Source of the DNA: Gammaproteobacteria bacterium
Lineage (GTDB): Bacteria > Pseudomonadota > Gammaproteobacteria > Steroidobacterales > Steroidobacteraceae
Direction of reading: 5' to 3'
Assembly: GCA_013289615.1 (NCBI GenBank)
Contig: JABCZO010000010.1
Coordinates: 1 to 64,000 of the forward strand
DNA: 64,000 nucleotides
Made by a program: the position numbers and the translations under genes. Below are positions 1-64,000 of the stretch, piece by piece. Position 1 is the first letter of the stretch. The number at the start of each line of letters is the position of its first letter. The notes beneath the pieces were generated by a model, which had not been told where the DNA came from, ran no database searches, and saw nothing but the letters and a program-made list of their open reading frames with translations.

Positions 1-2705
1 ATCCCCGATGCCGGCACCGCGTCTGCCGGCGCGGCGCCCGGGTGCACCCGCGCCGCCGACGTGATCATCATGAAGCGCAGCTCGCCACCCAGTGCCGACA
101 GGCGCGGGTACTGCGCAGCATCGCACCAGACATCCAGTTCCGCATCCAGCGGCGCGCCGATGTCGCCTGCGATGCGCAGGCGCTCGAGTTCGCGCGCGAC
201 ATCAGCGCGCAGCGCGATCAGCGCACTCCAGTCGATCGCATCGGCCGGCGGCGCCGGAAGCTCGTGCCAGGTCGCCAGGAACACCGATTCGGCCCGCTCA
301 CCGCGCAGGTGCCGCCACAGCTCCTCGGCGGTGAATGACAGGATCGGCGCCAGCCAGCGCACCATGCTCTCGGCGATGTGCCACATCGCACTCTGCGCCG
401 AGCGGCGCGCGCGGCTGGCCGCCGGCGTTGTGTACAGCCGGTCCTTCAGGATATCCAGGTAGAAACCGCCCAGGTCCACCACGCAGAAGTTATGCACCTT
501 CTGGTAGATCAGGTGAAACGCATAGTCGCGATAGGCGCCGACGATCTCCTGCTGCAGCTCGCGCGCACGTGCAATCGCCCAGCGGTCGATCGCCACCAGT
601 TCTGCCGCGGGCAGGGCCTGCTGCGGCTCGAAGTCGTAGAGGTTACCGACCAGGAAGCGCAGCGTGTTGCGCATGCGGCGATAGGAATCGCTCATGCGCT
701 TCAGGATCTCCTGCGACAGGCTCATCTCGTTCGAATAATCGGTCGCCGCGATCCACAGCCGCAGCATGTCGGCGCCGAGCGTCTTCATGATGTCCTGCGG
801 CTCGATGCCGTTGCCGAGGGACTTGGACATCTTGCGACCCTTGTCGTCGACCGTGAAGCCGTGCGTCAGCACACCGCGGTACGGCGCGCGGGCGTAGAGA
901 GCCTCTGACATCAGGATCGCGCTGTGAAACCAGCCGCGATGCTGGTCGGAACCCTCAAGGTACAGATCCACCGGCGCGCTGAAATCATCGCGGATCGCGG
1001 CCACGCACTCGAATGACAGCCCCGAGTCGGCCCAGACGTCCATCACATCGGTGAGCTTGTCGTAGTCCCTGGCCTCCTCGCCCAGCAATTCTTTGGGATC
1101 GAGCGCAAACCAGGCGTCGATGCCGCCGCTCTCAACACGCGCGGCCACTTCCAGCAGCAGTTGCTGGGTGCGCGGGTGCAGTGTCGCGCGATCCTTGTGC
1201 ACGAACAGCGCCAGCGGCAGGCCCCAGATGCGCTGGCGCGAGATGCACCAGTCGGGACGGGTCTCGATCATGCTCGCCATGCGCTGCTCGCCCCAGGCCG
1301 GCGTCCAGTGCACGTGTTTGATATCGGCGAGCGTGTGCGCGCGCAGGCCGCGCTCGTCCATGCTGATGAACCACTGCGGCGTGGCGCGAAAGATCAGCGG
1401 CGTCTTGTGACGCCAGCAGTGCGGATAGCTGTGACGCAGCGGCCGCTGATGCAGCAGCGCGCCGGTCTCTTCCAACTGTTGCACCACGACGCCGTCGGCG
1501 TCCCAGACCTTCAGTCCCGCCACCAGCGGCGTGTCGGCGACGAAGCGGCCGTCGGCGCCGACCGGATTGACGACCGGCAGGCCGTAGCGCCCGCCAACCA
1601 CGTAGTCCTCCTGGCCATGCGCGGGCGCGGTGTGCACGGCGCCGGTGCCGGCCTCGAGCGTGACGTGCTCGCCGAGGATCACCGGGACCGTCTTTGCGAG
1701 CCACGGATGGGTCAGGGTCAGGCCTTCCAGCACGTTGCCGCTGAACTCGCCCAACACTTCCAGCATCGCAAGGCCGAAGCGCTCGAGCGAGGCGTTGGCA
1801 AGGTCTGCCGCCAGCACCAGCACCTCGCGCGCACCGGCGCGATCCACCGCCACCGCCACATAGCGAAACGCCGCGTTGACCGCGACCGCCTCATTCGCCG
1901 GCAGTGTCCAGGGCGTTGTGGTCCAGATCACCAGCGACACGCCCTCGCCAAGCCGCGACGCGTCGATGCCGGTGCGGTGCGCGAAGTCGGCGACATCGGC
2001 GACGCGAAACGCGACGTCGATCGAGCGTGAGGTCTTGTCCTCGTACTCGACTTCCGCTTCCGCGAGCGCCGAGCGGCAATCCAGGCACCAGTGCACCGGC
2101 TTGGCACCGCGATACAGGTGGCCGTTGGCAATGATCTTGCCCAGCGCCCGGATCTGCTGCGCCTCATAGCGCGGATCCATCGTCAGGTACGGGTGATCCC
2201 AGTCGCCGAATACGCCCAGGCGCTTAAAGTCGGTGCGCTGGGAATCGATCTGTGCGGCGGCAAACGCGCGGCAGGCGGCGCGAAAGGCCACGGCATCGAG
2301 TTTCTGGCCCGGGCGGCCATGTTTCTTTTCCACCGCCAGCTCGATCGGCAGGCCGTGGCAGTCCCAGCCGGGGATATAGGGCGCATCCTTGCCATCCATC
2401 GTGCGCGACTTGACGACGATGTCCTTCAGGATCTTGTTGACCGCGTGGCCCAGATGAATCACGCCGTTCGCATACGGCGGCCCATCGTGCAACACGAACG
2501 AAGGCCGGCCGCGCGACACCTCGCGGATGCGCTCGTAGATACGCTGCTCGTTCCAGCGCGCCAGCTGCGCCGGCTCGCGCCTGGCCAGGTCCGCTTTCAT
2601 CGGAAAGTCGGTCTGCGGCAGATTGATCGTCGTCTTGTAATCCACTACTGGCTCACCATCACTGGCTGTCACCTCGGCTGCGGCGCCCGTGCGAGGGGTA
2701 GTCAT
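1..2705 (-). CDS. ileS: Isoleucyl-tRNA synthetase, C-terminus cut by window edge
   Basis: Minus-strand reading frame from ATG at 2705 (overlapping the ribF stop as ATGA) gives ...[35 protein letters not shown]..., ...[12 protein letters not shown]... and ...[15 protein letters not shown] (KMSKS), typical of IleS. Missing from the ORF track because it has no stop inside the window. Confidence 0.96.
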
Positions 2706-3616
2706 GCGCCGATGATCCGACGCGCTTCAGCAGCATCGCGCACCATCTGCTGCACCATGTCATCCATCGACGGGAATGTCAGCTCATCGCGCAGGTGCGC
2801 AATAAATTCCACTTCCAGCTCCTGACCATACAGATCACCATCGAAATCGAACAGGTGCGCCTCGAGCAGCATCTGTGTGCCCTGGACCATCGGCCGGGTA
2901 CCCAGGCTGGCCACGCCCGGATGCGAGCTGAAACCCGGGCCGCTGACCAGCACCGCAAACACGCCCTGCAGCGCCACCCGCCGGCGTTTCACCGGCAGAT
3001 TGGCGGTCGGAAAACCGATCGTGCGGCCGAAATGGTTGCCGTGATGCACGCGCGCACGCATGCCATAGCCGCGCCCGAGCATGCGCTTCGCGCGCGCAAA
3101 CTCTCCGGCCGCCAGCGCGGTGCGCACCCGGCCGCTGCTGACGCGCTCGCCCTCCACCGGCACCACGTCCACCAGGTCCACGCTGAAGCCAAACTGCGCG
3201 GCATTGTCCGCGCACCAGGCCGCCGTCGCCTCCCCGCCGCGGCCGAAGCGAAAATCATGCCCGACCACCACGACGCGGGTGCGCGCCGCAGCGAGCAGTT
3301 CCATGAACTGCAGCCCCGACAGCGCACGCAGCCGATTTCCGAAGCTCAGCACGCACAGGCGCTCGATGCCGGTACACGACAGCAGCCGCCAGCGCTCGCG
3401 GAAATTGGTCAGCCGGGCCGGCGGGTTCGCGGCCTGCAGGAACTCGCGCGGCAGCGGCTCGAAGGTCACCAGCATCGCCGGCACCGACAGCCGGGTGGCA
3501 TGCGCACACAGGCGCTCGATCAGCGCCCGGTGGCCCAGGTGCAGGCCATCGAAACTGCCGATCGTGACCACGCAACCGCGTGAATGGACCGATTCGAGTC
3601 GGCGGATGAGCTCCAT
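2702..3616 (-). CDS. ribF: Bifunctional riboflavin kinase / FAD synthetase
   Basis: 304 aa; [17 protein letters not shown] nucleotidyltransferase motif and C-terminal flavokinase domain; adjacent to ileS. Confidence 0.95.
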
Positions 3617-3778
3617 GATCCTCTAGGCAGTGTTCAATGCCGCTGCGCCGCCGATCGGTAAGCTCCACGGCCATCTAAGCGATTGATTATAGCCCGATCC
3701 GTGCCGATATTGCCCCGCCTGCATTGACAAGCTTTTAAGCCCTGCCCACACTACGCGGCCCTCAAAGGAGCTCGACGC

Positions 3779-4045
3779 GTGGCGAATACGAAATCGGCGG
3801 AAAAGGCGGCCCGGCAGGCCGAAAAGCACCGGGAGCACAATGTCACGTTGCGCTCGCGCATGCGTACCGCGATCCGCAAGGTCAATGACGCGGTGGCCAA
3901 GGGCAACAAGGCCGAAGCCAACAGCAGCTACCGCGCCGCGGTGCCGTTGATCGACACGCTGGTCAACAAGCACATCATTCACCGCAACCAGGCCGATCGC
4001 CACAAGAGCCGCCTCGCGGCCCGCGTCAAAAGCGTCTCGACCTGA
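3779..4045 (+). CDS. rpsT: 30S ribosomal protein S20
   Basis: 88 aa MANTKSAEKAARQAEKHREHNVTLRSRMRTAIRKV...; GTG start preceded by AAAGGAG. Confidence 0.96.
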   Translation: MANTKSAEKAARQAEKHREHNVTLRSRMRTAIRKVNDAVAKGNKAEANSSYRAAVPLIDTLVNKHIIHRNQADRHKSRLAARVKSVST

Positions 4046-4087
4046 TTCGCCCCTGTCCGCCGCCAGCTGTCCGCCGCCGCCGCCCGC

Positions 4088-4423
4088 TCAGCGCGCGCCC
4101 GGCACCCGCCGCTCGTAATCATCCAGCGCCAGCAGCAGCGACAGGCGAGAATCGCCGCGCGATACCTCGCGCCAGTGCTGGCCTTCCGGCCAGGGCTCGA
4201 GCGCACCGGCCAGCGCCCACAGCATGTTGAGTGACGAGGAGAGCCCGGCGCGCTTGAGCTCGAAGAACGTGCGCACCGGGCCGCGCCGGCGCAGCTCCTG
4301 CGCACTGTGCACGCCAATCTGGGCCAGCATCTGCTCGGATCGGGCGCCGAGGTTACGCAGATCCCGCACCCGCAGTTTCAGCTTACCGGCGGCAATACGC
4401 GCGCGGACTTTGGAATTGCGCAT
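4088..4423 (-). CDS. TfoX/Sxy C-terminal-domain protein
   Basis: LRNLGARSEQMLAQIGVHSAQELRRRGPVRTFFELK...SLNMLWALAGALE pattern of TfoX C-terminal domain. Confidence 0.75.
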   Translation of the reverse strand: MRNSKVRARIAAGKLKLRVRDLRNLGARSEQMLAQIGVHSAQELRRRGPVRTFFELKRAGLSSSLNMLWALAGALEPWPEGQHWREVSRGDSRLSLLLALDDYERRVPGAR

Positions 4424-4468
4424 CCCCTATTGTCACCGAACGCGGCTAGCTGGCGAACTGGCCCCCGC

Positions 4469-5500
4469 TCAGGCCGCAGGCTGCGCCGTCGCCTGCTGCT
4501 CCAGGAAGTTCATCAGCGCATCGGCCAGTTCGCGCGTGCCGCGCCCGGTCGCCGCCGAGATCAGGAAGCGCGGTCCGCGGTAGCGCAGGCGCCGCGCGAT
4601 GTCGGCAGCGAGCTTCTCGGCGTCCGCATCCGGCAGCAGGTCGCGCTTGTTGATCACCAGCCAGCGCGGCTTGCCGGCCAGCTCCCCGCTGAATTTCTTA
4701 AGCTCAGCGACGATCGCGCGCGCGTCGCGCACCGGGTCGGCATCCGGATCGGGCGGCAGGATATCCACCAGATGCAGCAGCACGCGCGTGCGCTGCAGGT
4801 GCTTCAGGAACCGGATCCCAAGGCCCGCGCCCTCGGCGGCACCCTCGATCAGTCCTGGAATATCGGCCATCACGAAGCTGCGATGCTCGCCGCAGTAGAC
4901 CACGCCGAGGTTCGGATAGAGCGTGGTAAAGGGGTAATCCGCCACCCGCGGCCGCGCCGCCGACACCGCCCTGATCAGCGTTGATTTGCCGGCATTCGGC
5001 AGGCCCAGCAGGCCCACGTCGGCGATGACCTTCAGCTCCAGCGCCAGCGTGCGCTTCTCGCCCGGCAGGCCCGGGCCGAACTGCCTGGGCGCGCGGTTGG
5101 TGCTGGACTTGAAGCGCGTATTACCCCAGCCGCCCTTGCCGCCCTGGGCCACCTTCAGCTCCTGGCCCACCACCGCCAGGTCGCCGAGCAGCTCCTCGCT
5201 CTCGGCATCGCGCACCACGGTGCCGACCGGTACCAGTATGAACAGCTCTTCGCCGCTGCGCCCGGTGCAGCCGTTGGCCGAGCCGCCCTCGCCCGATGGC
5301 GCCTTGAACACGCGTGCGATACGAAAATCGGCCAGCGTATTGATGCCTTCCATCGCGCGCAGCCACACGCTGCCGCCATGGCCGCCGTCACCGCCGTCCG
5401 GACCACCGAACGGCACCGACTTCTCGCGCCGGAAGCTCGCGCTGCCGCGCCCGCCGTTGCCGGCCTGCACCCTGGCGATTGCCTCGTCTACGAATTTCAT
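4469..5500 (-). CDS. obgE: GTPase Obg/CgtA
   Basis: [27 protein letters not shown]... glycine-rich Obg fold; G1 [16 protein letters not shown]. Confidence 0.96.
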
Positions 5501-5590
5501 GCCCTGCCCGTGCCGTCAGCGGCTCGCACTCGCCAATCGGCCAAAACCCCATCATATCTCAAGGGTTTAGCTTAAGGCCGGGCTCGTCGT

Positions 5591-7051
5591 TCATCCCTGA
5601 GCGTAGTCGAACAGCGCCATGAAGCCGAAATCCATATGCAGCTGCTGGTGACAGTGAAAGAGTGTCAGCCCCGGGTTGTCCGCCACGAAATCAAACTCCA
5701 GTTCCTGGAAACCGCCCAGCATCACGACGTCCTTGATAACGCCCGCGGTCGCTTTGCCGGCAATGCGTGTCAGCTCGAAGCTGTGCCGGTGCAGGTGCAG
5801 CGGGTGGATGTCATCGCTCGCGTTGCGAAACTTCAGCCGATAGCGGCGCCCCTGATGCAGCGTGACCATCGGCTTCCCGCTCGCCATCGAAAATGCTACG
5901 CCGTTGAGGGTCCATTGATTGAAGCCGTCGACCGCGGCGTTGTGCTTGACGATCTTCATTTCGATCGTCTCGTCGGCTGCAGCCGGCACAGCATGGGTGC
6001 TGCCGAAGCGCTGGTAATCCCAGCGAAACGGCTTTGGCTGGCTCCACTGCGGCTTGCCCTTCTGACCGGCATATTCGACGACGATACCCATCCCGTGCCG
6101 GCGGTCATCATCGGCGGTATCGCCCATCACCCAAACTCCGGGATGATTCATGTCGACGATCGCCGAGATCCGCTCGGCGGTGCCGAGCCACAGTACCGGC
6201 ACATCCGTTGGCGTCGGCACCGGATTGCCATCGAGCGCCACGACGCGGAACACATGCCCGGGCAACGCCAGGCTCCGGATCTCGGTCGCGCTCGCATTAA
6301 GCACGTGAAACAGCACGCGTTCGCCCTGGCGCACGCGCACCGGTTCGGCGTGACCAAGCATCCGGCCATTGATCGCGAACAGCTCATAGCCCACCTCGAA
6401 GCCCCTGGCTTTCTCCGGCGCTTCAACGTCGGCGGCCTTTCCCAGTTGGCGCAGCGTGCTGATCGGCGCACCGGCGAGTACGTCCATCGCCATGTCGCCG
6501 CCGCGGCTCAAGGTCGGCTGGAACTCCTTCATCACCAGAAAGATCTCCCGATCGTAAGCACCCGGATTGGCGTTGGGCTCGATATAGACCGGTCCGACCT
6601 GACCGGTGTACGTGCCGCGGTTGAGATCGGCACCGGCGACGACATGCGTGTGATAAAAGCGCAAGCCCGAAGGTTTCGGCACGAACGCGATCCGGCGCAT
6701 GCCGTGCGCCGGGACGAACGGCGAGCCTTCCTCGGCGGCGCCGTCCACGTCGCTGGCAATCATCTGCCCGTGCCAGTGGACCAGCTCCGGCGTGTCGGTG
6801 TCGTTGTGAATATCGAGCACCACCCGCTGTCCTTGCCTGAAGCGCAGCAGCGGTCCGGGAAACTGGCCGTTATAGAGCGTGGTCGAGATGATGTGCCCGG
6901 GAGCCAGTTCGAGCAGCCCGGTTGCGATGCGCAGCGTGTAGTCCGCCTTTTCGGTGTCGCCATCGCCCGCAGCTCGTGCCAGGCGCGGCAGCGCGCCGAT
7001 CAGCGGCAGCAGTCCGGCGTATTTGAGCAGGCAGCGTCGATCGATCGTCAC
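5591..7051 (-). CDS. Multicopper oxidase family protein, exported
   Basis: 486 aa; HWHGQ, HTHVVAG, HPLHLHRHSFEL and LFHCHQQLHMDFGF copper-ligand motifs; N-terminal signal DRRCLLKYAGLLPLIGALP; GTG start. Confidence 0.9.
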   Translation of the reverse strand: MTIDRRCLLKYAGLLPLIGALPRLARAAGDGDTEKADYTLRIATGLLELAPGHIISTTLYNGQFPGPLLRFRQGQRVVLDIHNDTDTPELVHWHGQMIASDVDGAAEEGSPFVPAHGMRRIAFVPKPSGLRFYHTHVVAGADLNRGTYTGQVGPVYIEPNANPGAYDREIFLVMKEFQPTLSRGGDMAMDVLAGAPISTLRQLGKAADVEAPEKARGFEVGYELFAINGRMLGHAEPVRVRQGERVLFHVLNASATEIRSLALPGHVFRVVALDGNPVPTPTDVPVLWLGTAERISAIVDMNHPGVWVMGDTADDDRRHGMGIVVEYAGQKGKPQWSQPKPFRWDYQRFGSTHAVPAAADETIEMKIVKHNAAVDGFNQWTLNGVAFSMASGKPMVTLHQGRRYRLKFRNASDDIHPLHLHRHSFELTRIAGKATAGVIKDVVMLGGFQELEFDFVADNPGLTLFHCHQQLHMDFGFMALFDYAQG

Positions 7052-7420
7052 GGGTGCTTTCTTCCGCTCGCCAGAGGTGCGCCGTGCTGTGCCCTAGAAC
7101 CCCGGTAACGAAGCGCTTCGACCAGTAGCGCAAACGCGGGCGCGAGCTGCCGGCGACTCGGATAGTAGAGGTGATAGCCGGCGAAAGGCGTGCACCAGTC
7201 GGTGAGCACGCGCACCAGCCGGTCTGCTTCAATGTCTGCCCGGACCATATCTTCCGGAACGAACGCTATGCCGAGACCGGCCCTGGCGGCCGCGAGACTC
7301 AGCGGCGCTTCGTTGAACGCGAGCTGGCCGTCGACCCGAACCTTGATCTCGCGTCCTGCCTTCTCGAACTCTCACGCATACAGCGCTGCTCGCGATGCAT
7401 TCATGCACCCCATTCATAGG
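7048..7420 (-). pseudogene. LysR-family regulator remnant (C-terminal substrate-binding domain only)
   Basis: Readable as LYA*EFEKAGREIKVRVDGQLAFNEAPLSLAAARAGLGIAFVPEDMVRADIEADRLVRVLTDWCTPFAGYHLYYPSRRQLAPAFALLVEALRYR; in-frame TGA and no N-terminal HTH; divergent from the aldo/keto reductase. 5' limit approximate. Confidence 0.7.
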
Positions 7421-7443
7421 TCCATTCGCATTCTAGCGGCTAG

Positions 7444-8478
<1,035 letters not shown>

Positions 8479-8548
8479 GGCGCTCAGCGAGGAATCCACA
8501 TGGACGTAATCCACATGGAACTGAAGCCTGCCGGGTCGGGGTTTTGCT

Positions 8549-8839
8549 TTAGTTGGACTCGGCCGCCGGCGCTGTCTCGGCCGAGGGCGTCAGCACGCTG
8601 ACGTACATGCGCTGCTCGGCACCCCTGACCCGAAACTGCACCCGCCCGCTGATTTCCGCGTACAGCGTGTGGTCGGTGCCGATACCAACGTTCTCACCGG
8701 CGCGTACCTTGGTGCCGCGCTGGCGCACCAGGATATTGCCGGCCAGCACGTCCTGGCCGCCATAGCGCTTCACGCCCAGGCGCTTGCTGTGCGAATCGCG
8801 GCCATTGCGGGTACTGCCGCCTGCTTTCTTGTGTGCCAT
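8549..8839 (-). CDS. rpmA: 50S ribosomal protein L27
   Basis: [29 protein letters not shown]... Confidence 0.97.
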
Positions 8840-8862
8840 GCCAGTGTTCCCCTACCGAGCCG

Positions 8863-9177
8863 TTACAGACCGCTGATGTCGGTCACACGCACCTGCGTGT
8901 AGTGCTGCCGGTGCGTCTTTTGCCGCAAATAATGCTTGCGGCGGCGGAATTTCACGATCGTGACCTTGTCGCCCTTGGCGTGCTTCTCGACCGTCGCGAG
9001 CACCTTGCCACCGCTCAGCAGCGGTGCGCCCAGGCGCACATTGTCACCGTCGGCGATCAGCAGCACCTCATTGAACTCGACCGTCGACCCAAGTTCCGCG
9101 CTCAGTTTCTCAATGCGCAGCACGCCGCCTTTCTCGACCCGATACTGTTTGCCGCCCGTGGCGATGACCGCGTACAT
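8863..9177 (-). CDS. rplU: 50S ribosomal protein L21
   Basis: MYAVIATGGKQYRVEKGGVLRIEKL...; start at internal ATG 9177 rather than the ORF-track 5' extension. Confidence 0.95.
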   Translation of the reverse strand: MYAVIATGGKQYRVEKGGVLRIEKLSAELGSTVEFNEVLLIADGDNVRLGAPLLSGGKVLATVEKHAKGDKVTIVKFRRRKHYLRQKTHRQHYTQVRVTDISGL

Positions 9178-9330
9178 TGTCTTCAAACTCCGTGTGTGTC
9201 GCCGCACCCCTGGTTGAGCGCCGCGCGGTTTAAACAACGCCGGCACGCGTGGGAAGTGCGAAAAGGTCGCGCATTCTAACGACGCCACGCCAGCCGGTCA
9301 AACGCCGCATTCTCTTGGAGAAACAAAGAG

Positions 9331-10323
9331 TTGAGTATTGATTACGGCAGCCTGGAAGCGCTTGAGGCAATCCGCGCGCTGGTTCGCCCCGACTTGCTGG
9401 CGGTCGACGAGGCCATCCGTGGCGGCTTTCACAGTGCGGTACCGCTGGTAGACCAGGTCTCAGAGCACATCATTGGCGGCGGTGGCAAGCGCCTGCGCCC
9501 GCTGCTGGTGGTGCTGGCCGGCCGCGCCTGCGATCCGGTAGGCATGGGCTGCATCCGCGCCGCCGCGTTCATCGAGTTCATCCACACCGCCACCTTGCTG
9601 CACGACGATGTGGTGGACATGTCGGTGCGCCGCCGCGGGCGCGATACCGCCAACGAGATCTACGGCAACCAGGCCAGCGTGCTGGTCGGAGACTTTGTTT
9701 ATTCACGGGCATTTCAGCTCATGGCCGCGACGCGCAGCCAGCGCGTGATCGAGATCATGGCCGACGCGACCAACGTGATTGCCGAGGGGGAAGTGCTCCA
9801 GCTGATGAACGCGCACGATCCTGACACCACCGAAGCACGCTATCTGGAGGTCATCCACCGAAAGACCGCCCAGCTGTTTCAGGCAGGGGCCGAGGTCGCA
9901 GCGGTCCTGGGCGGCGCGCCCGAGCCGATCCAGCGGGCGCTGGCCGCCTTCGGGCGCCACTTCGGGACCGCCTACCAGCTGATCGACGATGTCCTCGACT
10001 ATCGCTCCGATCCCCTCACCCGCGGCAAGAACCTCGGCGACGACCTGGCCGAAGGCAAGCCGACCCTGCCGCTGATCCATGCGCTCGCCCAATGCGCACC
10101 TGCGCGCACCGCGCTGATCCGCGAGGTAATCAAAAACGGCGGCCTTGGCCAGCTGGATGAAGTCATGGCGACAATTGAATCGACCGGGGGGCTTGAGTAC
10201 ACTGCCCGGCTCGCGCAAACCGAGGCCGATCACGCGCTTGCAGCGCTGGCGGCGCTTCCCGAGACCGCCTATCGGGGAGCCCTGGCTGATCTGGTGCGCT
10301 TCGCGATCGCGCGCCAGCATTGA
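9331..10323 (+). CDS. ispB: Polyprenyl (octaprenyl) diphosphate synthase
   Basis: 330 aa; GGGKRLRPLL, LLHDDVVDMSVRRRG and LIDDVLDY prenyltransferase motifs; divergent from rplU; TTG start. Confidence 0.93.
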   Translation: MSIDYGSLEALEAIRALVRPDLLAVDEAIRGGFHSAVPLVDQVSEHIIGGGGKRLRPLLVVLAGRACDPVGMGCIRAAAFIEFIHTATLLHDDVVDMSVRRRGRDTANEIYGNQASVLVGDFVYSRAFQLMAATRSQRVIEIMADATNVIAEGEVLQLMNAHDPDTTEARYLEVIHRKTAQLFQAGAEVAAVLGGAPEPIQRALAAFGRHFGTAYQLIDDVLDYRSDPLTRGKNLGDDLAEGKPTLPLIHALAQCAPARTALIREVIKNGGLGQLDEVMATIESTGGLEYTARLAQTEADHALAALAALPETAYRGALADLVRFAIARQH

Positions 10324-10345
10324 CGGCCGATCCTTAAGGCCATTT

Positions 10346-10422
<77 letters not shown>

Positions 10423-10455
10423 TTGATTTCACTAAAGGTTTTTCCGGCAAGCGTG

Positions 10456-10872
10456 CTAACGAAAGGGATTGAGGATCACAACACCCTCCACGTCTCTTCC
10501 GTGCGCCATGTCCTCGGAGTAAAGCTGCCGGCATCCAAGCGCGCGAGCCGCGGCGATGAGGGCGCCGTCCCAATACGAGAAGCCGTGCTTCGCTTTGATA
10601 TCTAACGCCTGGGTGAGAATTGAGGCCGTAATGTCCTGCACCGCAAAGCGCATCCAGGTATGAATTAGACTGGCGGCAATCGCGTGCGGTATTGGATCCG
10701 GCCGCGAGGCCCGTGTTGCTTGGACGTAGAATTCCTGCAGCACTTGAACCGACAAAGCGCCGCCGTCCTCGTCCATAAGCGTTATCGCCTGCTCCCGCTT
10801 GCGTGTCTCGTTTGGGTCGCGGCTGATCGAATACAGCAGGATATTGGTATCTAGGAAATGAAGATTGCTCAC
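10456..10872 (-). CDS. PIN-domain toxin (VapC-like)
   Basis: 138 aa; FLDTNILLYSISRD...YVQATR...SYWDGALIAAARALGCRQLYSEDMAHG PIN-domain acidic residues; overlaps the antitoxin gene. Confidence 0.85.
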   Translation of the reverse strand: MSNLHFLDTNILLYSISRDPNETRKREQAITLMDEDGGALSVQVLQEFYVQATRASRPDPIPHAIAASLIHTWMRFAVQDITASILTQALDIKAKHGFSYWDGALIAAARALGCRQLYSEDMAHGRDVEGVVILNPFR

Positions 10873-11108
10873 GAGCGGGCGTGATCGTGCAGCTCGTCCC
10901 GAGATTGCTTGTCCGATGCCCGAAAAGAAGTAATACGTTCGCGGAGCGCGCGTTCCTCGCGTTTCAGGCGCTCGACCTGGCTTTCCCCGGAGCCGAGCCT
11001 AATGAGGAACTCCTTAACCAGCGCGGAAATAGATGTATCTCGTTCAGCTGCGATCATGCGGGCACGACGGTACGTGGCGTCATCAAGTGATACTGTGATA
11101 TTCTTCAC
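10869..11108 (-). CDS. Ribbon-helix-helix antitoxin (VapB-like)
   Basis: 79 aa MKNITVSLDDATYRRARMIAAERDTSISALVKEFL...; 4-nt overlap with the PIN gene. Confidence 0.8.
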   Translation of the reverse strand: MKNITVSLDDATYRRARMIAAERDTSISALVKEFLIRLGSGESQVERLKREERALRERITSFRASDKQSRDELHDHARS

Positions 11109-11160
11109 ATATACACAGTATCACAGGACATCCATTCGATCAAGACGCTCGCCATGCAGC

Positions 11161-11220
11161 TTCGGGACGTAGGAGTTGCAGGCTCAAATCCTGGCACCCC
11201 GACCATTGATTTCATTTAAG
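11161..11220 (+). repeat. Partial copy of tRNA-Pro 3' half plus flank (att-like repeat 1)
   Basis: By eye 55/60 identical to 10378-10437, including anticodon loop, T-arm, CCA and flanking ATTGATTTCA. Confidence 0.85.
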
Positions 11221-11344
11221 AAAATATCTGTGGCTTTACTCGGGGTTCCACCGAATTTTCGCTCAGGGTACCATCGGGGTGTCAGCTCGACCTACTGATT
11301 TGCCCTTCCGTTGCGACGGCGTGTTCGGCCGAAAGGTCAGGCGA

Positions 11345-12049
11345 ATGACCCTCTGGGTGGGAACATCGGGGTACAACTATCCGGAATGGAAGGGAAGCTT
11401 CTATCCCAAGAAATTCCCAACGACGAAGATGCTGCCCTATTACGCAGAGCGCTTTTCGACGGTCGAAATCAACTACACCTATTACCGGATGCCGAATGAG
11501 AAAATACTCGCCGGCTGGGACCGCGAGACGCCAGATCATTTTAAGTTCACTCTGAAGGCGCCTAAGCGCATTACCCACGATGCGCGGCTGCGTGACTGTG
11601 CGCATCTGGTCGGGTATTTTCTCGACACCGCGGTCACACTTGGACCGAAGCTAGGCGCGATACTCTTCCAGCTGCCGCCCTACCTGCGCAAAGACCTGGC
11701 GCTCTTGGACACGTTTCTGGCCAACCTGCCTGGTGGTTTGTGCGCGACCTTTGAGTTCCGGCACAGCTCCTGGCTCGAAGATGCAGTCTACGACCGTCTG
11801 CACGCAAAGAATCTGGCGCTGTGCATCGCGGACAGCGAAGAGCGGTCGATACCGTTCGAGATCACGGCCGACTACGGCTACTTCCGTTTGCGCGACGAGG
11901 GGTATCAACCGGCTGACATTGTGCGCTGGGCTCACGCTATTCGGGACAAGACATCGTCGTGCAGGGACGTCCACGTCTATTTCAAACACGAGGAGAAAGG
12001 CAACGGTCCGGACTTTGCACGTCAATTCGTACAGGCCTTCGGCGGATAG
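11345..12049 (+). CDS. DUF72 domain-containing protein
   Basis: MTLWVGTSGYNYPEWKGSFYPKKFPTTKMLPYYAERFSTVEINYTYYRMP...FEFRHSSWL...VHVYFKHEEKG typical DUF72 motifs. Confidence 0.9.
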   Translation: MTLWVGTSGYNYPEWKGSFYPKKFPTTKMLPYYAERFSTVEINYTYYRMPNEKILAGWDRETPDHFKFTLKAPKRITHDARLRDCAHLVGYFLDTAVTLGPKLGAILFQLPPYLRKDLALLDTFLANLPGGLCATFEFRHSSWLEDAVYDRLHAKNLALCIADSEERSIPFEITADYGYFRLRDEGYQPADIVRWAHAIRDKTSSCRDVHVYFKHEEKGNGPDFARQFVQAFGG

Positions 12050-12121
12050 GGCGTGGCAGAGCGCAGCGCACTGACGATATTCCATCCTTGAAGGGAAGAT
12101 CGCAGACATGGCAGTTCTGGT

Positions 12122-12181
12122 GACCGGGGCCAATCAGGGGCCCCGGTCGGGGGAGGATTCAAATTCAACCGCCCCTGATTG
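12122..12181 (+). other. Strong hairpin with alternative overlapping helix
   Basis: GACCGGGGCC(12122-12131)-AATCAGG-GGCCCCGGTC(12139-12148); CAATCAGGGGC (12131-12141) is also complementary to GCCCCTGATTG (12171-12181). Confidence 0.6.
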
Positions 12182-12817
12182 CAAAGGCCAGCCATTCCGG
12201 CTGCGTCAAACAGCGCCTACATTCCATAACTAGGAACATTTGTTTCGCGCGGCGGCACAAGCACAATGCCGCCCCCCTCTCCACGCATCACGGAGGACTT
12301 TGGAGCGTTGTCGTCGATACTGATCAAGCGCATTAGCGCCCATGTGACTGCAACTACCGCAAGCGACCCGATCCCCGCGCCAGCAAGAATCCAACCAACG
12401 GCTTCCATGACAGGATGCACACTGAATGTGCGGTGCCGGGCAGTCAGACGGTGGCGTCGAGCTGGGTCGGGCGTCGAAATGGCTCTTTGGTGCGTAGAAT
12501 TCATGGCGGACCCCGAGTGAACACCATGCTGCAAGTCTACGAACGTAACTCCACCCAATAGCATCGGTCGCGAGGAAGTTGGTGGGTAGGCTTTGGCCTA
12601 CTGCAGGAGCCTGGGCGTTAGTCCAAATCCCGGTGAGTTGGCCGCACTGAGTTGGTGGCCACCGAAGCGCGGCCGGACACCCTCACTTCGCGGACCGAGG
12701 CGATCGGGACGAGAGCTTCTGCAGCGCAACGATTTGCGGCCAGCGCACTTTGTGCGGTGCAGAGGTGCTTCAGAAGTCCTCGAGTGGAACAGCCTTCAAG
12801 GGATCGATACCAAAGAG

Positions 12818-12880
12818 GAGAAATACCCTGACTGCGGCGATATCACTGGCGATATCGGCGATACGCTCAAGCAGTTTGAG
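12818..12880 (+). repeat. Dispersed repeat / coding relic, copy A
   Basis: GAGAAATACCCTGACTGCGGCGATATCACTGGCGATATCGGCGATACGCTCAAGCAGTTTGAG; near-identical to 34388-34453. Confidence 0.8.
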
Positions 12881-13041
12881 TAACCGGCTTCGAATTATTT
12901 TCGTGCAGCAAAGTGTTAGCACCGTTGTCTCAACCGAACCGACACCACTAATCAGCATTCATGCTCGAAACCGGGCGCAAACCCGACTGGCGGTCCAAGG
13001 AGACCCGTCGGCACTCTTTACTATGCCGTCCACGGGTTAAC

Positions 13042-13081
13042 GACGTAGGAGTCGCAGATTCAAATCCTGTCACCCCGACCA
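13042..13081 (+). repeat. Partial copy of tRNA-Pro 3' end (att-like repeat 2)
   Basis: By eye 39/40 identical to 10383-10422, ending at CCA. Confidence 0.85.
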
Positions 13082-13103
13082 CTTCAATTCGAGGCTGCAT
13101 CGA

Positions 13104-13754
13104 TTACTTGCTCGCAGCGCCTCGCTTGGGCCGGCGCACGGCCCTCACCTTGCCGCTGCTCCCGCCTCCGCAGAAGAACTGATCGCCGCCATCGGACTCG
13201 AGCCCCGACACGCCCATTCCGGGCGGCATCTCGAGCGTCTCCAGAGCCTTTCCTGTTCCAGGATCGATTCGCGTCAATCCACCCGCGTCACCTTCCCAGG
13301 TGCCGTGCCAGAGTTCTCCGTCGGTCCAGGTAACCCCGGTGACGAAGCGGTTGGTCTCGATGGTGCGAAGAATCGCCCCGGTCTGGGGATCGACCTGATG
13401 GATCTTCCGGTCCCGATACTGCCCCACCCAGAGCGTGCCTTCGGCCCACGCGAGCCCCGAGTCACCGCCGTGGCCGGGAGCCGGGATCGTGGCGAGCACA
13501 CGGCCGCTGTTCGGATCGATCTTCTGGATGCGATCCTCGGCGATCTGATACAGGTGATGGCCGTCGAAGGCCGTCCCTGCATGCGCGGCGACATCGATCG
13601 AGCGCAGCGTCTTGCCGCCCGCCGGATCGAGGGCGTTCAGCTTGTCTCCAGAAGCAAACCAGACGTTCTGGCCGTCGTACGTGACTCCATTCACGCGCTC
13701 GGCACCCGGAAAGGGTCCGTACTCACGCACGATCTCGGCGGTTGATCGACTCAT
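13104..13754 (-). CDS. Beta-propeller (Vgb/glutamine cyclotransferase-like) protein
   Basis: 216 aa with repeated blades: ...YDGQNVWFASGDKLNALDPAGGKTL..., ...AEGTLWVGQYRDRKIHQVDPQTGAIL..., ...TDGELWHGTW...GLTRIDPGTGKAL. Confidence 0.65.
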   Translation of the reverse strand: MSRSTAEIVREYGPFPGAERVNGVTYDGQNVWFASGDKLNALDPAGGKTLRSIDVAAHAGTAFDGHHLYQIAEDRIQKIDPNSGRVLATIPAPGHGGDSGLAWAEGTLWVGQYRDRKIHQVDPQTGAILRTIETNRFVTGVTWTDGELWHGTWEGDAGGLTRIDPGTGKALETLEMPPGMGVSGLESDGGDQFFCGGGSSGKVRAVRRPKRGAASK

Positions 13755-13763
13755 GCCGACATC

Positions 13764-14984
13764 TTAGTCAATCGGCAGCGCCGCGGGGAGTAACAAGGTC
13801 GTCGTGATTCCCAGCACCGGCGGGGTCATCCAGCGACGCGCCCGCCCGCGACCGAATGACTGCGCTTTGCGTGCTGCCGCAAGCGAGTCGAGCGCCCGCT
13901 GCACGGTACGCTGGCTGGCTGCAAGTGCAAGCGCGAGGGCCGAGCTCGACCACGATTCACCGTCGGCGAGCAAGGCGAGCACCGCCGCATGCTGCTCTTC
14001 GACGGGCCGCGCCAGCACCACGACCTCGCATGCGCGGCGCGGCACCAGCGCAAATCCTCGCTTGGTCGCGCGCACGTCGGCCAGCCTCCGAAGCACCTTG
14101 CGAAGCCGCCCGACTTCGACCCGCAACCGTGCGCGGTACGATTCATCAGCGCGCTTCGCTCGGAAGGCCCGCGCCACCAGCGTGTCCCTCGGCACGTCTG
14201 CCGGCCACGCCTCGGCCAGCGCACGTGCGAGCGCGAACAACACCGGACGCCTCGCGAGCGAGACCTCCGTGCCTGCGTCACGCACGACATGACGGCACGC
14301 GTCCACGACGAACGCTCCTGAGGCCAGCAATGCTTCGACCTCCTCGAGCAGGAGCAGTCGCTCCTCGCCCTTCGCAATCAGGCGCGCAGCGGGCGTGTTC
14401 AGGACGATGTATGCACTCTCGACCTCCGCCACCAGCGCAGGGATACCTGCGTGGCGCGCGGCACGCTCCGCCCGGCCGAGCGCAGCGCGCGCCGCGCCGG
14501 TGCGCAGGCGCCGCACCGCGATCCCCGCAACCACCAGCTCATGGGCCGCCGTCGACGCGGGCGGCAAGGGTGCGGGGTCGAGCTCGGCGAGCGTACGCTC
14601 GGCGGCGTCGAGGCGCCCGATCAGGAGCAGGCGCCGGACCTCGAGATAGCGCGCGTGCGCGGCATTCACCCGGTCACCGTGCTGTTCGAGCGTCACCCGC
14701 GCTGCCTCGAGTGCCTTCGCAGGCCAGCCCAGGTCGCGCGAGACGAGCGCGATCTCGGCTTCGGCGACCACACAGCGCGCGCGGGCCACGGCCTCTTTCG
14801 GACCGAAGGCGCGTGCCGCACTTCGCAGCAGAGCCCTGGCACGAACCAGATCGCCGAGCTGCGCCATCGCGATGCCTCGAAGCGCGAGCGCCGGCGCATC
14901 CTGGCGCAGGGCGATGCGCTTCAATGCGCCGAGCGGATCACCCGCGGCGAGGGCACGCGCCGCAGCCGTGATCAGTGAGTCCAT
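13764..14984 (-). CDS. Large HTH-domain / TPR-like regulatory protein
   Basis: 406 aa; alanine/leucine-rich helical repeats, then a C-terminal SSSALALALAASQRTVQRALDSLAAARKAQSFGRGRARRW winged-helix-like segment. Confidence 0.55.
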   Translation of the reverse strand: MDSLITAAARALAAGDPLGALKRIALRQDAPALALRGIAMAQLGDLVRARALLRSAARAFGPKEAVARARCVVAEAEIALVSRDLGWPAKALEAARVTLEQHGDRVNAAHARYLEVRRLLLIGRLDAAERTLAELDPAPLPPASTAAHELVVAGIAVRRLRTGAARAALGRAERAARHAGIPALVAEVESAYIVLNTPAARLIAKGEERLLLLEEVEALLASGAFVVDACRHVVRDAGTEVSLARRPVLFALARALAEAWPADVPRDTLVARAFRAKRADESYRARLRVEVGRLRKVLRRLADVRATKRGFALVPRRACEVVVLARPVEEQHAAVLALLADGESWSSSALALALAASQRTVQRALDSLAAARKAQSFGRGRARRWMTPPVLGITTTLLLPAALPID

Positions 14985-15086
14985 CGAAATCCCGCCACAC
15001 TTGTCACTCCCACCGTTCGATGCCCCGGTCCTAAGCTATCTCACGAGCACCAACCAGCAGCGTATCGAGACCAAGGAGCAAAGGCG

Positions 15087-15584
15087 ATGACCACACACAC
15101 GAGCGCGGCACAGAAGCTAACACTAGCAGGAGAACCGCCGAGCGTTGATATTTTGCACAAAGTCGGAATCAAATCGTCGTCCCAGAATGACGTCTATCAG
15201 GCATTGACCACGATCGAAGGTCTTTCCGGCTGGTGGACCAGCGATACCCGCGGGGAAAGCAAGGTCGGTGCAGTGCTCGAGTTCCGTTTTGGCGCCGGCG
15301 GCTTCGACATGAAGGTACTTGAACTTCATCCCGCCACGCACGTGCTATGGCAAGTGGTCGAGGGACCCAAGGAATGGATCGGCACAAAAGTAAGCTTCGA
15401 TCTCAAACAGCAAGGTGACTGGACCATCGTCCTGTTCAAACACCAGGGTTGGAAGGAGCCGGTGGAGTTCATGCACCATTGCAGCACCAAGTGGGGCGTG
15501 TTTCTGCTGAGCCTGAAGTCGCTGCTCGAAACCGGCAAAGGTGCCCCCCATCCCAATGACATCAAGCTCGACAGCTGGGAATAA
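15087..15584 (+). CDS. SRPBCC (AHSA1-like) domain protein
   Basis: DILHKVGIKSSSQNDVYQALTTIEGLSGWWTSDTRGESKVGAVLEFRFGAGGFDMKV... Confidence 0.8.
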   Translation: MTTHTSAAQKLTLAGEPPSVDILHKVGIKSSSQNDVYQALTTIEGLSGWWTSDTRGESKVGAVLEFRFGAGGFDMKVLELHPATHVLWQVVEGPKEWIGTKVSFDLKQQGDWTIVLFKHQGWKEPVEFMHHCSTKWGVFLLSLKSLLETGKGAPHPNDIKLDSWE

Positions 15585-15612
15585 AGGCGCGCCGAGCAAA
15601 GGAGAGAAACCG

Positions 15613-16380
15613 ATGATCGACCACAAGACTGGAACGCGTGGAGAGTGGCATGCTGCCCGGCTGGAGCTGCTCAAGGCCGAGAAGGAGCTGACCCAGCGCA
15701 GCGATGAACTGGCGCAGCGGCGGCAGGAGCTGCCATGGGTTCGGATCGACAAGCAGTATCGATTCGAGACCGACGACGGCAATGGCTCGTTGGCGGACCT
15801 GTTTCGAGGGCGCTCGCAGCTGCTCGTCTACCACTTCATGTTCGGGCCCAACTACACGGCGGGGTGCCCGTCCTGCTCGGCGATCGCGGACGGGTTCGAC
15901 GGCTTCGCCGTACACCTGGCGAACCACGACGTCGCGCTTTCGGCGGTGTCGCGGGCGCCGCTCACCAAGCTGCAGGCGTACCGGCGGCGGATGGGATGGA
16001 CGTTTCCCTGGGCGTCCTCGCTCGGCAGCGACTTCAACTTCGACTTCAACGTCGCATTCACCGAGGAGCAACAGCGCGAAGGGACGATCGAATATAACTA
16101 CCAGCGCGGCGGCCACGCGATGGACGCGACAACGGTCGTCCCGGAGCCCGTCGCCCAGTTCGCGGCCACATGCGGAACCGACGCGCCCACGTACACGCGC
16201 GATCGACCGGGCATGAGTGCGTTCGTGCTCGACGACGGCGTCGTCTACCACACCTATTCCACCTATGCGCGCGGACTGGATGGCCTGTGGGGCATGTACC
16301 AGTGGCTCGACCGCGCCCCCAAAGGGCGCAACGAGAGGGGCCCCTGGTGGCGCCGTCACGACGAGTACGGCAAGGGCTGA
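15613..16380 (+). CDS. DUF899 (thioredoxin-like) family protein
   Basis: ELPWVRIDKQYRFETDDGNGSLADLFRGRSQLLVYHFMFGPNYTAGCPSCSAIADGFDG...VYHTYSTYARGLDGLWGMYQWLDRAPKGRNE. Confidence 0.88.
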   Translation: MIDHKTGTRGEWHAARLELLKAEKELTQRSDELAQRRQELPWVRIDKQYRFETDDGNGSLADLFRGRSQLLVYHFMFGPNYTAGCPSCSAIADGFDGFAVHLANHDVALSAVSRAPLTKLQAYRRRMGWTFPWASSLGSDFNFDFNVAFTEEQQREGTIEYNYQRGGHAMDATTVVPEPVAQFAATCGTDAPTYTRDRPGMSAFVLDDGVVYHTYSTYARGLDGLWGMYQWLDRAPKGRNERGPWWRRHDEYGKG

Positions 16381-16382
16381 AA

Positions 16383-17315
16383 ATGAAAGCACTGCTCAAC
16401 CCCTGGATTGCCCGACTGCCCGCGGTGCTGCGCGAACTGCGCCCGGCGATGCTCGTGGCGCCAGCGATGAGCCGGGTCGTGGGTGTCGTTGGTGCAACCG
16501 GGGGACGGGAGATTTCACGGCGCATGATTTGCGAGCGAGCTTCCGAGCGAGCCTTCTTCGGCGTCTCGGCGCTGCTGTTCGCCGCCAGTACGGTGGCGAC
16601 AATCGCCTGGTGCACTTCCATGTCGGCGATGGGCGCGATGCCGATGCCCGGCGGCTGGACGATGTCGATGGCGTGGATGTCGATGCCCGGACAGACCTGG
16701 CCTGGCGCGGCGGCGGCGTTCCTGGGCATGTGGGTCGCGATGATGGTAGCGATGATGCTGCCGTCCCTGGTGCCCATGCTGTGGCGCTACCGCAAGGCGG
16801 TCGGCAGGACCGGCGAGACGCGCTTGGGCCGGCTGAGCGCGCTGGTGGGCGTGGGGTACTTCCTCGTGTGGAGCGTATTCGGAATGGTCGCTTTTGCGCT
16901 GGGCAGCGCGCTGGCGGGGCTCGAGGTGCGGCTGCCGGGGCTGGCGCGCGCCGTTCCGTTCGCGCTCGGTGTGCTCGTCCTGATTGCCGGCGCGCTCCAG
17001 TTCACCGCGTGCAAGGCACGTCACCTTGCCTGCTGCCGGGAGGCACCGGGGCGCGGGCTTAGGTTGCCGGCGGACGCCGGCACGGCCTGGCGACACGGCC
17101 TAAGCCTCGGCCTGCACTGCAGCTACTGCTGTGCCGGCCTGACGGCGATCCTCTTGGGTGTCGGGGTCATGGACCTGCGGGCGATGGCTGTCGTGACGGC
17201 AGCCATCACCGCCGAACGTCTCGCACCGGCCGGTGCGCGCGTCGTGCAAGCCATTGGAGCCGTCATCGTCGGGGCTGGGTTGTTACTAATCGTGCGAGCA
17301 GTCGGGCTCGGATGA
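16383..17315 (+). CDS. DUF2182 membrane protein (putative metal-binding)
   Basis: Polytopic; MAWMSMPGQTWPGAAAAFLGMWVAMMVAMMLPSLVPML, QFTACKARHLACCR, HGLSLGLHCSYCCAGLTAILL. Confidence 0.82.
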   Translation: MKALLNPWIARLPAVLRELRPAMLVAPAMSRVVGVVGATGGREISRRMICERASERAFFGVSALLFAASTVATIAWCTSMSAMGAMPMPGGWTMSMAWMSMPGQTWPGAAAAFLGMWVAMMVAMMLPSLVPMLWRYRKAVGRTGETRLGRLSALVGVGYFLVWSVFGMVAFALGSALAGLEVRLPGLARAVPFALGVLVLIAGALQFTACKARHLACCREAPGRGLRLPADAGTAWRHGLSLGLHCSYCCAGLTAILLGVGVMDLRAMAVVTAAITAERLAPAGARVVQAIGAVIVGAGLLLIVRAVGLG

Positions 17316-17365
17316 CGCTGGCCGAGTGCCTGCGCCGCATGCGCATCACCGCAGGTCCATTCCAG

Positions 17366-18556
17366 TCACATGGGTAACACCGTGGCATTCCAGCCGCCGG
17401 CAAACATCGACTCGGCGTTGCGACGATAGATCTTGTCGATGACCGCTCGAGGCAGATGCAGGCCGCGGAAGCGCTGCGCCAAGTCTGCGGAGTGCATCGG
17501 CTCGGAAGTCGCCAGGAAGCGCCAATCCTCCAGCCATGCGGCGTGCACGTCGGCCAGCGCGCGTGCATCCGTGTCCGCCGGACCGTAGGCATCGTCGCTG
17601 CCGTAGAGGACCCGATCCTGGTATCGAAGCAGGAATTGCCGCACCTTGTGCGGGTTGCGCGCCGCCTGGTATTCGAGGTGCACCAGGCGTGCGGCGAGGT
17701 CGACGTTGGCCTGGGGGAAGCGATCGAGAAACTGCGCTACTCTGTCGACGTCCCATTCGAGCGATGCCAGATGCACGGCATCGAAGCGCAGCGCCGGGTG
17801 GTCGCTCAGCATCCGGTCGCGAGCGGCCAGGATCGCATCGTGCGAGGGCATCTCGGGATGCCGGTACATGTAGTACTGGGGGTGCTCGCGAAAATACTGC
17901 CGGTCCGAGCGCACCGTCATCTGATCGTATGGCAACCAGCAGTTGAGCGGTTCCGCCTGGTGGGCGAGCAGCACCAGGTGACGGCGCTCGAGATCGGCGA
18001 TGATGGGCTCGAAGCGCCGGTCATCGATCATCACGTAGCGGCCATCGGGATCCTGCAGCGCCATGCCGATGTTCTTCCAGATCTTGATCCCGACCGCGCC
18101 CGCCTGTACGGCGGCATCGATCTGATGCAGCGCGCCTTCAGACCAGTCCGGCGCCTCGAAATGCTGTACCGAAAACGCCGCGGCGAACGCTACGCGTCCG
18201 GGATAGCGCTGCCGGAGCGATATGGCTGCGCGCTGCTGCTCCGACAGAGAAGGAAAATCCGGATAATCGACGTTGATGGTCAGGATGCGGAAGTGGTCGC
18301 GGATCGCCTGCGCCATGAATTGCGCGCCGTCGCCATGAATATGCACATGCGCATCGATCTTCTCGACTCGCCGGAAATCCTCGCGCACGTAGTAGTGCGC
18401 AGTGTCGTCGCTCGGCGCGCCGGCAGCGATTGCACTGGCACCGCAGAACGCGAGCAGAACGGGTAGTACCGGCGTCAGCGCGCGCAATGACTCATACCAG
18501 CCGAACCTCGACCCCCCGCTGGCGCAACTCATCGACTGCCGCCGCCGGCGCGCCAC
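17366..18556 (-). CDS. Amidohydrolase family (amidohydrolase_2-like), exported
   Basis: KIDAHVHIHGDGAQF metal motif, later conserved H/D (LYGSDDAYGP); hydrophobic N-terminus; true start likely downstream since the ORF overlaps the regulator by 65 nt. Confidence 0.75.
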   Translation of the reverse strand: MARRRRQSMSCASGGSRFGWYESLRALTPVLPVLLAFCGASAIAAGAPSDDTAHYYVREDFRRVEKIDAHVHIHGDGAQFMAQAIRDHFRILTINVDYPDFPSLSEQQRAAISLRQRYPGRVAFAAAFSVQHFEAPDWSEGALHQIDAAVQAGAVGIKIWKNIGMALQDPDGRYVMIDDRRFEPIIADLERRHLVLLAHQAEPLNCWLPYDQMTVRSDRQYFREHPQYYMYRHPEMPSHDAILAARDRMLSDHPALRFDAVHLASLEWDVDRVAQFLDRFPQANVDLAARLVHLEYQAARNPHKVRQFLLRYQDRVLYGSDDAYGPADTDARALADVHAAWLEDWRFLATSEPMHSADLAQRFRGLHLPRAVIDKIYRRNAESMFAGGWNATVLPM

Positions 18557-19277
18557 GGTCGGTGATCAGCAGTTGAATCTGTTCGACCTTGGCGATCAGC
18601 GAGATATTGCGGCGCACGAGCTTCGAGGAATCCGCCACCACGACCACCTGCCGGGCGATGCGGATCATCTTGGCATTGAGCTCGGCTTCCTGCAGATGGG
18701 GCGTCATGACCCCGATTTCAGGATCCAGCCCATCGGCGCCCAGGTACAGGCGATCGGCCTGCAGATAGTCCAGCGCCGCTTCGGCCATCGGGCCCGACAG
18801 TGAATTGGACTCGCGGCGCAGGATGCCTCCCGGCACGATCAGCCGCACCGACGCCACGTCCATCAGCAGCGCGGCCACGTTCAGCGCGTTGGTGATGACG
18901 TTGATCGAGTTGAGCTCGGCCTTGCGCAACGCGCGCGCGATCTCGGCGGTGGTGGTGCCGGAGTCCAGGATGATGGTTTCGCCGTCACGAATCAGCGCCA
19001 CGGCGGCCTGGGCGATTCTGACCTTCTCGGCATGATGCTTGAGCTTTTTGACATCGAGCGGCTCGTCGTCCTCCTGGCGCAGCAGCGCGCCGCCGTGGGT
19101 GCGTACCAGCGCCCCGGCGGCTTCCAGCGCCGACAGATCCGCGCGCACCGTCACCTGCGAGGTGCCGAAGCGCGTCGCCAGCGCCTCGACGGTGACGCGC
19201 CCTTCTGCGCGCAGGAACTCGCAGATGCGCCGTCGGCGCTCCTCGATCAGCAGCCCGCCTTCGATTGCGTTCAGCAT
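18492..19277 (-). CDS. agaR: DeoR/GlpR-family transcriptional regulator, AgaR-like
   Basis: LIEERRRRICEFLRAEGRVTVEALATRFGTSQVTVRADLSALEAAGALVRTHGGALL HTH; LDSGTTTAEIARAL sugar-phosphate site; Aga specificity inferred from neighbours. Confidence 0.8.
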   Translation of the reverse strand: MLNAIEGGLLIEERRRRICEFLRAEGRVTVEALATRFGTSQVTVRADLSALEAAGALVRTHGGALLRQEDDEPLDVKKLKHHAEKVRIAQAAVALIRDGETIILDSGTTTAEIARALRKAELNSINVITNALNVAALLMDVASVRLIVPGGILRRESNSLSGPMAEAALDYLQADRLYLGADGLDPEIGVMTPHLQEAELNAKMIRIARQVVVVADSSKLVRRNISLIAKVEQIQLLITDRGAPAAAVDELRQRGVEVRLV

Positions 19278-21373
19278 CAGACCGGTATCGCCTCGAGCAG
19301 CAGGGCGCCACGGAAGGCCAACGCCAGGCTGTTGCGTGGCCCGCCGATATCGCCCAGGTCCCGGTCATTGAAGTAATCGCGCACGCGGTAGCGGCCGGCG
19401 CGCAGCCCGCGCAGCGTCACCGGCCCGCTGAACTCATGCGCGTAAAAAGCATAGTAGAAGCGACCGTCCTTCTCGACCACATGCGTCTCGGGCTTGTCGA
19501 AGCCGATGTCGTACAACTCGCCGCGATAGATGCCCTGCGGCAGCCGACGCTCATTGTACAACGCGATCCATTTGCGCCAGAGCGTCTCGCGCGCGCTCGT
19601 CAGCAGAAAGGAATCCTTCGGCTTTGGATCGCGCGGCCAGGTGAATTTGGTCGAGATGATGCCGCCGATGCCGACGGTGGATGCAAAGTCATCCCCGCCG
19701 TCGCTCAATTCGACATGATCGCCGGCAAACGCAGCGCTCGGGCCCATCAGCGCCTTCAGGGTCTTGCCTTTGAGCCGCACCTGCCAGGACGACTCGGGAT
19801 CGGACGCCGGCGCCTGATTGAACGAGCGCATATTGAAGAACGAGTAGGTCGTGCCGCAGGGACACAGCTCCACGACCGCGTCCGGATTGAGGCGCACGGC
19901 CGTCTGATAGATCGCCTGGAAGAAATCCTGCAGCTTCTCGACCGACTCCTCGGGCCGGGCATGGCGGTGCGCGGGATTGAAGCACGGTGCCACGCCGTTC
20001 AGGTGCTGGCCATCGATCTTGAGTCCCGCGTAGCCCCACTCGCCGATGAATTTGCGCACCAGCCCCAGCGTGTAGTCGATCGTCGCATCGTACGCCGGGC
20101 ACAGATAGAAGCAGTTCCACCACGAGATATTCTGCACCGCGCCGTCCCTGTCGAGCAGCAGCAGGTCGGTGTGATCGTGCAGCAGATCAGAGCCGGGTGC
20201 CGCGGCCAGCGGCGCCCACCACAGCCGCGGCTTGAGATCCTGCGAGCGGATACTCTGCACCAGCTGGCGCATGTCGGCGTCGGCGCGCGGGTATTTGTCG
20301 CGGTTGGGATTCCAGTCACCGACATTGGACTGCCAGCCATCATCGATGACCGCCCAGCGCAGTCCCAGGTCATGCACCTTGGGTAACGTATCGGTAATCA
20401 GCTGCACCGTGCAGTCGCGCTCATAGCCCCAGGCACACCAGATCGGCTCGTAGGCGGCTGGCGGCGGCTGCGGCGAGGCGACGCCCCGGTCAGCCATCAG
20501 GCGACGATACGCATCCAGCACGCAGAAGTAATCGCCGCTGTGGGTGGCGATGAAAGTTTGCGGCGTGTCGAAGCGCTCGCCGCTGCCCAGCACGCGCTCG
20601 ATCGGCTGCGTGATCGAAAGCGCAACGCCGCTGGCGTCGCAGCGCAACGGCAGCCAGACCTGCAGCGGCGTCAGCTCCAGATGCCCCACGGCAAGCCCGC
20701 GATCGCGCCGCCACACATCGACGATCGGGGTGCCACCACCGTAATCGGAGGCCTCCATACCCATGAAATTCGGCTGCTGGAAACCAGGCCGTACGGCCTG
20801 GACCCAGTCGCGACGGTCGGCATGCGTGCTGCCGCAGTAACTCCAGAACGGCGGCCCACCACTGCCGGGCGGCGCATCGTGCGCACTCGCCGGCGGCAGA
20901 TGCAGCGAAGCGCAGGTCCAGCGACGAATGGCGAGCGGCTGCGGGGTGAGATTGCGATACGACACGCGATACAGCGCGAACCCCGGATAGCGCTCGAATA
21001 AACTGACCTCCAGCGACTTCTCGATGTGCGAGTCCGACACGCCGACCAGTCGCAGCTGCAGGCCGGGACCGAAGGGCCCCTCGACGCGCTGCCGGGATTG
21101 CTCACGCAAGGCAAATTGATCGACGCGCCGGCCATCCTTGAGCTCCAGACTCTCGGCGGCGGCCCACGTGGTCAGGTGCGAGATCCGCGATCGCATCCCG
21201 GCATCGAATTCGATCTGCAGGCGCTCATCGCTCAGCACGGCCATCGGCGCGGCGGCGCGCGAGCGCTGTGGCAACGCCTGCGCCGGCGTGCCCAGCAGCG
21301 CGCTGCCCGAGGCGACACCCGCGCTGGCGGCCCATTGCAGGAATCGACGTCGGCTGGTGCGATGCTGCTTCAT
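19277..21373 (-). CDS. GH36-type alpha-galactosidase / alpha-N-acetylgalactosaminidase, Tat-exported
   Basis: 698 aa; SRRRFLQWAASAGVA Tat signal; WAVIDDGWQSN, GYAGLKIDGQHLNG, VELCPCGT clan-D glycosidase motifs. Confidence 0.8.
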   Translation of the reverse strand: MKQHRTSRRRFLQWAASAGVASGSALLGTPAQALPQRSRAAAPMAVLSDERLQIEFDAGMRSRISHLTTWAAAESLELKDGRRVDQFALREQSRQRVEGPFGPGLQLRLVGVSDSHIEKSLEVSLFERYPGFALYRVSYRNLTPQPLAIRRWTCASLHLPPASAHDAPPGSGGPPFWSYCGSTHADRRDWVQAVRPGFQQPNFMGMEASDYGGGTPIVDVWRRDRGLAVGHLELTPLQVWLPLRCDASGVALSITQPIERVLGSGERFDTPQTFIATHSGDYFCVLDAYRRLMADRGVASPQPPPAAYEPIWCAWGYERDCTVQLITDTLPKVHDLGLRWAVIDDGWQSNVGDWNPNRDKYPRADADMRQLVQSIRSQDLKPRLWWAPLAAAPGSDLLHDHTDLLLLDRDGAVQNISWWNCFYLCPAYDATIDYTLGLVRKFIGEWGYAGLKIDGQHLNGVAPCFNPAHRHARPEESVEKLQDFFQAIYQTAVRLNPDAVVELCPCGTTYSFFNMRSFNQAPASDPESSWQVRLKGKTLKALMGPSAAFAGDHVELSDGGDDFASTVGIGGIISTKFTWPRDPKPKDSFLLTSARETLWRKWIALYNERRLPQGIYRGELYDIGFDKPETHVVEKDGRFYYAFYAHEFSGPVTLRGLRAGRYRVRDYFNDRDLGDIGGPRNSLALAFRGALLLEAIPV

Positions 21374-21459
21374 GCGCTGACCTTTTCCAGACTCGTCATT
21401 ATTGCAGGCCGGGCGGTAATGGTTGCGGTGCCGCGCGTTCCCGGTTTCATTCCTTTCAC

Positions 21460-21562
21460 TTTCGACCCTGCAGTTTATCTTGACAGATTCGAAGACATAC
21501 GAAATATTATAGGAAGATAAACGAAATATATAGGCGTGCTTTTACTTTCGTTTTCCTTCAGA
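21460..21562. promoter_or_regulatory. Intergenic cluster of TTTCGT-type operator half-sites (candidate AgaR sites)
   Basis: CACTTTCGACC (about 21460), CATACGAAATATTATAGG (about 21496-21513), AAACGAAATATATAGG (about 21519-21534) and ACTTTCGTTTTCCTTCA (21544-21560) between the divergent arms. Confidence 0.5.
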
Positions 21563-21584
21563 TAACATAAATAGGGAACCGACC

Positions 21585-24506
21585 ATGCGCGTGAACCAGC
21601 GGCACGTTTACGTAGCGCTTCTGCTCATTGGTTTGCTGAGCGCGGGCCTGCAGACCGCTAGCGCGGAAGACCCGCAGGGCACGACCCCGAGCAGCGCTGC
21701 GAGCACCCCACCGACCGAAGCGCAGCTCGAAACGGTTGTCGTCAGCGGCCTGCGCGAGAGCCTCGCCAAATCGCTCGAACAGAAGCAGAACGCCAGCGTC
21801 GTGCAGGATTCGATCAACGCGCTCGAGCTCGGCCGCTTTCCGGACGACGACGTCGCCGACGCTCTGCGCCACATCACCGGGGTCTCGATCACCCGCACCA
21901 CCGGCGGCGAAGGACAGTATGTTTCGGTGCGCGGCCTGGGTCCGGCATACAACATCGTCACACTCAATAACCGCATTCTCGCCACCGACGACGACGGGCG
22001 CGAGCTCGCGTTCGACGTACTGCCCGCCGACCTGATCTCCGGCGCCGATGTGTTCAAGTCTTCGCAAGCCTCGGCGCTGGAGGGCAGCATCGGCGGAACC
22101 ACGGACATGCGATCGGCACGGCCATTTGACAACCCCGGCTTTCATACCGCGGCACGCATCGAAACCAACTACGACGACATGTCGCAGTTCTGGGGCAAGA
22201 AGGGCTCGGTGTTCGTCAGCGATACCAATTCGGCCGGTACGCTCGGCTTCCTGATCGGCGGCGTGCTGTCCGATACCCGGACACGCACCGATTCGCTCAA
22301 CTACAACACCTACGACAGCGCCAATCCCGGCGTCTGGCCGCTCTCCGGGCCCGCCAGTCAGCCGGTGATCGCGGAGTGCTGCATCTCGTTCGGTTCGGTG
22401 ATCGAGAAGAAAGAGCGCTCGGCGCTATCGGGCGCGCTCGAGTGGCGGCCCAGCGACACACTCCACGTGACCCTCGACGGGCTCTATTCGCGTTTGAATG
22501 ATCCTCAGGTCGCCTACGACCAGGCGTACTACCCGGATTTCACCTTCGACGCGAATGGCAATCCCGAGTGGTCCAACGTCGTGGTCAAGAACGGCTACAT
22601 CACCTCGTTCACCGCCAACACGTTCACGCCTGAAATCGTCAACCAGACCATCGCCCGCCGCGTCACCACCTCACTGCTCGGCTTGAATGCCACCTGGCGG
22701 CCGACCGAGGACTTCTCGGTCGATGCCGACGTCTATCAGTCCAAGGCCAATCGGCCGGAAGGCGGCAACGATGCCTTCGTGACCTCGGGCCTGGAATCGG
22801 CCACTCCCTACAACCAGGACATCATCAACTGGACCAACAATCCCAATGGCGGATTACCCTATATTTCCGTGACGCTGCCCAATGGCCAGAACTATGCCAA
22901 CGCGCTGGCCTCGGGTGCGTTGAACAACAATTTCTGGACTGCGCACTACACCGGCCTGAACGGCAACAGCATCCACGACAAGGTCAGCGGCGGAACGCTC
23001 GACGGCACGCTGAAATTCCAGGACGCCGGCGCGCTGCGCCAGCTGCGCTTCGGCGTCGCAGAGACCCAGCGCCACAAGACGCGTGACGATTTCGACAACG
23101 ACTGGACCGGCGGGTCAAGCCAGTACGACTTCTACACCACCCCGACGGGCGCCACCCCGATCACCTATGGCTCGCTCGGTGCCAACGTGATCTCGACCAC
23201 GACTTTTCCCAACTACATGCAGGGGGCGGGCGGGAGCTTCCCGACGACCGTCGCTGTCTTCAATATTCCGAACCTGCTCAGTGCGCTTCAAAAGCTCAAC
23301 GGCCAGCCGAACACGTACGTCGCTGGCGCCCCGAACTACAACTTCGCCGCTTCGCTGCCGCAGTTCAACGCGGTGAATTCCTACAACGTGCGCGAAACTA
23401 CCTCGTCGGCCTACTTCGAGGCCGACTTCGCAGGTGCGAAGTGGTCTGGCAACATCGGCGTGCGCGTAGTTCACACCAGCACCACGGCCAGCACCGCGGT
23501 CAATGAAATCCAGACCATTACGATCGCCAACACCGCCGACCCGACCAACCCGGCCATTGTCGGTTACAGCAACCCGACGCCGACCACGTCGTCCGGCTCG
23601 TACACACTGCCGCTGCCGTCGCTGAACTTCACCTACCGCCTCAAGCCAGATCTGCAGCTGCGCTTCGGTGCTTCGGAAACCATGGCACGGCCGGAACTGG
23701 ACCAGCTTGCCCCGACCCGCACCGACAACACGCTCAATCGGGTCTACGAGGTCACCTATGCGGGCAGTTCGACGCTGAAGCCGATTAAGGCTTATTCGGC
23801 CGATGTATCGGTCGAGTGGTATTACCAGCCGAAGTCGGCGCTGACGCTGGCGATCTTCGGCAAGGACATCAGGGATTTCATCACGACCGGGACGCAAAAC
23901 AACGTCAATATCGGCGCGCAGGGATTCTTTAATGGCGGCACCACACCGGTGCCGGTGCTCTACACCGTCTACACGCCGATCAACGGCGACAAGGGTTACG
24001 TCAGCGGATTCGAGTTTGGCTTCCAGCACATCCTGCCGAGCGGCTTTGGCGTGCATGGCCAGTACACGCACACCTGGAGCCAGGCCTACGTCGCGGGGCA
24101 GTTCGTCGGTCAACTCGAGGGGGTATCGCCGAACAGCGCGTCGTTGGGCGTGCTGTACGAGACCGGCCCAATCAGCGCCAACGTCAACTGGGATTACGAC
24201 GGTCCGTCGGTGGAACAGACATTCACGGAGATCCAGGGCGTGTCGGCGTACCAGGCCAGCTTCTCGTGGGTGACCGCTCAGCTGTCGTACGAGCTCGTGA
24301 AGGGGTTCAAGATCTACCTTGAGGGTAAAAATCTTGCCAATGCCATCGCCAGGAGCTACCTCGGCAACCGGCAAGATGCGGTCTGGGCCAGTGGTACTAC
24401 CAGCACCAGCACGACAAGCTCCAGCAGCGGCACCAGCAGCGCCGTCGGCCAGGGCTATACTGCTTTCGGCCGCATGTACACCCTCGGCCTCAGCTACCGA
24501 TTCTGA
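21585..24506 (+). CDS. TonB-dependent outer-membrane receptor
   Basis: 973 aa; ETVVVSGLRESLAKSLEQKQNASVVQDSINALELGRFPDDDVADALRHITGVSITR plug; C-terminal aromatic ...YTAFGRMYTLGLSYRF. Confidence 0.93.
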   Translation: MRVNQRHVYVALLLIGLLSAGLQTASAEDPQGTTPSSAASTPPTEAQLETVVVSGLRESLAKSLEQKQNASVVQDSINALELGRFPDDDVADALRHITGVSITRTTGGEGQYVSVRGLGPAYNIVTLNNRILATDDDGRELAFDVLPADLISGADVFKSSQASALEGSIGGTTDMRSARPFDNPGFHTAARIETNYDDMSQFWGKKGSVFVSDTNSAGTLGFLIGGVLSDTRTRTDSLNYNTYDSANPGVWPLSGPASQPVIAECCISFGSVIEKKERSALSGALEWRPSDTLHVTLDGLYSRLNDPQVAYDQAYYPDFTFDANGNPEWSNVVVKNGYITSFTANTFTPEIVNQTIARRVTTSLLGLNATWRPTEDFSVDADVYQSKANRPEGGNDAFVTSGLESATPYNQDIINWTNNPNGGLPYISVTLPNGQNYANALASGALNNNFWTAHYTGLNGNSIHDKVSGGTLDGTLKFQDAGALRQLRFGVAETQRHKTRDDFDNDWTGGSSQYDFYTTPTGATPITYGSLGANVISTTTFPNYMQGAGGSFPTTVAVFNIPNLLSALQKLNGQPNTYVAGAPNYNFAASLPQFNAVNSYNVRETTSSAYFEADFAGAKWSGNIGVRVVHTSTTASTAVNEIQTITIANTADPTNPAIVGYSNPTPTTSSGSYTLPLPSLNFTYRLKPDLQLRFGASETMARPELDQLAPTRTDNTLNRVYEVTYAGSSTLKPIKAYSADVSVEWYYQPKSALTLAIFGKDIRDFITTGTQNNVNIGAQGFFNGGTTPVPVLYTVYTPINGDKGYVSGFEFGFQHILPSGFGVHGQYTHTWSQAYVAGQFVGQLEGVSPNSASLGVLYETGPISANVNWDYDGPSVEQTFTEIQGVSAYQASFSWVTAQLSYELVKGFKIYLEGKNLANAIARSYLGNRQDAVWASGTTSTSTTSSSSGTSSAVGQGYTAFGRMYTLGLSYRF

Positions 24507-24520
24507 AAGGCATTGCGCCC

Positions 24521-25390
24521 ATGACCGCCAGCCGCTGGCTGCGCTATGCGTTGCTGACCACGTTGATGTGGGGCGTCTGGGGCGCCTTCAGCTCGTTGCC
24601 CAGCGAGCATGGCTTTCCGGACACGCTGACTTACGTGGTCTGGGCGCTGACGATGATCGCGCCCGCCGTGTACGCGCTGGCAAGGGCCGGTTGGCGGCTG
24701 CAGCATGATCCGCGTTCGCTACTGCTCGGACTTGCCATCGGGCTGCTCGGTGCCGGGGGACAGATGTTGCTGTTCCGCGCGCTGACCGTCGGGCCCACTT
24801 ACCTGATCTTCCCGATCGTCTCGCTGTCCCCGGTGGTCACGATCCTGCTGTCGCTGCTGCTGCTGCGCGAGCGCACCGGCATGTTCGGCTGGGCAGGCAT
24901 CCTGCTGGCCGTGATTTCGCTGCCGCTGTTCGACTATTCGCCGGACAGCTCGACCCAGCACTACGGCGGCTGGTTCATGCTCGCACTGGCGGTCATGCTC
25001 GCCTGGGGGCTGCAGGCCTACTTCATCAAGCTGGCCAATCGCAGCATGAGCGCCGAGAGCATTTTCATCTACATGATGCTTACCGGGCTGGCGTTCATTC
25101 CGGTGGCCCTGGCGCTGACGGATTTCTCGCGATCGATCAATCTGGGTATCACTGGACCCTGGCTGGCCGCCTCGGTGCAGATCCTCAACGCGATCGGTGC
25201 GCTGCTGCTGGTGTATGCGTTCCGCTACGGCAAGGCAATCGTGGTGTCGCCGCTGGTCAACGCCGGCGCCCCGCTGCTGACGGCGCTGATCGCGCTGGCA
25301 GTGGCCGGCAGCCTGCCGGGTCCCTACAAACTGGCGGGCGTTGCTCTCGCGCTGAGCGGCGCGCTGCTGCTGTCGCTGCAACCCGAATGA
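24521..25390 (+). CDS. DMT/EamA-family transporter
   Basis: 289 aa, about 10 TM segments, two EamA-like halves; ATGA overlap with the next gene. Confidence 0.85.
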   Translation: MTASRWLRYALLTTLMWGVWGAFSSLPSEHGFPDTLTYVVWALTMIAPAVYALARAGWRLQHDPRSLLLGLAIGLLGAGGQMLLFRALTVGPTYLIFPIVSLSPVVTILLSLLLLRERTGMFGWAGILLAVISLPLFDYSPDSSTQHYGGWFMLALAVMLAWGLQAYFIKLANRSMSAESIFIYMMLTGLAFIPVALALTDFSRSINLGITGPWLAASVQILNAIGALLLVYAFRYGKAIVVSPLVNAGAPLLTALIALAVAGSLPGPYKLAGVALALSGALLLSLQPE

Positions 25391-26664
25391 ACGCCTTGCT
25401 CGAATTGCTGCGCGCTCACAAGTCCGGCAACCCAGTGGGCATCTGCTCGGTCTGCTCCTCGCACTCGCTGGTCATCGAGGCGGCGCTGCGCGAGGCCGAT
25501 TGCCAGGGCCGCTACGCGCTGATCGAGGCCACCTCCAACCAGGTCAATCAGTTCGGCGGCTATACCGGCATGCGACCGCTCGATTTCCAACACTACGTCG
25601 CAGGCATTGCCGCGCGCGTGGGGCTGCCGATGCAACGGGTGCTGCTCGGCGGCGATCACCTGGGACCGAACGTGTGGCGCAGCGAGCCCGCGGCCGTGGC
25701 GCTGGCGCGATCCGAGCAGCTGGTCGCGGACTACGTGGTGGCTGGATTTCGCAAGATTCACCTGGATTGTTCGATGAGCTGTGCCGATGATCCGGGCGCG
25801 CTGACCGACGCGCTCATCGCCGCGCGCGCCGCGCAGCTGTGCCGTGCCAGCGAAGCCGCGTGGCACGCCAGCGGCGGCGAGCCCCCGCTCTACGTGATCG
25901 GCACCGAGGTGCCGACACCGGGCGGCGCCGCCGAGGCGCTCGAATCGCTGGCCGTAACGACGCCGGCGGCCGTCACTGCGACGCTTGACGCCCATCGCGG
26001 CGCATTCCTGGGCGGCGGACTGCAGCACGCGTGGCCGCGCGTCGTCGCGCTGGTGGTACAGCCCGGGGTGGAGTTTGATCATCACAAGGTGATCGACTAT
26101 GAGCCCGAGCGGGCACGCGAACTCGCGCAGCGCATCGAGCGTGTACCGGGCCTGGTCTATGAGGCGCACTCCACCGACTATCAGGCCCCTGCGGCACTCG
26201 CGGCGCTGGTGCGCGATCACTTCGCGATCCTCAAGGTGGGGCCGGGCCTCAGCTTCGCGCTGCGCGCGGCGCTGTGGGCGCTGGCTGATATCGAGCGCGA
26301 ACTCGACATGACGCCGGCCGAACCGTTGAAGCAGGTGGTAATGGAAGCGATGCGGCGCGATCCTCGCCACTGGCAGGCCTACTACACCGACGCGCGCTCG
26401 CAGCGCTTCGATCTGCAGTACAGCCTCAGCGATCGCATTCGCTATTACTGGAACGTGCCCAAGGTCGCAGCGGCTTGCGAGGCACTGATCGCGAACCTGG
26501 ACACCCGCCGCATCCCGTTGACGCTGCTGAGCCAATACCTGCCGCGGCAGTACGCGGCGATTCGGGCCGGTAGGCTCGTCAACGAAGCACGGGCGCTGCT
26601 GCTCGATGCTGTCGCCCAGGTCCTGCGCGACTATGACGGCGCCTGCCATCCACCCGGGGGATAG
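25387..26664 (+). CDS. agaZ: Tagatose-bisphosphate aldolase non-catalytic subunit-like (GatZ/KbaZ/AgaZ)
   Basis: NPVGICSVCSSHSLVIEAALREA...LIEATSNQVNQFGGYTGM...LGGDHLGPNVW...IHLDCSMSC. Confidence 0.9.
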   Translation: MNALLELLRAHKSGNPVGICSVCSSHSLVIEAALREADCQGRYALIEATSNQVNQFGGYTGMRPLDFQHYVAGIAARVGLPMQRVLLGGDHLGPNVWRSEPAAVALARSEQLVADYVVAGFRKIHLDCSMSCADDPGALTDALIAARAAQLCRASEAAWHASGGEPPLYVIGTEVPTPGGAAEALESLAVTTPAAVTATLDAHRGAFLGGGLQHAWPRVVALVVQPGVEFDHHKVIDYEPERARELAQRIERVPGLVYEAHSTDYQAPAALAALVRDHFAILKVGPGLSFALRAALWALADIERELDMTPAEPLKQVVMEAMRRDPRHWQAYYTDARSQRFDLQYSLSDRIRYYWNVPKVAAACEALIANLDTRRIPLTLLSQYLPRQYAAIRAGRLVNEARALLLDAVAQVLRDYDGACHPPGG

Positions 26665-26667
26665 AAC

Positions 26668-27840
26668 ATGGATGCCTTTGGATTGACGATGGCGCAGATC
26701 GACGCCGCGGGCGCGCACTGGACCGCGCGCGAGATCCTGCAGCAGCCGGACCTCTGGGCACAGATCGAGGACTCGCTCGCCGCCGACTTCGCGCGCCTGG
26801 CGGGGTTCCTCGAGCCGCTGCTCAGCCGATCCGAGCTGCGCATTGTGCTGACGGGCGCCGGCACCTCGGCCCACATTGGCAACTGCCTGGCGCCCGCGCT
26901 GAGGCGCATCCTCGGCCGGCGCGCCGACGCCATTGCAAGCACCGACCTGGTGGCCAGTCCGGAGAGCTACCTGGCGGCCGAGACGCCGACACTGCTGGTA
27001 TCGTTCGGCCGCTCCGGCAACAGTCCCGAGAGCGTCGCGGCAGTTGAGCGGGCAGACGCATGGGTGCGCGATTGCTGGCACCTGATCGTCACCTGCGACC
27101 CCGAGGGAGCGCTCTACCGGCGTGCGAGCCAGGCACCACACTGCTGCGCCATCCTGATGCCCGCGGCGAGCAACGACCGCAGCTACGCGATGACCTCGAG
27201 CTTCACCGGCATGTTGCTCGCCGCCGCACTTGCGCTGCGCACCGTGCCGGCCGACAGCGCACGAGCGGGCGGGCTCGCGCGGCTGGCACAGCAGCTGCTC
27301 GTCGATCGCCTGGCGCTGCTGCAGGAACTGGTAAGCGGCCGTGTCAGCCGCGTGGTGTATCTGGGCAGTAAGGAGTTCAAGGGGCTGGCACAGGAGGCCG
27401 CACTCAAGATGCTCGAGCTCACCGATGGTCGGGTGGTGTCCATCGCCGACTCGCCGCTCGGCTTTCGTCACGGACCCAAGACCATCCTGAATCCCGATAC
27501 GCTGGTGGTCGTCTTTGTCGGCAATGACGACTACGCGCGACAATACGACTGGGACCTCATCGACGAGCTGCGACACGATGCGGTCGCGGGGCGCGTGGTG
27601 GCGCTCGCGGCGCGGCCAGGCTCTGGTGCGCATCCGGACGATGTGATTCTGGAAACCCCACGGGATCCGATGGACACTTCCGATCTCGAACTGTGCCTGC
27701 CGTATGCCGTGTTTGCGCAATCCCTGGCGTTGCTGCGCTCGATCTCGCTCGGTCTACGGCCCGACAACCCCAATGCGACGGGCACGGTGAGTCGCGTGGT
27801 CACGGGTGTCTCGATCCATCCGTGGCGCGGCCGCGCGTGA
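26668..27840 (+). CDS. agaS: SIS-domain galactosamine-6-phosphate deaminase/isomerase, AgaS-like
   Basis: VLTGAGTSAHIGN..., LLVSFGRSGNSPESVAAVE..., SYAMTSSFTGML, GSKEFKGLAQEAALKMLELTDG...GFRHGPKT. Confidence 0.9.
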   Translation: MDAFGLTMAQIDAAGAHWTAREILQQPDLWAQIEDSLAADFARLAGFLEPLLSRSELRIVLTGAGTSAHIGNCLAPALRRILGRRADAIASTDLVASPESYLAAETPTLLVSFGRSGNSPESVAAVERADAWVRDCWHLIVTCDPEGALYRRASQAPHCCAILMPAASNDRSYAMTSSFTGMLLAAALALRTVPADSARAGGLARLAQQLLVDRLALLQELVSGRVSRVVYLGSKEFKGLAQEAALKMLELTDGRVVSIADSPLGFRHGPKTILNPDTLVVVFVGNDDYARQYDWDLIDELRHDAVAGRVVALAARPGSGAHPDDVILETPRDPMDTSDLELCLPYAVFAQSLALLRSISLGLRPDNPNATGTVSRVVTGVSIHPWRGRA

Positions 27841-28823
27841 ACACCTACCTCGGGGTCGATGGCGGCGGCAGCAAGACGGCCTTCCTACTGATCGACGAAT
27901 CAGGGCGGGTGCTGGCATCGCACACCGAAGGGCCCGCCTACCATCTCGAGATCGGCCTGCAAGCCCTGCGCACCATGCTCGCGCGCGGTATTCGCGCCAC
28001 ATTGGAGCAGGCGGGGCTGTCGCCCTCGCGCCTGGAGTTCAGCTTTCTCGGCCTGCCGGCGTACGGTGAGGACAGCCGCCTGGTCGCGGCACTGGACAGC
28101 GCCGCATCGCCGCCGCTGCTGCCGGAGCATTACCGCTGCGGCAATGACGCGGTGTGCGCGTGGGCCGGCGCCCTCGCCTGCCAGGACGGCATCAACCTGG
28201 TGGCCGGCACCGGCTCGATTGCCTTTGGCGAGTTCGGCGGCCGTTCGGCGCGCGCCGGTGGCTGGGGCGAGTTGTTCAGCGATGAAGGCTCGTCGTACTG
28301 GATCGCGCGCGAGGGATTGAACCTGTTCTCGCGCATGAGCGACGGGCGCGCGGCCCGCGGCCCGCTGTACCAGATCCTGCGTAGCCATTTCGGACTGCAG
28401 ATGGACCATGACCTCTGCGCCGCCATCTATGATCAGAATCAGATCCAGCGCAGCCACCTGGCAACCCTGTCGCCACTGATTGCCCAGGCGGCAGCGGCCG
28501 GCGATGCCCAGGCCTCGGCACTGTTCGCTCACGCAGCCGATGAGCTGGTAACGATCGTCGATGCAGTGCACCGTCAACTCGGGATTCCTGCGCAAGCAAC
28601 CATGTCGGTGTCCTACTCCGGCGGCCTGTTCCAGCAGCCCGAGCCGCTGCTGACGCGTGTGCAGAGGCGGCTTGAAAGCCAGGGCGCACGCTATCGCGTG
28701 CTGGCGCCGCGCCTGCCACCCGCCGCGGGCGCGGCACTCTACGCCGCCCGCATCAGCGGTGCGCCGCTCAGTGTGCAGGCGATCAGCGCACTGGAGCGCT
28801 CGCTCAGCGCAGCCACGCGCTAG
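27837..28823 (+). CDS. BadF/BadG-family (N-acetylhexosamine) kinase
   Basis: VNTYLGVDGGGSKTAFLLIDESG..., LVAGTGSIAFGE, GWGELFSDEGSSYWIAREGLN; GTGA overlap with agaS. Confidence 0.88.
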   Translation: MNTYLGVDGGGSKTAFLLIDESGRVLASHTEGPAYHLEIGLQALRTMLARGIRATLEQAGLSPSRLEFSFLGLPAYGEDSRLVAALDSAASPPLLPEHYRCGNDAVCAWAGALACQDGINLVAGTGSIAFGEFGGRSARAGGWGELFSDEGSSYWIAREGLNLFSRMSDGRAARGPLYQILRSHFGLQMDHDLCAAIYDQNQIQRSHLATLSPLIAQAAAAGDAQASALFAHAADELVTIVDAVHRQLGIPAQATMSVSYSGGLFQQPEPLLTRVQRRLESQGARYRVLAPRLPPAAGAALYAARISGAPLSVQAISALERSLSAATR

Positions 28824-28930
28824 GATCAGCCTGAAATGCAGAAGCGCCGCTCCTGGTTCTGTTGCGTGCCTTCGGATACTCGGTTGTCAGCTTCTCAACA
28901 CACCGTAGGCGCAGCGGTGCGCGCACGCAC

Positions 28931-31246
28931 TTACATGTCTCCCACGGACCGCAATGTCTTGTCCGAAAGGCTCGTCTCGCTCGGAAGTGCGGATAAGGCT
29001 TTGTCATCCAAAGAAGCGCGTACCAGCCGTTCGACTTCATCAATTGGTACCGGGCGGCTAAACAAGTAGCCCTGCGCCTGCTGACATCCCAGCGTCTTGA
29101 GTATCTCAAGCTGTTCCTTCGTCTCTACCCCTTCTGCACAGGTGATCATCCCAAAGGCGTTGGCAAGCTGAATGATGGTCGAAACGACCGTGGCGCTGGT
29201 TTCATCCATCCCGAGCCGGCTTATGAACGAGCGGTCGATCTTCAGCATATCGATCGGGAGTTGCGCGAGCCGGCTTAGCGAGGAGTAGCCGGTACCGAAA
29301 TCGTCGATCGCAACACGCATGCCCGCGGCACGAAGGGCTTCCAACTGCCCAATAACCGAGGCTGAGTCATCCAGAAGTGCGCCCTCGACGATCTCGATGT
29401 CAAGCCCATAGCCTGCACCGGAAGTGTCCGCGGCGATCTGCAGAAATTGCGAAGCGAACTGGTGGCGCCGCAGTTGCAGCGGCGAGACATTGACGGCAAT
29501 CCGAATCGGGGGCAGTCCGCCGCTCTTCAGGCGTTTGCAATCCCTGGCGGCTTGCTGCAACACCCATTCGCCAACTGCGACGATCATGCCGGTGGATTCG
29601 AGGATCGGGAGAAAGACTGCCGGTGGCACGATGCCATTCTCAGGGTCGTGCCAGCGCAGCAGCGCCTCCAATCCGATGATCCGTCCGCCCGCTATCTCGA
29701 TCTCAGGCTGGTAGTAGAGCAGGAACTGTTGTTCGGCAAGCGCCGTACTCAGGCGCTGCTCGAGCCCAAGGCGCTCCACGACTTCGGAGTTCATCTCCAG
29801 CCGGTGATGCAAGTATCGCTCGCCGGACTCCCTGGCCTTGCGCAGCGCCGCCTCGGCGTTCTGCAATAAAGTCGTTGCGACTTTCCCGTTCTCCGGAAAC
29901 TCTGCAAGTCCGAACTTGATCGCTATATGAATATCCCGCCCGTTCACGGATACCGGCGTGCTGAAAAGGGTGGTGAGCTGCTCGTCGAGTAGTCGCAGTG
30001 CGCGCTCTGAAGGGCCGGGTTGAGTAATTACCGCGGCAAACGTGCCGCCCCCCAGATTTGCAAGTTGATCAGTGTTGCCGAAATGGTGTTTCAGGCGGTC
30101 GGCGACACATTGCAGAAGCCTGTCCCCGACATGTCGGCCGACTGAGTCATTGATGACGCATAGCCTTTGGATATCCAACGCGATAACAGTCCGGATAGAT
30201 TCGGACTCCAGTTGTTGTTCGAGCGTGCGCGCGAGTCGTTCACAGAAGAGAGCGCGCTTGGCAAGGCCGGTGAGCGGATCGAAGTACGACAGAAACTCCA
30301 CCGTCTCGTGCTTTTGCAGATACTGGAGCGCGAACGAGAGGTTGGCCGTTATTTCTTGCAGTATCAGCAGCTCTTCGCCATCGAGCGTACCCTCCTCGAC
30401 GTTTCCGATGGTAAAGGCACCCACTGGGGTGCCATCGATGAGCAGCGGCAGGGAGGCCAAGGAGCGCATCCCCTCGGTGACGAGCCTCTCGGGGCTGCGA
30501 ACCATCGGCTCGAGTTCGGTCAGGGCGTGCCAGATGCAGATCTCGGCGGTGCGCATGGCCCGTCCGGTCACGCTGGTGTCGGCTGCTCGGGTCTTTGCCA
30601 CGTTAAATACCAGCGTCTTCATCTGCTCGTCGTTGAGGCCTGCCCAGGCAACTGGCCGGGCGGTGCGTGCGCCCGAATCGATCAGCACGATATATGCGCG
30701 GGTATATCCGCCCACGCCATGAGCGATGCGACAGGCTTCAGTCAGCAGCTCGGTGCGCGAGCGAATGCGAACAACAGCAGCATTGACGGCCGAGAGCATC
30801 TGCGTGATACGCGTGAGTCGCAAGACTCGTGCTTCAGCGTTGCGGCGCGCACCGCGCGCAATCGCATCCTCCAACGCGCGAGTAACGGCCGGAACAAGCC
30901 GCTCGGGATTACTCTTGAGTACATAATCGATGGCGCCGTTCTTCAGCGCCTGAATTGCGCGCTCCTCGCCAAGGGTGCCAGAGAGGAAAATGAAGGGGAC
31001 ATCCGGAGCATCGGCCGCTGCCGTTTTGAGTGCGTCGAAACCATCGAAGTGCGGTAGCGCATAGTCCGACAGAATCAGATCGGGCTTAAAGTCTCGTAGT
31101 GCCTCGCGAAAATCCGGTTCGGTCTCTACACGCTTCCATGTGCACGACAGGCCCGACTTCTTTAATTGTCTTATGGCTATTTCAGCCTCGGTGGCCACAT
31201 CTTCGACGATGAGTAGACGTACTGGGGTGTCCTCGGGTGTGCGCAC
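28931..31246 (-). CDS. Response regulator - GAF - (degenerate) GGDEF - EAL protein
   Basis: LLIVEDVATEAEIAIRQLKKSG receiver; ANLGGGTFAAVI at the GGDEF site; LEALLRWHDPENG and AIDDFGTGYSSLSRL EAL motifs. Confidence 0.9.
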   Translation of the reverse strand: MRTPEDTPVRLLIVEDVATEAEIAIRQLKKSGLSCTWKRVETEPDFREALRDFKPDLILSDYALPHFDGFDALKTAAADAPDVPFIFLSGTLGEERAIQALKNGAIDYVLKSNPERLVPAVTRALEDAIARGARRNAEARVLRLTRITQMLSAVNAAVVRIRSRTELLTEACRIAHGVGGYTRAYIVLIDSGARTARPVAWAGLNDEQMKTLVFNVAKTRAADTSVTGRAMRTAEICIWHALTELEPMVRSPERLVTEGMRSLASLPLLIDGTPVGAFTIGNVEEGTLDGEELLILQEITANLSFALQYLQKHETVEFLSYFDPLTGLAKRALFCERLARTLEQQLESESIRTVIALDIQRLCVINDSVGRHVGDRLLQCVADRLKHHFGNTDQLANLGGGTFAAVITQPGPSERALRLLDEQLTTLFSTPVSVNGRDIHIAIKFGLAEFPENGKVATTLLQNAEAALRKARESGERYLHHRLEMNSEVVERLGLEQRLSTALAEQQFLLYYQPEIEIAGGRIIGLEALLRWHDPENGIVPPAVFLPILESTGMIVAVGEWVLQQAARDCKRLKSGGLPPIRIAVNVSPLQLRRHQFASQFLQIAADTSGAGYGLDIEIVEGALLDDSASVIGQLEALRAAGMRVAIDDFGTGYSSLSRLAQLPIDMLKIDRSFISRLGMDETSATVVSTIIQLANAFGMITCAEGVETKEQLEILKTLGCQQAQGYLFSRPVPIDEVERLVRASLDDKALSALPSETSLSDKTLRSVGDM

Positions 31247-31269
31247 GATCGTCGTCCAGTCGTTGTGGG

Positions 31270-31710
31270 TCAGCTTGGCGGCCGATTCATGATGAGCCAG
31301 TAGTAGCCCAGGCGTGCGATCTCCTCGAATACCTTCTGCGACTCCACTGGCTTTACGATGTAACTGTTGACCCCCAAAGCGTAACTACGCACGACATCGG
31401 ACTCTTCCGAGCTTGATGTCAGCATGACGACTGGAAGAGTTTGCAGGGCAGGTGTTGCCCGAATGTCGCGCAGCACCTCGATCCCATCGACCTTCGGCAT
31501 CTTCAAATCCAGCAGCACCAGGCGCGGTCTGGCGCTTGCGCGACCCGCATAGCGGCCGCGGTGGTGGAGGAAATCAAGCGCCTCCGCTCCATCCTTCACC
31601 CACAGCAAGGGGTTACCGATGTTCGCTTTTTTCAGTGCACGCTGGGTCACCTCCGCATCCGTAGCGGAATCTTCCGCGAGCAGAATCTCGACTTCCTCGA
31701 CTTCGCTCAT
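31270..31710 (-). CDS. CheY/Rcp1-type response regulator
   Basis: EILLAEDSATDAEVTQRALKKANIGNPLLWVKDGAEALDFLHHRG...PRLVLLDLKMPKVDG. Confidence 0.92.
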   Translation of the reverse strand: MSEVEEVEILLAEDSATDAEVTQRALKKANIGNPLLWVKDGAEALDFLHHRGRYAGRASARPRLVLLDLKMPKVDGIEVLRDIRATPALQTLPVVMLTSSSEESDVVRSYALGVNSYIVKPVESQKVFEEIARLGYYWLIMNRPPS

Positions 31711-33098
31711 ACAAATGCCGCCTGTGGAAGGGTAAAAAAGAACTTCGCGCCGTGGTCAGGTTTGCCCTCTCCCCAGACACGGCCCCCATGACGACCAATC
31801 ACCCGCTGTACAATGGCGAGCCCGACGCCGGAACCTGGAAACTCATTGGCACCATGCAGGCGCTGGAATACCCTGAAAAGCTTGTCCGCATAGCGCATGT
31901 CGAAGCCAGCCCCATTGTCCTTGACGAAATACACGGCCTCTGATCCTTGAATGCAACCGCCGATTTCAATTCGCGGCGCAGCGATCTTGCTCGAGTACTT
32001 GACGGCATTGGCGATCAGATTGACCCACACGTGATGCAGGAGGACGGCGTCGCCACATGCGCTTGGCAGCTCATGCACGAGGATCTGCGGCGCGGTGCCG
32101 GTGTAAGCCGCGAGCACTTCCCGCACGGCTCGCTCCGCGCCCAGCCTGGGATTAATGTTCAGCGCGTCGATGGGCTCTCGACCCAGGCGTGAGAAAGCCA
32201 GCAGGTCATCAATGAGGCGGCCCATTTGCTGCGCGCCGTCACGAACCACAGCGATGTAACGGCGCCCCTCGTCATCAAGTTTCGCTGCATAATCCTCTTG
32301 GAGCATGAGCGCGAAACTGTCGATCGCGCGCAGCGGCGAGCGTAGATCATGCGAGACGCTATAGGAGAAGCTCTCCAGTTCCTTGTTCGAAGTCTGCAAC
32401 TCGATCGTCTTGCGCTCGAGCCTGTCTGCGAGTTTCTGGCGCAGGTGCAACTCGCGCCGCAGTCGAAAAAGACCCAGTCCGACTATCAGAATGACAACTG
32501 CGAGCAGTGCTCCGCACGCGCCGATGAGCCTGCGCTGGCTCAGCTCGTCAGCCAGAAGCCGCTGCCGCAGCAGCGAGCGCTCCTCGCCGGCCATTGCATC
32601 CAGCAAGTCGCGAAGTTGATTGACCTGGCCGCGAGACTGACCGCTCGCAATGAGCCTTTGGGCAACTTCGAAGCCCCCGGTCTGCCGGGCGAGTATCACC
32701 GCATTCATAAACTCAATGCGTGCGACGGCGTGCGAGTTGACAATGGCCAGTCGCTCCTGCTGGGCGCTATTGTCTGCGGTGAGTGTCCCCAGATCATGAA
32801 GGCTGGATTGAAGGTCGGTGATTGCTCGATCGCGTCCGGCCATGCTCGTGGGATCCCCGGTGATCACAAACTCCTGAGCCACGGACAGTGCCTCATCGGA
32901 GGAGGCTTTCGCGTGCTCCACGGTCTCCAGCACGATATGCGTATGATCAACCCAGTGCGTGCTCTGTATAAAGTGCGTCACTGAGTACCAGGCGAGCAAA
33001 GTGACCATGCACATGAGCACGAGGGCTGCGATGAACGCGACAGTGACAGCGTCTTCAATTGACAGTCGGGACACAAGTTTTCTTGCAAGGATTTTCAT
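31707..33098 (-). CDS. CHASE3-type sensor histidine kinase
   Basis: N-terminal TM and CHASE3-like helical region; SYSVSHDLRSPLRAIDSFALMLQEDY H-box; NAVKYSSK, DNGAGFDMRYADKLFRVFQRLHG. Confidence 0.9.
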   Translation of the reverse strand: MKILARKLVSRLSIEDAVTVAFIAALVLMCMVTLLAWYSVTHFIQSTHWVDHTHIVLETVEHAKASSDEALSVAQEFVITGDPTSMAGRDRAITDLQSSLHDLGTLTADNSAQQERLAIVNSHAVARIEFMNAVILARQTGGFEVAQRLIASGQSRGQVNQLRDLLDAMAGEERSLLRQRLLADELSQRRLIGACGALLAVVILIVGLGLFRLRRELHLRQKLADRLERKTIELQTSNKELESFSYSVSHDLRSPLRAIDSFALMLQEDYAAKLDDEGRRYIAVVRDGAQQMGRLIDDLLAFSRLGREPIDALNINPRLGAERAVREVLAAYTGTAPQILVHELPSACGDAVLLHHVWVNLIANAVKYSSKIAAPRIEIGGCIQGSEAVYFVKDNGAGFDMRYADKLFRVFQRLHGANEFPGSGVGLAIVQRVIGRHGGRVWGEGKPDHGAKFFFTLPQAAFV

Positions 33099-33372
33099 TG
33101 TGTCCCAAATCTGGCGCTACAGCCTGAGCGGCTTCGACCGTAGCACGCTCGGGCAAGTCAGGCTCGGACGAGGCAACTACATCCGTGGGGAAAACATGTG
33201 AACACCGTCACACTTTGCTGCGCCTCGTGACGCACCGCTGGAACGGGGCAAATCGCTACATCCCGACCGCTACATCCCGACCGTTGAAATCCTGTCTATT
33301 CCGATGACATCGGTAACGGCTCTGCCCAGGTCTCGCACTGGCGAAGGCGATGCCGTTGGTTCGCCGGGGTCG

Positions 33373-33909
33373 TTACGGTTTCGCGTCCTGCGCTGCAACG
33401 CCGGGCCTGATGCTGCCATCCGGCAGCGGGACCGCGATGGGGGCGACCTGCACCTTGGCGACTCCGATCTTTTGTGTAATCCCGATGTTGTGCGCGGTGG
33501 CAGGCGAAAGATCCACGATCCGGCCCCTTGCGTACGGTCCGCGATCCTGGATCGTGACTACCGCGCTTTGGCCGGTCTCGATGTTGGTCACCTTTGCCGT
33601 TGTACCCAGCGGAAGCGTTCTACTCGCAGCGTTGTCGCCGTTCGGATCCATGTTGGTGCCGTCGGCCATCTGTCGACCTGCAAACATGTTCGCGTAGAAC
33701 GAAGCCACGCCGACTCGCTTGCGACCCGATAGGTCCGGCTGCGGCTTCGCAGCGGCTGCGGATATGCGTGGCGGCTCTGCGTCCTGCGATGTGGCGCTCG
33801 CCGCGGCAACGGGATCAGGTGCACACCCGGGCGCACCGACCGTGACAGCGCTTAGCAGCAGAATCATTGCAACAGGATTCAATTTGGAACGCTCCGCCAT
33901 TGGGTCCAC
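33373..33909 (-). CDS. RlpA-like double-psi beta-barrel lipoprotein
   Basis: GVASFYANMFAGRQMADGTNMDPNGDNAASRTLPLGTTAKVTNIETGQSAVVTIQDRGPYARGRIVDLSPATA. Confidence 0.85.
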   Translation of the reverse strand: MDPMAERSKLNPVAMILLLSAVTVGAPGCAPDPVAAASATSQDAEPPRISAAAAKPQPDLSGRKRVGVASFYANMFAGRQMADGTNMDPNGDNAASRTLPLGTTAKVTNIETGQSAVVTIQDRGPYARGRIVDLSPATAHNIGITQKIGVAKVQVAPIAVPLPDGSIRPGVAAQDAKP

Positions 33910-34031
33910 GTTGCCTCACGACGAGACCTTATTGATGCACAGGCCCGCAGAACGGGTGATGCGCCGAGACCGGCGCCCCCAACTTGGGATAATCGGCCTT
34001 CGACCCACCGTAGTCTGTACGCCGGCGCGCA

Positions 34032-34358
34032 TTGGTGAGCCGCGTCGGTGGAGCCGACGTTTTCGGCGATGGCACGGTGGTCATGTTAAGCACTCCTGGC
34101 CATACGCCAGGACATCACGCTTTGCTGGTTCGCCTGAAGAACACCGGAAACGTGCTGCTCACCGGCGATCTGGCTCACTTCCGCGAGAACTACGATAACA
34201 ATCAGGTTCCGAGCTGGAACACGAGTCGCGCGGACACGCTGGCCTCTTTGGACAGGTTCAAACAGATCGCCCGTAACTTGAAAGCCGTGGTCGACGGCCA
34301 CCACCTGAATTTTCTCGATTCAAACGGCTACGTGGTCGAGCTCCGCGAGCGGTCTTGA
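34032..34358 (+). pseudogene. MBL-fold (N-acyl homoserine lactonase-type) hydrolase, N-terminally truncated
   Basis: DVFGDGTVVMLSTPGHTPGHHALLVRLKNTGNVLLTGDLAHFRENYDNNQVPSWNTSRADTLASLDRF present, N-terminal HxHxDH part absent. Confidence 0.75.
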
Positions 34359-34387
34359 GGCGGCGGGCACCCTCACTTTGCCATCGA

Positions 34388-34453
34388 GAAGAAATACCCT
34401 GGCTGCGGCGATATCACTGGCGATGTCGGCGACACACGCTCAAGGAGTTTGAG
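34388..34453 (+). repeat. Dispersed repeat / coding relic, copy B
   Basis: GAAGAAATACCCTGGCTGCGGCGATATCACTGGCGATGTCGGCGACACACGCTCAAGGAGTTTGAG; near-identical to 12818-12880 apart from a 2-nt insertion and a few substitutions. Confidence 0.8.
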
Positions 34454-34542
34454 ACCATTCCTGTCGCGATTCCCGCGTCGGTGCGGCGATAATCATCAAT
34501 TATGTTGACTATCAGCCTAATCATTGATATTAATCAGTCACG

Positions 34543-34992
34543 GTGAATATCGCATCAACGCTTCGAATCTCCCCTCAGTCTGTCGCTGCGGACGGCAGCG
34601 ATGCGGAGGGCGCCGACGAGGCGCGGCTCGACCTGGTGTTTCAGGCCCTGAGCGACCCGATCCGACGCAGCATCCTGCAGCAGCTCGACGGGCAGGCGTT
34701 GCTGGTGTCCGAGCTCGCAGCCCCGTTCGATATCTCGCTCCAGGGCGTCTCGCGTCATATCCAGGTTCTGGTCCGCGCGGGACTGGTGCAGCAGGAACGC
34801 AGTGGGCGCATCAGCCGTTGCAGCCTCGATGTGGGTCCGCTCCTCGATGCCGCCCTGTGGCTGAACCGCTATACCAAGTACTGGCAGGAGCAATTCGACG
34901 TGCTGTCGGCGACCCTGGCGCAGATCGACGAGCGGCGCGCCGCCGAAACCACACCCTCAAACAAGCGCGCACGCCCTGCGCGGCGCAAATGA
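34543..34992 (+). CDS. ArsR-family regulator
   Basis: LDLVFQALSDPIRRSILQQLDGQALLVSELAAPFDISLQGVSRHIQVLVRAGLVQQERSGRISRCSL. Confidence 0.9.
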   Translation: MNIASTLRISPQSVAADGSDAEGADEARLDLVFQALSDPIRRSILQQLDGQALLVSELAAPFDISLQGVSRHIQVLVRAGLVQQERSGRISRCSLDVGPLLDAALWLNRYTKYWQEQFDVLSATLAQIDERRAAETTPSNKRARPARRK

Positions 34993-35026
34993 CGGGCAAT
35001 GAAATGACACATGAAGGAGTGTCGGC

Positions 35027-35734
35027 ATGACTAACCACAGCATCGTATCTCGGGACCAATGGGTCAGCGCTCGCCGCCGGTTATTGGCCAAGGAAAAAGA
35101 GTTCCTTAGGCTGCGCGATCAACTGAGCAGCGAGCGGCGCGAACTGCCGTGGGAGCGAGTGGACAAGCAGTATGTGTTCGAAGGACCCGCGGGCGAGGAG
35201 ACTCTCGCGGATTTATTCGCGCGGCGCAATCAGCTCATCGTCTATCACTTCATGTTCGCTCCGGAATGGGAGGCGGGTTGTAAGAGCTGCTCGTTCTGGG
35301 CGGACAACTACAATGGCATCGTCCCGCATTTGAACCAGCGCGACGTGTCGCTGGCAGCCATTTCGCGCGCGCCGCTGTCGAAGCTGCAAGCCTTCGCCGC
35401 ACGCATGGGCTGGACCTTCAAGTGGGTTTCCTCGGCGAACACGGATTTCAACTATGACTACCAGGTGTCCTTCAAGCCGGAGGACGTGGCGCAGGGTACC
35501 GCCGTATACAACTACGCACGCTACGATAAATCGATGACTGACCTGCCGGGCTTCAGCGTGTTTACCAAAGATGAGGCCGGTGCCATCTTCCACACCTACT
35601 CCACCTACGCTCGCGGACTGGACCCGATGAACGCGGCCTACCAACTGCTCGATCTCGTTCCGAAGGGGCGCGACGAAGCAGGCCTTCCTAATCCCATGTC
35701 CTGGGTCAAGCTGCGCGATCTCTACGCCAGATGA
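35027..35734 (+). CDS. DUF899 family protein
   Basis: ELPWERVDKQYVFEGPAGEETLADLFARRNQLIVYHFMFAPEWEAGCKSCSFWADNYNG...FHTYSTYARGLDPMNAAYQLLDLVPKGRDE. Confidence 0.9.
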   Translation: MTNHSIVSRDQWVSARRRLLAKEKEFLRLRDQLSSERRELPWERVDKQYVFEGPAGEETLADLFARRNQLIVYHFMFAPEWEAGCKSCSFWADNYNGIVPHLNQRDVSLAAISRAPLSKLQAFAARMGWTFKWVSSANTDFNYDYQVSFKPEDVAQGTAVYNYARYDKSMTDLPGFSVFTKDEAGAIFHTYSTYARGLDPMNAAYQLLDLVPKGRDEAGLPNPMSWVKLRDLYAR

Positions 35735-35760
35735 AGTCGGATCAGTCGAGGACCGCCACG

Positions 35761-36330
35761 ATGAACTACACCGCCGGGTCGGAAAAGTTGAGTTCCTATC
35801 GCCGCCAGATCGCCGACATCCGCCAGAAAATGCGCACGACGCTGGCGGCGGTCGAGCCGCAGGTAGTAGCTGATTATGAATTCAAAACACCCGAGGGCAC
35901 GGTACGATTGTCAGAGCTGTTCGGTAGCCACGCCGATCTCATGGTTGTGCATAACATGGGTTCTTCCTGCCCAAGTTGCACTCTCTGGGCCGACGGTTAC
36001 AACGGCGTTCATCATCATGTGCTCACGCGGACTGCATTTGTGGTGTCGAGCCCCGACACTCCCGCCGCGCAGCAGAAATTTGCCGAGAGCCGCGGCTGGA
36101 AATTCCGCATGGTGAGCCACATGGGGACGACCTTCGCGGCGGATATGGGCTATCGCTCAGGCCACGGCGGCTGGCGGCCGGGCATCTCGGTGTTCAAACT
36201 CGCGGGACAGAAAATCCTGCGCGTGTCCGATGCGGCATGGAGCCCCGGCGATGATTTCTGTACCCTATGGCACTTCTTCGATCTGCTGCCCGAGGGCGCA
36301 GCGGGCTGGTCGCCAAAACTGAGCTATTAG
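35761..36330 (+). CDS. DUF899-like thioredoxin-fold protein
   Basis: LSELFGSHADLMVVHNMGSSCPSCTLWADGYNGVHHHVLTRTAFVVSSPDTPAAQQKFAESRGWKFRMVSH. Confidence 0.8.
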   Translation: MNYTAGSEKLSSYRRQIADIRQKMRTTLAAVEPQVVADYEFKTPEGTVRLSELFGSHADLMVVHNMGSSCPSCTLWADGYNGVHHHVLTRTAFVVSSPDTPAAQQKFAESRGWKFRMVSHMGTTFAADMGYRSGHGGWRPGISVFKLAGQKILRVSDAAWSPGDDFCTLWHFFDLLPEGAAGWSPKLSY

Positions 36331-36344
36331 TAGCCAAGTTTGCC

Positions 36345-36602
36345 ATGTGTCCCCTGTGCATCGGAACTGCCACCCTGCTTGTCTCGAGCGGCACATCCGC
36401 TGGCGCGCTTGCGGCCCTGCTACTCAGGCGCCGTGCCGGCAAGAACGGGTCGCTCGCCCCACCCACGGACAGATCGACGGGCGGTGCTCGCCGAACTGCA
36501 GGCAGCATTCGAGAATGCGGTCATACGGCGAACCACGACCGGCAAACTAGACCGGACGTGACTCCTACGGTTCGACGCACCAACATGTCATCTGCTCGCT
36601 GA
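36345..36602 (+). CDS. Small CPxC-containing membrane protein (candidate)
   Basis: MCPLCIGTATLLVSSGTSAGALAALLLRRRAGKNG...; one TM plus CxxC, directly downstream of the DUF899 pair. Confidence 0.45.
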   Translation: MCPLCIGTATLLVSSGTSAGALAALLLRRRAGKNGSLAPPTDRSTGGARRTAGSIRECGHTANHDRQTRPDVTPTVRRTNMSSAR

Positions 36603-36730
36603 ACTCCAGGGGCGTCGCGATGGATACTCTAGTTCCGCCTATCGTCTGCGCCTGAGCGCGCGTTCACAGAAACGGTTCAATTAATCCCGCCGGGGCGCCA
36701 AGTGCGCCCACGCCCGCAGCGCGCAAGGTG

Positions 36731-37588
36731 CTACTGCATGCGCTGGATGTCGCCCGGAGGTATGTGTTGGAAATCCGAGGGATCGTGGCGCGAGACTTCG
36801 CGGCTGTTTTCCAGCACCATCTCGACATTGAGCGATAGCTCGACCACCTGGTTGTCGAGCCTGTTGGCATCGGGCTTCGGAACCGCGGCCACCGCGTCAC
36901 GCCACGCCTTTTCGATCTCCTGCTGTGCATCCACCACCGGCTTGCGCAGCGTGGAACCGGTGGGCGCATCGCCGAGCCTGACATGGGGCGTCGCGCGTAT
37001 ATGCATTTCTGCGCTCGCAGGGCTGAATTCGACGATCACGGCAGCAGGACTGCCCAGGAATGCGGCCCGGGGCAGCGTTTCTCGCAGCAGCTCGGCGGCC
37101 AAGCCGCTCACCGTGCAGGCATAGCCGAGCGAATAGCGCGACGATCGGGCCTGGGGATCGAGCCCCCCGGTGACACGGCACAGATCGCCGGCGCGTTCAT
37201 AACTCTACTCGGTTCCAGTGCCGAGTCCGACCTTGGTCGCGTAGTCGAGCGCGGCGCTCTTGTCGCCCAGGTCGGCGGCGCGCGCGAAGAAATCAGTCGC
37301 TGCCACCGGATCCTTCTTCACGCAGATTCCCTCGTCAAGCATGCGCCCCGCCAGAAACGCCGTCTGGTCATCGTTCGAATTCACGATGGGATTCACCAGC
37401 TTGACCGCCGCGTTGCAATCCCCAAGCCTGACCGCGACGATAAGCGGATGTGACGATAAGGCGGTCGCCGACGCCAGCCTCGTCAGGCCCAGGCCGAGCG
37501 CGATCGCGGCCAAGCCCCCGCCCCAAAGCATATTCTTCAGGCGATGCAAGGCGTTGGTCGTTTCGCCGGTTGACGGCATCGCGTGCAA
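36731..37588 (-). pseudogene. Sel1-like repeat protein interrupted by a single in-frame TAG
   Basis: ORFs 37205-37588 and 36731-37111 are in the same frame (93 nt = 31 codons between them); ...LGTGTE-TAG-SYERAGDLCRVTGGLDPQARSSRYSLGYACTVSGLAAELL...; amber at 37205-37207. Confidence 0.65.
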
Positions 37589-37803
37589 GTATGTGGCTAC
37601 CCGATAAGCGCCGCAACATCGCGACCTGCCGGCTGCGCACGGCCGCCGTTACAGCTGTCGGACTGCCTGCCAGATGCTCTGCCCTGTTGCCGGATGATCG
37701 CAGCCAGCTATGCTTGCACCTGCGATAGTCGCGTAACGAATTGATTTAAGGCGCTCTGATTTAAGAATAGTCTTCGATGCCTTCAGGCAAGAGGGACACG
37801 GCC

Positions 37804-38529
37804 ATGCCTATTCGTGCACTGGTGTTCGATGCCTATGGGACGCTCTACGATGTGCAATCGGTAAGAGGTGTCGCCACCGAGCTATGCGGCGACAAGGGCG
37901 AGATCATTACCCAGCTGTGGCGTCTGAAGCAGCTTGAATACACCTGGCTTCGCAGCCTGATGAGGTCGTACCAGGATTTCTGGCTGGTCACGCGCGCTGC
38001 TCTGGAGTTTTCCCTGGCGAGCGTCGGCATCGCGCCAGCCGCCGCGCTCTGCGATCGGCTCATGAGCAGTTACCTGCATCTCGATCTGTATGAGGAGGTT
38101 CTAAGGGCAGTTGCGTTGCTTGGTGACTATAAACTCGCGATCCTTTCGAACGGCAGCCCCACTATGCTCGATGCGCTGGTCAACTCCTCTGCAGTCGCCG
38201 GCTGCTTTGCCGACGTCATCAGTGTCGATCGAGTGAGGCAGTTCAAGCCCGAGCCGGCCTGTTATGCGCTGGTCGAACCGGCCCTGGGGGTCGCGACAGC
38301 AGAGGTGCTGTTCATCTCGTCGAACGGATTCGACGTTGCCGGCGCGAAGCGCTATGGCTTCCAGGTGGCTTGGGTCGAACGCGGCGGCGCGGCGCCGCCG
38401 CCGGAGAATTCTGTCGTAGGGCCCGCCGAGTTTTACCGGATGATTCGTGGCCGCGCCGAACAGCTCGGTTATGAGCCTGACTACCGCGTTACGCGCCTGA
38501 CCGACCTTGCGCCACTGGTCGGCAGGTAG
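37804..38529 (+). CDS. Haloacid dehalogenase type II (HAD family)
   Basis: MPIRALVFDAYGTLYDVQSV..., LAILSNGSPTMLDAL, VRQFKPEPACYALV, FISSNGFDVAGAKRYGF. Confidence 0.92.
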   Translation: MPIRALVFDAYGTLYDVQSVRGVATELCGDKGEIITQLWRLKQLEYTWLRSLMRSYQDFWLVTRAALEFSLASVGIAPAAALCDRLMSSYLHLDLYEEVLRAVALLGDYKLAILSNGSPTMLDALVNSSAVAGCFADVISVDRVRQFKPEPACYALVEPALGVATAEVLFISSNGFDVAGAKRYGFQVAWVERGGAAPPPENSVVGPAEFYRMIRGRAEQLGYEPDYRVTRLTDLAPLVGR

Positions 38530-38538
38530 CCGCAGCTT

Positions 38539-40478
38539 TTGCTGCGGGGGGATAGGTCAATGACGAGCCGCTATTTTGAAGTCTATGCAGAGTGGATGGC
38601 CGATCCGCACGCCTTTTGGGCCAAGGCGGCGTCGGCAATAGACTGGTTCAGGAAACCTGTGCGCATTTTCGACTCGCAGCAGGGTCCCTACGGACGCTGG
38701 TTTCCCGACGCGACCTGCAACACCTGCTTTAATGCGCTCGATCGTCACGTCGCCGCCGGACGCGGCCATCAGGCTGCCATCCTCTACGATAGCCCGCTCG
38801 CCGCGGCCAAGCAGCGAATCAGTTATTCCGAGCTGCTGGATGAGGTCGCAACGCTCGCCGCGGTGCTTGGCGATTTTGGCGTCGGAAAGGGCGATCGGGT
38901 CATCCTGTACATGCCGATGGTCCCCGAAGCGGTCGCCGCGATGCTCGCCTGCGCGCGCATCGGCGCCATTCATTCCGTGGTGTTCGGCGGCTTTGCGGCC
39001 AAGGAGCTGGCGACTCGCATCGACGATGCCGGCCCAAAGCTCATCCTGACCGCTTCCTGCGGACTCGAGCCAGGGCGCATCATCCCGTATCAACCCTTGC
39101 TCGATCGGGCCATCGAGCTTGCCAGGCACAAGCCGCGCGCGTGCCTGGTGCTGCAGCGCCCGCAGCGCGAAGCGACGTTCAAGCCCGGTCGCGATCATGA
39201 TTGGGCAAGCACGATCGCGGCCGCCAAGGCGGGGGCAAGCGAGCGGCTTGCGTAGAGCTCGCCGCCACTGATCCGCTCTATATCCTCTATACCTCCGGGA
39301 CCACCGGCATCCCCAAGGGGGTGGTGCGCGACAACGGCGGGCATATGGTCGCGCTCAAATGGTCGATGGACAATATCTACGCGGTGAAGCCTGGCGAGAC
39401 GTTCTGGACGGCTTCCGACATCGGTTGGGTAGTCGGCCATTCCTATATCGTCTACGCACCGCTGCTGCAGGGCTGCACCAGCGTTCTGTATGAAGGCAAG
39501 CCAGTTGGCACGCCGGACGCCGGCGCTTTCTGGCGCGTCATTGAGGAATATCGAGTGGTCAGCTTCTTCACCGCGCCGACCGCCTTTCGCGCGGTGCGAC
39601 GCGAAGACCCGCAAGCGGCGTTGCTGAAACGACATTCGATCCGCTCGCTGCGCGCCCTGTTTCTGGCGGGCGAGCGCGCCGATCCGGACACGGTCGCCTG
39701 GGCCGAGCGCGTACTCGGCATTCCCGTCATCGATAACTGGTGGCAGACGGAAACCGGTTGGCCGATCGCTGCCAACCCGATCGGCCTTGGCCTGTTGCCG
39801 GTCAAACGCGGATCGCCGAGCGTGCCGATGCCCGGCTACGACATCGCGATCGTCGATGATGCCGCCAGGCCGGTTACCAGCGGCACCATGGGCTCACTTG
39901 TCATCAGACTGCCGCTGCCGCCGGGCGCGCTGCCAACTCTATACGGCCAGGACCAGCGCATGATCGAATCCTACCTCAGCGAATTCCCGGGCTTTTACAA
40001 GACCTCGGACGCGGGGTTCAGGGACTCGGACGGCTACCTCACGATTCTCGGGCGCACCGATGACATCATCAATGTCGCTGGCCATCGGCTGTCGACCGGT
40101 GGCATCGAGGAGGTGCTCGCCGCTCATCCGGACGTCGCCGAATGCGCGGTTCTGGGTATCAGGGATGAGATCAAGGGCGAGCGGCCTTGCGGCTTTTTCG
40201 TCCTCAAGGCCGGCGTGCTGCGTCCCGCGGCGCTCATCGAACAGGAGATCGTCGCACTGGTGCGCGACAAAATCGGTCCGGTTGCCGCCTTCAGACTCGC
40301 CATTGCAGTGAATCGCCTGCCCAAGACCAGATCTGGAAAAATCCTGCGCGGAACGATCAAGAAAATCGCGGATGGTGAGCCTTGGACGATCCCGGCTACG
40401 ATCGACGACGCCAGCGTGCTCGACGAGATCTGCGCCGCACTGAACGGCAAGGGGATTGCAACCGGGGCCCCGGATTGA
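38539..40478 (+). pseudogene. prpE: Propionyl-CoA synthetase-like acyl-CoA ligase, split by one frameshift
   Basis: N-half 38539-39255 (NTCFNALDRHV, SVVFGGFAAKEL) and C-half 39201-40478 (YILYTSGTTGIPKGVVRDNGGH, WWQTETGWPI) in different frames; one extra G in the 39231-39235 G-run would restore ...AAAKAGGKRAACVELAATDPLYILYTSG. Confidence 0.8.
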
Positions 40479-40726
40479 ACCGCACGGCGCCTGCTGGCGG
40501 TGCGCTGCGCCACAGCCTGAAGCAGCGGCACATGACGATGATCGCCTTCGGCGGCGTCATCGGCGCCGGCCTGTTCGTCGGCAGCGGCGTGGTCATCAGG
40601 GCGACAGGACCCGCGGCGATCGTCTCGTTCCTCATCACCGGACTTCTGGTGGTGCTGGTGATGCGCGACGTCGGCGCGAGCCCATCCCGACGCCGGCAGG
40701 CGCGCGGCTCTCCGAGCAGCGCGTAG
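40475..40726 (+). pseudogene. Amino-acid permease N-terminal fragment
   Basis: LRHSLKQRHMTMIAFGGVIGAGLFVGSGVVIRATGPAAIVSFLITGLLVVLVMR, then unrelated sequence; only first TM segments remain. Confidence 0.75.
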
Positions 40727-40759
40727 TGGAACCCGAGGCGCTCTGCGATCGGTCGCGCC

Positions 40760-41491
40760 TCAAGCGTCGAGCGTTGCCGCCGCGTGGCCCGAGGCGGCGC
40801 TCGCGGTCTCGAGCAGCAGCGGCGCCAGCTGCGCTCGCAGTTTCTCGAGCGTCCAGCGGCTGGTCGGTCCCGACAGGTTGACCGCCGCCACCGGGCGGCC
40901 ACCCTTGCCCAGGATCGGCGCCCCGATCGTCAGGTCGCCCAGATAGCACTCCTGGCTTGCCCAGGCGTAGCCGAGCTCACGGGCGGCATCGATGATGTCG
41001 ATGATCCGCGGTATGTCCTGCAGCGTGTGCGTGGTCAGCTTGCGCAGTGTCGAACGCTCCAGGATCGCGCGCACTTCCGGGCGCGGCAGTGCCGACAGAT
41101 AGGCGCGCCCGGCGGCCGTGCAGTACATCGGCAGCCGCCGGCCGACCGACATATGGATGAAGAAGCGCTTGTGGCTCGGAAAGCGCGCGATGAACACCAT
41201 CTCGACGCCGTCGGGCTCCGACAGGCTGACCGATTCACCGGTCGCATGATTCAGGTCGGCCAGATGCATGGTCGCCTGCTCGAGCACCGTATGGCCGGCC
41301 AGGTACGGATAGCCGATGTCGAGGGTCTTGGGCGTCAGCGCCCAGCCATGCAGGCGGGCAACGCGCCGCAGGTAGCCCAGTTGCACCAGCGTATGCACGC
41401 AGCGCTGCGCCGAGCCTGCGGTGAGCCGCGCGGCGGCGGCGATCTCGGCCAGCCCCTGCACGCGACGCTCGGCCGAGAATGCCGCCAGCAC
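40760..41491 (-). CDS. IclR-family transcriptional regulator
   Basis: IclR HTH (VQGLAEIAAAARLTAGSAQRCVHTLVQLGYLRR) and effector domain; the frame continues upstream (...FNQSVEKAFAVLAAFS), so the 5' end is uncertain. Confidence 0.85.
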   Translation of the reverse strand: MLAAFSAERRVQGLAEIAAAARLTAGSAQRCVHTLVQLGYLRRVARLHGWALTPKTLDIGYPYLAGHTVLEQATMHLADLNHATGESVSLSEPDGVEMVFIARFPSHKRFFIHMSVGRRLPMYCTAAGRAYLSALPRPEVRAILERSTLRKLTTHTLQDIPRIIDIIDAARELGYAWASQECYLGDLTIGAPILGKGGRPVAAVNLSGPTSRWTLEKLRAQLAPLLLETASAASGHAAATLDA

Positions 41492-41746
41492 TGCAAACGC
41501 CTTCTCGACCGACTGATTGAACAGCCGATCGCGGCTGCGGGCGTCGACCGTTCGTGCGCCCCCGGCGGCCTTGCGGGTAGTGGCCGCGGGACGCGACTTG
41601 GGGCTCCTGGCGATGGTGGACTCGAGGTGCGAAGGATATGTCGGACAGGATAGCAGAGCAGCTGCCGGTAATTTTGCGTCGCCCTCGCCGCCTCTATATA
41701 TTTACCGCCTGATCGGCTTACAGGTCACCGAACCTACAGGTCAGCC

Positions 41747-42208
41747 ATGATCACACTGCGAATCAACGGCGAGAACCGCACCGTGGATGCGGCCGCCGAT
41801 GTGCCGCTGCTCTGGGCGCTGCGCGACCTGCTGGGCCTGACCGGCACCAAGTTCGGCTGCGGCATTGCCCAGTGCGGCGCCTGCACCGTGCATCTGGATG
41901 GCAAGGCGGTTCGCTCCTGCATGCTGCCGATCTCCTCGATCGGCGATCGGGCGATTACTACCATCGAAGGCGTTGGCAAGACGCCCATCGGGGCCAGCGT
42001 GCAGAAGGCATGGCTCGATCTGGAGGTGGTGCAATGCGGCTATTGCCAGTCCGGTCAGATCATGTCGGCGGCGGCGCTGCTGGCGGTAACGCCCAATCCT
42101 GATGACGCGGATATCGATGCCGCCATGTCCGGCAATATCTGCCGCTGCGGCACCTATGTGCGCATTCGCGCCGCGATCAAGCTCGCGGCCAAAGCCACGT
42201 CCGGATAG
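41747..42208 (+). CDS. (2Fe-2S)-binding subunit, isoquinoline 1-oxidoreductase alpha type
   Basis: [22 protein letters not shown] and [10 protein letters not shown]...[16 protein letters not shown]. Confidence 0.93.
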
Positions 42209-42238
42209 CCCTCCGGTCGCACAGCACCTGCGCTGCCC

Positions 42239-44437
42239 ATGAGCACCGTGATCGATCGGAAAGACGGCGTGCACTCGCCACGTCGGCGTGCGCTGCTGCA
42301 GGTGGGTGCTGCCGCTGCCGGCGGGCTGCTGTTTGGTTTCGAGACCGTTCGCGCCGCGGCGGACGAGGCAGGACGGCGCGGCAGCGGGAGCGTCTTTGCG
42401 CCCAATGCGTTCATCCGCATCGATACGCATGGCAGGATCACGCTGATCATGCCGCAGGTCGAGATGGGCCAGGGCGTCTATACCTCTCTGGCGATGATCC
42501 TGGCCGAAGAACTGGACGCCGCGTTCGAGCAGATAGTGCTGGAAGCCGCGCCGCCGAACGAGAAGCTCTACGCCAATCCGACGTTTGGCGTGCAGGCCAC
42601 CGGCAACTCCAACTCGATCCGCGCTTTCTGGATGCCGCTGCGCAAGGCGGCCGCGGCCACGCGTTCCCTGCTGGTGCAGGCGGCCGCAAGAACCTGGAAA
42701 GTCGATCCCGGCAGCTGCAGCACCGACAGCAGCAGCGTGATTCACGCTGCCAGCGGGCGCAAACTCGCCTATGGCGCGCTGGCCGGGGCCGCGATGGCCG
42801 GTACGGTACCGGCTGATCCGCCGCTCAAGTCGATCCAGCAATTCAAGCTGATCGGCAAGCCGCTCAAACGCCTGGATACGCCCGACAAGGTCAACGGCGT
42901 CGCCGCCTTCGGCATCGATGCGCTGCCGGCGGGTGTGAAGTTCGCGACCCTTGCAGCCTGCCCGGTGTTCGGCGGCTCGGTACAGCACGTGGATGATCGC
43001 GCCGCCAGGGCTGTTCCCGGGGTGCGCCAGGTGGTCGTGCTGGATAACCTGGTCGCGGTGGTCGGCGATCACACCTGGGCCGCGATGCGGGGCCTGGCGG
43101 CCCTCGACATCGTCTGGAACGAAGGCGTGAACGCGCACCTCGATCAGGCGCAGATCTGGGACCAGATCGCCACGGCCAGCAACGCCGCCGGCGCGGTCGC
43201 CAAATCGGTCGGTGATGCCGACAAGGGCCTGGCCGCCGGCCAGAAATTGGAGGCGGTGTATCGATTGCCGTTCCTCGCGCACGCGCCGATGGAACCAATG
43301 AATTGCACCGTGCACGTGCGCCCGGACGGCTGCGAGATCTGGGTCGGCACGCAGGTGGCCGCTCGCACCCAGGCCATCGCCGCGAAAGTCTGCAACCTGC
43401 CGCTCGACAAGGTCATCGTGCACAATCATCTGCTCGGCGGCGGCTTCGGGCGGCGGCTGGAAGTGGACGGCACCGAGAAGGCGGTGCGCGTGGCACAGCA
43501 CGTCGATGGCCCGGTGAAGGTCATCTGGAGCCGGGAAGAGGACATCCAGCACGACATCTATCGCCCGCTTTACTACGACCGGCTTGCGGCCAGCGTCTCC
43601 GACGGCAGGATCAACGGCTGGCACCATCGCATTACCGGCTCAGCGGTCATCGCCCGCTGGCTACCGCCGGCCTTCCAGAAGGGTATCGACATCGACGCGG
43701 TCGACTCTGCGGTCGACATCCCTTACGACATCCCCAATTTGCGCATCGAGTACGTGCGCGATGAACCGCCCGGCGTCCCGACCGGTTTCTGGCGCGGCGT
43801 CGGACCCGACAACAACGTCTTCGCGATCGAATCGTTCATCGACGAACTGGCGGCGGCCTCGCACAAGGACCCGGTCGCGTTTCGCCGCAACCTGCTGCAG
43901 GGTAAGCCGCGGCTGCAGACGGTGCTGGATCTTGCCGCCGGCAAGGCCGGCTGGGGCAGCCCGCTGCCGCAACGGCCCGGGCAGCGCAGCGGGCGCGGCA
44001 TTGCAGCGCAGATCGCCTTCGCAAGCTTCATCGCCACCGTTGCCGAGGTCGAGGTCGGCAGTGATGGCGAGGTTCGGGTGCGACGCATCGTCTGCTGCGT
44101 TGACACCGGCATCGTGGTCAATCCGGATACGGTGATCGCGCAGGTGCAAGGCGGCCTGATCTTCGGCCTGACGGCGGCGCTCTATGGCTCGATTACCATC
44201 GGTAAAGGGCGCGTGCAGCAAACCAATTTCAACGACTACCGCATGCTGCGCATCGATCAGGCGCCGGCGATCGAAGTTCATCTGCTGCCGAGCGAGGCGC
44301 CGCCCGGCGGCATCGGTGAAACCGGCACCGCCGCGGCGCCGCCAGCCGTTGGCAATGCCATCTATGCCGCCACCGGGATTCGCCTGCGCCAGTTGCCAAT
44401 CGACCGGGACATCCTGGCCGGACGGAGAAAGCAATGA
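42239..44437 (+). CDS. Molybdopterin-binding subunit, isoquinoline 1-oxidoreductase beta type, Tat signal
   Basis: SPRRRALLQVGAAAAGG; MPQVEMGQGVYTSLAMILAEELD; VHNHLLGGGFGRRLEVD; GIGETGTAAAPPAVGNAIYAATG. Confidence 0.93.
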   Translation: MSTVIDRKDGVHSPRRRALLQVGAAAAGGLLFGFETVRAAADEAGRRGSGSVFAPNAFIRIDTHGRITLIMPQVEMGQGVYTSLAMILAEELDAAFEQIVLEAAPPNEKLYANPTFGVQATGNSNSIRAFWMPLRKAAAATRSLLVQAAARTWKVDPGSCSTDSSSVIHAASGRKLAYGALAGAAMAGTVPADPPLKSIQQFKLIGKPLKRLDTPDKVNGVAAFGIDALPAGVKFATLAACPVFGGSVQHVDDRAARAVPGVRQVVVLDNLVAVVGDHTWAAMRGLAALDIVWNEGVNAHLDQAQIWDQIATASNAAGAVAKSVGDADKGLAAGQKLEAVYRLPFLAHAPMEPMNCTVHVRPDGCEIWVGTQVAARTQAIAAKVCNLPLDKVIVHNHLLGGGFGRRLEVDGTEKAVRVAQHVDGPVKVIWSREEDIQHDIYRPLYYDRLAASVSDGRINGWHHRITGSAVIARWLPPAFQKGIDIDAVDSAVDIPYDIPNLRIEYVRDEPPGVPTGFWRGVGPDNNVFAIESFIDELAAASHKDPVAFRRNLLQGKPRLQTVLDLAAGKAGWGSPLPQRPGQRSGRGIAAQIAFASFIATVAEVEVGSDGEVRVRRIVCCVDTGIVVNPDTVIAQVQGGLIFGLTAALYGSITIGKGRVQQTNFNDYRMLRIDQAPAIEVHLLPSEAPPGGIGETGTAAAPPAVGNAIYAATGIRLRQLPIDRDILAGRRKQ

Positions 44438-45816
44438 CGACGTTACGGGCACAATCGGGCGCGGCGGCAGTCAGGACCCTCATTGTCGTTGCGCTGGTGG
44501 CACTGCTCGGGCTGATCGTGTACCTGGCGCGTGCGGTCTCGGGCGGGCCGATGGATTTCGCCGAGCGTGGCACTGCTCCTGCCGCCGGCTATAGCGGCGC
44601 GGACCCGACCGGCGTCCCGGCCGAGTTGGCCGGCGCGAGCCTCACAGCTCGTGGCGAGTACCTGACGCGTGCGGCCGACTGTGAGGCCTGCCACACCAGC
44701 AACGGCGGCCAGCGATTCGCGGGCGGCCGGGCGTTCGTGCTGCCGATCGGCACTTTGTTTTCGCCCAATATCACCCCGGACGCCGACACCGGTATCGGCA
44801 GCTGGAGCGATGCGGATTTTCTGCGAGCGGTCCACCGCGGCATCGCGCGCGATGGCACGCGGCTCTATCCCGCCTTTCCCTATGCCTCCTACACCTATCT
44901 GTCGGACAACGACGTCGCCGCAATCAAGGCTTATCTTTTCTCGCTGCCACCGGTGCGTGCCGTCGCGCCCGCCAACACGCTGGCGTTCCCGTTCAATCAG
45001 CGCTGGCTGATGGCGCTATGGTCATCGATGTTCAATCCGGACCGCCGATTCAGTGCGAATGCTGCGATGAGCCCGCAATGGAACCGGGGGGCGTACGTTG
45101 CCGAGGCACTGGAACATTGCGGCGAGTGCCATACCCCGCGCAACCTGTTGCAGGCCCTGAACCATCGAAAGAAGTATGCCGGCGGCACCATCGACGGCTG
45201 GCACGCCTATAACATTACCGGCGACAAGGAGAGCGGTGTCGGCGCATGGAGCGACAGCGAACTGGCGCAGTACCTCTCGGCCGGGCACGCCTCAGGCCAT
45301 GGCACCGCGGCAGGTCCGATGGCAGAAGCGGTCGACGTCAGCCTGCATTACCTTACTCAGGCGGACATCGACGCCCTCGCCGCGTATGTGCGCAGCGTGC
45401 CGGCGATCGCCAGCAGCGATGTGCCGGCACGACTGGCAGGCCCGGCGCCGGCGTCCCACTCGCAAGGGGTGACGGCAGGCATCGACCCGCGCGGCAAGGA
45501 AATCTTCGAGGGCGCCTGTGTCGGCTGCCACGGCTGGACCGGGGTCAGCCCGTTGACCCCCTATGCGACACTGATCGGTGCGCGCGCGGTGAACGATCCA
45601 AGCGCGATGAACGTGGTGCAGGTCCTGCTCGACGGCGAACGGCGCGGCAATGATCCGGCCGATCCGTTCATGCCCTCGTTCCAAGGCGCGTACTCCGACA
45701 CCGAGATTGCCGCCGTCGCCAACTACGTCGTGGCCCGATTCGGCAGCCAGCCATCGAAGGTCACGCCCGAACAGGTGGCGGCGCGGCGACAGCAGGCCAG
45801 GTCTTCGGGCACCTAG
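44434..45816 (+). CDS. Triheme cytochrome c (ADH cytochrome-subunit type)
   Basis: Three CxxCH motifs (CEACH, CGECH, CVGCH), N-terminal TM, ATGA overlap with the molybdo-subunit. Confidence 0.92.
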   Translation: MTTLRAQSGAAAVRTLIVVALVALLGLIVYLARAVSGGPMDFAERGTAPAAGYSGADPTGVPAELAGASLTARGEYLTRAADCEACHTSNGGQRFAGGRAFVLPIGTLFSPNITPDADTGIGSWSDADFLRAVHRGIARDGTRLYPAFPYASYTYLSDNDVAAIKAYLFSLPPVRAVAPANTLAFPFNQRWLMALWSSMFNPDRRFSANAAMSPQWNRGAYVAEALEHCGECHTPRNLLQALNHRKKYAGGTIDGWHAYNITGDKESGVGAWSDSELAQYLSAGHASGHGTAAGPMAEAVDVSLHYLTQADIDALAAYVRSVPAIASSDVPARLAGPAPASHSQGVTAGIDPRGKEIFEGACVGCHGWTGVSPLTPYATLIGARAVNDPSAMNVVQVLLDGERRGNDPADPFMPSFQGAYSDTEIAAVANYVVARFGSQPSKVTPEQVAARRQQARSSGT

Positions 45817-45825
45817 GCAAGTCGA

Positions 45826-47280
45826 TCAGACCGCGATACAGGCGTTGCGGCCGCTGTTCTTCGCCTTGTAGAGCGCCGCGTCGGCGCGGTCGAACACCGT
45901 GTCCACGGTGTCACCCTCGCGCAGCGCCGTGAGCCCGCATGACACCGTCACCTGCACTGGCGTGCCGTGAAAATGGAACCGCAGCGATTCGACGGCGACA
46001 CGCATCTCCTCCGCCGCCAGCAGCGCATCGCCGAGCTCGCTGCCCACCAGCAGGCTCACAAACTCCTCGCCGCCAAAGCGGGCGAAGAAATCAACTTCGC
46101 GCCGGCCGCGACTCAACGCAATCGCGACCTCGCGCAACACGGCGTCGCCGCCACGATGGCCGCAGGCATCGTTGATCGACTTGAAGCGATCGATGTCCCA
46201 GACCAGGATCGCCACCGGGTGTTGAAAGCGTTTCCAGCGCGCCAGTTCCTCGGCGAAGCGCTCGTCGAACGACACCCGGTTGGAGACGCGGGTCAGCGTA
46301 TCGATGCGCGAGCGCAGTTTCTCCAGATCCAGATTGCGGCTCAGCTCGCGCGACTCCTTCTCGAGCACCGCCAGCCGCGAATGCATGCGCTCCGAGCGCG
46401 CCGCGTTCTCGGCGAAGCGATTGCGCTCGCGCTCGCGAAATTCACGCACATTGCTCGCCACCACCTCGAGGCGTTCGGTCACCAGTGCGCGCAGCGCCGC
46501 CAGGTCATCGAGCGTTCGCACCTCATCGGTCATGCGCGTCATCTGCGTCAGCAGCCCGATATCGAGCGTCTCGCGGTCCCGGTGGTCGCGGGCCCGCTCG
46601 GCGCTCTCGCCCGACAGGAACTTCGCCATCTCCCCGAGGCGTTCGGTCACCTGTGCCAGCGTCACAACCGCCTCCGCCCGCTCGCGGGCGATCGCGGCAC
46701 TGTGCTGGGCAACCAGATCGCTGACACGCAGCAGCACGGCGGCGAGGGCGGCATCGTCGGCGGCAGCGGCAAGATCGCTGCGCAGCGCCGTCAGATCGGC
46801 GCCGCGTGTATCGGATTGACCGAGCCGGTCGATCAGCATATCAACGGCCTGGCAGCTCGACTGCCAGCGCCGTTCCGGCACCGGGCCTGCACTGCTGGCA
46901 ACCGGCGATAGTGGTGCGGGTGCCGGCAGCGGCGACGGCAGCGGCGACGGCAGCGTCGCCGGCGCTACCGCGGCAGGTTTCTCCACCGCCATGATCACGC
47001 CGGTCAGTGAATCAAACAGTGCCTTGAGCTGCGGCTCGTCGGCATCGCGACGGGTCGCGGCGCACAGGGTCTCGAGCTGCCTATCCAGGCGCGCATCGTT
47101 GCCCATCGCCGCTGCACACAGCCGCTGCACCAGCCGCCGCAGGATCTGCTCGATCCCGCGCCAGCGGCGTTCCTCGGTCTCCATCTCGCGCAGCGCGTCG
47201 AGATGTCGTTTTCTCCAGTCGACGGCTTCGGCCACGCGACACTCGCCTACGGTGATAGTCAACGAGGCTATCGGCCGCAA
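45826..47280 (-). CDS. Diguanylate cyclase (GGDEF)
   Basis: DTLTRVSNRVSFDERFAEEL...AILVWDIDRFKSINDACGHRGGDAVLREVA...FARFGGEEF. Confidence 0.92.
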   Translation of the reverse strand: MRPIASLTITVGECRVAEAVDWRKRHLDALREMETEERRWRGIEQILRRLVQRLCAAAMGNDARLDRQLETLCAATRRDADEPQLKALFDSLTGVIMAVEKPAAVAPATLPSPLPSPLPAPAPLSPVASSAGPVPERRWQSSCQAVDMLIDRLGQSDTRGADLTALRSDLAAAADDAALAAVLLRVSDLVAQHSAAIARERAEAVVTLAQVTERLGEMAKFLSGESAERARDHRDRETLDIGLLTQMTRMTDEVRTLDDLAALRALVTERLEVVASNVREFRERERNRFAENAARSERMHSRLAVLEKESRELSRNLDLEKLRSRIDTLTRVSNRVSFDERFAEELARWKRFQHPVAILVWDIDRFKSINDACGHRGGDAVLREVAIALSRGRREVDFFARFGGEEFVSLLVGSELGDALLAAEEMRVAVESLRFHFHGTPVQVTVSCGLTALREGDTVDTVFDRADAALYKAKNSGRNACIAV

Positions 47281-47399
47281 ACGGCCTGGCTTGAGCTCGC
47301 GGCGGCGACATCGCCTGAGCCGGCTTAGCGCTGCCTGTCAGTTCAATAACTTACCTTCCCGCTCGACGAACGAGCGCTGAGCGGGCCTGGCAAGCGCTG

Positions 47400-48269
47400 C
47401 TATCGCGTCAGGCGCTTGCGGATTGACAACAGTTCGCGCCGGCGCTCGGGGCTGCTCTTCGGATAGGTCATCTTCAGGGCTTCGAGCGCGTCCAGGACGA
47501 CCCGGGAGACGATCAAGCGCGAGTTCTTCCGGTCGTCGGCGGGAACGATATACCAGGGGGCTTGCCTGGTGCTGGTGGCACTCAGGCAATCCTCATAGGC
47601 CTTCATATATTGCTTCCAGTAACCGCGCTCCTCGAGGTCGGCCAGGCTGAATTTCCAGTTCTTCTCCGGGTTGTCGATGCGCTCGAGGAAGCGCTTGCGC
47701 TGCTCGTCCCTGGACAGGTGCAGGAAGAACTTGATGATGCGGGTGCCGTTCTGGTGCAGATGCCCCTCCAGCCCGACAATGGATCGATAGCGCTTGTGCC
47801 AGATGGCTTTCTCGCTCGATGGCGCATCCGGCAACCCCTCGCTGCGCAGGATCTGCGGGTGCACGCGCACGATCAGCACCTCCTCGTAGTACGAGCGATT
47901 GAAGATGCCGATCCGGCCGCGTTCGGGCAGTTCACGGGTGGTGCGCCAGAGAAAATCATGCTGCAACTCCATCGGGTTCGGATGCTTGAAGCTGACTACC
48001 TGGCAGCCCTGCGGGTTGACCCCGGACATCACATGCCGGATCACGCTATCCTTGCCGGCCGCGTCCATCGCCTGGAAGATCAGCAGGATCGCGTGGCTGT
48101 TGGACGCGTACAAAAGCTGCTGTAGCGCGCTCAACTGCGCCACCTGCTCGCCGAGCAGTCTCTGATAGTGATGCTCTGACTTGTAAGCGGGCGCCACGCG
48201 GGTCGGCCACTTGCGCAGCTTGACCTCCTCGCCTTCGCGTACCTGGAAATGGCTGGGATTAAATTTCAT
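47400..48269 (-). CDS. Polyphosphate kinase 2 family (PPK2)
   Basis: [76 protein letters not shown]. Confidence 0.93.
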
Positions 48270-49266
48270 CGCGATCCCCTGTCGATGGTAGCAGCACGGC
48301 AGCGCCCTCGAAGCGCCCGGCCCGCAGGTCGGCCAGCGCCTGATTCGCCTGTTGCAACGGATAGGACGTGGTTTGGGTGACGATTCCGATTTCCGGCGCC
48401 AGCCGCAGGAAATCCAGGCCGTCCTGGCGCGTGAGATTGGCGACCGACAGCAGTTGCCGCTCCTCCCACAGTAATCGATAGGGGAAGGCCGGGATATCGC
48501 TCATATGGATCCCGGCACACACCACGCGCCCGCCCTTGCGCACCGCCCTGAGCGCCAGCGGCACCAGATCGCCGAGCGTGGCGTAGATGATCGCGGCATC
48601 GAGCGGCTCGGGCGGCGGCTGGTCGGATCCGCCGGCCCAGCTCGCGCCCAGTCGCCGGGCGAAGCCCTGCGTGGCCACATCGCCCGGGCGGGTGAAGGCA
48701 AACACCGATCGCCCCTGCCAGCGCGCAACCTGCGCGACGATGTGCGCCGCGGCACCGAATCCGTACAGCCCGAGCTTTTTCCCGTCACCGGCGATCCGCA
48801 GCGATCGCCACCCGATCAGTCCGGCGCACAGCAAAGGCGCCAGTGCCACCGCGTCACCGCTCTCGCCGAGTGCAAACGCATAGCGCGCATCGGCAATGGT
48901 CGCGGTGGCGAAGCCACCGTCACGTGTATAGCCGGTGAACAGCGGCGCATCGCACAGATTTTCCCGGCCGCCGATGCAATACGCGCACACCCCGCAGGTA
49001 TGCCCGAGCCACGGAATACCGACGCGCTGATCGATGCGCAGCGCATGAACCCCCGGCCCGATGGCATCGATCCGGCCGATGATTTCATGACCCGGAATGA
49101 TCGGCAGCCTTGGATCGGGCAGTTCGCCGTCGACGACGTGCAGGTCGGTACGGCACACGCCGCAGGCGGCCACCCGGACGCGAATCTGGCCCGGTCCGGG
49201 CAAGCGCTCGGGAAGCTCGCTCCATTCCAGGGCGCCGCTCAGCCGCTTCAGCACCATCGCCTGCAT
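48259..49266 (-). CDS. Zinc-dependent alcohol dehydrogenase
   Basis: [35 protein letters not shown]; structural Zn [27 protein letters not shown]. Confidence 0.93.
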
Positions 49267-49294
49267 TGTTTACAGCGGCTCCGCGCCCGGCTGC

Positions 49295-49322
49295 GTACGC
49301 CAGCGTACAGACTGCACCGCGC
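49295..49322. promoter_or_regulatory. Inverted repeat GTACG-CCAG-CGTAC upstream of the adh-ppk2 pair
   Basis: gtacgccagcgtacagactgcaccgcgc; shares GTACG-N4-CGTAC and CGTACAGA...CACCGCGC with 60081-60128. Confidence 0.5.
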
Positions 49323-49468
49323 TTGATCCTTAGGCTAGTTGAGAGCTCGACACTATCTGAAGGCGACGACGGATGCTGGAAACCATTTCCGTGTTGATGC
49401 ACATCATTCGCGGCCGCAATCCGCTCTAGGTGCAGCCGTCGATGAACGCCCCCGCTACCTCGCCCCGC

Positions 49469-49795
49469 CTATCGGCCGCGCGAACGCGACGGCAGCGACG
49501 GCATGGGTCGCGACGCCGATGCTGGTCGATAGGCGGGATGTGGTGCTGCGTGGCCATCCGCTCGGCCAGCGCGATCGTCCGGTCGTCCACCGCGATCGTA
49601 TCCGCGTCGTGGCAGGCCGACTCCGTAGCCGGGCCCCCAACCGCCATAGTCATAGCCATACGGCTCATAGAAGCCCACGTCGTAGCCGACGCTGGCGCCA
49701 CCGCCGTAGCCCCCGCCCGCCACGCAGCCGGCCAGTGCTGCGAGCCATGCCAGGATCAGTGCGCGCCGCGACCGACGATTCATTAGGATTTTCAT
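49469..49795 (-). CDS. Small Gly/Tyr-rich lipoprotein
   Basis: MKILMNRRSRRALILAWLAALAGCVAGGGYGGGASVGYDVGFYEPYGYDYGGWGPGYG...; lipobox LAGC; ATGA overlap with the VOC gene stop. Confidence 0.6.
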   Translation of the reverse strand: MKILMNRRSRRALILAWLAALAGCVAGGGYGGGASVGYDVGFYEPYGYDYGGWGPGYGVGLPRRGYDRGGRPDDRAGRADGHAAPHPAYRPASASRPMPSLPSRSRGR

Positions 49796-50718
49796 TTCGC
49801 GGTGTCCTTGCTGTCGGCGTCGGTCCACTCCAGCAACCCGAACGGTGCGCCGGCAGGATCGGCCACGACCGCGACCAGACCACCGTGCCGGTCGCGAAAC
49901 GGCTGTACCAGCACACGACCCCCGAGCGACGCGACCCGGGTGATCGTGTCGGTCGCACTGGTGACGCGCACGAAGTTGAGCCAGTGCGGGTGGCGCTTGG
50001 CCGCGCCGCCGGCCGGCAGGGTGTTCAGGCTGGCGCGCGCCACATCCTCGCTGGACAGCACGATATGCATCGCGCCGTCCTCGCCCGGCATCTCGAACAC
50101 CTCGTAGCCAAATACGTTCTGGTAGAACGCCGCGTCCTGGTCCGGATCGCGCGTCAGGACCGAGCTCCAGATCCACTCGCCGGGCGCCGCCAGTACATCC
50201 TCCGGATCGCCGCTGGAGGATTGCAGCACCGCGAACACCGCCCCCTGCGGATCGGCGAATACCGCCTGGCGGCCGCGCTCGGCGTACAGGCGCGGCGGCG
50301 CCAGCAGCTTGCCGCCGTGCGCCAGGATGCTGTGCTCGGCGTCGGCCACATCGCGCACCGAGATGAAGGTTAGCCACGCCGGCTGGCGCTGCTCGCCGCT
50401 GCGAAGCGTGTGCTGATACAGGCCGCCGACCGGCCGCCCGTCGAGCAGCGCCACCGAGTAGTCGCTCGCTCCGGTGTGAATGTCGTTGAAGCTCCAGCCG
50501 AACAGCGCGCCGTAGAAGCGTTTCGCGGCGGCCAGGTCCGGCGTCACGAGATCCGCCCAGATCACCTTGCCGGCGTGGCGTTCGCTGCTGGCGGGCTGCA
50601 CCAGCGGTGGCAGCACGAAGCTCGCCGCGGCGGCGACTGCCACCAGCGCGACGCTCAGCAGCGCACCGAGGCTCAGTCGCACCAAAACGCCGTCTTTACC
50701 CCGATGTCGTCCATTCAT
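49792..50718 (-). CDS. Two-domain VOC (glyoxalase-like) protein with signal/TM
   Basis: Two repeats (VIWADLVTPDLAAAKRFYGALFGWSF and WSSVLTRDPDQDAAFYQNVFGYEVF). Confidence 0.88.
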   Translation of the reverse strand: MNGRHRGKDGVLVRLSLGALLSVALVAVAAAASFVLPPLVQPASSERHAGKVIWADLVTPDLAAAKRFYGALFGWSFNDIHTGASDYSVALLDGRPVGGLYQHTLRSGEQRQPAWLTFISVRDVADAEHSILAHGGKLLAPPRLYAERGRQAVFADPQGAVFAVLQSSSGDPEDVLAAPGEWIWSSVLTRDPDQDAAFYQNVFGYEVFEMPGEDGAMHIVLSSEDVARASLNTLPAGGAAKRHPHWLNFVRVTSATDTITRVASLGGRVLVQPFRDRHGGLVAVVADPAGAPFGLLEWTDADSKDTAK

Positions 50719-50838
50719 GCTGTGGCCCCCGGATTGCGCCCAGGCAATCGCCCAAGCTTACCCCCGGCCAGCGCGCCGAGTGATTCGCCGCTCGCTGATC
50801 TGAACGGTAAACTTCGCCTACAACGACAGGCGCCGCGT

Positions 50839-51747
50839 TCACAGCCCGTGCGACAGAGCCTCGAAGCCGGATACGACGTCGAACAGTTCCTCGTCGATCG
50901 AGCTCTGGCGCAGGCGGTGAAAGTTCGCATTCATATCGACCAGCAATTCATCGATGTTTTTCTCTGCCCGCTGCATGGCCGCCAGGCGGCTGGCATTCTC
51001 GCTGGCGAGCGACTCGGCGCAGGCGCGAAACAACGACACGAACAGATATTCGCCAATCAGGGCCTGCAATGTCGTGGTTGCCATGCCCAACACCTCGGGC
51101 AGATTGCGCGTCGGCCAGTGCCGCTGCATCAGCCCGCGGCGCCAGGCCGCATCCAAAGGCAGCAGGCGCTCGGTCGCCGGGGTATAGATCGCGCCCGAGC
51201 TTGGCCGGTTATAGAACAGATAGAGCTCGGCGCCGCGGCCGGACGCCGCAAATGCATCGGCCTCGCGCAGAATCTGCGCCACCAGCGCGGTGATCGCGGC
51301 CACCGAGGCGGGGACGGCGAATACACCGGCGGCCGCGAGACCGGCGTCTGCCAGCCGAGCCTGCACGCGCTCGCCCACTGCCCAGACCTGGACTGGTTGG
51401 TGAACTGCCGCCAGCGTGTCGAGGGCGTGAATGGCGATCGCATCGTTGAACTGGCCCACTAGGCCCTGGTCGGAACCGAACACGATCGCACCGATGGCGC
51501 GGCCGCGTGTCGGTCCGGATGCGTCGGCCGCCGGCGCCGCCACCGCGGGGGCCGGGGTCGACCTATCCTGGCGGAAGCTCGCGCTCAGGCCGAGTTCCAC
51601 AGTGCGAAGGTAATCGGCCAGTGCAGCGACCGATCTTTCGTATTGCACAATGCTCGATGCCGCCACGGCTTTCATCGTGCGCACCACCGATCCGAGCTCG
51701 CCGGCGCTTTCGATCTTGCGCCGCAGAGCGGCACTCGAGTCGCTCAC
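50839..51747 (-). CDS. atpG: N-type F-ATPase gamma subunit
   Basis: [40 protein letters not shown]...; GTGA overlap with atpA. Confidence 0.88.
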
Positions 51748-53300
51748 GGCCTGGCCGCCGCCGCGGCCGACGCGGGCTGGAAACGTGCGAGCGCGTTGCC
51801 GGCCATCGTGACGATTGCGGCACGATCCTCGGCGCCGAATTTCTGTTCCGTGCTCAGCCGCTCGCACAGCGCTGGCGCAATGTCGGCGGCGGCTACGCGC
51901 AGCGCCTGCTCGGCGGCGCTCACCTGCTCGAGCAGCACGCGATCGAACAGCCCCGCCGTCAGCGCCAGCAGCACGGCGATCTGCGCCGGCACCGAAACCG
52001 GCGAGAATTCCGACTGCTTCAGGCAGGCACGGATACGCCGCCCGTGCTCGATGATCTTGCGGGTATCGTCATCCAGCCGCGCGCCGAACCGGGCAAAGTT
52101 CTCCAGTTCCTCGAACTGCGCAAAGGCGAGTTTGAGGTCGCCCGCGACCGCGCGATAGGCCGCGCGCTGCGCCTTGCCCCCGACGCGCGACACCGACTTG
52201 CCGACATCGACCGCCGGCAGTATCCCGGACTCGAACAGCGATGGCGACAGGTAGATCTGCCCGTCGGTGATCGAAATCAGGTTGGTCGGTATGTAGGCGG
52301 AGATGTCCTGCGCCTCGGTTTCGACGATCGGCAACGCGGTGAGCGAACCGCCGCCGCGCGCCTTAGCCAGGTGGGTGGCGCGCTCCAGCAGCCGCGAATG
52401 AATATAGAAGATATCTCCTGGAAACGCTTCGCGTCCCGGCGGGCGGCGCAGCAGCAGTGACAGCTCGCGGTAGGCGCGTGCGTGATTGGTCAGGTCGTCA
52501 TAGACGATCAGCACATCGCGCCCCTGCTCCATGAAGTGCTCCGCGATGCTGGTGGCCGCATAGGGGGCGATGTAGGTGAGGCCGGGCGCATCGTTGCCCG
52601 CGGTCACGACGACGACGGTATGGTCCATCGCGCCCCTGGAGCGCAACGCGGCGATCACCTTGGCGACGCCGGACTCGCGCTGGCCGATCGCGCAATACAC
52701 GCACAGCACGTCCTGGCCGCGCTGGTTGAGAATCGCATCCAGTGCAATGGCGGTCTTGCCGGTCTGGCGATCACCGAGAATCAATTCGCGCTGGCCACGC
52801 CCGATCGGGATCAGCGCGTCGATCACCTTCAGCCCGGTCTGCAGCGGTTCGGTGACCGGTGCGCGCTGTATGATCGGTGGCGCCGGCCGCTCGATCGGCA
52901 GGCGCCGGACCGCGACCACCGGCCCCTGGCCGTCGAGCGCCCGACCAAGCGGATCGATGACGCGCCCTAGCAGGGTGTCGCCCACCCCCACATCCATGAC
53001 GCGGCCGGTGCGTTCCACCTCATCGCCTGCCTGCAGGTGCCAGTAATCACCGAGCAGCACCACACCAATCTCGGCCGCATTCACGTTGAACGCGATGCCG
53101 GACACATCGCCGGGGAAATTGATCAACTCTTCGGAGCCCACGCCGGGAATACCCGTCACCGTGGCGATCCCGGTCGATACGTTGGTGATGGTTCCCACTT
53201 CCCGCAGCCTGAGCGGGGCGCTGAAGGCCTCGCGCGCGCGAGTCAACTGCGCAAATGCGCTCTGCAGGGCGCACTGGAGACTGCCCGCGGTCGCGTTCAT
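51744..53300 (-). CDS. atpA: N-type F-ATPase alpha subunit
   Basis: [57 protein letters not shown]. Confidence 0.95.
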
Positions 53301-54097
53301 TGGCTGGCGCCTGACGCTGGCGCCGCCGCCGCCGGCGTCGAAGCTGATCCGAGGATGTCGCCGACGCTCTTCTCGAGCGCACCAAGGTAATCCGCGACGC
53401 TCCAGGCAAGCTTGCGTCCGCTCGCGTGCAGCTCCAGGCCGCTGATGAGCCCCGGCACGGTCTCGTAATTCAGCCGGCTGACGCTGGCGCCGATTTCCGA
53501 CAGCGCCTGTTCGATGGCGGTGCGCTGCTGCGCCGGCAGTTCGAACGCACTGCGCACGACCAGCGCGCCGGCTGCAGCCTCGGTGGCCGAGGTGAGCAGC
53601 TTGCGGTCGGCGCCGCTCAATGCCCGAATGCGCTCGACGAACACACGCGCCATGCTGTCTTCCAGACTCGCGGTCGCCAGATCCGCCAGCACTTTGCGAG
53701 CGATCGCGAGCACCTGGTCGCGGGTCCTGCGTGCCACCTCGGCGCTCAGGAGCTGCTGTTCGCTGCGCAACAGGTCGGCGAGCCGCAAGCGCAATGCTTC
53801 GGCATCCTTGTGCGCCTGTTCGAGTAAGCGCTGATGCTCGGCCCTTGCCTGCTCGCTCGCCTGCGCGAGCAACGCCGCGCGCTGGGCGTCGAATTCCCGG
53901 TTGTTACGCTCGAATTCATCGCGCTCCTTGGTCGCGGCAGCCTGCTTGCTCGCAGCGTCCGCCAGCTGCATGCCAATGCGCTGCTCGCGTACGCTGATCG
54001 CGTTGAGCACGGGCTGGTACAGGAAGCGCTTCAATAACCAGACCAGGATCAGGAAATTGAGTGCCTGCGCGCCGACCGTGAACCAATCGATCAGCAC
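53297..54097 (-). CDS. atpF: N-type F-ATPase b subunit
   Basis: [38 protein letters not shown]... Confidence 0.9.
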
Positions 54098-54100
54098 GGG

Positions 54101-54373
54101 TCACTTTCCGGCGGCGTGAGCGATCACGCTGTTCCAGAACGGATTGGCGAAGATCAGGATCATCGACACCACGAAACAATAGATGGCCGTGGATTCGATC
54201 ATCGCCAGTCCGACGAACAGCGTACGAGTGATCGTGGCGGACGCATCAGGCTGCTGAGCCAATGAACTGAGCGCCGTCGCCACGGCCTTGCCTTCCCCGA
54301 GCGCAGGCCCCAGCACGCCGAAGCCGGTGGTAATGCCGGCGGTGACGATCGACGCCACCGCAATGATGGTCAT
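54101..54373 (-). CDS. atpE: N-type F-ATPase c subunit
   Basis: MTIIAVASIVTAGITTGFGVLGPALGEGKAVATALSSLAQQPDASATITRTLFVGLAMIESTAIYCFVVSMILIFANPFW...; TTG at 54382 is an alternative start. Confidence 0.9.
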   Translation of the reverse strand: MTIIAVASIVTAGITTGFGVLGPALGEGKAVATALSSLAQQPDASATITRTLFVGLAMIESTAIYCFVVSMILIFANPFWNSVIAHAAGK

Positions 54374-54414
54374 GCTATCCAAAGTGCCTCCTTCCGTTGA
54401 GGTTCGCTCATTGC

Positions 54415-55116
54415 TCAAGGCGCCGGCGCCGGGCCGCGCTCCTGCTCCAGCTCGCTGGCACGCGTCGCGGCCGCGATATACACCGCGGCGAGGATGCTGA
54501 AGATATAGGCCTGCACGATGCCGGTAAGCAGGCCGAGCAAAGTCATCACCAGCGGAAAGATGAACGGCGTGATCGTGAGCAGGATGGCGACGATCATCGA
54601 TCCACTCATCATGTTGCCGAACAGCCGCACGGCGAGCGCCAGCGTGCGGGAGAATTCGCTGATGATATTGAACGGCAGCATGATGAAGGTCGGCTTCAGG
54701 TACGACGCAAGGTAGCTGCCGAGACCCTGCTCGAGGATGCCGAACAGCGGCACGGCTACCAGCACGCACAGCGCCAGCGCAGCCGTCGTCGACAGCGAAG
54801 CGGTGGGCGGCTCGTAGCCGGGGATGATCGTGCACAGCGCCGCCGTCGCCAGGAACAGAAACAGCGTGCCCAGGAACGGCAGATATTTGCGCGGTCGGCT
54901 CAAACCCACCGCTTCGATCTGCTGCTCGATGCCGGTGACGATGATTTCCAGCAGATCCTGCCAGCGCGAGCGCTCTGGACCCAGCGACAGCGTACGGGTG
55001 ATGAGTTTTGAGCCCACCGCCAGAATGAGCATCAACCCCCAGGTGAAGGCAATCGTCGCGTTGAGCTTTAACGGCCCGTGCTGCCAGAAAACCAGCTGGT
55101 CGGGGCTAAGGTGCAT
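54415..55116 (-). CDS. atpB: N-type F-ATPase a subunit
   Basis: MHLSPDQLVFWQHGPLKLNATIAFTWGLM...NIISEFSRTLALAVRLFGNMMSG. Confidence 0.92.
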   Translation of the reverse strand: MHLSPDQLVFWQHGPLKLNATIAFTWGLMLILAVGSKLITRTLSLGPERSRWQDLLEIIVTGIEQQIEAVGLSRPRKYLPFLGTLFLFLATAALCTIIPGYEPPTASLSTTAALALCVLVAVPLFGILEQGLGSYLASYLKPTFIMLPFNIISEFSRTLALAVRLFGNMMSGSMIVAILLTITPFIFPLVMTLLGLLTGIVQAYIFSILAAVYIAAATRASELEQERGPAPAP

Positions 55117-55426
55117 GGTTGCTGCCGCCTGCTGATTGCGGCCGTGGGCCGGCATCTGCGGTGAGCCGGATCACGATGACGCGCGCCATGACGAAGCCGG
55201 CCACGCAAACCAGCAGCCGCTCCCAGGAGCCGCGCGCGACCAGATAGAAACCGAGCATAGCGACACCGGTTCGCAGCAGCAGGCTGAGGGAAAACCACAG
55301 CCCCGTATGTCGCGAGCCAATGCCACGTACGACGGTCCACCACAGGCCGCCGAAATAGGCCGCCCCGAGGAGCAGGCCGGCGGCGAGCGCCAGCAGCACT
55401 GCCGACAGGTCAATCATCGCCGGCAC
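55106..55426 (-). CDS. atpR: N-ATPase AtpR subunit
   Basis: About 106 aa, three TM; position in the N-ATPase gene order. Confidence 0.8.
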   Translation of the reverse strand: MPAMIDLSAVLLALAAGLLLGAAYFGGLWWTVVRGIGSRHTGLWFSLSLLLRTGVAMLGFYLVARGSWERLLVCVAGFVMARVIVIRLTADAGPRPQSAGGSNHAP

Positions 55427-55740
55427 CGCCGTGCTGGTGGATATCCCTGCTCTCCCTGGTCACCCAATGCCACGCGTTCCAACAGCCCAGAGCCAGGCCA
55501 CCGATGAGCAGCGCAATCGTCCAGGAGTGACTTCCCGGGTGGTGCCGGTCCAGCCATACGCCGAGCGCCGCACCGAGCAGCGTCGGCACCGTCACCGACC
55601 AACCGACCAGTCCCATCATTCCCAGCCCGGACCAGATGATCCGGGCGGGTCGGTGCTGCGCTGCAAGCTTGCGCGCGACGCTGGCGTCAATCTGCTTCTT
55701 GAACTGCGCCTGATCCGGCGCACCGTCGGTAGGGGGCGGC

Positions 55741-55748
<8 letters not shown>
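55410..55748 (-). CDS. atpQ: N-ATPase AtpQ (AtpI-like) subunit
   Basis: GTG start overlapping the atpC stop; RIIWSGLGMMGLVGWSVTVPTLLGAALGVWLDRHHPGSHSWTIALLIGGLALGCWNAWHWV. Confidence 0.82.
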
Positions 55749-59999
<4,251 letters not shown>

Positions 60000-60080
60000 G
60001 GCGGTGTCCCTTGCAGATCAAAACAATCCTTGAGCGAGGCGCATGGCGCCGCAGGCTGCTGCGCATGGCAGGCGCCACCT

Positions 60081-60128
60081 CGTACAGATTAGACACCGCG
60101 CAGATGACAGGTCTGTACGCAAACGTAC
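60081..60128. promoter_or_regulatory. Inverted repeat GTACG-CAAA-CGTAC and adjacent CGTACAGA...CACCGCGC upstream of xfp
   Basis: cgtacagattagacaccgcgc at 60081-60101; gtacgcaaacgtac at 60115-60128; same words as upstream of adh. Confidence 0.5.
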
Positions 60129-60136
60129 CGTCGCGC

Positions 60137-62662
60137 TCATCGCTGCCACAGAATGCGAGCCTCCTCGAGCGGAACCGCAACGCCGTCGAACTGCGGGCTC
60201 AGGCGCGGCGTGTAGTCGGTGTGCGGACGCGTCGCTGGCACCGAGCCGCTATAGCGGTACACGCCGGCAGCGGCCGGCTGCTGGGCGCGCGTCATCGGAT
60301 AGCGCTCGGCATCACCCTGCCCGCTCGCATCGGCATACAGTTCCACCGCTACGCAATCGGGTGCAAGTTCAGCCAGGGTGACCTCGATCTCGAACGCATG
60401 GCCGCGCGCGCTGGTTTGGGTCTTCAGCACGCCAAAGTGCAGCCGGTCCCAGTAGCGCTCCAGCTGCCGCTGCCAGTCAAGGATCTGCTGTGCCTTGCGG
60501 GCCTTGTCTGTCACCCGAGCGCGCAATCGATCGGAGGCGGGCAGGTAATACTGTTCGGTGTAGTCGCGCACCGCGCGCAGGCTGGAGAAAACCGGCGTCA
60601 GGCGCGCCATGCTCTCGCGCATGCGGGCCACCCACGCGCTCGGAATGCCGTGCGCGTCGCGCGCATAGAATTCGCGAATCACCTCGCGCTCGAGCACCTC
60701 GTACAGCGCGCGCGCATCGGCCTCGTCCACCGCCGGATCGTCGCCGTGCTCCTGAGCGTCCCCGAGGGCCCAACCCACCTCCGGCGCGTAGGCTTCCGCC
60801 CACCAGCCGTCGAGCGTCGACAGGTTCACGCCACCGTTGACCAGCACCTTCATGCCGCTGGTACCGCAGGCTTCCCACGGCCGGCGCGGCGTATTGAGCC
60901 AGACGTCAACGCCCTGCACCAGTTGCTCGGTGAGCATCACATCGTAGTCGCTGAGGAAGACGACGCGCGAGCGCACCTCGTCGCGGCGAAGGAACTGCGT
61001 CCACTGGCGGATCAGCTCCTGCCCCCCGGCATCGGCCGGGTGAGCCTTGCCGGCCAGGATCAACTGCACCGGTCGCTCAGCATTGCACAGCAGGCGCAAC
61101 AGGCGCTCCGGGTCGTGCAGCAGCAGATTCGGTCGTTTGTAGGTCGCGAAGCGCCGTGCGAAGCCGATCGTCAACACCCGCGCATCGAGCACCTGCCGTG
61201 CCGCCTGCACCGCCTCCGGCGACTCGCCCGACGCGGCCCACTGGCGCGATAGTCGGCCGCGTGCATAGCCGACCAGTGTCTCGCGGCTGCTGTTGCGGTA
61301 GCTCCAGAGTTGCGCGTCGGACAGGCGCCGAATGAGGTCAGGGTCGGATTCATTCGGCACGCGCCAGCGATCCTTGCCGCAGGCGCCGGTCCACAAGCGG
61401 TCGGACGCCGCGGAATCCCAGGTCGGTGTATGCACCCCGTTGGTGACCGATCGCACCGGCACTTCCGCCTGCGGCCAGCCGGGAAACAGCACGCCAAAGA
61501 TGTGGCGGCTGACCTCGCCGTGCAGGCGGCTCACGCCGTTGACCGCGCCGCTGCCGCGGATCGCCAGATACGCCATGTTGAAGCTCTCGGTGCGATCTGC
61601 CGGGTCGCGCCGTCCAAGGGCGAGCAGCTGATCGATCGGGATGTGCAGCCGGCGCTGCGCGTAGGCGCCCAGGTATTGCTCGATCAGGGTCGGCGCAAAG
61701 CGGTCAAAGCCAGCCGCGACCGCGGTGTGGGTGGTGAACAGGTTGCCGACGCGGGTTGCCGTCAGGGCGAGCTCGAATGATTGTCCGGTCTGCTCCATCA
61801 GGCTGCGGGCACGTTCCAGCACGGCAAAGGCGGCGTGGCCCTCGTTCAGGTGGCAAACTTCCGGCTCCATGCCGAGCGCGGCCAGCAGCCGCCAGCCGCC
61901 AATGCCCAGCAGCAGTTCCTGCTGCAGTCGCAACTCCGGGCCGCCGCCATACAGCTCGCTGGTGATGGCGCGCCAGGCCGGAAAGTTCGCCGCATCGTTG
62001 CTGTCGAGCAGATACAGCTGGACCCGCCCGATCTGCACCTGCCAGGTGCGCAACCACACCGAATAGCCCGGCAGGTCGATCTTTATCCGCAGCCACTCAC
62101 CATCCGGCCCGCGCAATGGGCTGATCGGCAACTGCCCCGGGTCGTTGTACGGAAACAGCGCCTGCTGGGCGCCCTGCTGGTCGATCACCTGACGGAAATA
62201 GCCCTGCTGGTAGAGCAGCCCGACGCCCACCACCGGCACGCCCAGATCGCTGGCCGCCTTGAGCTGATCGCCGGCGACATTTCCCAGTCCGCCGGAGTAG
62301 ATCGGCAGCGCCTCGCTCAGCATGAACTCCATGCTGAAATAGGCCACGCGCTTCAAGGCCGACTGCGGATAGTTGCTCTGGAACCAGGCCGGCGCGTCGA
62401 GTGCCTGGCGACGGGTGCGCACCAGCATCTCCACCTGGTCGCGAAATTTCGCATCCGCCGACGCGCGCTGCAGGCACTCGCGCGAAACGGTCTGCAGCAC
62501 CACCCAGGGGTTATGCGTGAGGTCCCACAGCTCGCAATCCAGCTGCCGCCACAATCCGTCGGCCGCGTGATTCCACGACCAGCGCACGTCCAGGGCCAGC
62601 TCCGCCAGCGCGTCGAAACCATCGACGTCGCTCGGCAGGCGCGTCGGCACGCTAGGCGACAT
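60137..62662 (-). CDS. glgP: Alpha-glucan (glycogen) phosphorylase
   Basis: 841 aa; YFSMEFMLSEALPIYSGGLGNVAGDQLKAASDLGVPVVGVGLLYQQGYF; NTPRRPWEACGTSGMKVLVNGGVNLSTLDGWW. Confidence 0.95.
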   Translation of the reverse strand: MSPSVPTRLPSDVDGFDALAELALDVRWSWNHAADGLWRQLDCELWDLTHNPWVVLQTVSRECLQRASADAKFRDQVEMLVRTRRQALDAPAWFQSNYPQSALKRVAYFSMEFMLSEALPIYSGGLGNVAGDQLKAASDLGVPVVGVGLLYQQGYFRQVIDQQGAQQALFPYNDPGQLPISPLRGPDGEWLRIKIDLPGYSVWLRTWQVQIGRVQLYLLDSNDAANFPAWRAITSELYGGGPELRLQQELLLGIGGWRLLAALGMEPEVCHLNEGHAAFAVLERARSLMEQTGQSFELALTATRVGNLFTTHTAVAAGFDRFAPTLIEQYLGAYAQRRLHIPIDQLLALGRRDPADRTESFNMAYLAIRGSGAVNGVSRLHGEVSRHIFGVLFPGWPQAEVPVRSVTNGVHTPTWDSAASDRLWTGACGKDRWRVPNESDPDLIRRLSDAQLWSYRNSSRETLVGYARGRLSRQWAASGESPEAVQAARQVLDARVLTIGFARRFATYKRPNLLLHDPERLLRLLCNAERPVQLILAGKAHPADAGGQELIRQWTQFLRRDEVRSRVVFLSDYDVMLTEQLVQGVDVWLNTPRRPWEACGTSGMKVLVNGGVNLSTLDGWWAEAYAPEVGWALGDAQEHGDDPAVDEADARALYEVLEREVIREFYARDAHGIPSAWVARMRESMARLTPVFSSLRAVRDYTEQYYLPASDRLRARVTDKARKAQQILDWQRQLERYWDRLHFGVLKTQTSARGHAFEIEVTLAELAPDCVAVELYADASGQGDAERYPMTRAQQPAAAGVYRYSGSVPATRPHTDYTPRLSPQFDGVAVPLEEARILWQR

Positions 62663-62677
62663 ACTTGCCGTGCCGGC

Positions 62678-64000
62678 TCATGGCAGCGCTGCCAGCGCCT
62701 CGCCGACGATGGCCTCGGCTTCGCTCAGCACTCGCTGCAGGTGATCGGCGCCACGAAAGCTCTCGCCATAGACCTTGTAGATGTCTTCGGTCCCCGACGG
62801 GCGCGCCGCGAACCAGCCGTTGTCGGCGATGACCTTCAGGCCGCCGATCGCGGCGCCATTACCGGGCGCCTGGGTGAGGATGCTGCGGATCGGCTCGCCG
62901 GCGAGCTGCTTCGAGCTGACCTGGTGCGGGGAGAGCTTTGCGAGCAATGCCTTCTGCGCCGGCGTCGCCTTGGCATCCACGCGATCGCTGACGCATTCAC
63001 CGAACTGGCCGCTCAGCTGCCGGTAGAGCGTGCCCGGGTCGCGATCCAAGGCTGCACTGATCTCCGCGGCGAGCAGCGCCGGAACGATGCCGTCCTTGTC
63101 GGTGGTCCATGTCGTGCCGTCGCGGCGCAGGCAAGTGGCCCCGGCGCTCTCCTCTCCGCCGAAGCCCAGCGAGCCATCGAGCAGGCCATCGACAAACCAC
63201 TTGAAGCCCACCGGGACCTCGTACAGCCTGCGGCCCAGTTTTGCCGCCACGCGGTCGATCATCTGGCTGCTGACGACTGTCTTGCCCACCGCAGCGTCGG
63301 CACGCCATTGCGGCCGATGCCGGAACAGGTAGTCGATCGCCACCGACAGGTAATGGTTCGGGGGCAGCAGGCCGCTGCTGTGGGTGACGATGCCATGCCG
63401 GTCATGATCGGTGTCGCAGCCAAACGCGATGTCGAATCGATCCTTCAGTGCGATCAATCGCCGCATCGCATAGGACGAGGACGGATCCATCCGGATCTTT
63501 CCGTCCCAGTCCACGCTCATGAAGCGGAAGGTCGGATCGACCTCGTCGCTGACCACCGTAAGATCGAGCCCGTAGCGATCCGCAATCGGACCCCAGTAAT
63601 GCACGCCGGCGCCGCCCAGGGGATCCACGCCCATGCGGATCTTCGAGCCGCGGATGACGCCCATGTCGATCACGTTGTCGAGGTCGCCGATGTAGGCGGC
63701 GAGGTAATCGTGCCGGTGCGTGCTCGGCCGGCGCAGCGCCTGAGCCACGGAAATGCGCTTGACGCCGACAAGGCCCGCCGCCATGAGCTGGTTGGCACGC
63801 GCCTGGATCCAGCCGGTGACGTCGGTATCGGCCGGTCCGCCGTTGGTCGGGTTGTACTTGAAGCCACCGGCATCGGGTGGATTGTGCGATGGGGTGATGA
63901 CGATGCCGTCGGCAAGCCCCGATTTGCGCGCGCGGTTGTAGCTCACAATCGCGTGCGACACCGCGGGCGTCGGCGTGTATTCGTCGTCCTGCGCCAGCAT
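62678..64000 (-). CDS. pgm: Alpha-D-glucose phosphate-specific phosphoglucomutase, N-terminus outside window
   Basis: [85 protein letters not shown]. Confidence 0.95.

Follow-up and report, generated by a model that had tools for sequence, protein, structure and literature searches.

A conserved proteobacterial amino-sugar locus that may specify deacetylation of galactosamine glycans before import

The divergent locus at positions 17366-28823 of the window, the 64,000-nucleotide stretch of a Steroidobacteraceae genome analysed here, is a conserved amino-sugar catabolic system. On balance, it appears to encode a variant of the proteobacterial Aga pathway that is centred on galactosamine (GalN) and deacetylates its substrate before import. 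Each of the eight open reading frames was found where the initial annotation had placed it, and family scans (Pfam, NCBIfam) matched its gene assignments, confirming the divergent arrangement and the overlapping genes. The minus-strand arm contains the genes for GH36, an AgaR-like regulator and an amidohydrolase; the plus-strand arm contains those for a TonB-dependent receptor (21585..24506; TIGR01782 with 534 bits, PF00593, PF07715), an EamA transporter, AgaZ, AgaS and a BadF-type kinase. The GH36 and AgaR genes share one base (19277), and the AgaR and amidohydrolase genes overlap by at most 65 bp. The EamA/AgaZ junction is an ATGA (25387-25390), the AgaZ-AgaS gap is 3 bp, and the AgaS/BadF junction is a GTGA (27837-27840). 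EamA, AgaZ, AgaS and BadF form a single unit in ~50 proteobacterial loci, together with a TonB receptor, AgaR, GH36 and the amidohydrolase. As the same block is seen again in dozens of genomes, the gene set lies far above chance, and the design, described initially as having atypical components, is not confined to the source genome but widespread. The carriers of the block include many soil and freshwater bacteria, among them cultured Luteimonas, Pseudoxanthomonas, Asticcacaulis and Roseateles.

The GH36 protein (19277..21373, minus strand; PF02065) carries the twin-arginine motif RRRFLQ. Its best PDB matches are the structures of FpGalNase (8x1b and 9awt, E values of 5e-69 and 3.5e-67). The AF2 model superimposes on 9ayu with a TM-score of 0.84-0.89 and an r.m.s.d. 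of 2.5 Å, and on alpha-galactosidases with a TM-score of ~0.6. Judged by sequence and model, the enzyme is nearest to the Flavonifractor alpha-galactosaminidase FpGalNase, not to the alpha-galactosidases. The FpGalNase functional residues W317, D346, D347, W387, K461, D463, C513 and D532 are all kept, and K452, D454, C506 and D525 of GH36 are invariant. Cys506 is the counterpart of FpGalNase C513, which is essential in that enzyme (PMC11762096), and the equivalent of the nucleophile is D454 of the K-x-D motif, where the automatic alignment was displaced by two columns. FpGalNase Y464 is not kept. FpGalNase takes off GalN after deacetylation, working alongside a separate deacetylase (PMC11762096). 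Since the matched solved structures include no GH36 N-acetylgalactosaminidase, a preference of the enzyme for GalN over GalNAc is predicted only tentatively.

The amidohydrolase (17366..18556, minus strand; start position uncertain) is proposed to be a deacetylase of GalNAc or of alpha-GalNAc glycans. A hydrophobic leader is present in the window protein and in its relatives, marking it as an exported protein. Export of the amidohydrolase is absent from the initial annotation. The window protein directly matched no Pfam or NCBIfam family, deacetylase families included, and PF04909 was not reached at E 0.01; 42 of 47 relatives do match PF04909. An orthologue is present in Shewanella sp. SG41-4. 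The invariant D39, H41, H43, H170, H233 and D292 (numbered in a 367-residue construct) make up the complete amidohydrolase metal-site pattern, HxH...H...H...D. A PDB profile search with the amidohydrolase alignment returned no match, and the structure was therefore predicted. The AF2 model (pLDDT 92.5) has the amidohydrolase-2 fold, and most of the PDB structures that it matches by fold are decarboxylases, hydratases or C-C hydrolases. The fold and the metal-site pattern are shared with PF04909 enzymes such as ACMSD, the dihydroxybenzoate decarboxylases and LigY, but at a TM-score of only ~0.5, and the window protein differs in its predicted export and its ties to GH36 and amino-sugar genes. 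Literature searches for an Amidohydro_2 GalNAc deacetylase, or for amidohydrolase-2 proteins in galactosamine use, found no paper.

Comparison of 296 genomes of the order showed that the amidohydrolase occurs only with AgaZ (30 of 30, Fisher 7e-33). Within the AgaZ genomes it tends to accompany GH36 (24 of 26 genomes with GH36 vs. 6 of 14 without, p 0.0012); some of these genomes have the amidohydrolase without GH36, and some AgaZ loci lack the amidohydrolase. In one single-contig genome, the amidohydrolase and GH36 form a pair located 1.57 Mb away from the AgaZ block. A NagA-family gene is located within 6 kb of AgaZ in 7 of the 10 genomes without the amidohydrolase but in 1 of the 30 with it (p 4.7e-5), although five of the seven NagA-linked genomes belong to one genus, so that independent events are fewer than the counts. 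NagA is absent from 8 of 30 genomes with the amidohydrolase and from 0 of 10 without, a suggestive but weak difference compared with the linkage count. The AgaZ-only occurrence and the NagA linkage where the amidohydrolase is missing suggest that the amidohydrolase replaces AgaA/NagA outside the membrane. The deacetylase initially listed as missing is thus probably the exported amidohydrolase itself. The annotation was correct that the locus holds no NagA/AgaA, GatY or tagatose-6-phosphate (Tag6P) kinase gene. The genome search that it had proposed for AgaA, Tag6P kinase and GatY returned a NagA gene and no GatY/KbaY above the cut-off. This NagA, on another contig, was rejected as a member of the locus because it sits in a GH20/GntR/TonB GlcNAc cluster.

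Deacetylation might instead take place in the cytoplasm, with GH36 as an alpha-N-acetylgalactosaminidase, EamA importing GalNAc, an AgaK-like BadF kinase, chromosomal NagA, and another glycan role for the amidohydrolase. NagA is present in the source genome and in most genomes carrying the locus, E. coli NagA deacetylates GalNAc-6-P (PMC12118421), and Shewanella handles GalNAc with a TonB receptor, the permease AgaP and the kinase AgaK (PMC2996990, PMC12118421). However, eight genomes at least 92% complete carry the amidohydrolase and AgaZ with no NagA match, linkage of NagA to the AgaZ block is seen mostly in genomes that lack the amidohydrolase, and GH36 is nearest to an enzyme partnered by a separate deacetylase. 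We consider this GalNAc pathway unlikely, yet the most serious of the alternatives. Even less probable is a GalN-only pathway acting on a substrate already partly deacetylated, such as Pel, which is mainly an alpha-1,4 GalN-GalNAc repeat (PMC9135694). The amidohydrolase would then be an accessory that removes another acyl group or opens a lactone, in line with the many non-deacetylation reactions covered by PF04909-type folds and with its absence from some AgaZ loci. Deacetylation, however, better explains why the amidohydrolase is so strictly tied to AgaZ and exchanges with NagA-family genes, and the recurrent gene clusters scanned contain no lactone-making dehydrogenase.

The GalN-centred variant also depends on the role of AgaZ (25387..26664, plus strand), a member of the AgaZ/GatZ/KbaZ family (TIGR02810 with 616 bits, above the cut-off; PDB matches 2fiq and 3txv). 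Its residues C23, E47, D90, H91, E174, H261 and K283 correspond to C20, E44, D87, H88, E171, H257 and K279 of GatZ. GatZ and KbaZ have Tag6P/Fru6P 4-epimerase activity in vivo, and the same study is the source of the proposed residues (PMC11907403). These residues are kept in 71 of 71 sequences, with Glu171 present in 68 and replaced by Asp in three. As all of them are kept, AgaZ is proposed from its sequence to be a stand-alone 4-epimerase, and the Tag6P kinase and GatY aldolase counted initially as missing would be unneeded (PMC11907403). Similar to the GatZ/KbaZ epimerases of E. coli, Agrobacterium and Sinorhizobium in whole-length homology and active site, AgaZ differs from them in its amino-sugar context and in a genome, 83% complete, with no GatY/KbaY above the cut-off and no Tag6P kinase found. 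A GatY/PfkB pair elsewhere in the source genome was rejected, since the sole close aldolase match lies in an apparent iol operon, called by eye from gene order and sequence (iolD/C/B-like neighbours). On an older scheme, backed by earlier annotation and by a kinase role that has been proposed (PMC12118421, PMC4694137), AgaZ would be a Tag6P kinase or would assist a GatY/KbaY aldolase whose gene lies elsewhere. This scheme is very improbable: besides the epimerase activity reported for GatZ/KbaZ, GatY/KbaY did not exceed the cut-off in any of 28 genomes carrying the locus, and 16 have no TIGR01858 match at all. A LacC/1-PFK-type kinase was found in one of the 28. AgaZ is missing from some Bacteroidota loci that have PfkB and a class II aldolase, which is what two alternative routes would predict.

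The AgaS-type SIS protein (26668..27840, plus strand), a putative galactosamine-6-P deaminase/isomerase, scores 470 bits against TIGR02815 (cut-off 529) and best matches 3c3j in the PDB (E 8e-96). The BadF/BadG-type kinase (27837..28823, plus strand; PF01869) matches the amino-sugar kinases 8zo3, 2ch5 and 2ch6 and may phosphorylate GalN (or GalNAc); its start is better placed at the GTG at 27837, overlapping the agaS stop, than at the mechanical ORF start at 27693. The EamA/DMT protein (24521..25390, plus strand; PF00892) is a candidate inner-membrane GalN importer. Orthologues with 54-79% identity adjoin AgaZ/AgaS in members of the Proteobacteria, Bacteroidota and Calditrichota. The initial placement of EamA in the permease position is supported. 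EamA proteins may also be exporters. Comparison with solved structures gave very weak matches only (NIPA2/SLC35 proteins), and no paper on EamA in galactosamine use was found. Aga regulons without agaA indicate GalN use and GalN transporters (PMC4694137).

The AgaR-like DeoR repressor (18492..19277, minus strand; PF00455, PF08220) scores 252 bits against the AgaR model NF040755, compared with a cut-off of 260. The divergent promoter region (21374..21584), conserved in seven relatives, contains putative CTTTC-type operator copies at 21453, 21459 and 21545, a TTGACA at 21480 and the repeats D1-D3 and I1. A CTTTC consensus for AgaR operators was reportedly described by Leyn et al. in 2012. The sequence TTTCGTTTTCNTTC has no exact match in the genome outside this region, and a genome-wide operator search for a wider AgaR regulon returned the locus and a single one-mismatch site only.

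By the published descriptions, the locus resembles the Shewanella Aga variant (PMC2996990, PMC12118421) in its TonB receptor, non-PTS permease, separate kinase and AgaS. However, EamA takes the place of the GGP-family permease AgaP, and here the locus has no cytoplasmic deacetylase but an exported amidohydrolase next to the exported GH36. AgaR and AgaZ are shared with other Aga pathways. Of the hallmarks of the proteobacterial pathway, an AgaS-type deaminase and an AgaR-type regulator are present; no AgaA/NagA gene lies in the locus, and no Tag6P kinase or AgaY/GatY/KbaY aldolase gene was found. The FpGalNAcDeAc/FpGalNase pair of Flavonifractor plautii, used for A-antigen conversion, likewise combines this type of GH36 with a separate deacetylase, and a similar deacetylate-then-cleave logic is proposed here. 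However, the deacetylase candidate of this locus belongs to the PF04909 type of amidohydrolase, and FpGalNAcDeAc was neither returned by the amidohydrolase sequence search nor among the fold matches listed.

In the proposed pathway, the TonB receptor would bind or import glycans with alpha-linked GalNAc/GalN, possibly alpha-1,4 GalN/GalNAc polymers (Pel, fungal galactosaminogalactan) or O-glycan-type ends. The exported amidohydrolase would strip the N-acetyl group, the Tat-exported GH36 would free GalN, and EamA would carry it into the cytoplasm. There, the BadF-family kinase would convert GalN to GalN-6-P, AgaS would deaminate and isomerise this to tagatose-6-P, and AgaZ alone would epimerise the product to fructose-6-P, with AgaR repressing the divergent promoters. 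The outer-membrane-to-cytoplasm pathway of the initial annotation is supported for alpha-linked galactosamine-type sugars, but the imported sugar is more likely GalN than GalNAc. More tentatively, such loci may represent a widespread, undescribed route in Proteobacteria of deacetylating outside and importing galactosamine, combining a new family of exported amidohydrolase-2 deacetylases of alpha-GalNAc/GalNAc and environmental GH36 galactosaminidases with an EamA/DMT importer and a stand-alone AgaZ that bypasses the textbook kinase/aldolase branch. If true, the standard GalNAc/GalN route would be revised for many soil and freshwater bacteria, an epimerase replacing kinase and aldolase, with a shorter way into central metabolism, and deacetylation being extracellular. 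The known repertoire would then gain an exported deacetylase and a kind of amino-sugar importer that are both new. The conserved EamA transporter family gains a testable function. The deacetylase/galactosaminidase pair indicated is of the kind used for blood-group A conversion and would be relevant to the breakdown of Pel and galactosaminogalactan biofilms.

All eight genes claimed by the initial annotation were found at their coordinates, and its family assignments were reproduced by family scans of the window proteins. The two arms are transcribed divergently from a 211-bp region in which CTTTC-type repeats (21453, 21459 and 21545) lie on both sides of a TTGACA element. The repeats and the TTGACA element are kept in seven relatives, and a genome-wide search of the window's own genome matched the operator core exactly at the divergent region only. 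CTTTC is the AgaR consensus that Leyn et al. reportedly described in 2012. A GGDEF/EAL response regulator and a histidine kinase (28931-33098, assigned by eye) adjoin the locus and are not recurrent neighbours among the related loci.

The EamA protein, used as a query, matched 187 related places, and the 80 loci retained span the Gamma-, Beta- and Alphaproteobacteria, Bacteroidota and Calditrichota. Among the 68 loci having both EamA and AgaZ, direct neighbours are EamA and AgaZ in 51, AgaZ and AgaS in 53, and AgaS and BadF in 54. The TonB receptor, AgaR, GH36 and the amidohydrolase accompany this block in most better-covered proteobacterial loci, and the window gene order is exactly retained in the near relatives L034, L035 and L037-L039. 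In loci L126 (14436-15869) and L127 (5883-7202), the slot between the TonB receptor and AgaZ holds GH27 rather than GH36, with the amidohydrolase still after BadF and overlapping the end of its gene. A ResA/TlpA-like thioredoxin follows GH36 in a Shewanella locus (L106, 14149-14643), and distant amidohydrolase and GH36 genes are adjacent in some Bacteroidota/Calditrichota loci (L053, L110).

The simplest account is that an amino-sugar glycan would be deacetylated and cleaved by a galactosaminidase outside the cytoplasm. The solved structures nearest to GH36 are those of the Flavonifractor plautii α-galactosaminidase FpGalNase (8x1b, E 5e-69; 9awt, E 3.5e-67), and α-galactosidases match much more weakly (6lcj, E 7e-16). 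The GH36 model, computed from 30 relatives (pLDDT 87), superimposes on FpGalNase with TM scores of 0.83-0.89 and an r.m.s.d. of 2.5-2.8 Å, compared with a TM of about 0.6 for α-galactosidases. The FpGalNase functional residues (PMC11762096) are kept, including C513 (Cys506) and D532 (Asp525), and the nucleophile, Asp454, is invariant; FpGalNase Y464 is not conserved. The gut FpGalNase acts jointly with a separate GalNAc deacetylase (PMC11762096).

The exported amidohydrolase is a candidate for the deacetylation. The window protein had no Pfam match in the initial scan; 42 of its 47 aligned relatives match PF04909. Nothing of the active-site pattern is missing: D39, H41, H43, H170, H233 and D292 are invariant in 47. 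Leaders of the relatives, judged by eye, are Sec or lipoprotein-like. The model (pLDDT 92.5) predicts an amidohydrolase-2 fold whose PDB neighbours are decarboxylases and other enzymes, with no known sugar deacetylase among them; thus, the argument for deacetylation is genomic. AgaZ is present in 40 of 296 genomes of the order. All 30 genomes with the amidohydrolase (Fisher, 7e-33) and all 26 with GH36 (2e-27) are among these 40. The amidohydrolase and GH36 also associate inside the AgaZ genomes (24/26 vs. 6/14, p 0.0012), and in the one-contig genome G023 the two are adjacent, 1.57 Mb away from the AgaZ block.

Alternatively, the window's own genome (only 83% complete) has a NagA inside a GlcNAc cluster, so GalNAc-6-P may be deacetylated in the cytoplasm. 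That apparent nag/chitin cluster (L123, 1456-9862, contig 6) comprises a GH20-like protein, a TonB receptor, a GntR regulator, a SIS deaminase, NagA, a tryptophan-halogenase-like protein and a cupin, all but NagA named by eye. The distribution of NagA across the order, in contrast, belongs to the genomic argument for deacetylation by the amidohydrolase. Of the 10 AgaZ genomes lacking the amidohydrolase, 7 (five of them from one genus) carry a NagA-family gene no more than 6 kb from AgaZ, vs. 1 of the 30 that have it (p 4.7e-5). Two genomes of genus g31 differ in this way: G280 carries both the amidohydrolase and GH36 but gave no NagA match, and G191 lacks the amidohydrolase and has NagA adjoining AgaZ. 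No NagA match was obtained in eight genomes, each at least 92% complete, that have the amidohydrolase and AgaZ. In three variant loci, L088 (263-8876), L052 (2-8577) and L096, the EamA-AgaZ-AgaS-BadF block is joined to a second set of GH27, a NagP-like permease, a regulator, a ROK kinase, a NagA-like deacetylase and a large GH36, the permease and ROK kinase accompanying the NagA-like gene in L088 and L052; these loci look like a GalNAc pathway beside a GalN pathway.

Following deacetylation outside the cytoplasm, GalN would be taken up through EamA and phosphorylated by the BadF kinase, whose PDB relatives are amino-sugar kinases and one hexokinase. AgaS would then act, and AgaZ would yield fructose-6-P. 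The absence of a tagatose-6-P kinase and GatY had been considered odd; the absence stands, and an epimerase AgaZ is offered as its explanation. E. coli GatZ and KbaZ perform 4-epimerisation between fructose-6-P and tagatose-6-P (PMC11907403, 2025, which also cites Agrobacterium growth on galactitol via GatZ). The window AgaZ has every residue proposed in that study, and these are conserved across 71 homologues (Glu171 in 68, with Asp at this position in the other 3). GatY/KbaY scores above the cut-off in none of 28 locus-bearing genomes; 16 of them have no TIGR01858 match whatever, and one has a LacC/1-PFK-type kinase. A TIGR01858 match in the window's own genome was rejected as an AgaZ partner because it sits in an apparent inositol operon (iolD-iolC-iolB-iolJ by eye; L122, 4472-9062, contig 17). 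The loci of Bacteroidota and Calditrichota repeatedly carry a PfkB kinase and a class II aldolase, either in place of AgaZ or alongside it. EamA occurs together with them in L044, L053, L059, L108 and other loci, and the absence of AgaZ from four of eight such loci suggests that the two tagatose-6-P routes are interchangeable. On these grounds a stand-alone epimerase is the best reading of AgaZ, and a highly probable one.

The overall pathway is of a known kind, Aga. No paper found in a literature search joins an amidohydrolase deacetylase, an EamA permease and a kinase/aldolase-free end. New are the candidate deacetylase role of the exported amidohydrolase, the presence of EamA in the place held by the GGP permease in the described Aga pathway (PMC2996990), and a pathway end that, judging by gene content, would be free of kinase and aldolase. 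By a published rule (PMC4694137), the lack of agaA from an aga regulon signals that GalN is used and that a transporter for it is present, and the GalN pathway proposed for the locus agrees with this rule. Pel, an α-1,4 GalN-GalNAc repeat (PMC9135694), is possibly among the natural substrates of the locus.
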